44,121 bases of DNA from Nostoc linckia FACHB-104 (GTDB taxonomy: Bacteria > Cyanobacteriota > Cyanobacteriia > Cyanobacteriales > Nostocaceae). Shown piece by piece: positions 1-44,121 of this stretch. A program made the position numbers and the translations under genes. The stretch covers positions 1 to 44,121 of the forward strand of contig NZ_JACJQJ010000069.1 of the NCBI RefSeq assembly GCF_014696615.1, in the 5' to 3' direction. Positions within the stretch are counted from its first letter, which is position 1. Each line of letters begins with the position of its first letter. The notes below the pieces were generated by a model that was given only the letters and a program-made list of their open reading frames with translations, did no database searches and was not told the DNA's origin.

Positions 1-422
1 GACGGTTGCGTCCCCCAAACCCCCTCCAAAAGTATTGTTTTGTTGTCAATTTATTTTCTTAACTGAACTGTATTGAATTATATATAGCAATCCTATTTGA
101 TATACGAACAAAAAGGACAAGGGAGACAAGGGGGACAAGGAAGATAGGTGTTTGTAAGTCATTTTGGATTGCTAAAAGCTATTATGCTTTTAAGTTGCAC
201 ATCTATTGTGAGGGCTGTTGACTGTTTACTGTCAACGGTTAACGGTCAACAGTTAACAGCCCTTATTAGTAGTTATGCAATTTAGACGCGTATTAGCTTA
301 TTTGCTATTTCGACATACTCAAATGACAATCACCAACTGACAAAGAAAAATTTCATCAAAACTGCATAGCCTAAACCATCACAGAGATATATGTTACTGA
401 CAGGATTACCTCAGTAACACCG
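1..422. other. Leading intergenic region with heptamer-type repeats
   Basis: I see no credible gene here on either strand. The stretch holds G-rich direct repeats of the 'gacaagg' type at about 115-145 and a strong inverted repeat at 212-262, described separately. The last ~100 bases should contain the promoter of the TPR-CHAT gene, but I could not pick a convincing -10/-35 pair. Confidence 0.6.
212..262. repeat. Inverted repeat built from GTTGACT/GTTAACT heptamers
   Basis: The outer arms GGGCTGTTGACTGTT and AACAGTTAACAGCCC pair over about 15 bp with one G-T position. The interior also consists of GTCAACG/GTTAACG units. The same sequence family recurs at 3347-3386 and 13632-13660, so this is a dispersed cyanobacterial repeat and not a gene-specific terminator. 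Confidence 0.7.
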
Positions 423-3107
423 ATGAAGATATACAAAATCGCACTTCTGACTTTCACCACTCTACTCACCACCATTGGACAAGCGCCCATCAACCACAGC
501 GCCATTGTGGGAATAAACCAAGCATCAGCGCAAACCCCACAGGCGCGGAAAGCTGAAGCATACAAACTATTTCAGCAAGGTAATCAGCAGTATGATGCTA
601 GTCAATTAGAAGCGGCATTACAATCGTGGCAACAAGCACTAATTATTTTCCGAGAAATCAACAACCGTCAAGGTGAAGGTGCAGTGCTGGGTAATCTCGG
701 TCTTGTTTACTATGATTTAGGAGACTATCAAAAAGCAATTGAGTACCATCAGCAGAGTTTAGCGATCGCAGTTGAAGTTAAAGACCGTCAAGGAGAGGGA
801 CGATCATTAGGTAATCTCGGTATTGTTTATCACGCTTTAGGCGACTACAAACAAGCGATCGCGTACCTCCAGCAAACTTTAGCGATCGCAGTGGAAGTTA
901 AAGATAGATTTAGTGAGAGTAATGCACTCTCGAATCTCGGTCTTGCTTACGCTGCGTTGGGTGATTACCCAAAAGCTATTGATTACCATTCCTCAAGTTT
1001 AGTCATTGCTAGGGAAATCAAAGACCGTTTTGCAGAAGGTAGATCCCTGAGTAATCTCGGTGCTGCTTATTATTCTTTGGGAGACTATCAAAAAGCTATT
1101 GATTACCAACAACAGAGTTTAGCGATCGCCCAACAAATCAACGACCGAGTAGGTCAGGTAAAATCCTTAAGTAACCTCGGTGTTACTTACTATTCTTTAG
1201 GAGACTATCAAAAAGCGATTGATTACCAACAACAGAGTTTAGCGATCGCGGTGGAAATTAAAAATCGATTAGGTGAGGGAAACGGCCTGGGTAATATCGC
1301 TAATGCTTACTATGCGGTGGGAGACTACAAAAAAGCAATTGAGTACTATCAACAGAGTTTAGCGATCGCCCAACAAATCAAAAACCGCTTAGGGGAGGAA
1401 CAGGCTTTAGGTAATATTGGTTTGGCCCTTGAGGCTTTGGGAGATTACCAAAAAGCAATTGATTACTATCAACAGAGTTTAGCGATCGCCCGTGAAATTA
1501 AAGACCGATTAGGAGAAGGAAACGCCCTGGGTAATCTGGGTAATGCTTATCTGGCTTTAGGAGAATACCCCAAAGTTATTGAGTACCAACAACAGAGTTT
1601 AGCGATCGCCCAACAAATCAAAAATAGTAGTGGTGAGAGTGAATCTTTAAACAATTTAGGGCTAGCTTTCTACAAACAAGGTAATTTTCCCGCTGCTGAG
1701 AAAACATTATATGAGGCAATTAAGGTTAAAGAATCTCTGCGAAATCAAAAATTATCTGATACCAATAAAGTATATCTTTTTGACACCCAACGTAGCACCT
1801 ACAGAATTTTACAAAAAGTTCTCATTGCTCAAAATAAAACTGATGCAGCTTTAGAAATTGCCGAACGTGGTCGGGCTAGGGCGTTTGTTGAGTTGTTAGC
1901 ATCTCGCCTATCTACTCAAAATCAACAGACTAATCAATCATCTTCATCACCCACAATTGCCCAGATTAAGCAAATTGCTAAACAGCAAAATGCCACCCTT
2001 GTGCAATATTCTATTATTTATGATGATTTCAAAGTAGCAGGTAAACAACAATCGAAAGAATCAAACCTTTATATCTGGGTTATTAAACCAACAGGTGAAG
2101 TTACATTCCGCAAAGTTGACCTGAAATACTTATGGCAAAAAGATAATACAAATTTAAATGAATTAGTTACCCAAATTCGCACAGGAGTTGGTGCTTTTAG
2201 AGGTAGAAATGCTGGCGGTATTTTACCAGTACAAAATTCTCAGTCTGCTAAAGGTAAAAAACCCTTAAAAAAATTGTATGACATCTTAATTAAAGATATC
2301 GCTGATTTATTACCAAAAAACCCTAGTGAACGAGTTATTTTCATCTCTCAAAGTTCTTTATTCCTTGTTCCTTTCCCAGCTTTGCGCGATGAACAAGGTA
2401 AGTATTTGCTAGAAAATCATACCATCCTCACCGCCCCAGCAATTCAAGTATTAGATTTTACCCAAAAATTAGGACAGGGAAGAACAATCAACTATAATAA
2501 TGCTCTGATTGCCGGTAATCCAACTATGCCTGTAGTATCTATAGAACCAGATCAACCTGCAAAACAGTTAGATTCACTACCAGGGGCAGAACTGGAAGCA
2601 AAGACAATCGCAGAGATGTTAAAAAGTCAAGCAATTCTGGGTAAAGATGCGACTAAAGCCAATATTCTACAACGCCTATCAAAAGTTGATGTGATTCATT
2701 TAGCTACTCACGGTTGGGCTGATGATAACCGGGGTTTAGGTAGCTGGATAGCCCTTGCACCATCGGGTAAAGATAATGGTTTACTCACAGCTGAGGAAAT
2801 ATTAGATTTAAAATTAAAAGCGCAATTAGTTGTTCTCAGTGCTTGTGAAACGGGGAAAGGGAAACTTTCTGGTGATGGTGTAATTGGGTTATCTCGTTCC
2901 TTAATTTCTGCTGGTGTTCCCAGTGTGCTGGTTTCCTTGTGGCAAGTACCCGATGAACCGACACAATATTTAATGGTGGAGTTTTATAAAAGTTTGCAAA
3001 CTCAGCCAGATAAAGCTTTGGCTTTGCGTCAGGCGATGTTGAAAACGAAAGAGAAGTTTTCTTCCCCCCGTGATTGGGCGGCGTTTACCTTGATTGGCGA
3101 ACGGTAA
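423..3107 (+). CDS. Secreted TPR-CHAT caspase-like protein
   Basis: 894 residues. An N-terminal signal peptide (about residues 1-37, ending ASAQ) suggests export to the periplasm or outside. Residues 44-443 form ten consecutive 40-residue TPR units with the consensus LGDYQKAIEYYQQSLAIA. A linker follows, and the C-terminal third is a CHAT domain (about 600-894). The caspase-like dyad is visible: His763 in HLATHGW and Cys808 in LSACETG. CHAT proteins are caspase-superfamily peptidases; TPR arrays usually bind peptides or partner proteins. The cyanobacterial relatives are numerous and mostly uncharacterised, so the substrate is unknown. It appears monocistronic, with about 430 bp of repeat-rich DNA before the next gene. 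Seven of the ten TPR units carry a HIP1 octamer at the same position, exactly 120 bp apart in phase, which suggests expansion by duplication. The family call is confident; the role is open. Confidence 0.93.
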   Translation: MKIYKIALLTFTTLLTTIGQAPINHSAIVGINQASAQTPQARKAEAYKLFQQGNQQYDASQLEAALQSWQQALIIFREINNRQGEGAVLGNLGLVYYDLGDYQKAIEYHQQSLAIAVEVKDRQGEGRSLGNLGIVYHALGDYKQAIAYLQQTLAIAVEVKDRFSESNALSNLGLAYAALGDYPKAIDYHSSSLVIAREIKDRFAEGRSLSNLGAAYYSLGDYQKAIDYQQQSLAIAQQINDRVGQVKSLSNLGVTYYSLGDYQKAIDYQQQSLAIAVEIKNRLGEGNGLGNIANAYYAVGDYKKAIEYYQQSLAIAQQIKNRLGEEQALGNIGLALEALGDYQKAIDYYQQSLAIAREIKDRLGEGNALGNLGNAYLALGEYPKVIEYQQQSLAIAQQIKNSSGESESLNNLGLAFYKQGNFPAAEKTLYEAIKVKESLRNQKLSDTNKVYLFDTQRSTYRILQKVLIAQNKTDAALEIAERGRARAFVELLASRLSTQNQQTNQSSSSPTIAQIKQIAKQQNATLVQYSIIYDDFKVAGKQQSKESNLYIWVIKPTGEVTFRKVDLKYLWQKDNTNLNELVTQIRTGVGAFRGRNAGGILPVQNSQSAKGKKPLKKLYDILIKDIADLLPKNPSERVIFISQSSLFLVPFPALRDEQGKYLLENHTILTAPAIQVLDFTQKLGQGRTINYNNALIAGNPTMPVVSIEPDQPAKQLDSLPGAELEAKTIAEMLKSQAILGKDATKANILQRLSKVDVIHLATHGWADDNRGLGSWIALAPSGKDNGLLTAEEILDLKLKAQLVVLSACETGKGKLSGDGVIGLSRSLISAGVPSVLVSLWQVPDEPTQYLMVEFYKSLQTQPDKALALRQAMLKTKEKFSSPRDWAAFTLIGER

Positions 3108-3245
3108 GGGCTTTCCAAGTAAAAAAATACTATCACTTGTTGGGCAGGGGGAAGAAAGAAAAGATTGTTTCTCGTCATACCAAATTGAAAACAGAATGCG
3201 ACAGATGGATTGACAGAATGCAATCCAAAATCCAAAGCTCATAAC

Positions 3246-3365
3246 TTGAACTATCGTGATCCGGCTACCATTAAACCAGCAGAATGGGCAAATCGCGAAA
3301 ATGAGGGCATTTTACTTGTGCCCAAAGCTGGCGAAATACTTTATCGGTTGACTGCTGACGGTTGA
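3246..3365 (+). pseudogene. Possible gene remnant, protein-like open stretch
   Basis: Reading from TTG at 3246 gives 39 residues beginning LNYRDPATIKPAEWANRENE, then GILLVPKAGEILYRL, ending inside the GTTGACT repeat. Its composition is protein-like (balanced charges, no low complexity), but there is no ATG, no ribosome-binding site, and the flanks are repeats. I do not recognise the family. It may be the leftover of a degraded gene or simply a chance open frame. Confidence 0.2.
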
Positions 3366-3386
3366 CTGCTGACGGTTGACTGTTAA
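3347..3386. repeat. Tandem 14-bp repeat (GTTGACTGCTGACG)
   Basis: Nearly three tandem copies of a double heptamer occur between the TPR-CHAT gene and the hybrid kinase gene. It belongs to the same family as 212-262 and 13632-13660. Confidence 0.75.
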
Positions 3387-3535
3387 CTGATGCCCAATGC
3401 CCAATGCTCATTTTCACTTGAACAACTATAATTTATTGGTAAATTTCCTAGTATATTTTTATATCTAAAAATATACTAGTACAACGAAGCGTCAATACAT
3501 TGCTCAATTTAAAAATGTGCAAGCGAAAGGCATAA

Positions 3536-6500
3536 ATGTTTAAGCACACAACGGCTCTCACTTCCTCAGAATTAAAATCCGCGATCGTCCGCAATCCCTT
3601 GATAGTTGGACTAGATACTCTGGTGATGGATGCGATCGCTCTCATGAGCAGTGTGCGGGCTGTTTGTGATGCCAATAAACTTGATGAGCTCCATCTCGAC
3701 GCAAGAGCTAGCTGTATTTTAATAGTAGATAATAACAAATTATTAGGTATTTTTACAGAGAGAGATGTTGTACGCTTGTGTGCCCAGCAGCGTTATTTGG
3801 AGAACTTGGCAATTCGGGAGGTGATGATCAATCCAGTCATCTCTGTGTATGAGTCGGAATTTACAGACTTATTTTTTGTGGTGAATTTGCTGCAGCAATA
3901 CCACATTCGTCACTTACCTATCCTCGATGAGCAGGATCGAGTTGTGGGGTTGCTAACTAATGAAAGTCTGCGGCAGTCGGCTCGCTCTGTCAATCTCTTG
4001 CGCTTGCGCTTGGTGTCTGAGGTGATGATTCGGGAGGTGATTTGTGCAGCGCCAGATAGTTCGATATTAGCGATCGCACAACTGATGACAGCCCATCGTG
4101 TCAGTTCTGTGATGATTGTGCAACCCGGCGGTAGCGAAGATGCAACCCACAAAATCCCTGTGGGAATTGTGACTGAGCGAGATATTGTGCAATTTCATGC
4201 CTTGGGTATGAATCTGGAAACCTGTTTTGCTCACATGGTGATGAGTACGCCAATTTTTGCTGTTAAACCTGAAGATTCGCTGTTGTTGGTGCAGCAGATG
4301 ATGGAACAGCGCTTAATTCGACGGGTGGCGGTTACAGGTGAGCAAGGAGAACTATTAGGGATTGTGACTCAAAGCACTTTACTGCAAGCCCTCAACCCCT
4401 TGGAATTATACAAGCTGGCGGAGGTGTTGGAAAACAAAGTAGTACAGCTAGAGTCAGAAAAGATGCAACTCCTAGAAGCTAGGACTGTGGAATTAGAGCA
4501 GCAAGTAGAAGTCCGGACAACCGCCCTCAAAACTAAGGCAGAACAGGCGCAACTAGTATCTGATATTGCCATGCAAATTCGCTCGTCCTTGAGTTTGCAA
4601 ACCATTCTCGAAACAACTGTGCAGCAGGTAAGGCAATTTTTAGGCTGCGATCGCGTCATCATTTTGCGATTTGAAGAGGATGGGCGCGCCGCAGTTGTGG
4701 CAGAATCCACTAATTCTTCCCTATCTTTGATGGGCAAAAGTCTTAGTGATACCTGTTTTCAGCAAAATTACAGAGAGAATTACCGCCAAGGGAAGATTCG
4801 CGTCGTACCAGATATCTACACGACCGAAATGACTGATTGTCACCGGGAGATGCTGAACAAACTCCAAATTCGTGCCAAAATTTTGATACCACTCTTGTGT
4901 GATGGTGAAATCTGGGGCTTACTTAATGTCTCCGAAAGCTACAAAGCCCGTGATTGGCAACAGGCAGAAGTGGAACTGCTGCAAGGTTTATCAGTGCATT
5001 TAGAGATTGCTCTTCAGCAAGCAACTACCTACCAACAATTGCAAGAGCAACTGCGCGATCGCCAGCGGGCAGAAATGACGCTACAAAAATTGGTAACAGG
5101 AACTGCGGCTGTCACGGGAGAGGACTTTTTCCCCGCCCTCGTCCGCCACATTGCCGAAGCCTTAAATGTCCGTTATGCCCTGATTACTGAAATAGTAGGT
5201 GATAAAGTTCATACCCTGGGATTTTGGGCGAATGGAGCCTTAGCGCCTGAAATGTCCTACAATCCCGCTGGCACTCCTTGCGAATCTACCTTAAAATACG
5301 GAGAATTTTACTGCGAAAGCCAAGTTCAAAAATCCTTTCCTAATAATTTAGACTTGGTGAAAATGCAGGCCGATAGCTATCTGGGTATTGCTTTAAAAGA
5401 GGAGTTCGGCAAGACAATTGGTAGCCTTTGTATTTTAGATGGGCAGCCCTTGCCACAGTCTAAATATACCGAAGCGATCGCTATTCTCCAGGTATTTGCA
5501 GCACGAGCCGCCGCAGAATTGCAGCGTATAGCCGCAAACGAAGCACTACATCACTTAAATCAGGACTTAGAAGCAAGGGTAGAACAGCGAACTCAAGAAT
5601 TACAAGCGCGAGAATTAGAACTCCAGAAAATATCGGAACGCCTTGCTTTATCACTGAAATCTGGGGGAATTGGTTGTTGGGAGTGGGACATTATAGAGAA
5701 CACAATTCTTTGGGATGAGCGGATGTATGAGATCTATGGGGTCACTCCGCAATCTAATTCTCATCTAGTCTACGACACTTGGATAAACAAATTACATCCA
5801 GATGACCGTAACCAGACCGAAACATTGATTCAGCAATCGGTTTTAGGACAGGCAGAGTATGATATTGAGTTTCGGATTGTACATTCAAATAGCAGTATCA
5901 ACTTCATCAAAGCTTATGGGGTGGTGGTAAGAGATGAACAGGGAAACCCCCAAAAAATGATCGGAGTTCACTTTGATATTAGCGATCGCAAGCGTGCAGA
6001 GATAGCCCTGCAAAGTAGTGAAATCCGCTTCCGGCGAATGTTTGATTCCAATGTTGTTGGTATGCTCTTTGCCAATTTTCAAGGGGACATTACCGATGCC
6101 AACGATAGCTTCTTGCAGATGGTGGGTTATACCAGAGAAGAATTAAACGCTGGGGCGTTGAGTTGGACAGCCATGACCCCACCCGAATATGTACATGCTG
6201 ATATTTTTGCCATCGACCGTCTGATAAATGATGGTGCAATCAATCCCTGGGAAAAAGAATATTACCGCAAGGATGGTAGCCGGATTCCTGTCTTGATAGG
6301 AGCAGCAGTCATCCCAGGCTCAGATTACCAAACTATCTGTGTAGTAGTGGATATAAGCGAACAAAAGGCTGCATTGCAGGAACGCCAACAAGCACAGATG
6401 CAACTGCAACAGCAGGCCAGACACAAACAGTTACTTTGGAATATTACCCAAACTATTCGCCAATCCCTAAATATTGAGGTCATTATCAATGCAGCAGTGA

Positions 6501-8788
6501 CTCAGGTCAGACAAGTATTAGGAGTAGATCGGGTAGCCCTTTACCGCTTTCAATTAGATTGGAGTGGTGAGTTTATCGCGGAATCTGTAGCTGCTAATTG
6601 GGTAAAACTTGTGGCATCTGACGTGAAAAAAGTTTGGGAAGATACCTATCTCCAAGAAACTCAAGGCGGGCGATTCCAAAACTATGAAACCCTAGCGGTT
6701 ACTGATATTTATCAAGCTGGTTTACAGCCTTGCCATATTGAACTTTTAGAGCAGTTTCAAGCCAAAGCTTATGTAATTACTCCCATCTTCGTGAATGAAT
6801 CACTTTGGGGTTTGTTGGGGATGTACCAAAATGCTGAAACTTATTCATGGACAACATGGGAAATTGAATTATTGCGGCAAATTGCTAACCAGCTGGCGAT
6901 CGCAATTCAGCAAGCGAGTCTCTACGAAAAAAATCAGTCGGAACTGTTGGTGCGGCAGCAGGCTGAAGCAAGCATTGCCCTGCAGCTGCGGCGACAACAA
7001 ACTCTAGGGGCAATTATTGAACAAATTCGTAAGTCTTTAGATCTCACCGAAATTCTGGCAACAGTAACTCAGCAGGTGAAAGATTTAATGCATTGCGATC
7101 GCGTCATCGTGTTTCGGCTGTTTGCAGATGGTAGAAGTCAAATTGCGGAAGAAGCCGTATCTACTGAATTTGTCAGCCTGAAACATCGCCACTGGGATAA
7201 CGAAGTTTGGTCTCAAGAAATCCTGGATTGCTATTGGCAAGGTAAGCCCCGCATCGTCCCCGATGTGACGGATGATATTTGGACGCATTGCTTGGTGGAA
7301 TATTCCCAGGAAGGCCAAATCCAATCCAAAATTGTGGCACCCATCTTACAAGAAGCCCATGACCAAAATCATCATCGCTGGGTTTCGCCTTGGGCAAAAA
7401 ATAAGCTGTGGGGAATTTTAGTGGTTCATGCTTGCCAAGAAAGAAGAGTCTGGAAAAACTCGGAAGCCCAAATTTTGCAACAAATTGCCAACCAGTTAGC
7501 GATCGCGATTCAGCAAGCGAGTCTGTTTGAACAATTACAGCAAGAACTCACTGAACGCCAGCAAGCAGAAGCCAAGCTCACAGAAATCAATCAACAACTA
7601 GCATTTTCTAACGAAGAACTCGCCCGTGCTACCCGCCTCAAAGACGAGTTTTTAGCTAACATGAGTCACGAATTACGTACCCCCCTCAATGCCATTCTGG
7701 GTATGACTGAAGGGCTACAAGATGAAGTATTTGGCAGCATCAATCAGCAACAACTGAAAGCTTTAGAAACCATTGAACGCAGCGGCTCTCATTTGCTGGA
7801 GTTGATCAACGATATTTTGGATGTAGCAAAAATTGAAGCCGGACAGATTCAGCTTGATTGTGCCTCAATTTCCGTAACAAATCTGTGCCAATCTAGTTTG
7901 GCATTTATCAAACAACAGGCATTGCAAAAACGCATCCAGCTTGAAACCAAAATTCCCCTAAAACTCCCCAATCTATCAATAGATGAACGACGCATTCGTC
8001 AAGTATTAATTAACTTACTTAACAATGCGGTCAAATTCACCCCAGAAGGCGGACAAATTACCCTAGAAGTTAACCAACTTGCCCCAGACATCACCACTAA
8101 CGATTCTTCCCCACAACACTTTTTGCAAATTGCCGTAAAAGATACAGGTATCGGCATTGCCCAAGAAAATATCAATAAACTATTTAAGCCCTTCATCCAA
8201 ATCGATAGCGCCTTAAATCGTCAATATGCGGGTACAGGCTTGGGGCTATCATTAGTGAAACGAATTGTAGAACTGCACGGTGGTAGAGTGGGGCTAAGTA
8301 GCGAATTAGGTGTAGGCAGTTGTTTTACCATCGAATTACCCTATACCGCAGTTGCTCCCGTTGTAGCAGATACTCAACCATCTATCACTCCAGAATTCGA
8401 TTCTCCAAACCTTCACAAAGCCGCCCCCCTGATTTTGCTAGCTGAAGATAACGAAGCCAATATCAGTACAATTTCTAGCTATCTCACAGCCAAAGGCTAT
8501 TGCATTCTGTTAGCAAATAATGGTAGAGAAGCTATAGAATTGGCGACGAATCAGCATCCTGACTTAATTTTGATGGATATTCAAATGCCCTTTATGGATG
8601 GTTTAGAAGCCATCAAACTGATTCGTCTCGATCCCAACTTAGTTAATACTCCGATTGTGGCACTCACAGCATTAGCCATGACAGGCGATCGCGATCGCTG
8701 CATCGCCGCCGGAGCCAACGACTACTTAAGTAAACCTGTTAAACTCAAGCAATTGGCTACCGTTATTCAACAGCTATTAAGTAAGTAG
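3536..8788 (+). CDS. Hybrid histidine kinase: CBS x4, GAF x4, PAS x2, HisKA, HATPase, REC
   Basis: 1750 residues, soluble, with no predicted membrane segment. In order: four CBS motifs (1-275), GAF-A (about 340-495), GAF-B (517-665), PAS-A (700-820), PAS-B (827-945), GAF-C (966-1125), GAF-D (1155-1332), HisKA with phospho-acceptor His1378 in SHELRTPLN, HATPase_c (N-box NLLNNAVKF, G-boxes DTGIGI and TGLGLSLVK), and a receiver with Asp1681 in LMDIQMP. GAF-A has Cys435-His and GAF-C Cys1066-His at the place where cyanobacteriochromes attach bilin; GAF-D has Cys1252-Leu. GAF-C also carries DWSGEF, YLQETQGG and DIYQAG, typical of cyanobacteriochrome-like GAFs. CBS pairs commonly sense adenine nucleotides. 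The protein probably integrates energy state, small ligands and possibly light. The REC-kinase gene 146 bp downstream on the same strand is the likely partner. Bilin binding is inference. Confidence 0.95.
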   Translation: MFKHTTALTSSELKSAIVRNPLIVGLDTLVMDAIALMSSVRAVCDANKLDELHLDARASCILIVDNNKLLGIFTERDVVRLCAQQRYLENLAIREVMINPVISVYESEFTDLFFVVNLLQQYHIRHLPILDEQDRVVGLLTNESLRQSARSVNLLRLRLVSEVMIREVICAAPDSSILAIAQLMTAHRVSSVMIVQPGGSEDATHKIPVGIVTERDIVQFHALGMNLETCFAHMVMSTPIFAVKPEDSLLLVQQMMEQRLIRRVAVTGEQGELLGIVTQSTLLQALNPLELYKLAEVLENKVVQLESEKMQLLEARTVELEQQVEVRTTALKTKAEQAQLVSDIAMQIRSSLSLQTILETTVQQVRQFLGCDRVIILRFEEDGRAAVVAESTNSSLSLMGKSLSDTCFQQNYRENYRQGKIRVVPDIYTTEMTDCHREMLNKLQIRAKILIPLLCDGEIWGLLNVSESYKARDWQQAEVELLQGLSVHLEIALQQATTYQQLQEQLRDRQRAEMTLQKLVTGTAAVTGEDFFPALVRHIAEALNVRYALITEIVGDKVHTLGFWANGALAPEMSYNPAGTPCESTLKYGEFYCESQVQKSFPNNLDLVKMQADSYLGIALKEEFGKTIGSLCILDGQPLPQSKYTEAIAILQVFAARAAAELQRIAANEALHHLNQDLEARVEQRTQELQARELELQKISERLALSLKSGGIGCWEWDIIENTILWDERMYEIYGVTPQSNSHLVYDTWINKLHPDDRNQTETLIQQSVLGQAEYDIEFRIVHSNSSINFIKAYGVVVRDEQGNPQKMIGVHFDISDRKRAEIALQSSEIRFRRMFDSNVVGMLFANFQGDITDANDSFLQMVGYTREELNAGALSWTAMTPPEYVHADIFAIDRLINDGAINPWEKEYYRKDGSRIPVLIGAAVIPGSDYQTICVVVDISEQKAALQERQQAQMQLQQQARHKQLLWNITQTIRQSLNIEVIINAAVTQVRQVLGVDRVALYRFQLDWSGEFIAESVAANWVKLVASDVKKVWEDTYLQETQGGRFQNYETLAVTDIYQAGLQPCHIELLEQFQAKAYVITPIFVNESLWGLLGMYQNAETYSWTTWEIELLRQIANQLAIAIQQASLYEKNQSELLVRQQAEASIALQLRRQQTLGAIIEQIRKSLDLTEILATVTQQVKDLMHCDRVIVFRLFADGRSQIAEEAVSTEFVSLKHRHWDNEVWSQEILDCYWQGKPRIVPDVTDDIWTHCLVEYSQEGQIQSKIVAPILQEAHDQNHHRWVSPWAKNKLWGILVVHACQERRVWKNSEAQILQQIANQLAIAIQQASLFEQLQQELTERQQAEAKLTEINQQLAFSNEELARATRLKDEFLANMSHELRTPLNAILGMTEGLQDEVFGSINQQQLKALETIERSGSHLLELINDILDVAKIEAGQIQLDCASISVTNLCQSSLAFIKQQALQKRIQLETKIPLKLPNLSIDERRIRQVLINLLNNAVKFTPEGGQITLEVNQLAPDITTNDSSPQHFLQIAVKDTGIGIAQENINKLFKPFIQIDSALNRQYAGTGLGLSLVKRIVELHGGRVGLSSELGVGSCFTIELPYTAVAPVVADTQPSITPEFDSPNLHKAAPLILLAEDNEANISTISSYLTAKGYCILLANNGREAIELATNQHPDLILMDIQMPFMDGLEAIKLIRLDPNLVNTPIVALTALAMTGDRDRCIAAGANDYLSKPVKLKQLATVIQQLLSK

Positions 8789-8790
8789 AG

Positions 8791-8825
8791 TGTCATTTGT
8801 CATTTGTCATTTGTCATTTGTCATT
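8791..8825. repeat. Heptamer tandem repeat (TGTCATT)5
   Basis: Five direct copies of TGTCATT lie immediately after the hybrid kinase stop codon, followed at about 8872-8900 by a second heptamer type, ATGCCCT. This is a short tandemly repeated repetitive sequence of the kind common in Nostocales intergenic DNA. Confidence 0.85.
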
Positions 8826-8934
8826 CGTAAGAGTTTCAAGCCTATTGACTTTATATTAAAATCTGTCTTTCCCATGCCCTATGCCCTATGCCCCATGCCC
8901 TTTTTCAAGTTAGTCTTAATTTTGAATTTTTATT

Positions 8935-10056
8935 ATGGCCTCTATTTTAGTCATTGACGATGAACCCGATAACTTTGATGTTATTGAAGCATTCTTAAGT
9001 CAGCAAGATTACATACTGCACTATGCGGCTGGTGGAAAAGAGGCGATCGCATCTCTCAACTTATTTCAGCCAGATTTAATTTTGCTCGATGTCATGATGC
9101 CGGGAATAGATGGTATAGAAGTCTGTAAACAAATTAAAGCCATGTCGCAATGGCAACCAGTCCCTATTATTATGGTGACAGCTCTCACGGGTAAAGAAGA
9201 CCTAGCACGCTGCTTACAAGCTGGTGCGGAAGACTTTATTAGCAAACCCGTCAACGCGGTAGAACTACGCGCCCGCGTTCATGCAATGCTGAGAATTAAG
9301 CAACAGTACGACAAAATCCAAAATTTATCTCATATCCAAGCCAATACCATCACAGTCTTAGAAAGCACCCTGAATGAACTGCGCCGTAACTTAGCTGCTG
9401 CTTTACCCCACGAACTGAATACACCACTCAATGGTATTGTTGGCATCGTCAGATTGCTGATGGATGATTTTGAGAACATGAATCCTGCCGAAATCCGTGA
9501 ATTTTTAAGCTTGGCAGATAAATCCGCCCGCGACTTAGAAAATTTAACCAAACAATTCCTAATTTATTTAGAAATAGAGTTATTAGCACAGCAGCCGCAA
9601 AACATCGAACTACAATCAACTCACTTTTCTCAGGATGCGATCGCCACCGCTTTGCAATCTCATGCCCAAATTTTTCATCGCCGTGAAGATTTAATATTTG
9701 CAATTGAGGAAGCTGAAGTATCTATCTCAAAGCAATATCTAGAAATTATCCTCTATGAATTAGTCGATAATGCCCTCAAATTCTCCCAAACTGGCACAGC
9801 CATCAAAATTACCACTGAGGTAGACAAAGAAATGCTGAATCTCTATATCCATGATTTAGGTAGAGGGATGACAGCAGAACAGATTTCCAAAATCGGTGCT
9901 TTTATGCAATTTGAACGCAAAATCTATGAACAGCAAGGCATAGGTATGGGCTTAAAGCTAGTCAAAAAAATTGTCGAAATTTGTGGCGGACAGTTTTCAA
10001 TTTCCAGTATTTATCAACAGGAAACAACGGTACATATTGCCTTACCTCTAGCTTGA
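8935..10056 (+). CDS. Receiver-histidine kinase protein (REC-HisKA-HATPase)
   Basis: 373 residues. The N-terminal receiver (about 1-125) has acidic residues in VIDDEPD and phospho-acceptor Asp52 in LLDVMMP, with Lys in SKPVN. A linker leads to a HisKA-like helix pair with His159 in PHELNTPLN. The HATPase_c domain has the N-box YELVDNALKFS, a G1-like HDLGRGM in place of the usual DTGxG, and the G2 box GIGMGLKLVKK. There is no DNA-binding output. The architecture is that of a phosphorelay intermediate that takes a phosphate on Asp52 and controls its own kinase. It sits 146 bp behind the hybrid kinase in the same direction, so a shared pathway is likely, though repeats between them leave room for a separate promoter. 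The G1 change may mean altered ATP binding. Confidence 0.9.
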   Translation: MASILVIDDEPDNFDVIEAFLSQQDYILHYAAGGKEAIASLNLFQPDLILLDVMMPGIDGIEVCKQIKAMSQWQPVPIIMVTALTGKEDLARCLQAGAEDFISKPVNAVELRARVHAMLRIKQQYDKIQNLSHIQANTITVLESTLNELRRNLAAALPHELNTPLNGIVGIVRLLMDDFENMNPAEIREFLSLADKSARDLENLTKQFLIYLEIELLAQQPQNIELQSTHFSQDAIATALQSHAQIFHRREDLIFAIEEAEVSISKQYLEIILYELVDNALKFSQTGTAIKITTEVDKEMLNLYIHDLGRGMTAEQISKIGAFMQFERKIYEQQGIGMGLKLVKKIVEICGGQFSISSIYQQETTVHIALPLA

Positions 10057-10351
10057 AAATGGGCATGTGGCATGGGAAAGACAGATTCCAATACTGCTCG
10101 GTTAAGGATTTTCAACGAGGAATTTGGTTTGGGTAAAAGGTTAAAGGGTAAGGGTTAAAGGTTTTTTCTTGCCCCTTTTTCCCTTCCCCTTTTGCCCTTA
10201 ACCAACAAGTATTGAGACAGATTCTCATAATTTTTAATCCCAAGCTACAGCTATAGCAATTTCACAAAAGAATGCGACAGACTGTAGGGGCATGGCACTG
10301 CCATGCCCTCTAGAATATATTGATGTGTCGCAAACATTTTTTGAATTGATA
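10057..10351. other. Intergenic region with purine-rich heptamers and a dispersed hairpin element
   Basis: No gene is supported. Positions about 10134-10200 are a 'ggttaaagggtaagggttaaagg' type repeat followed by its pyrimidine-rich counterpart. The dispersed element at 10267-10331 is listed separately. Confidence 0.5.
10267..10331. repeat. Dispersed hairpin repeat, copy A
   Basis: About 65 bp beginning AAAGAATGCGACAGACTGTA and ending in GATGTGTCGC. A perfect 10-bp inverted repeat, GGGCATGGCA (10288-10297) and TGCCATGCCC (10299-10308), sits in the middle. A second copy of the whole unit lies at 40812-40878 with roughly 85 % identity, and a partial copy of the left end occurs near 3190. This looks like a small mobile or dispersed intergenic repeat. 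Confidence 0.75.
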
Positions 10352-10528
10352 TTACTTATATTGCGACTTGGGAATTGTTAACCCAATATAGCCACCCACT
10401 CCTACTTTGGCTAAATCTATAAAGGTAGAGCGGTAGTTTTCATCAATAATCGCCAGCACTAATGAACCACCTACGAGAGTTGAGATAACTCCGGCTAAAA
10501 CGATATCTTTCAGCTTATTATTGTTCAT
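10352..10528 (-). CDS. Small membrane protein, 58 residues
   Basis: The frame starts MNNNKLKDIVLAGVISTLVG and ends PKSQYK. It has one clear membrane segment (about residues 8-28) and a second weakly hydrophobic stretch (36-52). A good ribosome-binding site, GGAGAAATTT, lies directly before the ATG, and a perfect 14-bp palindrome lies 26 bp upstream of the start. The size and shape resemble small holin-like or inner-membrane peptides, but I do not recognise the family and assign no function. The codon pattern and strong ribosome-binding site make it a likely real gene. Confidence 0.65.
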   Translation of the reverse strand: MNNNKLKDIVLAGVISTLVGGSLVLAIIDENYRSTFIDLAKVGVGGYIGLTIPKSQYK

Positions 10529-10553
10529 AAATTTCTCCTATTTTGAGTTATCT

Positions 10554-10567
10554 ACTAATTAATTAGT
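10554..10567. promoter_or_regulatory. Perfect palindrome ACTAATTAATTAGT upstream of the 58-residue gene
   Basis: A 14-bp perfect palindrome lies 26 bp before the ATG of the small membrane protein, which is transcribed away from it. The position suits an operator or a promoter-overlapping site. The AT-rich content makes chance occurrence plausible. Confidence 0.3.
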
Positions 10568-10666
10568 GGCTGGCTTTCTCAAATAGTGACTTATGGAAAT
10601 GTTAAGAAATTTTGACTTAAATTATTTGTTATTTAAATTTATTTACTATACATACTGATTACGAAA

Positions 10667-10688
10667 CCTCCTATTTTGATTTAGGAGG
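10667..10688. terminator. Hairpin CCTCCTA / TAGGAGG downstream of the sigma-like gene
   Basis: A 7-bp stem with an 8-base loop lies 45 bp beyond the 3' end of the minus-strand sigma-like gene. There is no strong T run, so it is a weak terminator candidate. Confidence 0.3.
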
Positions 10689-10732
10689 GAGAAATATATA
10701 GATATATTATCAATATTGCTTACATGGAGCAT

Positions 10733-11425
10733 TTATAAAATTTTTGACTCATCCATATATTTACTTCTCAATTCATCTAGCGCCCTTGCACCCCGTTTAC
10801 GGGCAGTCACAGTACTAATTTTTATGCCTTCTTCTTGGGTTAGTAATTCAGCAATTTTATCCCAGGAAAGATGCTTAAAAAATCTCCAAATCAACAGTCT
10901 TTGATTCCTTGGCCTTAGTAGCTTAATTTTTTTACGAATTTCTTCTGTCTCATCACATGGCATCTTATCCTCGGCTCGACAGTTAGCCCAATATTCTAAT
11001 TTATCTGCATCAGTCGCCTCACTACTTTTAGCTTTGTCATACTGGCTACTGATGTAGCGTTGGCTAACTACCTTAGCCCAAGCAATTGGATAAGGTACTT
11101 TTTTTCCTGAGCGCAATGTCTTCACTAAACAAAGAGCCGCATAATTAATCACGTCTTCTTCATAGAGGATACTATTCATTTTCAGGATGTATAGCCGCAG
11201 TTTTATGTAATCTTTGAGTTTCTTGGATTGCAATATCTCGGTGACTTCTGCATAGCATTCTCTATTTCTTGCGTTCATCATAATATCTAAATTTTCCTCC
11301 AAGCAAAGAATTTGTTCTAAATTTGACTTATTCGTTTGACTCCCACCTTCAGTAGTACTTGTGCTTGACAAGATGCGACTCAGCAGAGTTTTGCTAACGG
11401 TACTGCTGTAAGACGTTTTTCCCAT
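10733..11425 (-). CDS. Sigma-70 family (ECF-like) RNA polymerase sigma factor, divergent
   Basis: 230 residues. The C-terminal part (about 165-225) is a region-4-like helix-turn-helix: LRPRNQRLLIWRFFKHLSWD, then KIAELL, and TVTARKRGARALDELR as recognition helix and tail. The central part (about 85-155), with DYIKLRLYILKMN and PYPIAWAKVVSQRYISSQ, fits a degenerate region 2. The first ~45 residues are Ser/Thr-rich. ECF-type sigma factors direct polymerase to small stress or envelope regulons. The gene is divergent from a single-pass membrane protein starting 409 bp away, an arrangement seen for sigma/membrane-regulator pairs, although that partner has no recognisable anti-sigma motif. A short frame resembling this gene's N-terminus lies just upstream. 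The family call is fairly firm; the regulon is unknown. Confidence 0.75.
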   Translation of the reverse strand: MGKTSYSSTVSKTLLSRILSSTSTTEGGSQTNKSNLEQILCLEENLDIMMNARNRECYAEVTEILQSKKLKDYIKLRLYILKMNSILYEEDVINYAALCLVKTLRSGKKVPYPIAWAKVVSQRYISSQYDKAKSSEATDADKLEYWANCRAEDKMPCDETEEIRKKIKLLRPRNQRLLIWRFFKHLSWDKIAELLTQEEGIKISTVTARKRGARALDELRSKYMDESKIL

Positions 11426-11833
11426 TTATTTTTCTTGATTAGGAAAAAATATGGGCCAAACTTCTGACTAACTCCTGTTTGCGACCTCTTTCTGAAGTAT
11501 TAGTATTGTTGCTTGACGAAACGTGACTCAATATTGACTTAACCAGTTTATGAACTGTCACATTAAATACATTATTGATTTTTTTAGTTTTACTACTAAG
11601 TTTTTTTTATACGAGATATGGCTAAGTAATATTTGCAATTATTTTCAGTTTTTTAAATTGATTTTCTATAATCCATGTCACACTTTGTCTCAAATCAGCA
11701 CTATCTATCTAAAGACATATGAGATGGTTTAGAAAAATCAGGTTGCTCTACCTAACCTTTACCTTGAGTTGTACTCAAAGGTTCTTATTTACTATGTAAA
11801 CGAGTTCATCAATCAATAGGAGAATAGTTAATA
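11426..11833. other. Divergent intergenic region between sigma-like gene and membrane protein
   Basis: 408 bp. Near the sigma-like gene it contains the short frame at 11439-11561. The remainder is AT-rich and must hold both promoters. An imperfect inverted repeat, ACCTTGAGT / ACTCAAAGGT, lies at about 11760-11782, and a ribosome-binding site AGGAGA lies about 10 bases before the ATG at 11834. Confidence 0.5.
11439..11561 (-). other. Short frame resembling the sigma factor N-terminus
   Basis: From GTG at 11561, 40 residues read VTVHKLVKSILSHVSSSNNT and continue NTSERGRKQELVRSLAHIF, ending 13 bp before the sigma-like ATG. The sigma protein begins with SSTVSKTLLSRILSSTSTTE. The shared TVxK, SxIL and Ser/Thr-rich run suggest a duplicated 5' end or a leader peptide. 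There is no ATG and no clear ribosome-binding site. It could also be a decayed paralogue. Confidence 0.3.
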
Positions 11834-12826
11834 ATGAAAAATAACCTTTTTGCAAATTCTCAAAGCAATAAGATAAGTTATAGGCATCTTAATAATTGGT
11901 TGTATAGACTGCTCTATTGTAAATTCATACCAATTACCAGTGATGCTTATAGCCTAAATAATGAATATCTTAAAAAAATAATTGAAGAATACCGGAGCTT
12001 AATAACTATTTGCGAACCCTCACAAGCACAGCAAAGGCGGCTTGAGCAAATTTTGGAATTAGCGGTATATGACACCATTCTCAGCAAATCTATTGACCGT
12101 GTTGAGCAAGAGATGGTGATTCAATTAAGAATATATGAACCAATCGATGCTCAAAATATCAATTTAAATCATAGAAATCAAGCTGATGATTTAAAAGAGG
12201 GTAGCTATCTGAATAATTCCGATAAAATAGTTGTTCTACCCTTGCAGAGAGTCCCTCATCAGCCTAAAAAAACTTATGTATGCAAACAGTCAAATATCAA
12301 CATAATGTCAGCAATTTTAGGAGTAACAGTGACTCTTTTAGGAGTATATTTCTTCAACCCTTGTACTTTATTTGATACAAAAGAAGGTAAGCAAATAGCT
12401 CCAAACTCATCAACAGATACCAAACTAGGACAAAAAAGTATTCCTAATTTTCCAGAATATGATTTACCAACATTCAGCGATAGCTTCAACCAAGCAAATT
12501 TTAATAGGATAAACAATAATATTTCATTGCAAGCAGTCGGCTTACCTGCAACCCAGCAAATAGCAGAAAATAAACAACTTTGTTTTGAGACAAAGCAGCG
12601 GCTTGCTGAAGAGAAACAGCGGCTTGCAGAGGAAAGACATTCTCTAAAGGAAGCTAAAAAATGGAAATATGAAGCACAGAAATATTTACGACAAGCACAA
12701 TTGTATTTAGATACAGTAAAAAATAACACTAATGCACATAAGTCTTTTCCACAGACACAAGAATTTTATTTATCATTTCAAGAGAATTCTATCAACACAC
12801 CTAATCCTAATGCGGCTTGTCCTTAA
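11834..12826 (+). CDS. Single-pass membrane protein with coiled coil, unknown function
   Basis: 330 residues. About 150 N-terminal residues without a signal peptide include a helical segment around RRLEQILELAVYDTILSKSI (68-87). One membrane helix follows (about 156-175, ILGVTVTLLGVYFF), and then an external part with a charged coiled coil at 243-297 built on KQRLAEEKQRLAEER. The likely topology is cytoplasmic N-terminus and periplasmic C-terminus. A ribosome-binding site (AGGAGA) supports the start. It is divergent from a sigma-like gene, which makes a membrane partner of that sigma factor conceivable. I see no anti-sigma zinc motif (HxxxCxxC) and do not recognise the family. AT-rich, with no HIP1 sites, unlike most neighbours. 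Confidence 0.75.
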   Translation: MKNNLFANSQSNKISYRHLNNWLYRLLYCKFIPITSDAYSLNNEYLKKIIEEYRSLITICEPSQAQQRRLEQILELAVYDTILSKSIDRVEQEMVIQLRIYEPIDAQNINLNHRNQADDLKEGSYLNNSDKIVVLPLQRVPHQPKKTYVCKQSNINIMSAILGVTVTLLGVYFFNPCTLFDTKEGKQIAPNSSTDTKLGQKSIPNFPEYDLPTFSDSFNQANFNRINNNISLQAVGLPATQQIAENKQLCFETKQRLAEEKQRLAEERHSLKEAKKWKYEAQKYLRQAQLYLDTVKNNTNAHKSFPQTQEFYLSFQENSINTPNPNAACP

Positions 12827-13012
12827 AAACTGGAATCAGCTATATCGTTAAGCTGATTACCCTTGAATTTTCGCTTAATTTAGCCAGCATAAATTACGTG
12901 TGCGTGATTTTCAACGCACAGGCGATCGCATCTGGACTAAAACAGATTAGTCATGCGATCGCTCCCTCATGCACTTTCCCTAGAGCTGATCTCTATATGG
13001 AAGCAATACCAG

Positions 13013-13522
13013 CTATTTTAATGGAAGTTGGTAATAAAGAAGATTAAAAGTGCTTTTTTGAAGCTGTTGAGGAACCTGCTGAACTAATTCAAATCCTCGG
13101 CGTTCGTATAACTGACGTGCGATCGCATTACTTGGAAGGTCTGAAGTATAAAGTTTGAGATCATTAGCGCCGTCATTCTTGGCTTGGCTAATAGCAAAAT
13201 CGACTAATTTAGCACCAATCCCCTGTCCTCTAGCTTCAGGATTAACGCAAGTCCAACCTAGCCAGTAAGTTTCTGCATCTCCACGCTGGGTATATAGTCC
13301 TGTAACACCTAAAACATCTACTTGTGAATTAACTGCTACCCAATAACGACACCAACTAATACCTAAAAATCCCAATAATAACTTTGGTAAATAACCATGC
13401 ATCAAACTCAATTTAAAAGCCCAGCTTGCCTTTTCGCGCCATCTTTGATATGAAAATACTTTATTTACCAAATCAATAGCGGCTGTCAGAGTTTCTTGTG
13501 ATAAGGGGTTGATTTCAATCAT
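13013..13522 (-). CDS. GNAT-family N-acetyltransferase
   Basis: 169 residues, a full-length single GNAT domain. The acetyl-CoA pyrophosphate-binding motif is clear: VNPEARGQGIGAKLVDFAI (about 93-111). It is followed by the typical C-terminal helix and strand SNAIARQLYERRGFELVQQV (131-150). A tryptophan-rich strand, YWLGWTCV, leads into motif A. The acceptor substrate cannot be predicted. The gene stands alone on the minus strand between an unknown membrane protein and a small Cys-rich protein. Confidence 0.88.
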   Translation of the reverse strand: MIEINPLSQETLTAAIDLVNKVFSYQRWREKASWAFKLSLMHGYLPKLLLGFLGISWCRYWVAVNSQVDVLGVTGLYTQRGDAETYWLGWTCVNPEARGQGIGAKLVDFAISQAKNDGANDLKLYTSDLPSNAIARQLYERRGFELVQQVPQQLQKSTFNLLYYQLPLK

Positions 13523-13631
13523 AAATTATATAGGAATCAGGTTGAATTGCTGACATCAATTACTGATAAAGATAAAAGCGAACTTTCTATGGCAATCCTC
13601 AATGATGTGTCAAATATTACATACATATTTG

Positions 13632-13660
13632 TTGACTGTTAACCGTTGACAGTCAACAGC
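13632..13660. repeat. Inverted repeat TGTTGACTGT / ACAGTCAACA
   Basis: A perfect 10-bp stem with a 9-base loop (TAACCGTTG) lies between two minus-strand genes. It is the same sequence family as 212-262. It could act as a bidirectional terminator for the Cys-rich gene, but membership of a repeat family is the simpler explanation. Confidence 0.65.
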
Positions 13661-13700
13661 CAAAACCGATATTTTTCACAACTGAAATAGGATTGCAATA

Positions 13701-14021
13701 TCATTCTTCACTACTTACCTGAATGTTGCCCCTCACCATCTCAACACTTTGTTTATCTTGACAAGATTCCATTGTCATAGTTCCATCAGCACGAGCAAAA
13801 AACTGAGCGCAAAGTTTGCCTTCATGGAGATTAATCAAATTAATAATTTCTTGAGGAGACTTGCTTAAAAAGTTATAAACATTTAATTGGCAATAGTGAC
13901 ATTTTCGCACATCATTATCACCTTCCATATCTGCCCAACGCACCTGACATGGTTCCTGAATAATGATTTCTACATTATCAAGAGACTTAACTGCTTTAAA
14001 TCTCCTTTCTCTCTTAGACAT
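13701..14021 (-). CDS. Small conserved Cys-rich protein
   Basis: 106 residues. It shows the layout EPCQVRWADMEGD (23-35), RKCHYCQLNVYNF (39-51), GKLCAQFFARADGTM (68-82) and ESCQ (85-88), with cysteines at 25, 41, 44, 71 and 87. This pattern of C, W..M.GD, C..C..NVYN, GK.C..F.R.DGT and C matches a small uncharacterised bacterial family that I know only as hypothetical proteins. The CxxC and the spacing suggest metal binding or a disulfide-stabilised fold. No signal peptide. The function is unknown. Confidence 0.75.
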   Translation of the reverse strand: MSKRERRFKAVKSLDNVEIIIQEPCQVRWADMEGDNDVRKCHYCQLNVYNFLSKSPQEIINLINLHEGKLCAQFFARADGTMTMESCQDKQSVEMVRGNIQVSSEE

Positions 14022-14286
14022 ATTTAAATTTATCCCAACTGTATATTTCTTAATCTTATAAAATTCATATTTGATTTTTGAAATTCACCTAGGATGCATT
14101 AGCGATAGCGTCACGCATCTCTTAGAATCGCTCAAACCCTTGCTACTATGCAAGTTTACCGAGCAATTATTCATTTCTTAATTATTTCTTTAGATTATTA
14201 GCGCAAAATTGCCACCAAAATTCCGAATTTTCACCAATCTCTACTGTATCTTTGTTCAAAGCTGATATTGACTAGCAGAACGAGAC

Positions 14287-15765
14287 ATGGCAAAGATTAA
14301 CGGCACAATGATGCAATATTTCCACTGGTACATCGCTAATGATGGGAACTTGTGGAGCAAAGTTGAAGCTTCAGCGCCAGAATTAGCAGCAGCAGGTTTT
14401 ACAGCCTTATGGTTACCACCTGCTTATAAAGGATTTGCTGGTGCATATGATGTGGGTTATGGTGTTTATGACTTATTTGATTTAGGTGAATTTGATCAAA
14501 AAGGTTCAGTCAGGACGAAATACGGTACACGTCAGCAATATCTTGATGCAGTTAAATCTCTGCAAACACATGGCTTGCAAGTTTATGCAGACACAGTCTT
14601 AAATCATAAGATGGGTGGCGACCATACAGAAACACCCAAAGCCACGCCTTTTTCTCAAGACGATCGCCTCAATCCTAAAGGTGGGTTGCAAGAAATTAAG
14701 ACCTACTCTCATTACAATTTCCCAGGAAGAAAAGGCAAATACTCTAACTTTGAGTGGCACTGGTGGCATTTTGATGCTGTTGATTATAACGAATATAACC
14801 AAGGCGATCGCAACACAATTTATTTACTCGAAGGGAAAAAATTTGATGACTATGTAGCCTTAGAAAAAGGCAACTTTGCCTACTTGATGGGTAGCGATTT
14901 AGATTTCCAAAGCGATTGGGTAAGAGGTGAAATCACTTACTGGGGTAAATGGTATCTTGACACCACAAAGGTAGATGGTTTCCGTTTAGATGCTATCAAA
15001 CATATTTCTTCATGGTTCTTTCCCCAATGGATTGATGAACTAGAACGCCATGCGGGAAAAGATTTATTTGTTGTGGGAGAGTATTGGTATAACGATATAA
15101 ATACTCTGCTTTGGTATGTTGATAAGGTTGGTGGTAAGATGTCAGTTTTTGACGTACCACTACATTACAACTTCCATCAAGCCAGCAAATCTGGAGGCAA
15201 TTATGATCTGCGCCGGATTTTAGATGGCACAATGATGCAGAAACGTCCTACCCATGCTGTCACCTTTGTCGAGAATCACGATTCTCAACCTTTACAAGCA
15301 TTGGAATCTGTAGTTGAACCTTGGTTCAAACCTCTAGCATACGCCATTATTTTGCTTCGAGAAGAAGGTTATCCTTGTGTATTTCATGCCGATTACTACG
15401 GCGCAGAATATGAAGATTGGGGAAGAGATGGCAATCGCTACAAGATTTTTATGCCCTCTCACCGTTGGATTCTTGATAAGTTACTTTATGCACGTCAGCA
15501 TTATGCTTATGGCCCACAATACAACTATTTTGACCATTGGAACACTATTGGCTGGACACGTTTAGGTGATAAAGATCATCCTAAAGCAATGGCTGTAATT
15601 ATGAGTGATGGCCCAGAAGGTCATAAATGGATGGAAGTTGGTAAACCCAATACTAAATTCATCGATTTAACAGAACATATCAAAGAACCTGTATACACCA
15701 ATGATTCAGGTTGGGCTGAATTCCATTGCTTAGGCGGTTCAGTATCCGTTTGGGTACAAGAATAA
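14287..15765 (+). CDS. Cytoplasmic alpha-amylase (GH13, bacterial liquefying type)
   Basis: 492 residues with no signal peptide; it starts MAKINGTMMQYFHWYI, so it should act in the cytoplasm on alpha-1,4-glucan such as glycogen fragments. The catalytic triad is visible: nucleophile Asp235 in VDGFRLDAIKH, acid/base Glu265 in VVGEYWY, and Asp332 in VENHDSQ. These positions are offset by only four from the Bacillus licheniformis numbering (231/261/328), and ADTVLNHKMGGD supplies conserved region I. That places it in the GH13 subfamily of liquefying amylases and maltohexaose-forming enzymes. A strong hairpin follows the stop codon directly. The gene is isolated, with no glycogen operon around it. 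Confidence 0.95.
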   Translation: MAKINGTMMQYFHWYIANDGNLWSKVEASAPELAAAGFTALWLPPAYKGFAGAYDVGYGVYDLFDLGEFDQKGSVRTKYGTRQQYLDAVKSLQTHGLQVYADTVLNHKMGGDHTETPKATPFSQDDRLNPKGGLQEIKTYSHYNFPGRKGKYSNFEWHWWHFDAVDYNEYNQGDRNTIYLLEGKKFDDYVALEKGNFAYLMGSDLDFQSDWVRGEITYWGKWYLDTTKVDGFRLDAIKHISSWFFPQWIDELERHAGKDLFVVGEYWYNDINTLLWYVDKVGGKMSVFDVPLHYNFHQASKSGGNYDLRRILDGTMMQKRPTHAVTFVENHDSQPLQALESVVEPWFKPLAYAIILLREEGYPCVFHADYYGAEYEDWGRDGNRYKIFMPSHRWILDKLLYARQHYAYGPQYNYFDHWNTIGWTRLGDKDHPKAMAVIMSDGPEGHKWMEVGKPNTKFIDLTEHIKEPVYTNDSGWAEFHCLGGSVSVWVQE

Positions 15766-15796
15766 AAAACTCCACCCACAAGGGGATGGAGTTTTT
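15765..15796 (+). terminator. Intrinsic terminator of the amylase gene
   Basis: AAAAACTCC (15765-15773) pairs with GGAGTTTTT (15788-15796) around CACCC/GGGGATG, giving a stem ending in five T. It begins in the stop codon of the amylase gene. A near copy of its loop, CTCCACCCACAAGGG, recurs at about 15875-15890. Confidence 0.75.
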
Positions 15797-15810
15797 GGGC
15801 ATGGGGAATG

Positions 15811-15852
15811 GGGGATAGGGCATGGGAAAGATGTTGCCAATGCCCTATCCCC
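15811..15852. repeat. 13-bp perfect inverted repeat
   Basis: GGGGATAGGGCAT (15811-15823) and ATGCCCTATCCCC (15840-15852) are perfect complements around a 16-base loop. It lies between the amylase terminator and the second hairpin, and its units are heptamer-like. Confidence 0.7.
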
Positions 15853-15911
15853 AAAGCGACGGGGAGAAAAACCTCCTCCACCCACAAGGGAATAGAGTTT
15901 CCCGTCGCTTT
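15853..15911. repeat. 11-bp inverted repeat enclosing a second copy of the terminator loop
   Basis: AAAGCGACGGG (15853-15863) pairs perfectly with CCCGTCGCTTT (15901-15911). Inside lies CTCCACCCACAAGGGAATAGAG, a changed copy of the amylase terminator. The arrangement suggests a hairpin inserted in a duplicated terminator. Confidence 0.6.
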
Positions 15912-15998
15912 CAATAAATCTAACTAACCGATAAATTGCGAAAATTTGGAGATGAATGTCTAAAAATTAGCTGCTGAGATTCCAAATAACCCGTGTTT

Positions 15999-16040
15999 AA
16001 GGTAAATTGTTTCACTAGCGTGAAATGATTTACCTTTTTT
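15999..16040 (+). promoter_or_regulatory. Long hairpin with T tract just upstream of the cupin gene
   Basis: AAGGTAAAT, TTTCAC, loop TAGC, GTGAAA and ATTTACCTT form a 15-bp interrupted stem followed by TTTTTT, ending 13-28 bp before the candidate start codons. The shape is that of an intrinsic terminator, but its place before the gene suggests attenuation or an operator. It could also end transcripts arriving from upstream. Confidence 0.5.
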
Positions 16041-16053
16041 AAATAAGGCACAA

Positions 16054-16548
16054 GTGGCAAAATTTAAGATGAAAAAACTATCTCTGATTCTCCCCTTAGC
16101 TATTTTAACTTTTGGTAGCATAGCTGTTAAAAGCCAAGACACATCACCGAATACTTACACTCAATCTGTGACTCGTGAAGTTTTAGCTAATGGTTATCCG
16201 ACTCAAGATAAAAAGCAAATTCTTGAACTTGTGCGTTACACAATTGCACCCAAAACAAAACTCCCGATTCATATCCATCCGGGAATGCAAATTGAACGAG
16301 TAGAGTCAGGAACTTTAACTTATACGGTTGTGGATGGAGAAGCTAAAGTCACAAAAGCTAATGGTACAGAAGTGATTCTCAAAAAAGGCAAGACTATAGA
16401 TATTACAGTAGGAGACTCTCTGGTTGAACCTGGTGGCATGGTTCATTATGGCGAAAACAAAACAAACAGTCCGGTTATTCTGTTGTCTGCTTCTTTATTT
16501 GATGCCAAGCAGCCGAAATCGATTTTAATCAATCCTCAAAATAAATAA
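16054..16548 (+). CDS. Exported cupin-domain protein
   Basis: Up to 164 residues. The first in-frame start is GTG at 16054, but ATG at 16069 (MKKLSLILPLAILTFGSIAV) gives a more normal signal peptide and may be the true start. The mature part is a single cupin barrel. Metal-ligand candidates are His73 and His75 in PIHIHPGMQ, Gln79 or Glu81, and His131 in GGMVHYG. Small exported cupins of this type are often annotated only as cupin-domain proteins; substrate and activity cannot be told from sequence. A T-tailed hairpin lies immediately upstream and may control expression. Confidence 0.85.
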   Translation: MAKFKMKKLSLILPLAILTFGSIAVKSQDTSPNTYTQSVTREVLANGYPTQDKKQILELVRYTIAPKTKLPIHIHPGMQIERVESGTLTYTVVDGEAKVTKANGTEVILKKGKTIDITVGDSLVEPGGMVHYGENKTNSPVILLSASLFDAKQPKSILINPQNK

Positions 16549-16692
16549 AATTACGTATTATTCCTATTTAAATATAGGGTTTATATTTAATTGATGAAAT
16601 ATATATAGGGGAGGCAATAATATTTGCCTTACCATCTTTTGTAATAAATAAATCTAATTTGATAAGAGCTAAGCAGCAATTATAGCTAAAAT

Positions 16693-17007
16693 ATGTCAAA
16701 AGTCAGTAAAACTAAAAATATAATTACTGGATGCTTTCTACTATTATTATTCCATCTAGTATTTACTATTTTAATCATTGTTATTGCCGCTCTTACACAA
16801 AGTAATTATAATTTATCTCTGAAAATTATAGTTTATGGAATATATGGCTTTTCACTTTGGCAGCTTATATATGCTATTCCATTATGTTTATGGTTAAAGT
16901 ATCAGGGCAAAAATTATGTGATGAAAGGAGTATTTATAGCTGTATTGGTTACCCTTTTAGTCCATATTGGATATTTTTTATTAGTTTTTGGTTTGATTAT
17001 TCGTTAA
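16693..17007 (+). CDS. Small integral membrane protein
   Basis: 104 residues, strongly hydrophobic, with three predicted membrane segments (about 11-34, 43-65, 75-102) and a short basic N-terminus, MSKVSKTKN. The family is not recognised. It is AT-rich and lies 144 bp after the cupin gene in the same direction; the spacing does not clearly indicate an operon. Confidence 0.6.
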   Translation: MSKVSKTKNIITGCFLLLLFHLVFTILIIVIAALTQSNYNLSLKIIVYGIYGFSLWQLIYAIPLCLWLKYQGKNYVMKGVFIAVLVTLLVHIGYFLLVFGLIIR

Positions 17008-17216
17008 TTGTTTATAAAATTTCCCATACCCCTTTTTCCCCTTAACCAAAAAGTATTGGAACCCAATTGGTAAAGATACCTGCTGTTATGGGAATCAAGA
17101 TTGAGAGGTTTGGGTGATAATTCTTGTTTTCAGCGCCTTACCACAGGCTTGACGCTACGCATAATAATTGCTGTGGTTGACTCGGGAAGTTGCAAAAAAA
17201 CTTAATACACGTTTTA

Positions 17217-17230
17217 TGCACACGTGTGCA
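17217..17230. promoter_or_regulatory. Operator-like palindrome TGCACACGTGTGCA, copy 1
   Basis: A perfect 14-bp palindrome with central CG, the form typical of LacI-family operators. It is identical to copy 2, which begins 34 bp downstream (about three helical turns). It lies 86 bp before the inositol oxygenase ATG. The sequence between the two copies contains TTATAAAAA, which could be a -10 box, so a bound repressor would cover the promoter. Confidence 0.7.
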
Positions 17231-17250
17231 ATTATAAAAACATCAGCTAA

Positions 17251-17264
17251 TGCACACGTGTGCA
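17251..17264. promoter_or_regulatory. Operator-like palindrome TGCACACGTGTGCA, copy 2
   Basis: An exact second copy, extended by one A-T pair on each side, 51 bp before the oxygenase start. Two identical palindromes in phase on the helix argue for cooperative binding of a dimeric regulator. No LacI-type regulator gene lies in this window, so the cognate protein would be encoded elsewhere. Confidence 0.7.
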
Positions 17265-17315
17265 TGAAGAGCTAAAGTCCGATTCCACAGGAAACTGGCG
17301 TAACTCCTCACAAAT

Positions 17316-18209
17316 ATGTCTTATACTCTCAATACCGTTAACCAAGCTGAAAACAATCCCTTACATTCCTTAGAAGAATGGGAAGAGGATGTACTGAATC
17401 GCTATCCCGATCCAGGAAGCATAGTTAAAGCGGGTAAAACTACTGCAGAATACAGAAATTATGAAACAACTACTAGAGATTCAGTTAAAGAGTTTTATCG
17501 GTTAAATCATGTTAACCAAACCTACGACTTTGTGCTTCAGAAAAAGGCAGAGTTTTTGCAGTTTAATCAGCGAGAAATGACGGTTTGGGATGCGGTAGAA
17601 TTTTTAAACCAATTAGTTGATGATTCTGATCCAGATACAGATTTAGATCAGTTACAGCACTTATTACAAACATCAGAAGCTATTCGTGCTGATGGACATC
17701 CTGATTGGATGGTACTAACTGGCTTCTTTCACGATATGGGGAAGGTGCTGTGTTTATTTGGCGAACCACAATGGACGACTGTAGGCGATACTTACCCTGT
17801 GGGTTGTGCATTCTCCGATAAAATTGTCTTCGCGGAATTTTTTCAAGATAATCCTGATTACAATAACCCGAAATATAACACCAAATATGGGATTTATGAG
17901 CCGAATTGTGGACTGAGTAATGTCCAGATGTCATGGGGTCATGATGAATATTTTTATCACATGATGAAACCCTATTTACCTGAACCCGCTTTATACATCC
18001 TGCGTTATCACTCCTTTTACCCACAACATCGAGAAAACGCCTACGAACATTTAATGAATCAGCGCGATCGCGAAATGTTCAAGTGGGTGAAATTATTCAA
18101 TCCCTACGATTTGTATTCTAAAAATCCCCATCCTCCAAATTGGCAAGAACTCAGACCATATTATGAAGATTTAGTGGCTAAGTACTTACCTGCTACTTTA
18201 AAATTCTAA
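17316..18209 (+). CDS. myo-Inositol oxygenase
   Basis: 297 residues, full length for the family. The enzyme opens the ring of myo-inositol with O2 to give D-glucuronate, using a di-iron centre in an HD-type helical fold. By alignment from memory with the mouse enzyme, all six iron ligands are present: His115 (QHLLQTSEAIR), His139-Asp140 (FFHDMGK), His209 (SWGHDEY), His232 (RYHSFYP) and Asp265 (FNPYDLY). Lys143, the equivalent of the substrate-contacting Lys of HDLGK, is also kept, as are FGEPQW and VGDTYPVGC. The first ~50 residues are variable, as in eukaryotic homologues. Cytoplasmic, no signal peptide. Two operator-like palindromes precede it, and a sugar ABC transporter follows on the same strand after a long gap. 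The enzyme is best known from eukaryotes. Catalytic identity is strong; physiological role is inferred. Confidence 0.95.
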   Translation: MSYTLNTVNQAENNPLHSLEEWEEDVLNRYPDPGSIVKAGKTTAEYRNYETTTRDSVKEFYRLNHVNQTYDFVLQKKAEFLQFNQREMTVWDAVEFLNQLVDDSDPDTDLDQLQHLLQTSEAIRADGHPDWMVLTGFFHDMGKVLCLFGEPQWTTVGDTYPVGCAFSDKIVFAEFFQDNPDYNNPKYNTKYGIYEPNCGLSNVQMSWGHDEYFYHMMKPYLPEPALYILRYHSFYPQHRENAYEHLMNQRDREMFKWVKLFNPYDLYSKNPHPPNWQELRPYYEDLVAKYLPATLKF

Positions 18210-19177
18210 ATGTTAGGTGGTTGCCAAGCTCAGTATTTCTTAAATCCTCCCTTAATGCTGAGATGGCATTAGGTAAAATTTAAGTTTTTTCTGACGTTAG
18301 ATAGATGAAAATAATACCGTTTTGTATTATGTGACGTCAAGCATAACTTCAAAAATAGTTATTGCAAACAGCACAATTGAGACAGATTTAAAAATAATGT
18401 ACAAGAATTTTCAGGTATGCGGCTGTTATACGTTTCATGGGTAACAGATGGTTTGCTGTATTGCCATAAAAATTCACAATTGCTTAGTCGAAAAAAGCTG
18501 AAATTTGACATTAAATATTAGTTACCAAAGAGTGTTAAATTTTATGAATTGATTTTCAGAAATAGCAGTGAATTTGGTTAAATTTGGATATGGGCTAAAA
18601 GCGGCTAATTTATCGGAAATACTTCTCAAGAGATAGAAAACCACTATAGTTTTATAACTTTAGAAAAAGTAGTTTTAGATAAAAAGTGTCTGCCGCTATC
18701 AAGCAAGATTAGCCAAAGAAAAAGTAATTTATACCAGTACATTCAAACAGCTTTTACAAAACTCTAATGTAAAAATTTGATGTATTGCAGCCAGCGACTT
18801 TTAACATTCAAAAAAAGTATTAATGCTAATTCAGAATTTAGGCATTCAGATTTGCTCCGAGCTTCTAGGTTAAAATCTGGTGACAAATTTTCCAGAATTG
18901 GTATGACTAGTACCGCAAGGCGGAAGTCAAAAGTCAAAAGTCAAAAGGTGATAAATCAAGGCTTGTGACTGTTTGAAATGGTAGCTTTATTTACGCCGCG
19001 TTGTACTAGGGCTAATAGTAGTAGCTCAAATAACTATTAATAGCTCAGAAATTTGACAGCGATTGAGCAGTTATAAGCTAGCAGCGCCACTCAATTAGGT
19101 CTGAATTTTTCAGTCCTAGTTCAAATTGCAATGACATCGCAGATATAGATTGAAATCCATATTTGGATAGATGAATT
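18210..19177. other. Long AT-rich intergenic region between oxygenase and sugar transporter
   Basis: 968 bp without a convincing gene. It contains TGACGTCA (around 18331), a 22-residue-scale protein-like remnant at about 18694-18780 (reading RYQARLAKEKVIYTSTFKQ and stopping), and AAAAGTC heptamers at 18927-18950. The frame at 18777-18968 ends in those heptamers and looks spurious. The transporter promoter must lie in the final few hundred bases. The TGCACACGTGTGCA palindrome is not present here. The length allows an sRNA or a long 5' UTR, but I see no defined structure. Confidence 0.5.
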
Positions 19178-20161
19178 ATGAAGAAAATGGCGATCGCAGC
19201 TAGTATCATCAGCCTGATCAGTAGTACATTGGCAGCTTGCACTAACGTCTCGCGCTACAGCACAAATGCGATCGCACAAAATCAGGGCGAGCAAAATTCC
19301 CAATTGCGATCGCTTGGTGTCAGTCTGGGCGATTTGGGAAATCCCTTCTTTGTAGCTATGGCTAAGGGTTCTGAGTCCCAAGCTAGGAAAATTGTCGGTA
19401 AGGATCTGAAATTGAGTATAGTTTCCAGTGGCTTCGATTTAAATCAGCAATTTAACCAAATTGAAAATTTCGTGGCTGCTGATGCTGACTTAATTATCCT
19501 GAGTGCGGTAGATAATAAAGGTATTAAACCTGCAATTGATCATGCTAGACGAGCCGGAAAGACAGTCATCGCTGTGGATGCGGCTGTTGGTACAGAGGTA
19601 GATGCCACAATTAGCTCCAATAATCTGCAAGCTGGAGAAATTGCTTGTCAATATATTGGCGATCGCTTACAAGGTAAAGGTAACGTCGTCATCCTCAACA
19701 GTATACCGATGGATTCAGTCATTCAGCGCGTGAATGGCTGCCAAAAGGCATTAGCAAAATATCCTGATATCAAAATCTTCTCCAAAGACCAAAACGCCGA
19801 AGGAAGCCGGGATGGAGGATTGCGAGTCATGAGCGATTTGCTGACAACCTTCCCCAAGATAGATGCAGTATTTGCCACCAATGATCAAAGTGGCGTAGGT
19901 GCAGGCTTAGCAGCGAGACAAGCTAGGCGCAAAGAATTTTTTATCGTTGGGGTTGACGGTGGCCCAGATGCAGTTAAAGCCATGACAACCAAAGATAGCT
20001 TATTTGCGGCAACTGCAGCTCAAGATCCAGTCGGGATGGCTGCAAAGGCTGTTGATGTTGGTAACGACATTCTACAGGGCAAAAGACCGAGTAATCCCAA
20101 TATTTTGATTCCAGTCAAGCTGGTAACGCAAGAGAACATTAGCAGTTACCAAGGCTGGTAG
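19178..20161 (+). CDS. Sugar/polyol ABC transporter substrate-binding lipoprotein, copy 1
   Basis: 327 residues. It has a lipoprotein signal with lipobox LAAC (Cys21), then a type I periplasmic-binding fold of the ribose/galactose/inositol (Peripla_BP_4) class. It recognises the start of domain 1 as GVSLGDLGNPFFVAM and the hinge/domain 2 regions as DAVFATNDQSGVGAG and FFIVGVDGGPDAV. Family members deliver pentoses, hexoses or inositol to RbsA/RbsC-type transporters. It is the first gene of a four-gene run with a close paralogue directly behind. Proximity to inositol oxygenase suggests inositol as ligand, but ribose, xylose or another sugar cannot be excluded from sequence. Confidence 0.92.
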   Translation: MKKMAIAASIISLISSTLAACTNVSRYSTNAIAQNQGEQNSQLRSLGVSLGDLGNPFFVAMAKGSESQARKIVGKDLKLSIVSSGFDLNQQFNQIENFVAADADLIILSAVDNKGIKPAIDHARRAGKTVIAVDAAVGTEVDATISSNNLQAGEIACQYIGDRLQGKGNVVILNSIPMDSVIQRVNGCQKALAKYPDIKIFSKDQNAEGSRDGGLRVMSDLLTTFPKIDAVFATNDQSGVGAGLAARQARRKEFFIVGVDGGPDAVKAMTTKDSLFAATAAQDPVGMAAKAVDVGNDILQGKRPSNPNILIPVKLVTQENISSYQGW

Positions 20162-20232
20162 GGAGGGGACAAGGGGAAAGGGGGAAAGGGGGAAGGGTTT
20201 AGGAGCTAAGTTGAATTTTATGAGGAGTCTCA

Positions 20233-21225
20233 ATGAACGTAAATAGGATTGCAATAGCAGCCAGTATATTAGGTATCGTTAGCACAACCCTTGGTGGCTG
20301 TATTAGTCCTAATGTCTCTCGGAATAGCACAAATGCTATAGATGCTAACGGCAATCATCAGGGAAAATTAAAAGCCGTAGGTGTTACCGTTGGCGATTTA
20401 AGTAACCCGTTCTTCGTGCTGATGGGTAAAGGTGCTGAAAGCGAAGCCAAGAAAATTGGCGGTAATGATGTCAGAGTGACTGTAGTTTCTAGCGGCTATG
20501 ACCTCAACCAGCAATTCAACCAAATTGAAAATTTCGTGGCTGCAAATACTGACTTAATTATCTTGAATGCGGCTGATAGTAAAGGTATTAGACCAGCAGT
20601 CGATAAAGCAAGACAAGCAGGTACAGTTGTAATTGCGGTAGATACAGCCGTTGATGCTCAAGTTGATGCCACAGTTACCACCAATAATTTGCAAGCTGGA
20701 GAAGTTGCTTGTCAATATATTGCCGATCGCCTCAAAGGTAAAGGCAATGTCGTCATCGTCAACGGCCCGCCAGTTAACTCAGTGATTCAGCGAGTTAATG
20801 GTTGTGAAAATACCTTAGCCAAATATCCCAATATTAAAGTCCTCTCGAAAAACCAGAACGCCGAAGGTAGCAGAGATGGCGGATTGAGAGTCATGGGCGA
20901 TTTACTAGTTACCTTCCCCAAGATAGATGCAGTCTTTGCCATTAACGATCCCAGTGGTGTAGGTGTAGACTTAGCAGCTAACCAAGCCAAACGCAAAGAA
21001 TTTTTCATTGTGGGAGTTGATGGTGCGCCAGAAGCAATTAATGCGATCGCATCCAAAAAAAGCCTCTATGCAGCAACAGCTACCCAAAACCCCAGAGGAA
21101 TGACGCAAAAAGCCGTGCAAGTGGGCAATGACATTTTACAGGGTAAAAAACCCAGCAATCCTAATATCCTGATTCCGGTGAAGTTGATTACTCAAGACAA
21201 TGTCAGCAGCTTTCCAGGGTGGTAA
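20233..21225 (+). CDS. Sugar/polyol ABC transporter substrate-binding lipoprotein, copy 2
   Basis: 330 residues, lipobox LGGC (Cys23), ribosome-binding site GAGGAG before the ATG. It is a tandem duplicate of the preceding gene, with most blocks identical (NQQFNQIENFVAA, QRVNGC, NAEGSRDGGLRVM). Domain 1 begins GVTVGDLSNPFFVLM. It differs at several pocket-adjacent positions, for example AINDPSGVGVD against ATNDQSGVGAG, and DGAPEAI against DGGPDAV. The two may bind different ligands or work over different concentrations with one shared ATPase and permease. 71 bp of purine-rich repeat separate it from copy 1. Confidence 0.92.
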   Translation: MNVNRIAIAASILGIVSTTLGGCISPNVSRNSTNAIDANGNHQGKLKAVGVTVGDLSNPFFVLMGKGAESEAKKIGGNDVRVTVVSSGYDLNQQFNQIENFVAANTDLIILNAADSKGIRPAVDKARQAGTVVIAVDTAVDAQVDATVTTNNLQAGEVACQYIADRLKGKGNVVIVNGPPVNSVIQRVNGCENTLAKYPNIKVLSKNQNAEGSRDGGLRVMGDLLVTFPKIDAVFAINDPSGVGVDLAANQAKRKEFFIVGVDGAPEAINAIASKKSLYAATATQNPRGMTQKAVQVGNDILQGKKPSNPNILIPVKLITQDNVSSFPGW

Positions 21226-21232
21226 ATCAGCA

Positions 21233-21345
21233 GTGCTGAGTGCTGAGTGCTGAGTGCTGAGTCAAGAGTCAAAAGTCAAAAGTTATTTATCCCCAGTCCC
21301 CAGTCACCAATCCCCAATCCCCAGTCCCCAATCCCCAATCCCCCA
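21233..21345. repeat. Heptamer arrays (GAGTGCT, AAAAGTC, CCCCAGT/CCCCAAT)
   Basis: Three different heptamer types follow one another in the gap between the second binding protein and the ATPase gene: about four GAGTGCT units, two AAAAGTC units, and about seven CCCCAGT or CCCCAAT units. The arrays fill nearly the whole intergenic space inside the operon. Confidence 0.85.
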
Positions 21346-21353
21346 AACAACTT

Positions 21354-22901
21354 ATGACAACCGATTTCCAACGAATACCCAATGCACCAACCACCACCCC
21401 GGTGTTGGAAATGCAAGGAATAACAAAACGATTTCATGGTGTACCTGCTCTCCAAAATGTTAATCTCACAATTTATCCGGGAGAAGTTCACGCCCTGATG
21501 GGGGAGAACGGTGCAGGGAAAAGTACATTGATGAAAATCCTGGCTGGGGCTTATATAGCCGATGAAGGGGAAATTCGCATCAATGGTCAACCGATAAAAA
21601 TTACCAATCCCGGTACAGCGCGACAGGCGGGAATAAATCTAATTTATCAAGAACTGAATGTTGCACCCAATTTAACCGTTACCGAAAACATTTTTATGGG
21701 TAGCGAGTTGCAAAAAGGTCAGTTTTTAGACCGCCAAGGAATGGAACGGGAAACAACCCAAGTACTGCAAAGTTTGGGCGCTAGTTTTGCACCTAATACT
21801 ATAGTTGGTACACTCTCAATTGCGGAACAACAACAGGTAGAAATTGCCAGGGCGCTGAAAGATAATAGCCGCGTTTTGGTGATGGATGAACCCACAGCCG
21901 CCCTATCAGACCGGGAGACGGAACGTTTATTTGAGGTGGTTCGCAAACTCCGCAATGATGGCATTGCCATTATCTATATCAGTCACCGCATGGAAGAAAT
22001 ATATGCCTTGGCTGACCGAATTAGCGTCTTACGTGATGGTCAATATATTGGCACTCTCACACGGGAAGAAATTTCACCGCAACGATTGGTGCAGATGATG
22101 GTTGGTCGTCCTATGCAGGATTTTTACGAACATCAACGGCAAACCAATGTCGGCCCGGTGGTGCTGGATGTGAGAAATATCAGCGATGGACGCAAGGTTA
22201 AACCCGCTAGTTTACAAATTCATGCTGGCGAAATTGTTGGTTTAGCTGGGCTAGTTGGTGCTGGACGCACAGAAGTATCGCGGCTAATTTTTGGCGCTGA
22301 CCGCAAAGCCAGTGGTGAAGTTTTCCTCGATGGCAAAAAACTCGAGATTAATAACCCTAGTGATGCTATTACTGCGGGAATTGGTTACGTTCCCGAAGAC
22401 CGCAAAGACCAGGGTTTATTTTTAGAAATGAGTTCCCGCAAAAATATTGCCCTGAATCGGCTAAAACAGGATGCCAAAGCTGGCATAGTTAACTGGGGTT
22501 CAGTGAATAAAATTGCCACAGATGCAGTCGAAAACTTTCAAATCCGGCTAGCGAATTTAGAAATTCGCGCCGTGGATCTTTCCGGTGGAAACCAGCAGAA
22601 ACTTTTACTAGCGCGTTGGCTAGCCATTAAACCCAAAGTATTGATGTTGGATGAGCCGACACGCGGTGTAGATATTGGTGCCAAAAGCGAAATCTACCGG
22701 ATTATGAGCGAATTAGCAGCCCAAGGTATCGCTATTTTGATGGTTTCCAGCGAATTACCCGAGGTTGTGGGAATGAGCGATCGCGTTTTAGTCATGCGCG
22801 AAGGGCAGTTAGTTGGTGAACTTGACGGTAGCCCAGGTAAGGAAATTACCCAAGAAAACATTATGCACTATGCCACAGGAGCAGAGGTATTAGCATCATG
22901 A
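21354..22901 (+). CDS. Sugar ABC transporter ATPase (RbsA-type, two ABC domains)
   Basis: 515 residues with two fused ABC domains, as in RbsA, XylG and inositol transporters. Domain 1 has Walker [10 protein letters not shown] (50-58), signature [15 protein letters not shown] and Walker [12 protein letters not shown]. Domain 2 has the degenerate Walker [10 protein letters not shown] usual for this class, signature [15 protein letters not shown] and Walker [13 protein letters not shown]. It energises uptake with the permease that follows, whose start overlaps its stop by 4 bp (ATGA), indicating coupled translation. Confidence 0.95.
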
Positions 22902-23896
22902 GTCAAACTTTAAGACCTACCCAAAATCGACCTGAAAGCCAGGCTAAATCTCGCCAGCGGCAATCAATTAACAACTTTCTCCAGGTGGCAGGTATTCTGC
23001 CCATTCTGATACTCATCTGTATCTTATTTGCGCTTCTCACTCCCAACTTTGGCACAGCTGGTAACGCCGTCAATATCTTGCGCCAAGCATCAATTAACAT
23101 TGTGCTGGCAACAGGCATGACCTTTGTCATTCTTACAGGTGGTATTGACCTTTCTGTTGGTTCCATCTTGGCTGTTTCTGCCGTCGTCGCGGTGTTGGTA
23201 TCGCTACTGCCGGCTTTAGGTTGGGCGGCTGTTCCTGCGGCATTATTAACAGGATTGCTTTTAGGCTTAGTCAACGGTGCGTTAATTACCTTTTTAGATG
23301 TCCCGCCGTTTATTGTTACCTTGGGTTCACTCACAGCCTTGCGCGGTGCTGCCTACTTGGTAGCCAATGGTACCACTGTCATCAACCCAGACCTAAATTT
23401 TGCTTGGGTAGGTAATAGCTATTTAGGCCCCATTCCCTGGTTAGTTATGATTGCCTTGCTGACTGTAGTCGCCAGTTGGTTTGTGCTACGGCAGACAGTT
23501 TTAGGTGTGCAAATTTACGCAGTAGGTGGTAACCAACGGGCAGCAAGATTAACTGGGATTAAAGTCAATCGCGTCTTACTATTTGTCTATGGATTAAGTG
23601 GATTATTAGCAGGTTTAGCTGGAATCATGAGTGCCAGCCGCCTTTACAGCGCTACTGGGTTATTAGGACAAGGTTATGAACTAGATGCGATCGCGGCTGT
23701 AATTTTAGGCGGTACTAGCTTTACAGGTGGTATTGGTACTATTGGCGGAACTCTTCTCGGTGCCTTAATTATTGCTGTTCTCAACAATGGTTTAACATTG
23801 TTGAATATGTCTTACTTTTGGCAACTTGTTGTTAAAGGTTTAGTAATTATTGTGGCAGTAATGATTGACCGACTCCGCAGAAGATCCAAACGGTAA
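22898..23896 (+). CDS. Sugar ABC transporter permease (RbsC-type)
   Basis: 332 residues, with about eight to ten membrane helices and a basic cytoplasmic N-terminus. Family-typical segments include [13 protein letters not shown] (about 86-98), [37 protein letters not shown] (the loop contacting the ATPase) and [21 protein letters not shown]. It forms the membrane channel of the transporter; its overlap with the ATPase gene confirms one operon. It is followed directly by a 46-bp palindrome that may end the transcript. Confidence 0.95.
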
Positions 23897-23897
23897 T

Positions 23898-23943
23898 AAT
23901 TACGAATTACGAATTACGAATTCGTAATTCGTAATTCGTAATT
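23898..23943 (+). terminator. 46-bp perfect palindrome after the sugar ABC operon
   Basis: Three AATTACG heptamers are followed by their exact reverse complement, centred on GAATTC at 23918-23923. The 23-bp arms have no mismatch and no loop. A T-rich run (TGTTTGTTTTATTCTTT) follows. It begins one base after the permease stop codon, so it can serve as a terminator, yet it is built from heptamers like the other repeats. Confidence 0.7.
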
Positions 23944-23969
23944 TGTTTGTTTTATTCTTTCTAAGATTA

Positions 23970-24062
23970 GTAGGTTGGGTTGACGTAAGGAAACCCAACA
24001 CCAAAATATCGATTAAGCTTTAAATATTCATGTTGGGTTGCGCTGCGCTTAACCCAACCTAC
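23970..24062. mobile_element. MITE-like element with perfect 12-bp terminal inverted repeats
   Basis: A 93-bp unit bounded by GTAGGTTGGGTT (23970-23981) and AACCCAACCTAC (24051-24062), with internal echoes of the same words (AAACCCAACA, TGTTGGGTTG). Elements with these ends are widespread between cyanobacterial genes. It encodes nothing. It is followed at 24068-24115 by another dispersed type, GAGACGCTACGCGAACG. Confidence 0.7.
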
Positions 24063-24156
24063 ATCTCTACGCCGAACGTGCCTTCTCTGCGAGACGCTAC
24101 GCGAACGCAGTTCGTTTTTTACTCCTCAAAATTAACGCGATCGCACCATAAATTAA

Positions 24157-24178
24157 GGGCACAACAATGTTTGTGCCC
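24157..24178 (+). repeat. Hairpin GGGCACAA / TTGTGCCC
   Basis: A perfect 8-bp stem with a 6-base loop (CAATGT) lies 70 bp before the porin gene. The GGGCACAACAATGTTTGTGCCC type is another dispersed cyanobacterial hairpin; its role as attenuator or repeat cannot be settled here. Confidence 0.55.
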
Positions 24179-24246
24179 CTACTAAGAATTGCTGAACTAG
24201 CTTTAATTACCAATTACCAACTATTGCATATATCATTTTTAAAGCC

Positions 24247-25863
24247 ATGCTAAAAAATTTATTATGCACTTTTCCCCTATTATTCTTTATCTGCCCCGCA
24301 GCCGGGGCGATACCTGCAGACGATAATTTTCCCAACGCAGATGTTAACTCTGTTACTTTGCAAGACCAAGTAACTTCTGTGTCCCAACTTTCAGATATCA
24401 ACCCTACCGATTGGGCATTTCAAGCATTACAATCATTAGTTGAACGCTACGGCTGTATTGCAGGTTATCCTGACTCAACTTATCGTGGTAACCGCGCCCT
24501 TACCCGTTATGAGTTTGCAGCTGGTTTAAATGCTTGCTTGACCCGAATTAATGAATTAATTTCCACTGCAACCACTGATTTAGTCAGAAAAGAAGACTTA
24601 GCAGTGTTGCAAAATTTACAACAAGAGTTTTCTGCCGAATTAGCAACTCTGCGTGGGCGAGTGGATGTGTTAGAAGCGCGGGAAGCAACATTAGAAGCGC
24701 AACAGTTTTCCACCACTACTAAATTGAATGCCCAAATTATTACTGCTGTTAGCGATACCTTTGGTAACAGTGTAGGCGGAGATAGAGATCAATCTAACAC
24801 CTATTTTAGCGATCGCGGTCGTCTGAATTTAGAAAGCAGCTTTACAGGCAAAGACTTGTTGCGAGTCCGGCTGGAGTTCGGTAACTTCTTAAATTCTAAT
24901 AATACCAGTCAGATAGCCTCTGTCACGGGTACAGGTATGACGCGGTTGAACTTTGATACCAACAGCAACAATACCCTATCTATTCCTCATATCCGTTATT
25001 ACTTCCCTGTCAGCGATGCTCTTGCCTTTGTAGTGGGGCCTGTAGGTATTGGCTACACTGATATTACATCAACCGTGACCCCCGCTGTAATTGCAGATGA
25101 CGGTAACGGCGTTCCTTCACTGTTTGGACAATATAGTCCGTTATTCCGGCGGGGTGGTGGTGGTGCAGCAGTTAATTGGTTCATCACCCCAGATGTAATT
25201 TTGACTTTAGGCTATCTTGCAGGTTCTCCCGAAAATCCATCATCAGGCAATGGCATATTTAATGGCGGTTACAATGCTTTAGTACACTTGGTTTTTAACG
25301 GCAAACAAGGTTCGATTGGGATTGCCTATTCTCATGGCTATAGTCCAGGGGGACAAGTTAATCTGACAGGTGGAGCAGGTAGTAACCTAGCAATTTCTCC
25401 TTTTGGAGATACCATTGCAACGTCTAACAATATAGTAGGCGCACAAGGATTCTATCGCTTTTCGCAAAACTTCCAGGTTCATGCTTGGGGTGGGTATATC
25501 TGGGCTAGTGCGGAAAATTCTGGTTTGAGTAATATTCCTGATGGTAGGGGTGGCAGAGATACATTATTAGTTAACAATGGTGCTAATGCCAATGCTTGGT
25601 TTGGGGCGATTGGCGTATCCTTCCCTGATTTTGGCGGTAGAGGTAATCTCCCAGGAATATTGTTTGGTATCCCACCCCACGTTACCAGCAGCGATGTTCG
25701 TCAAGAAAGTGACCATGCTTACCACATCGAAGCCTTTTATCGGATGCGGCTCAATGATAATATCTCCGTTACTCCTGGCTTTTGGGTAGTTCTCAATCCA
25801 GAGAACAATAGCAGCAATAATACTCAGTATGTTGGGGTGTTGCGGACAACGTTTGATTTTTAG
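24247..25863 (+). CDS. SLH-domain OprB-type outer-membrane porin
   Basis: 538 residues. A signal peptide (about 1-21, ending AAGA) is followed by one SLH domain (about 48-110; DWAFQALQSLVERYGCIAGY, then TRYEFAAGLNACLTRI), which anchors such proteins to cell-wall polymer. A short coiled coil follows (about 115-155), then a beta-barrel of the OprB carbohydrate-porin family ending in aromatic VLRTTFDF, the usual barrel C-terminus. Cyanobacterial members are annotated as carbohydrate or iron-uptake porins and pass small solutes. It follows the sugar ABC operon after 350 bp of repeats on the same strand, so it may be the outer-membrane step for the same solute. Because these porins are abundant in Nostocales, the association may be coincidental. 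Confidence 0.92.
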   Translation: MLKNLLCTFPLLFFICPAAGAIPADDNFPNADVNSVTLQDQVTSVSQLSDINPTDWAFQALQSLVERYGCIAGYPDSTYRGNRALTRYEFAAGLNACLTRINELISTATTDLVRKEDLAVLQNLQQEFSAELATLRGRVDVLEAREATLEAQQFSTTTKLNAQIITAVSDTFGNSVGGDRDQSNTYFSDRGRLNLESSFTGKDLLRVRLEFGNFLNSNNTSQIASVTGTGMTRLNFDTNSNNTLSIPHIRYYFPVSDALAFVVGPVGIGYTDITSTVTPAVIADDGNGVPSLFGQYSPLFRRGGGGAAVNWFITPDVILTLGYLAGSPENPSSGNGIFNGGYNALVHLVFNGKQGSIGIAYSHGYSPGGQVNLTGGAGSNLAISPFGDTIATSNNIVGAQGFYRFSQNFQVHAWGGYIWASAENSGLSNIPDGRGGRDTLLVNNGANANAWFGAIGVSFPDFGGRGNLPGILFGIPPHVTSSDVRQESDHAYHIEAFYRMRLNDNISVTPGFWVVLNPENNSSNNTQYVGVLRTTFDF

Positions 25864-25938
25864 ATTGGGGATTGGGGATTGGGGATTACATTTAACCAAC
25901 TGTGCATTGTCACCCGATACCATGTCAAAAGACAAACC

Positions 25939-26955
25939 TTAGGATGGAAGGTGCAGGGGAATATAGAGTCTTCGAGCGAGTTCTGGGAATCGGTCACGAT
26001 CCGCAACGATGAAAAAACCCCATTCCCCATTTTCGTGATAACCCATGCCAAAGCGGAAGGCTTGCTCTCGTCGGTTGAGTCTGTCCATTAACTGATTGAA
26101 GTGATTAATTACTGCCTCGACATCCATCCAAGTACCACTGCAATCTGCTCGAAACTGATACGTTTCGCCATTGAGCATATACTGCACAACCCAATGAGAA
26201 TCCAGATCGCTGAAAACGCCAATTCCTTCAGAGCGTTGATCGGAGATCAAGAATTTCGTCGTTGTTCCGTCAGGATTTTGCATGGAGAGTTCAGTTGTTT
26301 CGCTCACATCCTTAAACCGCTGTTCTTCTTCTATGAATTGTGAAATACTATTCAGACAAATGGGAGAATTTGTTGATTTAGCAAGATCCCTGAAAAGCTC
26401 ATCATGCCGAGGTTCAAAACCTATATCACGTAGGCTTGCATAGACCAACCGTTGCCCAAATAGTTCATAAATGATGCTGATATGGTCATCCAGTATAAAG
26501 GCTGGGTTCTGAATCCACGAATTGATTTTTTCGATAGACTCTGGTGGTAATTGCTCAACGATTCCAGCTTCTTGCAGCATTTGCAAAACATGAGTAGCCG
26601 TATGCCCCTCTTCATGCCACCTAAACATTAGACGATGCCAGGGATGCGATTGCACTAATGTTTCTGGTCTTCTACAACCATATTTCAGTAGGGTGTAGGC
26701 TAGAAAGTGTCCAGCATAGTCAGTGGAATGATCCACTAAAGCTTCTCTCAAAGCATCGACAAGATTTTGGTCTGCTGTCCAGGTACCATGCTTGTAAATT
26801 TCTTCGCTATATTCTTTGTACGCGCGATTTGAAAGCTCTATGCAAACCTCATAAACGCGGTAAACCTCATCATTTTCATCTCGAAAATGGTGTTGGTCAT
26901 ACCATCCAAGCAATTTGAAAAGCTCTTTGGTACTGGGTTTAAAATCGTTGGGCAT
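25939..26955 (-). CDS. Unrecognised conserved-looking protein
   Basis: 338 residues from ATG at 26955 (MPNDFKPSTKELFKLLGWYD). A longer frame opens at 27048, but its extra 31 residues are translated repeat DNA, so the inner start is preferred. Soluble, acidic, rich in His and Trp; the stretch RWHEEGHTATHVLQML (about 136-151) has an HxxGHxxxH spacing that could bind metal, though it is not a canonical zincin motif. The C-terminal third has a compact beta-rich pattern (WVVQYMLNGETYQFRADCSG, GYHENGEWGFFIVADRDRF). I do not recognise the family. It is convergent with the porin and divergent from the FecCD-type permease. Confidence 0.75.
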   Translation of the reverse strand: MPNDFKPSTKELFKLLGWYDQHHFRDENDEVYRVYEVCIELSNRAYKEYSEEIYKHGTWTADQNLVDALREALVDHSTDYAGHFLAYTLLKYGCRRPETLVQSHPWHRLMFRWHEEGHTATHVLQMLQEAGIVEQLPPESIEKINSWIQNPAFILDDHISIIYELFGQRLVYASLRDIGFEPRHDELFRDLAKSTNSPICLNSISQFIEEEQRFKDVSETTELSMQNPDGTTTKFLISDQRSEGIGVFSDLDSHWVVQYMLNGETYQFRADCSGTWMDVEAVINHFNQLMDRLNRREQAFRFGMGYHENGEWGFFIVADRDRFPELARRLYIPLHLPS

Positions 26956-27013
26956 TGGGGAACTCGGGGCCCCCTCTGGGGATAAGGGGTAATGGGGATT
27001 GGAGAATAGAGGG

Positions 27014-27041
27014 ATGACAAATGACAAATGACAAATGACAA
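27014..27041. repeat. Heptamer repeat (ATGACAA)4 supplying the permease start codon
   Basis: Four direct ATGACAA units lie head to tail; the last one provides the ATG of the FecCD-type permease at 27035. The repeat therefore overlaps the translation initiation region, and changes in unit number would move the start codon. Confidence 0.8.
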
Positions 27042-28024
27042 ACCCCAAATACCGCCTATTTTGGGCGATCGCACTTTTAGTTTCAGCGCTGGTAGTGACG
27101 CTAGCACTTTCTTTGTCTCAAGGTGCAGTACCTTTGAGTTTAGACGAATTGTGGCAGGCAATTCTTCACCAAGGCGATCGCATTAAACAAACAATTATCT
27201 GGGATTTGCGACTCCCGCGCATTGTTGCAGCTTTGATTGTGGGTGCAGCTTTGGGAATGTCCGGCGCGCTATTGCAAGGAATGTTACGTAATAGCCTGGC
27301 CGATCCTTTTATCTTAGGGATTTCCGCTGGTGCAGGGTTAATTGTAATCGTGATGGTGGTGTTGCAAATCTTCCCCGCCGCTATTCCGCTTGCAGCTTGG
27401 CTGGGAGCAATTGTTACTTCGGCTATAGTGATTTTCCTCGGTCGGGCTGGGTCAGGAATTGCCGTAGAACGCTTGATTTTAGGCGGTGTAGCGGTAAGTT
27501 CTTTATTTGGTGCAGTGCAAAGTACGTTACTTTTAGTAGCTGAAGACGGTCAAATTCAAATTGCGCTTAACTGGCTGGTTGGAAGTCTCAATGGTCGAGG
27601 TTGGAAAGAAATTACCATTGCTGGCCCTTATATTATCGTGGCATTACTAGGAGGATGTTTACTGGCGCGATCGCTAAATGTCTTGGCTTTGGGAGATGAT
27701 TTAGCTTTAGGTTTAGGCGTATCATTAACGCGATCGCGTTTATTAATTGGTGGTGTTGCAACTTTACTCGCTGCTAGTGCAGTCAGCATTGGCGGTTTAA
27801 TCGGCTTTGTCGGCCTTGTGGTTCCCCACGGTGTCCGCCTCATTGTTGGTACAGATCATCGCTTCGTATTACCACTTTCCGCCTTAGCTGGTGCATGGTT
27901 ACTCATCTTTGCCGATTTACTCTCTAGGCTGGGAGCCATAGAATTACCTGTAGGCTCAGTTACCGCCTTGCTTGGTTCACCATTATTTATCTGGTTACTT
28001 TATCGACGTTCGACTGGGGAATAG
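27035..28024 (+). CDS. FecCD/BtuC-type metal-chelate ABC permease
   Basis: 329 residues, about nine to ten membrane helices. Family hallmarks are present: RLPRIVAALIVGAALGMSGA (about 58-77), LQGMLRNSLADPFILGISAG, LNWLVGSLNGRGW, LALGLGVSLTRSR, and near the end SIGGLIGFVGLVVPHGVRLI. Such permeases import iron-siderophores, haem or cobalamin together with a FecE/BtuD ATPase, here the next gene on the strand. No binding-protein gene adjoins the pair, so the substrate stays open. There is no good Shine-Dalgarno sequence because the start lies in ATGACAA repeats. 393 bp separate it from the ATPase gene, and most of that gap is a minisatellite. Confidence 0.93.
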   Translation: MTNPKYRLFWAIALLVSALVVTLALSLSQGAVPLSLDELWQAILHQGDRIKQTIIWDLRLPRIVAALIVGAALGMSGALLQGMLRNSLADPFILGISAGAGLIVIVMVVLQIFPAAIPLAAWLGAIVTSAIVIFLGRAGSGIAVERLILGGVAVSSLFGAVQSTLLLVAEDGQIQIALNWLVGSLNGRGWKEITIAGPYIIVALLGGCLLARSLNVLALGDDLALGLGVSLTRSRLLIGGVATLLAASAVSIGGLIGFVGLVVPHGVRLIVGTDHRFVLPLSALAGAWLLIFADLLSRLGAIELPVGSVTALLGSPLFIWLLYRRSTGE

Positions 28025-28070
28025 GGATTGGGGACTGGGGACTGGGGATTGGGGACTGGGGATTGGGGAC
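28025..28070. repeat. Heptamer repeat (GGGGACT/GGGGATT)
   Basis: About six GGGGACT or GGGGATT units begin right after the permease stop codon. The same family occurs at 25864-25888 and, in reverse complement, at 21293-21345. Confidence 0.85.
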
Positions 28071-28082
28071 AAGGAGGAGAAA

Positions 28083-28427
28083 TTGTGTTGTGAACTTATG
28101 ATATTTGGTGAGCCTTTGAGCCTAGACGTTGAGGCTTTAAACCTGGACGTTGAGCCTTTGAGCCTAGACGTTGAGGCTTTAAACCTGAACGTTGAGCCTT
28201 TGAGCTTAGAAGTTGAGGCTTTAAACCTGAACGTTGAGGCTTTGAGCCTGGAAGTTGAGGCTTTAAACCTGAACGTTGAGGCTTTGAGCTTGGAAGTTGA
28301 GGCTTTAAACCTGAACGTTGAGCCTTTGAGCCTGGACGTTGCGGCTTTAAGCCTGAAAGTTGCGGCTTTGAGCCTGAAAGTTGCGGCTTTGAAACTCACC
28401 CTTCACCCTTCACCGTTATGCCCCTAG
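28083..28427 (+). CDS. Possible repetitive small protein encoded by a 21-bp minisatellite
   Basis: The frame is open from TTG at 28083, with AAGGAGGAG five to six bases before it, or from ATG at 28098, giving 114 or 109 residues. After EP come thirteen exact-length heptapeptides (LSLDVEA, LNLNVEP, LSLEVEA types), then a degraded unit and a short tail HPSPLCP. Its stop overlaps the start of the following ATPase gene by 10 bp, compatible with coupled translation. The alternating Leu-x-Leu-x-Val pattern would favour beta structure. The reverse strand is open too, as any 21-bp repeat lacking stops would be. It may be translated or be only a non-coding repeat. Confidence 0.3.
   Translation: MCCELMIFGEPLSLDVEALNLDVEPLSLDVEALNLNVEPLSLEVEALNLNVEALSLEVEALNLNVEALSLEVEALNLNVEPLSLDVAALSLKVAALSLKVAALKLTLHPSPLCP
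28116..28388. repeat. 21-bp minisatellite, 13 units, with 42-bp higher-order period
   Basis: Thirteen uninterrupted 21-bp units occur, such as TTGAGCCTAGACGTTGAGGCT alternating with TTAAACCTGAACGTTGAGCC(T). The alternation gives a 42-bp higher-order period over most of the array; the last three units shift to GTTGCGGCTTTGAGCCTGAAA. Each unit is three heptamers long. Not a CRISPR: there are no unique spacers. Confidence 0.95.
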
Positions 28428-29194
28428 AATTACAAAACCTCACTGGCGGTTACACTTCAGATCCCATAATTCAAAACATTAACCTAACTCTACAAACCGG
28501 AGAGTGGTTAAGTTTAGTTGGTGCTAATGGTTCTGGGAAGTCTACATTATTAAAATTACTCAGTCGCATTCTTTCACCACAGCAAGGAACAGTGTTACTA
28601 GATGGCAAAGAAATTCACTCGCAGCCACCGCATTTAGTTGCTCAAAAATTGGCATTGTTACCGCAACAGCAAACTGTTCCAGTTGGCTTAACAGTGCGAC
28701 AATTAGTCAGCCTCGGACGGACACCCCATCAACCTTGGTGGCAATGGGAATTAACAAGTAAAGATAAACAAAAAGTAGAAGCAGCAATTGCCAAAACACA
28801 ACTAGAAAAATTTAGCGATCGCCTGGTTGAACAACTTTCTGGGGGCGAAAGACAACGGGCTTTTTTGGCTTTAGCCTTAGCACAAGAACCACAGGTTTTA
28901 TTATTAGATGAACCGACAACTTATTTAGATATCAATTATCAATTACAACTATTAGAATTACTCAAAAACTTGAATCAGCAACAAGAATTAACTATTGTCA
29001 CTGTATTACATGAATTAAATTTAGCTGCACGTTATAGTTCCCGCATTGCTTTATTAAAACAAGGTCATCTCTGGGATGTGGGTACACCGGAAGCTGTCCT
29101 CACCCCAAATGCGATCGCCCAAGTTTTCGGCGTGGAATCTGTAATTATTCATACACCAGTTGGTTTACAAGTTTGTGCGATCGCGGCTGTGTAA
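28418..29194 (+). CDS. FecE/BtuD-type ABC transporter ATPase
   Basis: 258 residues. Walker A GANGSGKST (about 34-42), Q-loop LLPQQQTVPVGLTVRQ, signature LSGGERQRAFLALAL, Walker B VLLLDEPTTYLD, and the H-loop His in VLHELNLAARY. The sequence is typical of the siderophore/cobalamin importer class and should pair with the FecCD-type permease upstream. Its ATG lies inside the end of the repeat-encoded frame. There is no substrate-binding gene nearby. Confidence 0.94.
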   Translation: MPLELQNLTGGYTSDPIIQNINLTLQTGEWLSLVGANGSGKSTLLKLLSRILSPQQGTVLLDGKEIHSQPPHLVAQKLALLPQQQTVPVGLTVRQLVSLGRTPHQPWWQWELTSKDKQKVEAAIAKTQLEKFSDRLVEQLSGGERQRAFLALALAQEPQVLLLDEPTTYLDINYQLQLLELLKNLNQQQELTIVTVLHELNLAARYSSRIALLKQGHLWDVGTPEAVLTPNAIAQVFGVESVIIHTPVGLQVCAIAAV

Positions 29195-29226
29195 AACAGG
29201 GCTGTCGATACAGTAAAATTCTATAT

Positions 29227-30288
29227 TTAGAATCTCACAACACCATGTAATTCTGATAACATTTGCTCTAGAATATCTGCCATAATTTCTTGGTTCAAAT
29301 CATGTAAAATTCCTGGGCCATTGAGAAAATCTTGAATTGTGATTTTTTGCTCCTTAAAATCTTTAACAAAATCCCGGATTTCTGTAACTATATTCATTTG
29401 CGCTTCTATTTCATCTAACATATGCGAAATAGAGTCCATACCTGCTTTCGCAGCTTTGCGATGATCTGTAACCATCGCCCCTTCTGGAGTATGTTTCGCC
29501 TGACGTAGTTCCCGTTTTAAATCCTCATATTGATTTTTCAAAATTTGATTTTGCTGTTCTAGAGTTTTACATCTTCTAGTTAAATCATCCTCACTATTAT
29601 TATCGATAGCTTCTCCTAATTCATGCTGTTTTTCAATTTCTAAAAGTCTGGCTAAATCTCCTTCTCGGTAAGCTTTATTAATTTCTTTCATGATTTCTGT
29701 ATGGTACATCTGCGTCTCGCTGTCTGTTACCTTATCAGGATGAAATATTTCAGCTAATTTCAGAAATGTTTGCCGAATTTTTCGAGATTCATCTTTTCTA
29801 GTTGCAGAATTATCTCCCCACTCTGATTGTCTTGCTCGATGTTGATCGTGACTTTCAGCACTTTCTTCGTCAAAATCAACATCTTGTCTTAAATTTTCAA
29901 ATAGTTCATCTAACTCTGTATCTTCTAGTTTTGTTTCAACTTTGGGACTGATGACTCCTGCTAACTGGAGATTACGGTAAACTAATTTAATATTTTTCAG
30001 TGTTTGTTTACCTAACTTTCTCTTAGTAAATATTTCATCAAATAGAGCATGAATTTCCCGATCTATGTCTGTCATTTGTTTTAATTTGGGAGTTGCTCGA
30101 TGAAATATCTCAGTAGCTAAAGAGCGCATTTTTTCTACAAAATTTTTTAGTTCTGTACGCTTTCGCTTAATCTGTTTTAATAAAGATTGATGTTCTTTTT
30201 CTAGGGCATCTAAGTAGATATGTAACTCCGAGAGAGCTAATGGTGTAGCTTTAACTGAGTGAGATTTAGATGAGGTTATTCGCGGCAT
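29227..30288 (-). CDS. J-domain protein with long coiled-coil flanks
   Basis: 353 residues. A J domain lies in the middle (about 165-220): the RKIRQTFLKLAEIFHPDKVT segment carries the HPD tripeptide at 183-185 that stimulates Hsp70 ATPase, followed by MKEINKAYREGDLARLLEI. There is no Gly/Phe region or zinc finger, so it is a class III J protein. The N-terminal 140 residues are charged helix; residues 230-300 form another coiled coil. The C-terminal 60 residues are helical. It probably recruits DnaK to a specific client. The gene is convergent with the ABC ATPase, with 32 bp between the stops. Confidence 0.88.
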   Translation of the reverse strand: MPRITSSKSHSVKATPLALSELHIYLDALEKEHQSLLKQIKRKRTELKNFVEKMRSLATEIFHRATPKLKQMTDIDREIHALFDEIFTKRKLGKQTLKNIKLVYRNLQLAGVISPKVETKLEDTELDELFENLRQDVDFDEESAESHDQHRARQSEWGDNSATRKDESRKIRQTFLKLAEIFHPDKVTDSETQMYHTEIMKEINKAYREGDLARLLEIEKQHELGEAIDNNSEDDLTRRCKTLEQQNQILKNQYEDLKRELRQAKHTPEGAMVTDHRKAAKAGMDSISHMLDEIEAQMNIVTEIRDFVKDFKEQKITIQDFLNGPGILHDLNQEIMADILEQMLSELHGVVRF

Positions 30289-31006
30289 AAAAAACCTAAA
30301 AACTCAAGTGTTAAATAAATAACGCAACTTTTAAGCTTGGGAGTTAGTAGTCATAGAAGATACTCTCTCGATGATACATGATTGTTGTAATCCTTACTCG
30401 CACCAAATTAAATTCATTAGTTGAGGTAACAGGGGATAGACAAACTATGGGTAAAATTCATTATCCGATTTTATTTTTGAAAAAAATTAAGTTATAGAAT
30501 GCGGTGCGTTGCGCTTCGCGACAACACAACGCCAGTCCGCACAACGGGGGGAATCCCGCAAGCAGCTGGCTCCCCTACGTATATTTCAAAAATAAAATAT
30601 GAATCCTATAGATTAGGAAGTTATTAAATTGTTGTAAAGGCTACATTTTTTCTGATTAACGTAGTATGGTTAATCGCCAACTACTCCCAAGGACGTAGAA
30701 GTTAAAGAATAAGAATAAATTTTAGGAAAAATTTAGGATTCTTATAGGCTCTCCCTTTCAGAATTAGCTCCATAGCTGTTGTAGTTCATTGAAGAATCAA
30801 GTACTATCTGACGAAATATAAATAAAACCCATTTGTTAATTCTAGAGGAGGTGTATCTAACAGATTTTACGTGATATTTGTGGTAATACTAAATGTAATT
30901 ACAGCAATCCAGGTGCAAAAATCGTTGAGGGCATCGGGATTTCACTCTTTAACTTAGTAAGTCAGAGTTTTTATATTTCCATGTCTACTATTAGGTAGGT
31001 AAGATT
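30289..31006. other. 718-bp intergenic region with dispersed repeat
   Basis: No convincing gene. The only clear element is the dispersed repeat at 30528-30575. A frame without a start codon from about 30866 to 30998 reads ILRDICGNTKCNYSNPGAKI and is open for some 44 residues; it has protein-like composition but a stop just before it. Promoters of the J-domain gene (minus) and the small membrane gene (plus) should lie at the two ends. Confidence 0.4.
30528..30575. repeat. Dispersed repeat CGCCAGT ... CTGGCTCC, copy 1
   Basis: ACGCCAGTCCGC, then GGGGGAATCCCGC, then GCAGCTGGCTCC. A relative with the same ends and a different middle (CGGCAAAGCCG) lies at 40078-40123. The ends GCCAGT/GCTGGC form an imperfect outer stem and the middle an inner stem, typical of a folded dispersed repeat. 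Confidence 0.6.
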
Positions 31007-31216
31007 ATGCATATGTCAATCTGGCTATTTATTGCTGCTATTTCTTATACTTTAGGTGCTATTATCCAATGGCTACAACTAAGAAATAAACTGCGCGAAA
31101 TCTACGAATATACAAATTTTCCCATAGTTTGGGCAGCAAATTTATTTTCAATGTTTGTTTGTTTCATTCAAGCTTTGATGTGGCCTTATATTTTGTTGCT
31201 CGATCAGGAAACATAG
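31007..31216 (+). CDS. Small membrane protein, 69 residues
   Basis: Begins MHMSIWLFIAAISYTLGAII and has two membrane helices (about 4-22 and 39-62) around a charged loop, RNKLREIYEY. AGGTAGGTAAG precedes the ATG as a weak ribosome-binding site. A second ATG at 31013 could also serve. The family is not recognised; it is similar in shape to small cyanobacterial inner-membrane proteins. A hairpin follows the stop. Confidence 0.55.
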   Translation: MHMSIWLFIAAISYTLGAIIQWLQLRNKLREIYEYTNFPIVWAANLFSMFVCFIQALMWPYILLLDQET

Positions 31217-31222
31217 AATTTT

Positions 31223-31268
31223 TTAGGGTGGGTTATAGTGCCATTCCCTCAGTAGTAACACACCCTAA
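31223..31268 (+). terminator. Hairpin TTAGGGTGGGTTA / TAACACACCCTAA
   Basis: A 13-bp stem with one mismatch lies 7 bp after the stop of the 69-residue gene, between convergent genes. A related word, GGTGCGTTA...TAACACACC, occurs at 40941-40970. It may act as a terminator, but it also belongs to a dispersed repeat family. Confidence 0.5.
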
Positions 31269-31306
31269 GAAATTACAAAAATAGATAATTAATAGTTTGT
31301 TGTTTT

Positions 31307-31972
31307 CTAATATCTTTTGAGTGCTAAAGTTAAGCCATCGCCAATAGGAAGTAGAGAAAGTGTTACCCGTTCGTCGTCGCGTAACTTTTGATTGAGGATA
31401 CGTATAGCTTGGGTACTTTCATTTTGAATTCCTGGATTGGCAACTCTTCCCGACCATAAAACATTATCGATCGCAATCAATCCCCCCGGACGGATCAATT
31501 GTAAAGCCCGCTCGTAATAGCCGTCATAATTAACTTTATCGGCATCAATAAAAGCAAAATCAAATGTATTAGCTTGTCCAGTAGCTAATAACTGATCTAA
31601 AGTTGCCAAAGCTGGTGCTAATCGCAGGTCAATTTTATCGGACACTCCTGCTTCTTGCCAATAAAGCCGAGCGACGGCAGTATATTCTTCGCTAACATCA
31701 CAGGCGATAATCTGACCATCAGCCGGAAGCGCCAAGGCTACAGAAAGCGAACTATAACCCGTAAATACGCCAACTTCCAGGGTTTTCTTCGCACCAATTA
31801 ACTGCACTAGCAATCTCATAAACTGTCCTTGTTCGGGAGAAATTTGCATATTCCCGCTAGGATGGCTGGCTGTTTCTTGACGCAATCTCTGGAGAATTTC
31901 TGGTTCCCGCAGGGAAACTGATAGCAAATAACTGTAGAGTTGTTCATTCAGTCCAATAGTTCGCGTTGACAT
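31307..31972 (-). CDS. Class I SAM-dependent O-methyltransferase (CCoAOMT-like)
   Basis: 221 residues, normal length. SAM motif I is LEVGVFTGYSSL (65-76); Asp92 in IACDVS binds the ribose; the metal-binding catechol-type residues are Asp142 and Asp144 in FIDADKVNY and Asp169-Asn170 in IAIDNVLWSGRV. These features place it in the cation-dependent caffeoyl-CoA/catechol O-methyltransferase family, which methylates vicinal hydroxyls. The natural substrate is unknown. Single minus-strand gene, divergent from the lipoprotein gene. Confidence 0.93.
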   Translation of the reverse strand: MSTRTIGLNEQLYSYLLSVSLREPEILQRLRQETASHPSGNMQISPEQGQFMRLLVQLIGAKKTLEVGVFTGYSSLSVALALPADGQIIACDVSEEYTAVARLYWQEAGVSDKIDLRLAPALATLDQLLATGQANTFDFAFIDADKVNYDGYYERALQLIRPGGLIAIDNVLWSGRVANPGIQNESTQAIRILNQKLRDDERVTLSLLPIGDGLTLALKRY

Positions 31973-32040
31973 AGTAGATTAGAGAATTCGGCTCATCAAC
32001 CGCTATACTATCGCTGGAGAGTGATATGTAAAAAATAACT

Positions 32041-32445
32041 ATGGTGCGGTTAGTGTTGACAGCTTTACTAGTGCTATTGACAGCCTGTGGTACGATTGGG
32101 CTGCTACCCACTAATCAGTTAGTGCAAAAAGCGATCGCACTTCAGCTAGAACAAACGCAACAACAACTTAGCCAAAAGCTGGATCTAGACTTACAAGGGT
32201 TTGATATTGAAAAGCTAGCAATTAGCGAACAAAAACCCCTCACCATCGAAAATTTACCAGCTTTTCGGGTACGGGGAACCTACGACTTAATTATCAAATT
32301 ACCTAAGAGACGCTTGACGCAACTGCAACAACCTTTTGAGATTTATCTGCAAATTCAACGAGAAGGTAAAACTTGGCGATTGCTTTTACCAGAAAGGGTA
32401 AACAAAGATACCCAACCTATTTGGCATAGCTACCTCATCTTGTAA
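32041..32445 (+). CDS. Small lipoprotein of unknown function
   Basis: 134 residues. The signal sequence MVRLVLTALLVLLTAC ends in a lipobox (LTAC, Cys16). The mature part starts with a helix rich in Gln (IALQLEQTQQQLSQKL) followed by strands FRVRGTYDLIIKLPKRR and FEIYLQIQREGKTWRLLLPE. It is probably attached to a membrane facing the periplasm. Uncharacterised; the fold looks like a small alpha/beta domain. The ATG follows a repeat-free promoter region shared with the divergent methyltransferase. Confidence 0.8.
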   Translation: MVRLVLTALLVLLTACGTIGLLPTNQLVQKAIALQLEQTQQQLSQKLDLDLQGFDIEKLAISEQKPLTIENLPAFRVRGTYDLIIKLPKRRLTQLQQPFEIYLQIQREGKTWRLLLPERVNKDTQPIWHSYLIL

Positions 32446-32540
32446 CTAATTGTGCAATTCTAAAAACTATCATACGTATTACCGTAAAACTGCCCAAGCC
32501 TAGCCATCATTGAGGTAAGCTATTACGCTTTTCAATTACA

Positions 32541-32614
32541 CTTTGTTGACTGGTGACTGGTGACTGTTGACTGTTGACTGTTGACTGGTGACTGGTGACT
32601 GGTGACTGGTGACA
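32541..32614. repeat. Heptamer array (TGACTGT/TGACTGG)
   Basis: Ten or so TGACTGG and TGACTGT heptamers lie head to tail upstream of the coiled-coil membrane protein gene. This is the same repeat class as the other intergenic arrays. Confidence 0.85.
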
Positions 32615-32753
32615 GGGAGAAATGTGCAAGTTATACCATTTCTCTAAATCCAGGCTACAGATAATTCTCTCCCTGGTCACCTGCTGCTCATGTGTAGCCA
32701 TATTTTGGAGAATTGGTATTAGCTGTAGCTGTGTGACTATAGGTAGGGTAATT

Positions 32754-33527
32754 ATGTATATTAATTTTTTCGTCAGTTCTATTGTCGGAATTTTAGTTAT
32801 AGCACTGGGTACTTTTGGCATACTACAATGGTTGCACATCCCTGCTGGTAGCTTTCTCGATTGGGTAATTGGTGGTGCAAGTTTTTGGTGGCTGTTGGTA
32901 ATTGTTACCGTCCCGTGGAATGTGCATTTTCAAGCGAAAGAAGTTTTAGCAGAAGGCGCACAGTCCAAAGAAAAGGGAATTCCCGTAGATGAGAAACAAT
33001 TAAGGTATGTCAAACTTTTAGCCAAGCGATCGCTTTGGGTGGCGATCGCTTTACATATCATCTCCACCATTGGACTCTATACCCTCGCCGCCACGGGTAT
33101 TAGTGCTGTAGGATACATCAGTTCCGGTGCAGCTTTGTTATTAACCGTCCTCCGTCCAGCAATCCGCGCCTACGAGTATTTATACACAAGATTGCGGATG
33201 ATTCGCCAACAATGGCAATATCCCCGTGAAGATATTATGGAACTGCGCGATCGCTTTTCTGTATTGGAAGAAAAAGTCAGATCCGTGGAAGAACAGCTTA
33301 ATTCAGAAAACTCTTACTCTATTCCTGCAACGCAACAAAGGTTTAGCGAAGAAACCCGCCGTGACTTAGCCAGAATCGCCGCCAATTTAGAAGAACTGCG
33401 CGCCACCAACCAAACCGAACACGAACGTTTAGCTAGAGAAGCCAGAAATGCGATCGCGCAACTTTCCACCGACGGACAATTTCTCGATCATGTGCGCGAA
33501 ATTATCCGCTTTTTCAAAACAGCGTAA
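32754..33527 (+). CDS. Membrane protein with C-terminal coiled coil
   Basis: 257 residues from ATG at 32754 (MYINFFVSSIVGILVIALGT), preceded by AGGTAGGG. A longer frame opens at 32622, but its extra 44 residues are Cys-rich and unlikely. Two N-terminal helices (about 5-24, 35-55), a cytoplasmic stretch, two more helices (about 92-132), then a long coiled coil (about 160-250) with SVLEEKVRSVEEQL and LARIAANLEELRATNQTEHE. Possibly a scaffold or sensor-like inner-membrane protein. The family is not recognised. HIP1 sites inside show it is a long-standing resident. Confidence 0.75.
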   Translation: MYINFFVSSIVGILVIALGTFGILQWLHIPAGSFLDWVIGGASFWWLLVIVTVPWNVHFQAKEVLAEGAQSKEKGIPVDEKQLRYVKLLAKRSLWVAIALHIISTIGLYTLAATGISAVGYISSGAALLLTVLRPAIRAYEYLYTRLRMIRQQWQYPREDIMELRDRFSVLEEKVRSVEEQLNSENSYSIPATQQRFSEETRRDLARIAANLEELRATNQTEHERLAREARNAIAQLSTDGQFLDHVREIIRFFKTA

Positions 33528-33530
33528 TGA

Positions 33531-33787
33531 GTGCTGAGTGCTGAGTGCTGAGTGCTGAGTGCTGAGTGCTGAGTGCTAAGTTGTGAGTGCTGAGTGCTGA
33601 GTTGTGAGTGCTGAGTGCTGAGTGCTGAGTAGTGAGTGGTAAGTGTTGAGTTGTGAGTGCTGAGTGCTGAGTGCTGAGTAGTGAGTGGTAAGTGTTGAGT
33701 TGTGAGTGGTAAGTGGTAAGTGTTGAGTTGTGAGTGGTAAGTGGTAAGTGTTGAGTTGTGAGTTGTGAGTGTTAAGTGGTGAGTGAA
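33531..33787. repeat. Large heptamer array (GAGTGCT and variants), about 257 bp
   Basis: Some 36 head-to-tail heptamers occur, mostly GAGTGCT with the variants GAGTTGT, AAGTGGT, AAGTGTT and GAGTAGT. Blocks such as GAGTAGTGAGTGGTAAGTG are themselves repeated, so it has a higher-order structure. It runs from the stop of the coiled-coil gene to the start of the four-helix-bundle gene. Both strands are open over long frames because 7-mers cycle through all three phases. Not a CRISPR. Confidence 0.95.
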
Positions 33788-34186
33788 ATGAGTAGAATAG
33801 AGCGGTTTGAAGATTTGATTGCGTGGCAAAAGGCAAGATTATTAACTAAAAATATTTATGAGGTTACTCAGCAGGGTAAATTTACTAGAGACTTTGGGCT
33901 ATCAGGACAAATGCAAAGAGCAGCAGTTTCTATCATGTCGAACATTGCTGAGGGCTTTGAAAGGACTTATTTAGGAGAATTTCACCAATTTCTTGCTATA
34001 GCCAAGTCATCTTGTGCTGAATTGCGCTCTCAACTTTATGTTGCTTTAGATGCTGGTTATTTAGAAACAGTCCAATTTAACCTACTTTTAAATCGAGCCG
34101 AAGAAGTTGGTAAGATTATTGGCGGACTTCGTGCATCTGTGGAAAAACAAAAGCATCAAAAAAACTCTATTTCCCATAATAAATAA
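33788..34186 (+). CDS. Four-helix-bundle protein (23S rRNA intervening-sequence family)
   Basis: 132 residues from ATG at 33788 ([19 protein letters not shown]); an earlier start at 33776 lies in the repeat. Family hallmarks are [10 protein letters not shown] (7-16), the basic [19 protein letters not shown] (41-59), [20 protein letters not shown] (64-83) and the final helix. Members form four-helix bundles, are often found in rRNA intervening sequences or next to diversity-generating retroelements (Avd), and also occur as free genes of unknown role. There is no reverse transcriptase or rRNA here. The gene is bracketed by GAGTGCT repeats on the left and the inverse-orientation AGCACTC repeats on the right. 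Confidence 0.9.
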
Positions 34187-34310
34187 ATACTCATCCTAAT
34201 TGATTGCAAATTATAGCTCTTAGGTTTTCAGCCTAAGGCTATTTTTATCTATATAAAACCTACTTCTGTAAGCTAATCATATTGCATAAGATAGTCAACT
34301 ATTATCACCT

Positions 34311-34354
34311 TCAGCACTCAACACTCACCGCTCTCCACTCAGCACTCAGCACTA
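34311..34354. repeat. Heptamer array in inverse orientation (CAGCACT)
   Basis: About six heptamers of the CAGCACT/CAACACT type, the reverse complement of the array at 33531-33787. Together the two arrays form inverted flanks around the four-helix-bundle gene. Confidence 0.8.
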
Positions 34355-34356
34355 AT

Positions 34357-35697
34357 TTATAGACCATATAAACGTTTGACCATCGCTGTAATTTTGGCAC
34401 CATAATCTAAATCTGCTGACCAGCGGCCGGATAATTGATCAATTAATGGTGCAATTCCCCGTGTCACAAACCGAAATCTGGGGTCTACAACTTCATTTAC
34501 TAAAGGTTCTAAACTGGCATAAGCTTTTAAATGCTGGATATGTGCCCTCACGCCAATTCTGGCACTTTCAAAAGAAGCTGCTTGTGTAGCACCGCCAATT
34601 GTCCCTAAACCAGCAAAGTTATTTTGCTCGGGTTTAATATCACCACCAAAGCGTAAAAATCCAGTTTCTACACACATTTGGCAAAAGGCTATATCGTAAT
34701 TAACTCCTTCTACGCTGGCTTCTTCTCGGTAAAGTTTTGGTATGTCTGGAAATCGCACTAAAGCATTCTCATTATTATTTCTCAAGAATACTTGTAACTG
34801 CACTTCTGAAGTGTTGCCATTCGATACAATTCTATCTAATTGTCCAGGGCAAACTACTAAAATAGAACGCAATTGTACAGTTTTAGTTGCCGCATCCCAG
34901 CCCACAGAAACATTAAAGTCTCGCAATTCAATTGCTTTGACATACACTACTTTATGATAGGTAATCCGGCGAACTTCGGGAACTTTTGATAAATCAACTC
35001 GCAAGCGGTCTGCTAAATCAATAGGAATATAAGCATTACCATTAACAAGTATGCCTTTTTCGGCGTAATTTTGCCCATTAATACTAATATTAATAGGAGG
35101 ATAACTAACGACTGGGGGAGTACCTTGGCCGGGGTCAACTACACGACTCCAAGATGCCAAGCCATCGGCTATTCCTAGAGCAAAATCACGGCGACGGCTT
35201 TGTAATAAAGACCTATCTTCAGGACTGCTGAGAAATGCTACTTGCATTAACAAAGAAGCGATCGCAGTTTGTCTGCAAAATGCTAGCCGACCTAATCCAC
35301 TATCGGTATCAGGCCTGACTCCACGATTCGGTAATTGGGGTACACGGCGTAAAAGCCCTACTAATAGAAGTTCCGCATTGCTTTTACGCTGATCGTTACT
35401 CGCAATATAGAACACGCTAGCCCCGCGCACATTTGGGCTAGTAGCTGCATCAGCGTGAATTTCTAACGCCACATCGGTGGAACGTCCACGAGAATTGATC
35501 CAGGTGATTGTATCAGCTGCACTCAAATCATCGGGAACAGACAAAACTTCAAAACTCCGCGCCCGCAGTTCTGTTACAATCAAATCCCGCAACAGAATCA
35601 TTTCTTTAGCTTCTGTTGTCCCGCCTGCGATCGTCCCTGGATCGATTCCGCTAGCTTCTTTGCCTCCGTGAGCAGCAGAAATAAAAATACGCCCCAT
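34357..35697 (-). CDS. Amidase_3-like / glucosaminidase-like cell-wall protein
   Basis: 446 residues with no signal peptide visible. The N-terminal ~185 residues are an N-acetylmuramoyl-L-alanine amidase fold: the zinc ligands His10 (AAHGG), Glu29/30 and His81 (EIHADA) are recognisable. At the position of the catalytic Glu (usual form VExGFLSN) the protein has MQVAFLSS, i.e. Gln152. A copper-amine-oxidase-N-like linker domain (about 200-280, GILVNGNAYIPIDLADRL) follows. The C-terminus (about 325-446) resembles a GH73 glucosaminidase, with Glu344 in CVETGFLRFG and NNFAGLG. It may act on or bind peptidoglycan. Loss of the amidase Glu suggests a binding role for that half. Divergent from dnaG. 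Confidence 0.85.
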   Translation of the reverse strand: MGRIFISAAHGGKEASGIDPGTIAGGTTEAKEMILLRDLIVTELRARSFEVLSVPDDLSAADTITWINSRGRSTDVALEIHADAATSPNVRGASVFYIASNDQRKSNAELLLVGLLRRVPQLPNRGVRPDTDSGLGRLAFCRQTAIASLLMQVAFLSSPEDRSLLQSRRRDFALGIADGLASWSRVVDPGQGTPPVVSYPPINISINGQNYAEKGILVNGNAYIPIDLADRLRVDLSKVPEVRRITYHKVVYVKAIELRDFNVSVGWDAATKTVQLRSILVVCPGQLDRIVSNGNTSEVQLQVFLRNNNENALVRFPDIPKLYREEASVEGVNYDIAFCQMCVETGFLRFGGDIKPEQNNFAGLGTIGGATQAASFESARIGVRAHIQHLKAYASLEPLVNEVVDPRFRFVTRGIAPLIDQLSGRWSADLDYGAKITAMVKRLYGL

Positions 35698-35823
35698 CTT
35701 CAGTATTTCCTCTTATAAGACTCAGCCTCAGCCATACTATCTATATTTCTTGGTTGAGCAACAACAATATAATATCCATCAGGAGTACCTAATCATTTGT
35801 CCTTTGTCTTTTCTCCCAAGTTG

Positions 35824-35870
35824 GGGATTGGGGAGATGAGGGAGATGAGGGAGATGAGGGGGACAAGGGA
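35824..35870. repeat. Purine-rich direct repeats (GAGGGAGAT) upstream of dnaG
   Basis: Three GAGATGAGG units followed by GGGGACAAGGG, then reverse AAATGACAAAGGACAAA-type heptamers to the dnaG start. The repeats occupy most of the intergenic region that must contain the dnaG promoter. Confidence 0.6.
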
Positions 35871-35938
35871 AAAAAGTAATTAGCCATTACCAATTACCCA
35901 TAACAAACGACAAATGACAAAGGACAAATAACAAAAAT

Positions 35939-37855
35939 ATGCAAATTCCCCGCTTGCACCCGGATACAATTGAAGAAGTTAAACAACGTGCTGATATTGT
36001 AGATGTCGTCTCTGAGTATGTAGTTTTACGCAAGCGCGGTAAAGATTTTGTGGGATTATGCCCGTTCCACGATGAGAAAACTCCTAGCTTTACTGTCAGT
36101 CAGACTAAGCAAATGTATTATTGCTTCGGCTGTCAAGCTGGGGGAAATGCGATTAAGTTTGTAATGGATGTGGGCAAACGTTCCTTTGCAGAAGTGGTGC
36201 TAGATTTAGCACGGCGTTACCAAGTACCTGTACAAACCTTAGAACCTGAGCAAAGACAAGAATTGCAGCGTCAGCTGTCTTTGCGCGAACAGTTATATGA
36301 AGTTCTCGCTTCCACAGCACAGTTTTATCAACACGCCCTGAGACAATCTGCTGGACAAAAAGCCCTACAGTATCTTAAAAGCGATCGCATTCTCAAAGAA
36401 GAAACAATACAGCAGTTTGGTTTAGGTTATGCTCCCGCAGGTTGGGAAACTGTTTACCGTTATTTGGTAGATAGTAAACATTACCCAGTACAACTAGTAG
36501 AAAAAGCCGGATTGATTAAACCCCGCAAGGAAGGGGGCGGTTATTATGATGTGTTTCGCGATCGCCTGATGATTCCCATCCGCGATATTCAAGGGCGGGT
36601 AATTGGCTTTGGTGGGCGAACCCTCACCGATGAGCAACCAAAGTATCTCAATTCCCCGGAAACTGAGCTTTTTAGTAAAGGGAAAACCCTATTCGCCCTC
36701 GATCAAGCCAAATCTGGGATTTCCCAATTCGATCAAGCTGTGGTGGTAGAAGGATATTTTGATGCGATCGCTCTCCACGCCGCAGGAATTAATAATGTTG
36801 TCGCTTCTCTGGGTACTGCCTTAAGTTTAGATCAAGTGCGCTTGGTATTACGCTATACCGACTCTAAACAACTAGTTCTTAACTTTGATGCGGATAATGC
36901 TGGTACTAACGCCGCATCTAGGGCGATTGGCGAAATTGCCGAACTCGCCTATATGGGCGAAGTACAGCTGAAAATTCTCAACATCCCCGATGGTAAGGAT
37001 GCTGACGAATACTTACATAGTCATAGCCCAGAAGACTATCACCAACTTTTAACCAATGCTCCCTTGTGGCTGAATTGGCAAATTGACCAAATCCTCAAAG
37101 ACCGTGATTTAAAACAGCCTACAGATTTTCAGCAAGTCACCCAAAGCATAGTAAAATTACTGAAAAATATAGTTAATAAGGATACGCAAAATTATTATAT
37201 TTCCTATTGTGCGGAAATCCTCAGCTTGGGAGATAGCAGACTAATTCCGCTACGAGTCGAAAATTTACTAACTCAAATTTCTCCTCTTACTAGCAGCGCT
37301 CAACCGATAGCAATCAAAAAAAAATGGGAGAATAATAAAGCTTCTCAGGCTTCAGTTACTAATAGCGAGCGTGGGTTGTTAGAACGCGCAGAAGGCTTAT
37401 TATTGCGGATTTACTTACATTGTCCCGAACAGCGCGAAGCGATTTTAAATGCATTAGAAGAGAGAGATTTACAATTTAGCCTTTCTCACCACCGCTTTTT
37501 ATGGCAAAAAATTATCGAGTTAACCATAGAGCAAGTAGACTTAATGTCCAATCTGCAAGATAGATACCTAGAATTAGCTGAAGATTTAAATTTAGTATCT
37601 CATTTGTTTCATTTAAATGAGATAAGTAAAAAAGATATCATGCGGACTCCGCAAGTTGTTCAAGCTGCGATCGCTTGTATGGAACGGGTAATGCGAGAAA
37701 AGCGCTATCGTCACTTTTTGGAACTGTGGCAAGAAACCGATCCAGAAGCAGAACCAGAAAGATGGCAATCATATTATCAAGCTTTTTATACTGAAAAACT
37801 ACAACTTCAGGAACTAGACCGCCAACGCCAATTTTCCATTACAGACTTGGTTTAG
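35939..37855 (+). CDS. dnaG: DNA primase
   Basis: 638 residues, normal length. The N-terminal CHC2 zinc finger has Cys41, His44, Cys62 and Cys65 (CPFHDEKTPSF ... YYCFGCQAGG). The catalytic core has RDRLMIPIRDIQGRVIGFGG and the TOPRIM segment VVVEGYFDAIALHAAGI, followed by FDADNAGTNAA. The C-terminal ~200 residues are the helical DnaB-interacting region. It synthesises RNA primers at the replication fork. It stands alone: the usual rpoD or rpsU neighbours of other bacteria are absent, as is common in cyanobacteria. Confidence 0.98.
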   Translation: MQIPRLHPDTIEEVKQRADIVDVVSEYVVLRKRGKDFVGLCPFHDEKTPSFTVSQTKQMYYCFGCQAGGNAIKFVMDVGKRSFAEVVLDLARRYQVPVQTLEPEQRQELQRQLSLREQLYEVLASTAQFYQHALRQSAGQKALQYLKSDRILKEETIQQFGLGYAPAGWETVYRYLVDSKHYPVQLVEKAGLIKPRKEGGGYYDVFRDRLMIPIRDIQGRVIGFGGRTLTDEQPKYLNSPETELFSKGKTLFALDQAKSGISQFDQAVVVEGYFDAIALHAAGINNVVASLGTALSLDQVRLVLRYTDSKQLVLNFDADNAGTNAASRAIGEIAELAYMGEVQLKILNIPDGKDADEYLHSHSPEDYHQLLTNAPLWLNWQIDQILKDRDLKQPTDFQQVTQSIVKLLKNIVNKDTQNYYISYCAEILSLGDSRLIPLRVENLLTQISPLTSSAQPIAIKKKWENNKASQASVTNSERGLLERAEGLLLRIYLHCPEQREAILNALEERDLQFSLSHHRFLWQKIIELTIEQVDLMSNLQDRYLELAEDLNLVSHLFHLNEISKKDIMRTPQVVQAAIACMERVMREKRYRHFLELWQETDPEAEPERWQSYYQAFYTEKLQLQELDRQRQFSITDLV

Positions 37856-37936
37856 TAATTATCCGAGAACGGTTCAAATTTGTATTATCTTGTGTAGACT
37901 AGCAGAAATAACTAATCAGTACAAATTTCAACCCAG

Positions 37937-37971
37937 TACTCAGCACTCAGCACTCAGCACTCAGCACTACC
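37937..37971. repeat. Heptamer repeat (CAGCACT)5
   Basis: About five CAGCACT heptamers lie 80 bp after dnaG. Same family and orientation as 34311-34354. Confidence 0.85.
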
Positions 37972-38095
37972 ATCACGACTGGTTAGAAACTTTTGCCGCG
38001 ATGCACTAGTTTTTTTAGATAAGAAATATAAAGTCTTGATGTATCAAATTTTCGGTGAATACTAAAGTTATTTAATAGTTGATTTTGAAACTTCT

Positions 38096-38554
38096 ATGAA
38101 TGATGATTCAAAATTCTTTTTAATGTTTGGTTCAATGTTTGCGGGTATTGGCGGTTTATTTGCTGTCATAGGCATCATTTTTGCCATTAATACTCACTCT
38201 TTTGTTAAAACAGCAGAATCTCTACAGGGAACTGTAATTGATTCCAAGCTACGTTCATATAAAGATAGTAAAGGTCGCTCATCTTCTGCTTACTTTCCAA
38301 TTGTTAAAATTACTCCCAGTTCTGGTCAAGAAACTATATTTGAATCCCATACAGGAAGTAAGCCACCAGCATTTAAAAAAGGTCAGCAAGTAGAAGTTTT
38401 ATACCCCCCTCAAGACCCGGATTCTGTCATGATTAATTCGTGGTTTGAGCTATGGTTTTTGCCTACAATGTTTACAGGTTTGGGTTCAATTTTTGTCGTG
38501 GTTGGAGGAGCAGTGCTAATTATACCTTTACGGAGGCTGATAAGTATTAAGTAG
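38096..38554 (+). CDS. DUF3592-type membrane protein
   Basis: 152 residues. Two membrane helices (about 8-30 and 118-145) enclose a beta-rich periplasmic or external domain: GTVIDSKLRSYKDSKGRSSS, AYFPIVKITP, and KKGQQVEVLYPPQDPDSVMI. This layout, with the QVEVLYDPxxP-like strand after a variable loop, fits the DUF3592 family of unknown function. It lies behind dnaG in the same direction, but 240 bp away and separated by repeats, so probably on its own promoter. Confidence 0.8.
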   Translation: MNDDSKFFLMFGSMFAGIGGLFAVIGIIFAINTHSFVKTAESLQGTVIDSKLRSYKDSKGRSSSAYFPIVKITPSSGQETIFESHTGSKPPAFKKGQQVEVLYPPQDPDSVMINSWFELWFLPTMFTGLGSIFVVVGGAVLIIPLRRLISIK

Positions 38555-38622
38555 AGATTACACCAAATCTCCACCTCGCTCCCTCTGCTACATTTATGAC
38601 CAGTATTTAACTGAACACAATA

Positions 38623-39888
38623 TTACTCATCTTCATCCCAATCATTATCTTCACTCCAATACTGTTGCGGTGCATCGCCATGAATTTCTAAAATTTTGGC
38701 TTTTTTAATTTTGTTATCTGGTGGTTCAATGGTTTCTAATTGCACATGAAATTTCCAATTATCGCCAAAATCATAAAGATAAGTCATGCTTGTACCTTCT
38801 TCTAGGGATAAATCACCAATGCGGACTTGATCGGCAAATGGGGGTGATTCTGTATAAGGATGTCCTATTGTACAAGTCCGACCAAAACGGTCTTTATAAC
38901 TAAATTCGTATAGGTGATCGTAGTCGAAATCAAAAGCATCAAGAATTGTGCTAGCTAGCCAGCTTAGTTCTCTTTTTGCTGGGATAGCAATCCTCCGCCA
39001 AGATTTAGAAACTGATACTTTAAAAATATAAATGCCATCAGTAAAACCTTGCTTGGGCAAAATTAAATTATTTTGCCATTCAGGAAAGAATGGCTGAAAA
39101 TGAGGTTGTAATTGCCCAAAGTTGATATTAATCTCTTCTTCAAACTTGCCTATAATCCCAACTGGGAATAGTAACCTAAACATCGCATCCCCAAGCGGCA
39201 ACCGTTCTACACTGGTAATACGCCATCCCTTACCTTCTTGGGCTTTTCCCTGTTTAATAGTTAATAAACCAAATAACTCTAATAAAGCAATATTATGTAG
39301 CCCAGGATAATAACCAAGAACTTGTTGGTCGTCATATTTAGCAAACTTTAAGCCTTGATCGGGAATTCGCGCCCAAAATTGAATACATTTAAATAAATTA
39401 TTCCATGTATCTTGACGCTCACCTAAAATTTCGTTGTTTCCCCAAATTAACCAGGCTTCTAGTAAGGTGAAATAACGTTCTGTTAAATTGAGCCTAGACC
39501 AAGATTCTAAAACAGCTTCATCTAATACTAAAAATTGTTTTTTACCTTGAGATTTAATTTGAACGATTCCTGAACTGCGTAATAACAGATAAAGCCCATT
39601 GATGTAAGGATAGGATTTTTGTACAGGACGTTTCAGTTTAGTATCAATTGGATAACTTAACTGCAAATTCAGTTCTGATAATACCTTTAGTGGTAAAAGA
39701 TGATTAACACTACTAACTTCCACACCTTTTGGTTGGATAAAGTCGATTAAAGTTTGGAAGTCGCGCAGAATTGTCCCTGGTTGATTTTCATCTATACTGA
39801 GTTCTGTGAAAAGTGCTTGCTGTAACTCTGTGATGGCTGGTAGTTCCTGATTTAGAGTCAGGTTGATGCTGGCGAATAAGTCTTCCAT
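38623..39888 (-). CDS. Plasmid pRiA4b ORF-3-like protein
   Basis: 421 residues. The C-terminal part (about 270-400) is the pRiA4b ORF-3 domain: IYIFKVSVSKSWRRIAIPA, LDAFDFDYDHLYEF, and the diagnostic MTYLYDFGDNWKFHVQLE. The N-terminal 260 residues are a helical, probably winged region with no motif I can name (RYFTLLEAWLIWGNNEIL, GLHNIALLELFGLLTIKQGK). The family is widespread on plasmids and chromosomes; its function is unknown and it is often called IS1096 TnpR-like in databases. No transposase or plasmid gene lies nearby. Tail is acidic. Confidence 0.88.
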   Translation of the reverse strand: MEDLFASINLTLNQELPAITELQQALFTELSIDENQPGTILRDFQTLIDFIQPKGVEVSSVNHLLPLKVLSELNLQLSYPIDTKLKRPVQKSYPYINGLYLLLRSSGIVQIKSQGKKQFLVLDEAVLESWSRLNLTERYFTLLEAWLIWGNNEILGERQDTWNNLFKCIQFWARIPDQGLKFAKYDDQQVLGYYPGLHNIALLELFGLLTIKQGKAQEGKGWRITSVERLPLGDAMFRLLFPVGIIGKFEEEININFGQLQPHFQPFFPEWQNNLILPKQGFTDGIYIFKVSVSKSWRRIAIPAKRELSWLASTILDAFDFDYDHLYEFSYKDRFGRTCTIGHPYTESPPFADQVRIGDLSLEEGTSMTYLYDFGDNWKFHVQLETIEPPDNKIKKAKILEIHGDAPQQYWSEDNDWDEDE

Positions 39889-40234
39889 AATTCAAAAATA
39901 GAAATTGAATTAAAAAATTAAATTTTGTTTTTGGACTACAGTACAATTATTTGATATTTATACTACGAATAAATAACTAAATAAGCTGATACGCACCTAA
40001 ATCAAATATTCTGGCGTTAGGACTGTCAAGGGTCAATAGTCCAGGGTCAAAGGCTAGCTTGGATTTTGGACTCTTGAACGCCAGTTGCTTCAAGTCGGCA
40101 AAGCCGCCCAACGCACTGGCTCCTTTTGACAACCTGAGTGCGAAATACACAATTTAAATGCGTAAAAGCTTAAACTTTGGCAAAGATGAATGGTAATATT
40201 TTCGCTTGCTAGCTAAAAATTCTCTGAATTTGAT
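39889..40234. other. Intergenic region with dispersed repeats
   Basis: 346 bp with no gene visible. The first ~130 bp are AT-rich and hold the promoter of the minus-strand pRiA4b-like gene. At 40025-40060 are GGGTCAA-type heptamers and at 40078-40123 the second copy of the CGCCAGT dispersed repeat. Confidence 0.5.
40078..40123. repeat. Dispersed repeat CGCCAGT ... CTGGCTCC, copy 2
   Basis: ACGCCAGTTGCTTCAAGTCGG, CAAAGCCGCCCAACGC and ACTGGCTCC. The outer arms GCCAGT/ACTGGC are perfectly complementary and the inner CGGC/GCCG form a second stem. Related to 30528-30575. Confidence 0.65.
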
Positions 40235-40786
40235 ATGAACAGTAATATTCGCTTACAGATGATCCTGGCTGATTCACCTGTGGGAATGATTTTACCTGCG
40301 ATCGCACAACTTAACCTACCTGATTGGTGGTTAGCAGGTGGTGCGGTGCGAAATACTGTTTGGCGGGCAATTTTTGGTGATGATTGTGCTTTAGTAATCA
40401 AAGACTTTGATATTGCATTTTTTGATATCCAAGGAAACCGTTCCCAAGAACTAGCCGCAAAAGCTACCCTCACGGAACAATTTCCTCACCACGAGTTTGA
40501 TGTTAAAAATCAAGCTAGTTTTGCCCGTTGGCGTGATGGTGAAAGAACCTACCATAGTACAGAAGATGGGATTACGCAATGGTTACATACTGCAACGGCT
40601 GTGGGAGTGCGGCTAAATGCACAAGGAGAATGGCAATTTTTCACTCCCTATGGCTTGGATGATTTATTTAATGGGGTTATTCGACCTACACCTGTAAATA
40701 TTGATAATGATAATGCCCATGAAAAAGCCTCTAGTTTTTTACAAAAATGTCCTGCTTTGCGATTAGCTTATATGGGTCATTTCTAA
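40235..40786 (+). CDS. Nucleotidyltransferase-like protein
   Basis: 183 residues. It has WWLAGGAVRNTVW (31-43) and DFDIAFFD (57-64), the glycine-rich and paired-acidic motifs of the polymerase-beta-like nucleotidyltransferase superfamily; length and GYLDDLFNG-like ending (PYGLDDLFNGVIRPTP) fit the NTP_transf_6 (DUF925) family. The acceptor and nucleotide are unknown. The protein ends KCPALRLAYMGHF. Single gene with its own promoter region, convergent with the phosphatase gene. Confidence 0.85.
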   Translation: MNSNIRLQMILADSPVGMILPAIAQLNLPDWWLAGGAVRNTVWRAIFGDDCALVIKDFDIAFFDIQGNRSQELAAKATLTEQFPHHEFDVKNQASFARWRDGERTYHSTEDGITQWLHTATAVGVRLNAQGEWQFFTPYGLDDLFNGVIRPTPVNIDNDNAHEKASSFLQKCPALRLAYMGHF

Positions 40787-40811
40787 TTAAAAATTTAATA
40801 CCAATTGGAGC

Positions 40812-40878
40812 AAAGAATGTAACAGATTGTAGGGGGGTATGGCATTGCCTTGCCCTCTAGAATATCTTGATATGTCGC
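40812..40878. repeat. Dispersed hairpin repeat, copy B
   Basis: The second copy of the element at 10267-10331: AAAGAATGTAACAGATTGTA, a GGGTATGGCATTGCCTTGCCC centre (hairpin now imperfect), then CTCTAGAATATCTTGATATG and TCGC. It is followed at 40938-40972 by a GGTGCGTTA/TAACACACC hairpin. It lies between convergent genes. Confidence 0.75.
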
Positions 40879-40984
40879 TCATCAAAACACAATTACAACC
40901 TATTATTATGTCTAAATTTATTGATGTTAAATTTGTATAAGGTGCGTTAGCTTACGTCATAACACACCCTACAGAAGATGATTT

Positions 40985-43312
40985 TTAATCAATTGTTAAT
41001 TTGGCATGGCTAAGTTCGGTTTCAAAGCGGGTATAAACAATTTCAATTGGATACCAAGTAGCAAACCAGTGTAAATCTTGAATAACTTTGGCAGAGTTAT
41101 TATGATCTACTTCAAAATGAACCAAAGCTAAATTATTTAATCCTACTACTTCCCGACCATCTTGAAACCAAGGTAATTTCCAAAAAGCTAAATACTGTAA
41201 CCACTGCCATTTCTGGGTTTTGGCTTGTTGCTTGGCATTCATTAGCCAGGAAAGATTGGTGCCAAAATCAGCAGTTTGGGTGCTAGTTCGGGTAATCCAT
41301 TCCATTAATCCATGCCATTCTGGGGGACGGTGTGATGCAGCATCGTGGTAGGATTTTCTGCTAGAAATTTCTACCATGTAAGGGGGATTTTTCCATCCTA
41401 TCCATTGGCGATTTTTTTCTGGTAAAAGCCATTGCTTGAGTCTTGTATGAATAATTTCTGTAATCTTTTCTTCATTTTTAAACGCACTAGCTGTTAATTG
41501 CACTAATACAGATTTTTTCTCGGAACCTAGAGATTTTTTGGTATAAGATAAACGCACAACAGAACTGTAGTGAATATCTCCAGATAAGACTATTACTTGT
41601 TGGCGTTGCTCAAATAATGTGGTGAGGAATTGCGCTAAGGCTTCGTAATTAATATTCCAAGCATCACCAACATCTACACCATAAACTTTTTCTCTTTTTA
41701 AATGCCAATGGTGAATCCAATCTATTACTTGTAACCCAAATAAATTTGTGGGTGCAATCACAAATGTGGCTTGCATTTGTGAAAGTCCTTTGGGTTTATG
41801 GGTGGCTTGTTCTAAAGGCTGAGAAAGTTGCTGCGTAAAGGCTGGAGGCGATAGCAACATGGGCGGCGCAATTGGTTTTTTATTGGCAGGATAACCGCGC
41901 CAGGTACGCGTATCTAAAACTATGACTTCATGGCAAAAACTGCGGACTGTATAATGCCAAGTCAGGGCTTCTGGGTCACGGTCTAGGACTAAGACTGAAT
42001 CATATTGTACAAATTCCGGTAAGCCTGTGCGGGGGTTGGTCGGTGGCATTCCTAAATAACGGGCGATCGCATCCCACGCTACAATATTCATTCCCCCAGA
42101 TGCAGACCAATCGGCGGCGGCTTGTAATAATTTCTCCCCTGGTTGACCTGGGGTAAATTGTTTGGGTGTGTTACCCCAGGCTTGAAAAACTGCATAGGCT
42201 AACAAGGCATTTTGTACGGTTCTGCGTCCTAAGGGTTTGCCTAAAACGCGCAAACACCAAGCTTGGTTGAGATTCCAGTCGTCGCTGACATCATGGTCAT
42301 CGAAGATAGTATAAACGGGAATATTCGCCATCGCCCGCCGCACTTTCCACAGGGTATGGATAAATTGCTGCATATCCAGCACCTCTTTATCCCAGCGGCG
42401 GCTGACTCGATAACCATGCATTACCTCGTGTCCGTAGGGTAAGCTACTGGGCCAGCAAGCGGGAGACCAAGACAATATATAAGATGCGTAATATTCACCC
42501 AAACTCAGCAAGTGGCTGCTAACTTTGGCGGTTTTATTATGTAACCCGGCGGTGAAACCAGCTTGGTCAGTGGCGACATCTGCACGATGTCCGGGAAGTA
42601 GTTGCTGGGGTGTGTAATAACTGGGGTCGGCGGCTGTTTGCTGGGTAACAGGTAATCTTTCTTCCCAACCTAACAACGCATCGCCTAACTGAGAAGAAAC
42701 CCACAATAGGGGATCGGCGACATCATCACCATAAATTTGGTCGCCTGTAAGGAAAAGCTGATGGGGTCGTTTACGGGGTTGGTTGGCGGCTGACTCAATT
42801 AAGCAATCGAGAATGGGTAACGCATCAAAGCCATCACCGTGGGGTTTGCGACAGGAACCATGCACGATGCGTAAATCTTGTAAATCCGTGGGTGGGAGGG
42901 TAAATGTGGGTTTTTGATGGTCAAAATAGCTGATGTTCACAGCAGGAAAGCGGCTAGAACATAAAGCTTGCTGTAAAGTCTGCTGCTGGGTAGATGATTC
43001 AATAAATTGCATATCGTATGCATAGATGCGATCGCTACTTAATAAATATCTACCCGCAGATTCCGCCGTGACGACCACAATATGCAGCGATTTTCCCAGA
43101 GCATAGGTGGAACGTCTTCCCTCTAAAAGCAGATTTGTGATTAAATTCCCGTGATTAGCCGTGTCATAAACCTGGAGTACCACCTCACAAGGACGTTGCA
43201 ACGCTACCCAGACTGTAACGGTGTCGGAATCTGTTTGTTGTAAGATAGGCCCCGCCAGAATTAGCGGCGATGCTTGTAAAAACTCTGCTCCAAATAAATC
43301 ATTCATTGCCAA
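40985..43312 (-). CDS. PhoD-like metallophosphatase
   Basis: 775 residues. The metallophosphatase blocks are all visible: IVHGSCRKPHG (about 149-159), FLTGDQIYGDDVADP (Gly190-Asp191), IFDDHDVSDDWN (Asp338), EVIVLDTRTWRG and VLSGDIHYSS (Gly578-Asp579, His581). It lacks a signal peptide or twin-arginine motif, unlike classical secreted PhoD phosphodiesterase, so it may be cytoplasmic. Cyanobacterial members of this long PhoD-like type are poorly characterised. An N-terminal beta domain (about 15-120) precedes the catalytic core. The substrate could be a phosphodiester or phosphomonoester; no Pho box was identified upstream. Confidence 0.9.
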   Translation of the reverse strand: MAMNDLFGAEFLQASPLILAGPILQQTDSDTVTVWVALQRPCEVVLQVYDTANHGNLITNLLLEGRRSTYALGKSLHIVVVTAESAGRYLLSSDRIYAYDMQFIESSTQQQTLQQALCSSRFPAVNISYFDHQKPTFTLPPTDLQDLRIVHGSCRKPHGDGFDALPILDCLIESAANQPRKRPHQLFLTGDQIYGDDVADPLLWVSSQLGDALLGWEERLPVTQQTAADPSYYTPQQLLPGHRADVATDQAGFTAGLHNKTAKVSSHLLSLGEYYASYILSWSPACWPSSLPYGHEVMHGYRVSRRWDKEVLDMQQFIHTLWKVRRAMANIPVYTIFDDHDVSDDWNLNQAWCLRVLGKPLGRRTVQNALLAYAVFQAWGNTPKQFTPGQPGEKLLQAAADWSASGGMNIVAWDAIARYLGMPPTNPRTGLPEFVQYDSVLVLDRDPEALTWHYTVRSFCHEVIVLDTRTWRGYPANKKPIAPPMLLSPPAFTQQLSQPLEQATHKPKGLSQMQATFVIAPTNLFGLQVIDWIHHWHLKREKVYGVDVGDAWNINYEALAQFLTTLFEQRQQVIVLSGDIHYSSVVRLSYTKKSLGSEKKSVLVQLTASAFKNEEKITEIIHTRLKQWLLPEKNRQWIGWKNPPYMVEISSRKSYHDAASHRPPEWHGLMEWITRTSTQTADFGTNLSWLMNAKQQAKTQKWQWLQYLAFWKLPWFQDGREVVGLNNLALVHFEVDHNNSAKVIQDLHWFATWYPIEIVYTRFETELSHAKLTID

Positions 43313-43344
43313 CTATGCAAGCCTTGTTTCCATCGTATTACTAA

Positions 43345-43380
43345 AAAAGTGCTGAGTGCTGAGTTCTGAGTGATGAGTGA
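43345..43380. repeat. Heptamer repeat (GAGTGCT variants)
   Basis: About five units of GTGCTGA/GTGATGA type lie upstream of the phosphatase gene. Same family as 33531-33787. Confidence 0.7.
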
Positions 43381-43549
43381 AATGTAGTGAGTTATAAATC
43401 AGCGCTAATAATGTATTTTTCTGTTGCAAGTCTTGACGAGCAACCGCTTTGATGATACAAATGTACTATTAAGCGGTGCAATTTTGGATAAGAATTTAAA
43501 ACTCTCAACAGATAAATAGCCTTTTTCAGCCCACAGGAGAGCAAATTTC

Positions 43550-43957
43550 ATGAGACTATCGAAAATGGACTTGAGTAGCTTGATTGCGATCGCTCATTCT
43601 GACGGACATTTACAATTATTGCTTGACCGGGGCGACGAGATAGAACTTTTAGAAATTCCCGCACCAATTCAAGCTTACGAGGGTTTGGTAGAATTGAACG
43701 AGATTGTGGCTGAACCTGCGGCGTTTCCTGTGTATGAAGAACCGATTGCGCTGTTACCTGTGAGTTCATCTATGGCGGCTACGATTGCTTACGATAGTCA
43801 CGAGCAAACTTTGCAAGTTGAGTTTAAGAGTGGTGCTGTGTATGAGTACTCTGGGGTAGATGAGGAGACTTGGGAAGATTTTTACTCGGCTGATTCTGTT
43901 GGTAGCTTTTACAATCAGCATATTAAAGGCAGATTTGACTGCGAAAGGGTAGATTGA
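43550..43957 (+). CDS. KTSC-domain protein
   Basis: 135 residues. The C-terminal ~60 residues (about 76-135) are a KTSC domain: IAYDSHEQTLQVEFKSGAVY, EYSGV, then SVGSFYNQHIKGRF. The N-terminal half is a short alpha/beta segment (SSLIAIAHSDGHLQLLLDRG). KTSC domains occur fused to lysyl-tRNA synthetase or nucleases and as free small proteins; the function is unknown. An AGGAGAG ribosome-binding site precedes the ATG. Confidence 0.85.
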   Translation: MRLSKMDLSSLIAIAHSDGHLQLLLDRGDEIELLEIPAPIQAYEGLVELNEIVAEPAAFPVYEEPIALLPVSSSMAATIAYDSHEQTLQVEFKSGAVYEYSGVDEETWEDFYSADSVGSFYNQHIKGRFDCERVD

Positions 43958-44020
43958 GAGGGGAAATTCTCTCATGTTGCAGTAAATGATTTCAGATCCC
44001 CCTAAATCCCCCTTAAAAAG

Positions 44021-44121
44021 CTATGCATTATAAACATCTTTCTTAACAGAAAATTGGACAAAAGCCAGAGATTGTGTATTGTCTAAACGAAGACCTGGAA
44101 GCATCGCAAAGTCAGCAAATG
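44021..44121 (-). CDS. 3' end of an unidentified gene (partial at right edge)
   Basis: The minus strand is open from the window edge to TAG at 44021-44023, giving 32 residues: FADFAMLPGLRLDNTQSLAF and VQFSVKKDVYNA. The composition and the ending suit a real protein C-terminus. Too little remains to name it. The rest of the gene lies beyond 44121. Confidence 0.5.
   Translation of the reverse strand, partial: FADFAMLPGLRLDNTQSLAFVQFSVKKDVYNA

Follow-up and report, generated by a model that had tools for sequence, protein, structure and literature searches.

On sequence grounds, the matching gene order identifies part of the window (the whole stretch of Nostoc linckia FACHB-104 DNA that was analyzed, 44,121 nucleotides) as the hrmE-frtA1A2BC-oprB part, or upper half, of the known Nostoc hrm (hormogonium-regulating) symbiosis locus, which responds to plant partners and has long been used as a genetic handle on plant-cyanobacterium symbiosis. 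The regulon as a whole probably combines uptake with a route from inositol to 6-phosphogluconate, both controlled by HrmR through the palindrome TGCACACGTGTGCA. Gene content, family membership, catalytic residues, palindrome conservation and co-occurrence are the observed basis of this explanation, and from it we infer the substrate of each enzyme, the flux and the ligand of FrtA1. The locus, with hrmE as an inositol oxygenase, is already in print: in excerpts of PMC5987646 it is likened to uronate metabolism and hrmA is listed as unknown, and passages of the review PMC8074062 give the hrmRIUA order and describe hrmA as without homologue and hrmE as without known function.

The ORF list and Pfam matches placed the genes on the + strand between positions 17316 and 25863: an intact myo-inositol oxygenase (MIOX; hrmE, 17316-18209; PF05153, 371.5 bits), two sugar-binding lipoproteins (SBPs) assigned to PF13407 (Peripla_BP_4), the first a diverged paralogue (frtA1, 19178-20161; frtA2, 20233-21225), an RbsA-type sugar ABC ATPase (frtB, 21354-22901; PF00005, ABC_tran), an RbsC-type sugar ABC permease (frtC, 22898-23896; PF02653, BPD_transp_2) and an oprB-like SLH porin (24247-25863; OprB and SLH in Pfam; NF033921, 793 bits). 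This same-strand gene content agrees with the original prediction, which had also proposed looking for conserved adjacency of the oxygenase and the ABC set in related genomes. In a family sample of 145 genomes, 18 of them with intact MIOX (own genome included), the MIOX-SBP-SBP-RbsA-RbsC order was kept in 17/17 other intact-MIOX loci, which argues against a chance grouping; in one of these (G018) the first SBP was shrunk to 81 aa. Thirteen of the 17 also have a similar porin 3' of the ABC set (four of these cut by the locus end, one a fragment). A gap of 968 bases, with no ORF of at least 90 aa inside, separates hrmE from frtA1, so that their co-transcription is only putative. Promoter and terminator scans of positions 17000-19300 gave no more hits than shuffled sequence, and searches of the window detected neither a tRNA nor any Rfam family at the gathering score. 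Genes for an amylase, a cupin and a 104-aa membrane protein lie upstream; they were dropped as members of the system (no match at E <= 1e-8 in 20 related stretches).

Linkage of hrmE, frtA1A2BC and a porin, as in the gene list excerpted from PMC5987646, was found in the window, and the gene order in relatives matched the published hrmE, hrmK, hrmR, hrmI, hrmU, hrmA, frtA1A2BC, oprB and hrmRIUA order. The likeness to N. punctiforme is based on gene names and order in papers, HrmA being named by its operon position. As portrayed in those excerpts, N. punctiforme (hrm with frtA1A2BC, glcP and oprB) has the same gene set and order, a LacI regulator and a linked fructose ABC transporter and porin, whereas the present strain has its genes on split contigs, no hrmI found and only remnants of hrmU and hrmA, and no MFS permease match was obtained within the window.

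Two perfect copies of TGCACACGTGTGCA precede hrmE, at positions 17217-17230 and, 34 bases downstream, 17251-17264 (no strand assigned). The interval of the original prediction began at 17217, the first base of a palindrome. An exact copy was present no more than 206 bases upstream of MIOX in 18/18 intact family members, own genome included, and a second site, at a spacing of 28-43 bases and with 0 to 2 mismatches, in 16 of the 17 other intact-MIOX loci. Across the family there were 64 exact sites, spread over 28 of the 145 genomes, against none for the reversed control in any of the 145. Of the 62 exact sites outside the window, 59 were no more than 1.5 kb away from where an hrm/frt gene starts. 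Since the copies lie nearly all at hrm or frt genes and the reversed control gave none, the palindromes are probable HrmR operators, an assignment that is apparently new; that HrmR acts at the promoters of hrmR and hrmE has already been published. In the own genome, the search at up to 1 mismatch returned three sites, all exact (reversed control, 0), and the only other palindrome is flanked by genes for a LacI-type regulator and a gluconokinase (contig C18), so that a LacI-type HrmR shares its predicted site with hrmE, with hrmE-frt-oprB and hrmK-hrmR on separate contigs. According to part of PMC8261047, the fructose transporter of N. punctiforme is apparently outside HrmR control, which counts against the explanation given here.

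HrmE matched PF05153 at profile positions 2-249 of 249 (371.5 bits, cut-off 25), and its best solved match was 2huo, 'Inositol oxygenase' (E 1.4e-81), the mouse enzyme. Alignment to this chain, with its six metal ligands and substrate lysine, gave H115, H139, D140, H209, H232 and D265 as ligands and K143 as the substrate lysine, seven positions (4 His, 2 Asp, Lys) that were invariant in 13 aligned sequences. The intact oxygenase with six iron ligands and Lys claimed originally was therefore confirmed by Pfam, alignment and invariance, and conversion of inositol to glucuronate, the product also named in that claim, is the natural reading of an enzyme of this sequence.

The original prediction of a locus for inositol uptake and oxidation stood as regards the oxygenase and the conserved linkage, and was not supported for inositol import by the ABC set. 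A dedicated uptake and oxidation operon, in which the ABC set would bring inositol across the inner membrane, is rated unlikely. The conserved adjacency speaks for it, and so does the distribution of inositol-1-phosphate synthase, found in 1/145 family genomes, this one without MIOX; because none of the MIOX genomes had it, an outside source of inositol is plausible from the gene content. The SBP tree also speaks for it in part: the frtA1 rows formed one clade (19 rows, 100/100), all from two-binding-protein loci, and FrtA1 was near full length in 17 of the 18 intact-MIOX genomes, while frtA2 grouped with the single binding protein that MIOX-less genomes have. A relative of SBP2 was present in 18/18 intact-MIOX genomes (Fisher p 2.8e-10, kinship ignored), in support of the conserved linkage. 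However, such a relative was found in 49 genomes, 31 of them without intact MIOX. Moreover, two SBP matches were also obtained in each of five genomes that have no intact MIOX (G047, G106, G110, G111 and G120), and the SBPs of G047 and G111 fell inside the FrtA1 clade in this tree. The tree did not take in G106, G110 and G120, and rows shorter than 270 aa or identical to others were dropped from it, the short SBP1 of G018 being one of these.

At the ribose-pocket positions of the E. coli protein, mapped on 2ioy, FrtA1 and FrtA2 were identical save for Phe/Tyr at one place (13 of 19 FrtA1 rows); inositol and other sugars were not told apart by this comparison, which was set aside. The best NCBIfam match of FrtA1 and FrtA2 was RbsB (124.2 and 122.7 bits, cut-off 337), and they scored 19.5 and 31.9 against the rhizopine-binding family (cut-off 420). 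FrtB was closest to AraG, xylose ATPase and RbsA, each under its own cut-off, and FrtC to ribose permease, also under cut-off; NF033921, matched by the porin, is named 'iron uptake porin', a name that gives no pointer to inositol. Replacement of frtA1A2BC in N. punctiforme abolished fructose-based dark growth, as related in a section of PMC10515406. Because this ABC set of the same order was needed for growth on fructose, an inositol-specific role is not supported, and by analogy with genetics in N. punctiforme and A. variabilis (sections of PMC10515406 and PMC8261047) we infer that the window FrtABC may transport fructose. The A. variabilis FrtRABC system, in the section of PMC8261047 that describes it, comprises a LacI regulator, one binding protein, ATPase, permease and adjoining porin, versus two binding proteins here, and that section makes no mention of hrm enzymes. 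Its arrangement resembles several MIOX-less loci among relatives; the order with LacI regulator and porin was found in relatives, and the regulator of the window genome is on another contig.

The lower route was traced through relatives. HrmI and HrmU of relative G122 exceeded the cut-offs of NF002794 (511.7 bits, cut-off 387) and NF006132 (387.1, cut-off 281), and HrmK of the own genome that of TIGR01313 (162.3, cut-off 113.75). The best structure for HrmA of G122 was 4NAR (E 7.3e-65), followed by lactate racemase (7.3e-9). 4NAR is Thermotoga maritima GntE2, a nickel-pincer D-gluconate 2-epimerase (D-mannonate/D-gluconate) and the closest solved relative, with 35-38% identity to HrmA. Both share the seven residues for catalysis and cofactor that PMC7583248 lists, and all seven were present in 10/10 HrmA compared (10 of 12 intact; G003 and G133, away from hrmR, left out). 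HrmA scored 192-195 bits against NF052594, under the cut-off of 500; the T. maritima GntE2 segment scored 178.6, so this cut-off shuts out the proven enzyme too. By these criteria HrmA belongs to the nickel-pincer LarA family, a placement apparently new; excerpts of PMC9602106, PMC10095879, PMC12825409, PMC9620832 and PMC6702271 contain no enzyme assignment for HrmA. A structure prediction from a three-row alignment was discarded (mean pLDDT 36.4).

With HrmI, HrmU and HrmK, HrmA suggests a closed and apparently new sequence of steps. HrmE would oxidize myo-inositol to D-glucuronate, HrmI would isomerize this to D-fructuronate, HrmU would reduce it to D-mannonate, HrmA would invert C2 to give D-gluconate, and HrmK would phosphorylate the latter to 6-phosphogluconate, which would enter the oxidative pentose phosphate pathway. 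LacI-type HrmR would bind TGCACACGTGTGCA before hrmE (twice here) and in the divergent hrmR/hrmK promoter, until a uronate-like inducer frees the promoters. It seems improbable that HrmA acts instead on another hexonate or aldarate, with mannonate leaving by an unrecognised dehydratase. Substrates in the LarA family are group-specific and group 18 is without assay, according to part of PMC7583248, the second loop position is V in HrmA but S in GntE2, and UxuA was the one type of mannonate dehydratase searched; but GntE2 is the best solved relative, gluconokinase and hrmR have a common divergent promoter and palindrome, and UxuA was found in 0/145 family genomes (5/14 controls positive). HrmA is encoded, unlike GntE2, in an inositol-oxygenase regulon of phototrophs, and its epimerase activity is predicted.

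With HrmA as a nickel-pincer enzyme, the locus would gain a complete, testable chemistry that starts at inositol and ends at 6-phosphogluconate, and there would be a candidate for the host metabolite. The cyanobacterial nickel-pincer cofactor, whose purpose is an open question in the passage concerned of PMC11796402, would also have a user. LarC matches were obtained in 142/145 family genomes, and Lar_N proteins also occur outside hrm in the phylum (2 of 9 matches, below family cut-off, left out of the count). A further reading, rather speculative, takes host inositol or its glucuronate as the plant signal: uptake would depend on FrtA1, uronate made by HrmE would release HrmR, and nickel HrmA would drain it to 6-phosphogluconate. 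If so, one pathway would read the host, supply NADPH for nitrogen fixation and block hormogonia, and HrmA in these strains would use the nickel-pincer cofactor that is said to be made by many cyanobacteria in which LarA is missing.

In the present strain the lower route is broken, judging from its gene remnants. An intact hrmRIUA operon was absent from the own genome: the HrmI search of it gave no match, hrmU is a remnant of 110 aa, and hrmA is represented by a 3' remnant of 42 codons on the + strand (3237-3362), which translates as the C-terminal end alone, then a stop (full gene 417-442 aa in relatives; tblastn aligned 3228-3362 with HrmA residues 378-422, 82% over 45 aa). Uptake, HrmE, HrmK and HrmR thus remain, hrmR being intact. 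In the family, HrmA (E <= 1e-40) and HrmI (E <= 1e-20) were intact in the same 12/145 genomes, all with intact HrmE; fragments of HrmA in G059 and of HrmI in G006, G059 and G110 were left out. Six of the 18 intact-MIOX genomes had neither of the two intact, so that the lower route appears often lost. The dN/dS values were 0.06-0.10 for hrmE (versus four same-genus genomes) and 0.08-0.12 for hrmK, and hrmE is, by this measure, under purifying selection although the lower half is broken. Retention of hrmE, hrmR and hrmK with these low ratios while hrmI, hrmU and hrmA are lost would fit hrm enzymes making a regulatory metabolite, a uronate-like HrmR inducer that blocks hormogonia, and not serving a carbon source, so that HrmE here would still make inducer; signaling in place of carbon catabolism is a hypothesis reported in part of PMC5987646. 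This is a possible though doubtful account, as the isomerase and oxidoreductase, together with the epimerase and gluconokinase, add up to a closed chain of catabolic steps and the gene loss may be too recent for dN/dS to register.

The oxygenase had been described as a 'eukaryote-like' entry, which is misleading: Nostoc MIOX formed one clade amid Bacteroidota enzymes in a tree of the best 80 of 583 matches, the window and one mouse segment, which leans to near kin, and a eukaryotic origin was dropped. In the phylum search, 5 of 9 MIOX matches were below the family cut-off and were left out of the count. Bacteroidota MIOX shared 68-77% identity with the window enzyme (72 non-Nostoc loci kept). 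Unlike the Nostoc loci, their flanks had a permease match in 0/72; weak matches were to ATPase (2), SBP (1), SDR (4), UxaC (1, 32%) and GntK (1, 44%) of 72, and a LacI-type match was found in 21/72. In one relative locus (L029), an mviM-like neighbour scored 73.5 against a cut-off of 355 for iolG, the inositol dehydrogenase type of classical iol catabolism.

ORF calling and a family profile search confirmed the gene block of the original prediction, the oxygenase, two lipoproteins, ATPase, permease and porin all being real and correctly positioned. The oxygenase (hrmE, 17316-18209, + strand) is a full-length myo-inositol oxygenase (MIOX) with 2huo as its closest solved structure in a structure-sequence comparison, and the residues that we take to be the six metal ligands and the substrate lysine were, as predicted, conserved in the alignment. 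It is followed by a 968-base gap (18210-19177), two sugar-binding lipoproteins (SBP1, frtA1, 19178-20161; SBP2, frtA2, 20233-21225), the ATPase, the permease and an SLH porin. The gap contained no ORF of 90 aa and no Rfam match, has counterparts in relatives (e.g. 964 bases in locus L022 and 725 in L028), and could accommodate a leader or an independent frt promoter. The locus itself is already known as hrm; published descriptions give its gene order as hrmRIUA (PMC8074062), liken it to heterotroph uronate metabolism and, for sugars that are taken up, consider the oxidative pentose phosphate pathway (PMC5987646).

Among 145 genomes of the same family, MIOX matches were detected in 21, of which 18 were intact (including that of N. 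linckia FACHB-104) and three decayed. The predicted linkage of oxygenase and transporter held, with the order MIOX-SBP-SBP-RbsA-RbsC in all 17 other intact-MIOX loci (first SBP truncated in one). Relatives of SBP2 (E <= 1e-60) were present in 49/145 genomes, comprising all 18 with intact MIOX and 31 without it; the oxygenase thus accompanies the transporter, while the transporter is independent of the oxygenase.

The phylogenetic tree of binding proteins (59 rows: 58 proteins and an outgroup) placed SBP1 in a clade of 19 rows (support 100/100), every one from a two-SBP locus; MIOX was intact in 17 of these loci, a remnant in that of G111 and absent from that of G047. Genomes G106, G110 and G120, left out of the tree, also carried two SBP matches without intact MIOX. 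SBP2 clustered with the single binding protein of MIOX-less genomes. The ligand was not readable from the pocket residues, because the ribose-pocket positions compared were the same in both proteins except for one Phe/Tyr site. An inositol-specific transporter was not supported, since the ABC set matches frtA1A2BC of N. punctiforme, an operon described in PMC10515406 as required for fructose-based dark growth; FrtA1 remains a candidate exception. The original prediction was right in its observation and half right in its interpretation. In one genus (loci L193, L194, L039 and L040) the frt set was accompanied by an aldose 1-epimerase (GalM) gene and a dioxygenase-family gene, a combination that hints at uptake of an aldose in that genus; MIOX remnants were present in two of the genomes.

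Two identical palindromes, TGCACACGTGTGCA, start at 17217 and 17251. All 18 intact MIOX genes had an exact copy at most 206 bases upstream, and one more site in the N. linckia genome (<=1 mismatch) lies between genes for a LacI-type regulator and a GntK-type gluconokinase. Exact sites amounted to 64 in 28/145 family genomes, with zero for the pattern read backwards as a control in the same 145. Outside the window, 59 of 62 sites were <=1.5 kb from the start of a LacI, MIOX, GntK, SBP, MFS, DUF1815 or UxaC gene, the other three preceding MIOX remnants (two) and a desaturase gene (one). As a predicted operator, the palindrome is apparently new. In two genomes of the window's genus (G056 and G141; L186 8047, L187 9088), exact copies stand ahead of a gene for a fatty-acid desaturase, a possible extra regulon member. 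A DUF1815 protein was encoded near hrmK, hrmE or hrmR in nine loci (e.g. L186:8845-9201), and may correspond to 'unk' on the published hrm map.

Palindrome neighbourhoods in relatives showed the order LacI-UxaC-SDR-LarA, divergent from GntK and directly adjoining MIOX-ABC in several genomes; the contiguous arrangement also occurred in Nostoc sp. FACHB-973, FACHB-892 and N. foliaceum FACHB-393. By family profiles, the UxaC (HrmI) and SDR (HrmU) of genome G122 exceeded the cut-offs for glucuronate isomerase and D-mannonate oxidoreductase, respectively, and the N. linckia kinase (HrmK) that for GntK/IdnK. The fourth operon gene, HrmA by position, encodes a LarA-family protein whose best solved relative in a structure search was 4NAR (E 7.3e-65; next, lactate racemase, 7.3e-9). 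According to PMC7583248, 4NAR is T. maritima GntE2, which epimerises D-mannonate to D-gluconate, and its seven catalytic and cofactor residues given there were retained in 10/10 HrmA compared. With this likeness, HrmA as the D-mannonate to D-gluconate step would connect HrmU with HrmK, closing the route to 6-phosphogluconate. UxuA was absent from 145/145 family genomes (5/14 controls positive), LarC was present in 142/145, and intact HrmI and HrmA occurred in an identical set of 12/145 genomes, each with intact HrmE, supporting the predicted HrmA route. Against a strict HrmA-hrm link, Lar_N exceeded the cut-off in 7/386 phylum genomes, namely G134 (an HrmA genome) and six from other families. 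PMC11796402 reports that LarA-like proteins are missing in most cyanobacteria, yet LarB, LarE and LarC are widespread, those of Synechocystis being able to make the nickel-pincer cofactor. A partial survey of literature passages on hrm, hormogonia and the cyanobacterial nickel-pincer nucleotide found no naming of HrmA as a nickel-pincer enzyme; the assignment and closed route, with predicted enzyme activities, are apparently new and testable.

Among 80 named MIOX loci kept of 583 matches, eight were from Nostoc and the other 72 were titled Bacteroidota lineages, except one 'uncultured bacterium'; in the tree on these 80, Nostoc formed a single clade (100/100) amid Bacteroidota. MIOX exceeded the cut-off in 4/386 phylum-sample genomes, all from the window's family. 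Inositol-1-phosphate synthase was detected in 1/145 family genomes, one without MIOX, which points to inositol from outside the cell.

At the thresholds used, neither HrmI nor HrmA was detected in the N. linckia genome, and HrmU persists as a 110-codon 3' piece behind hrmR. A 42-codon hrmA 3' scrap (3237-3362) is left over from the rearrangement by which hrm was disrupted; in G122 and G003, of the same genus, the cluster borders at its hrmK end on genes found at 38.6-40.8 kb in the window, indicating that the locus was split by rearrangement. The scrap is isolated between genes resembling, by eye, a TPR-repeat protein and a large sensor kinase. Against four same-genus genomes, dN/dS was 0.06-0.10 for hrmE and 0.08-0.12 for hrmK. 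Intact HrmI and HrmA were missing in 6/18 intact-MIOX genomes; either these losses are recent, or HrmE is useful without HrmI/HrmA, e.g. in inducer production. Elsewhere, the window carries many 7-base repeats and a tandem array (28109-28395; 21/42-base unit, 13.5/6.8 copies) flanked by two genes resembling, by eye, the permease and ATPase of an iron- or B12-type ABC transporter.
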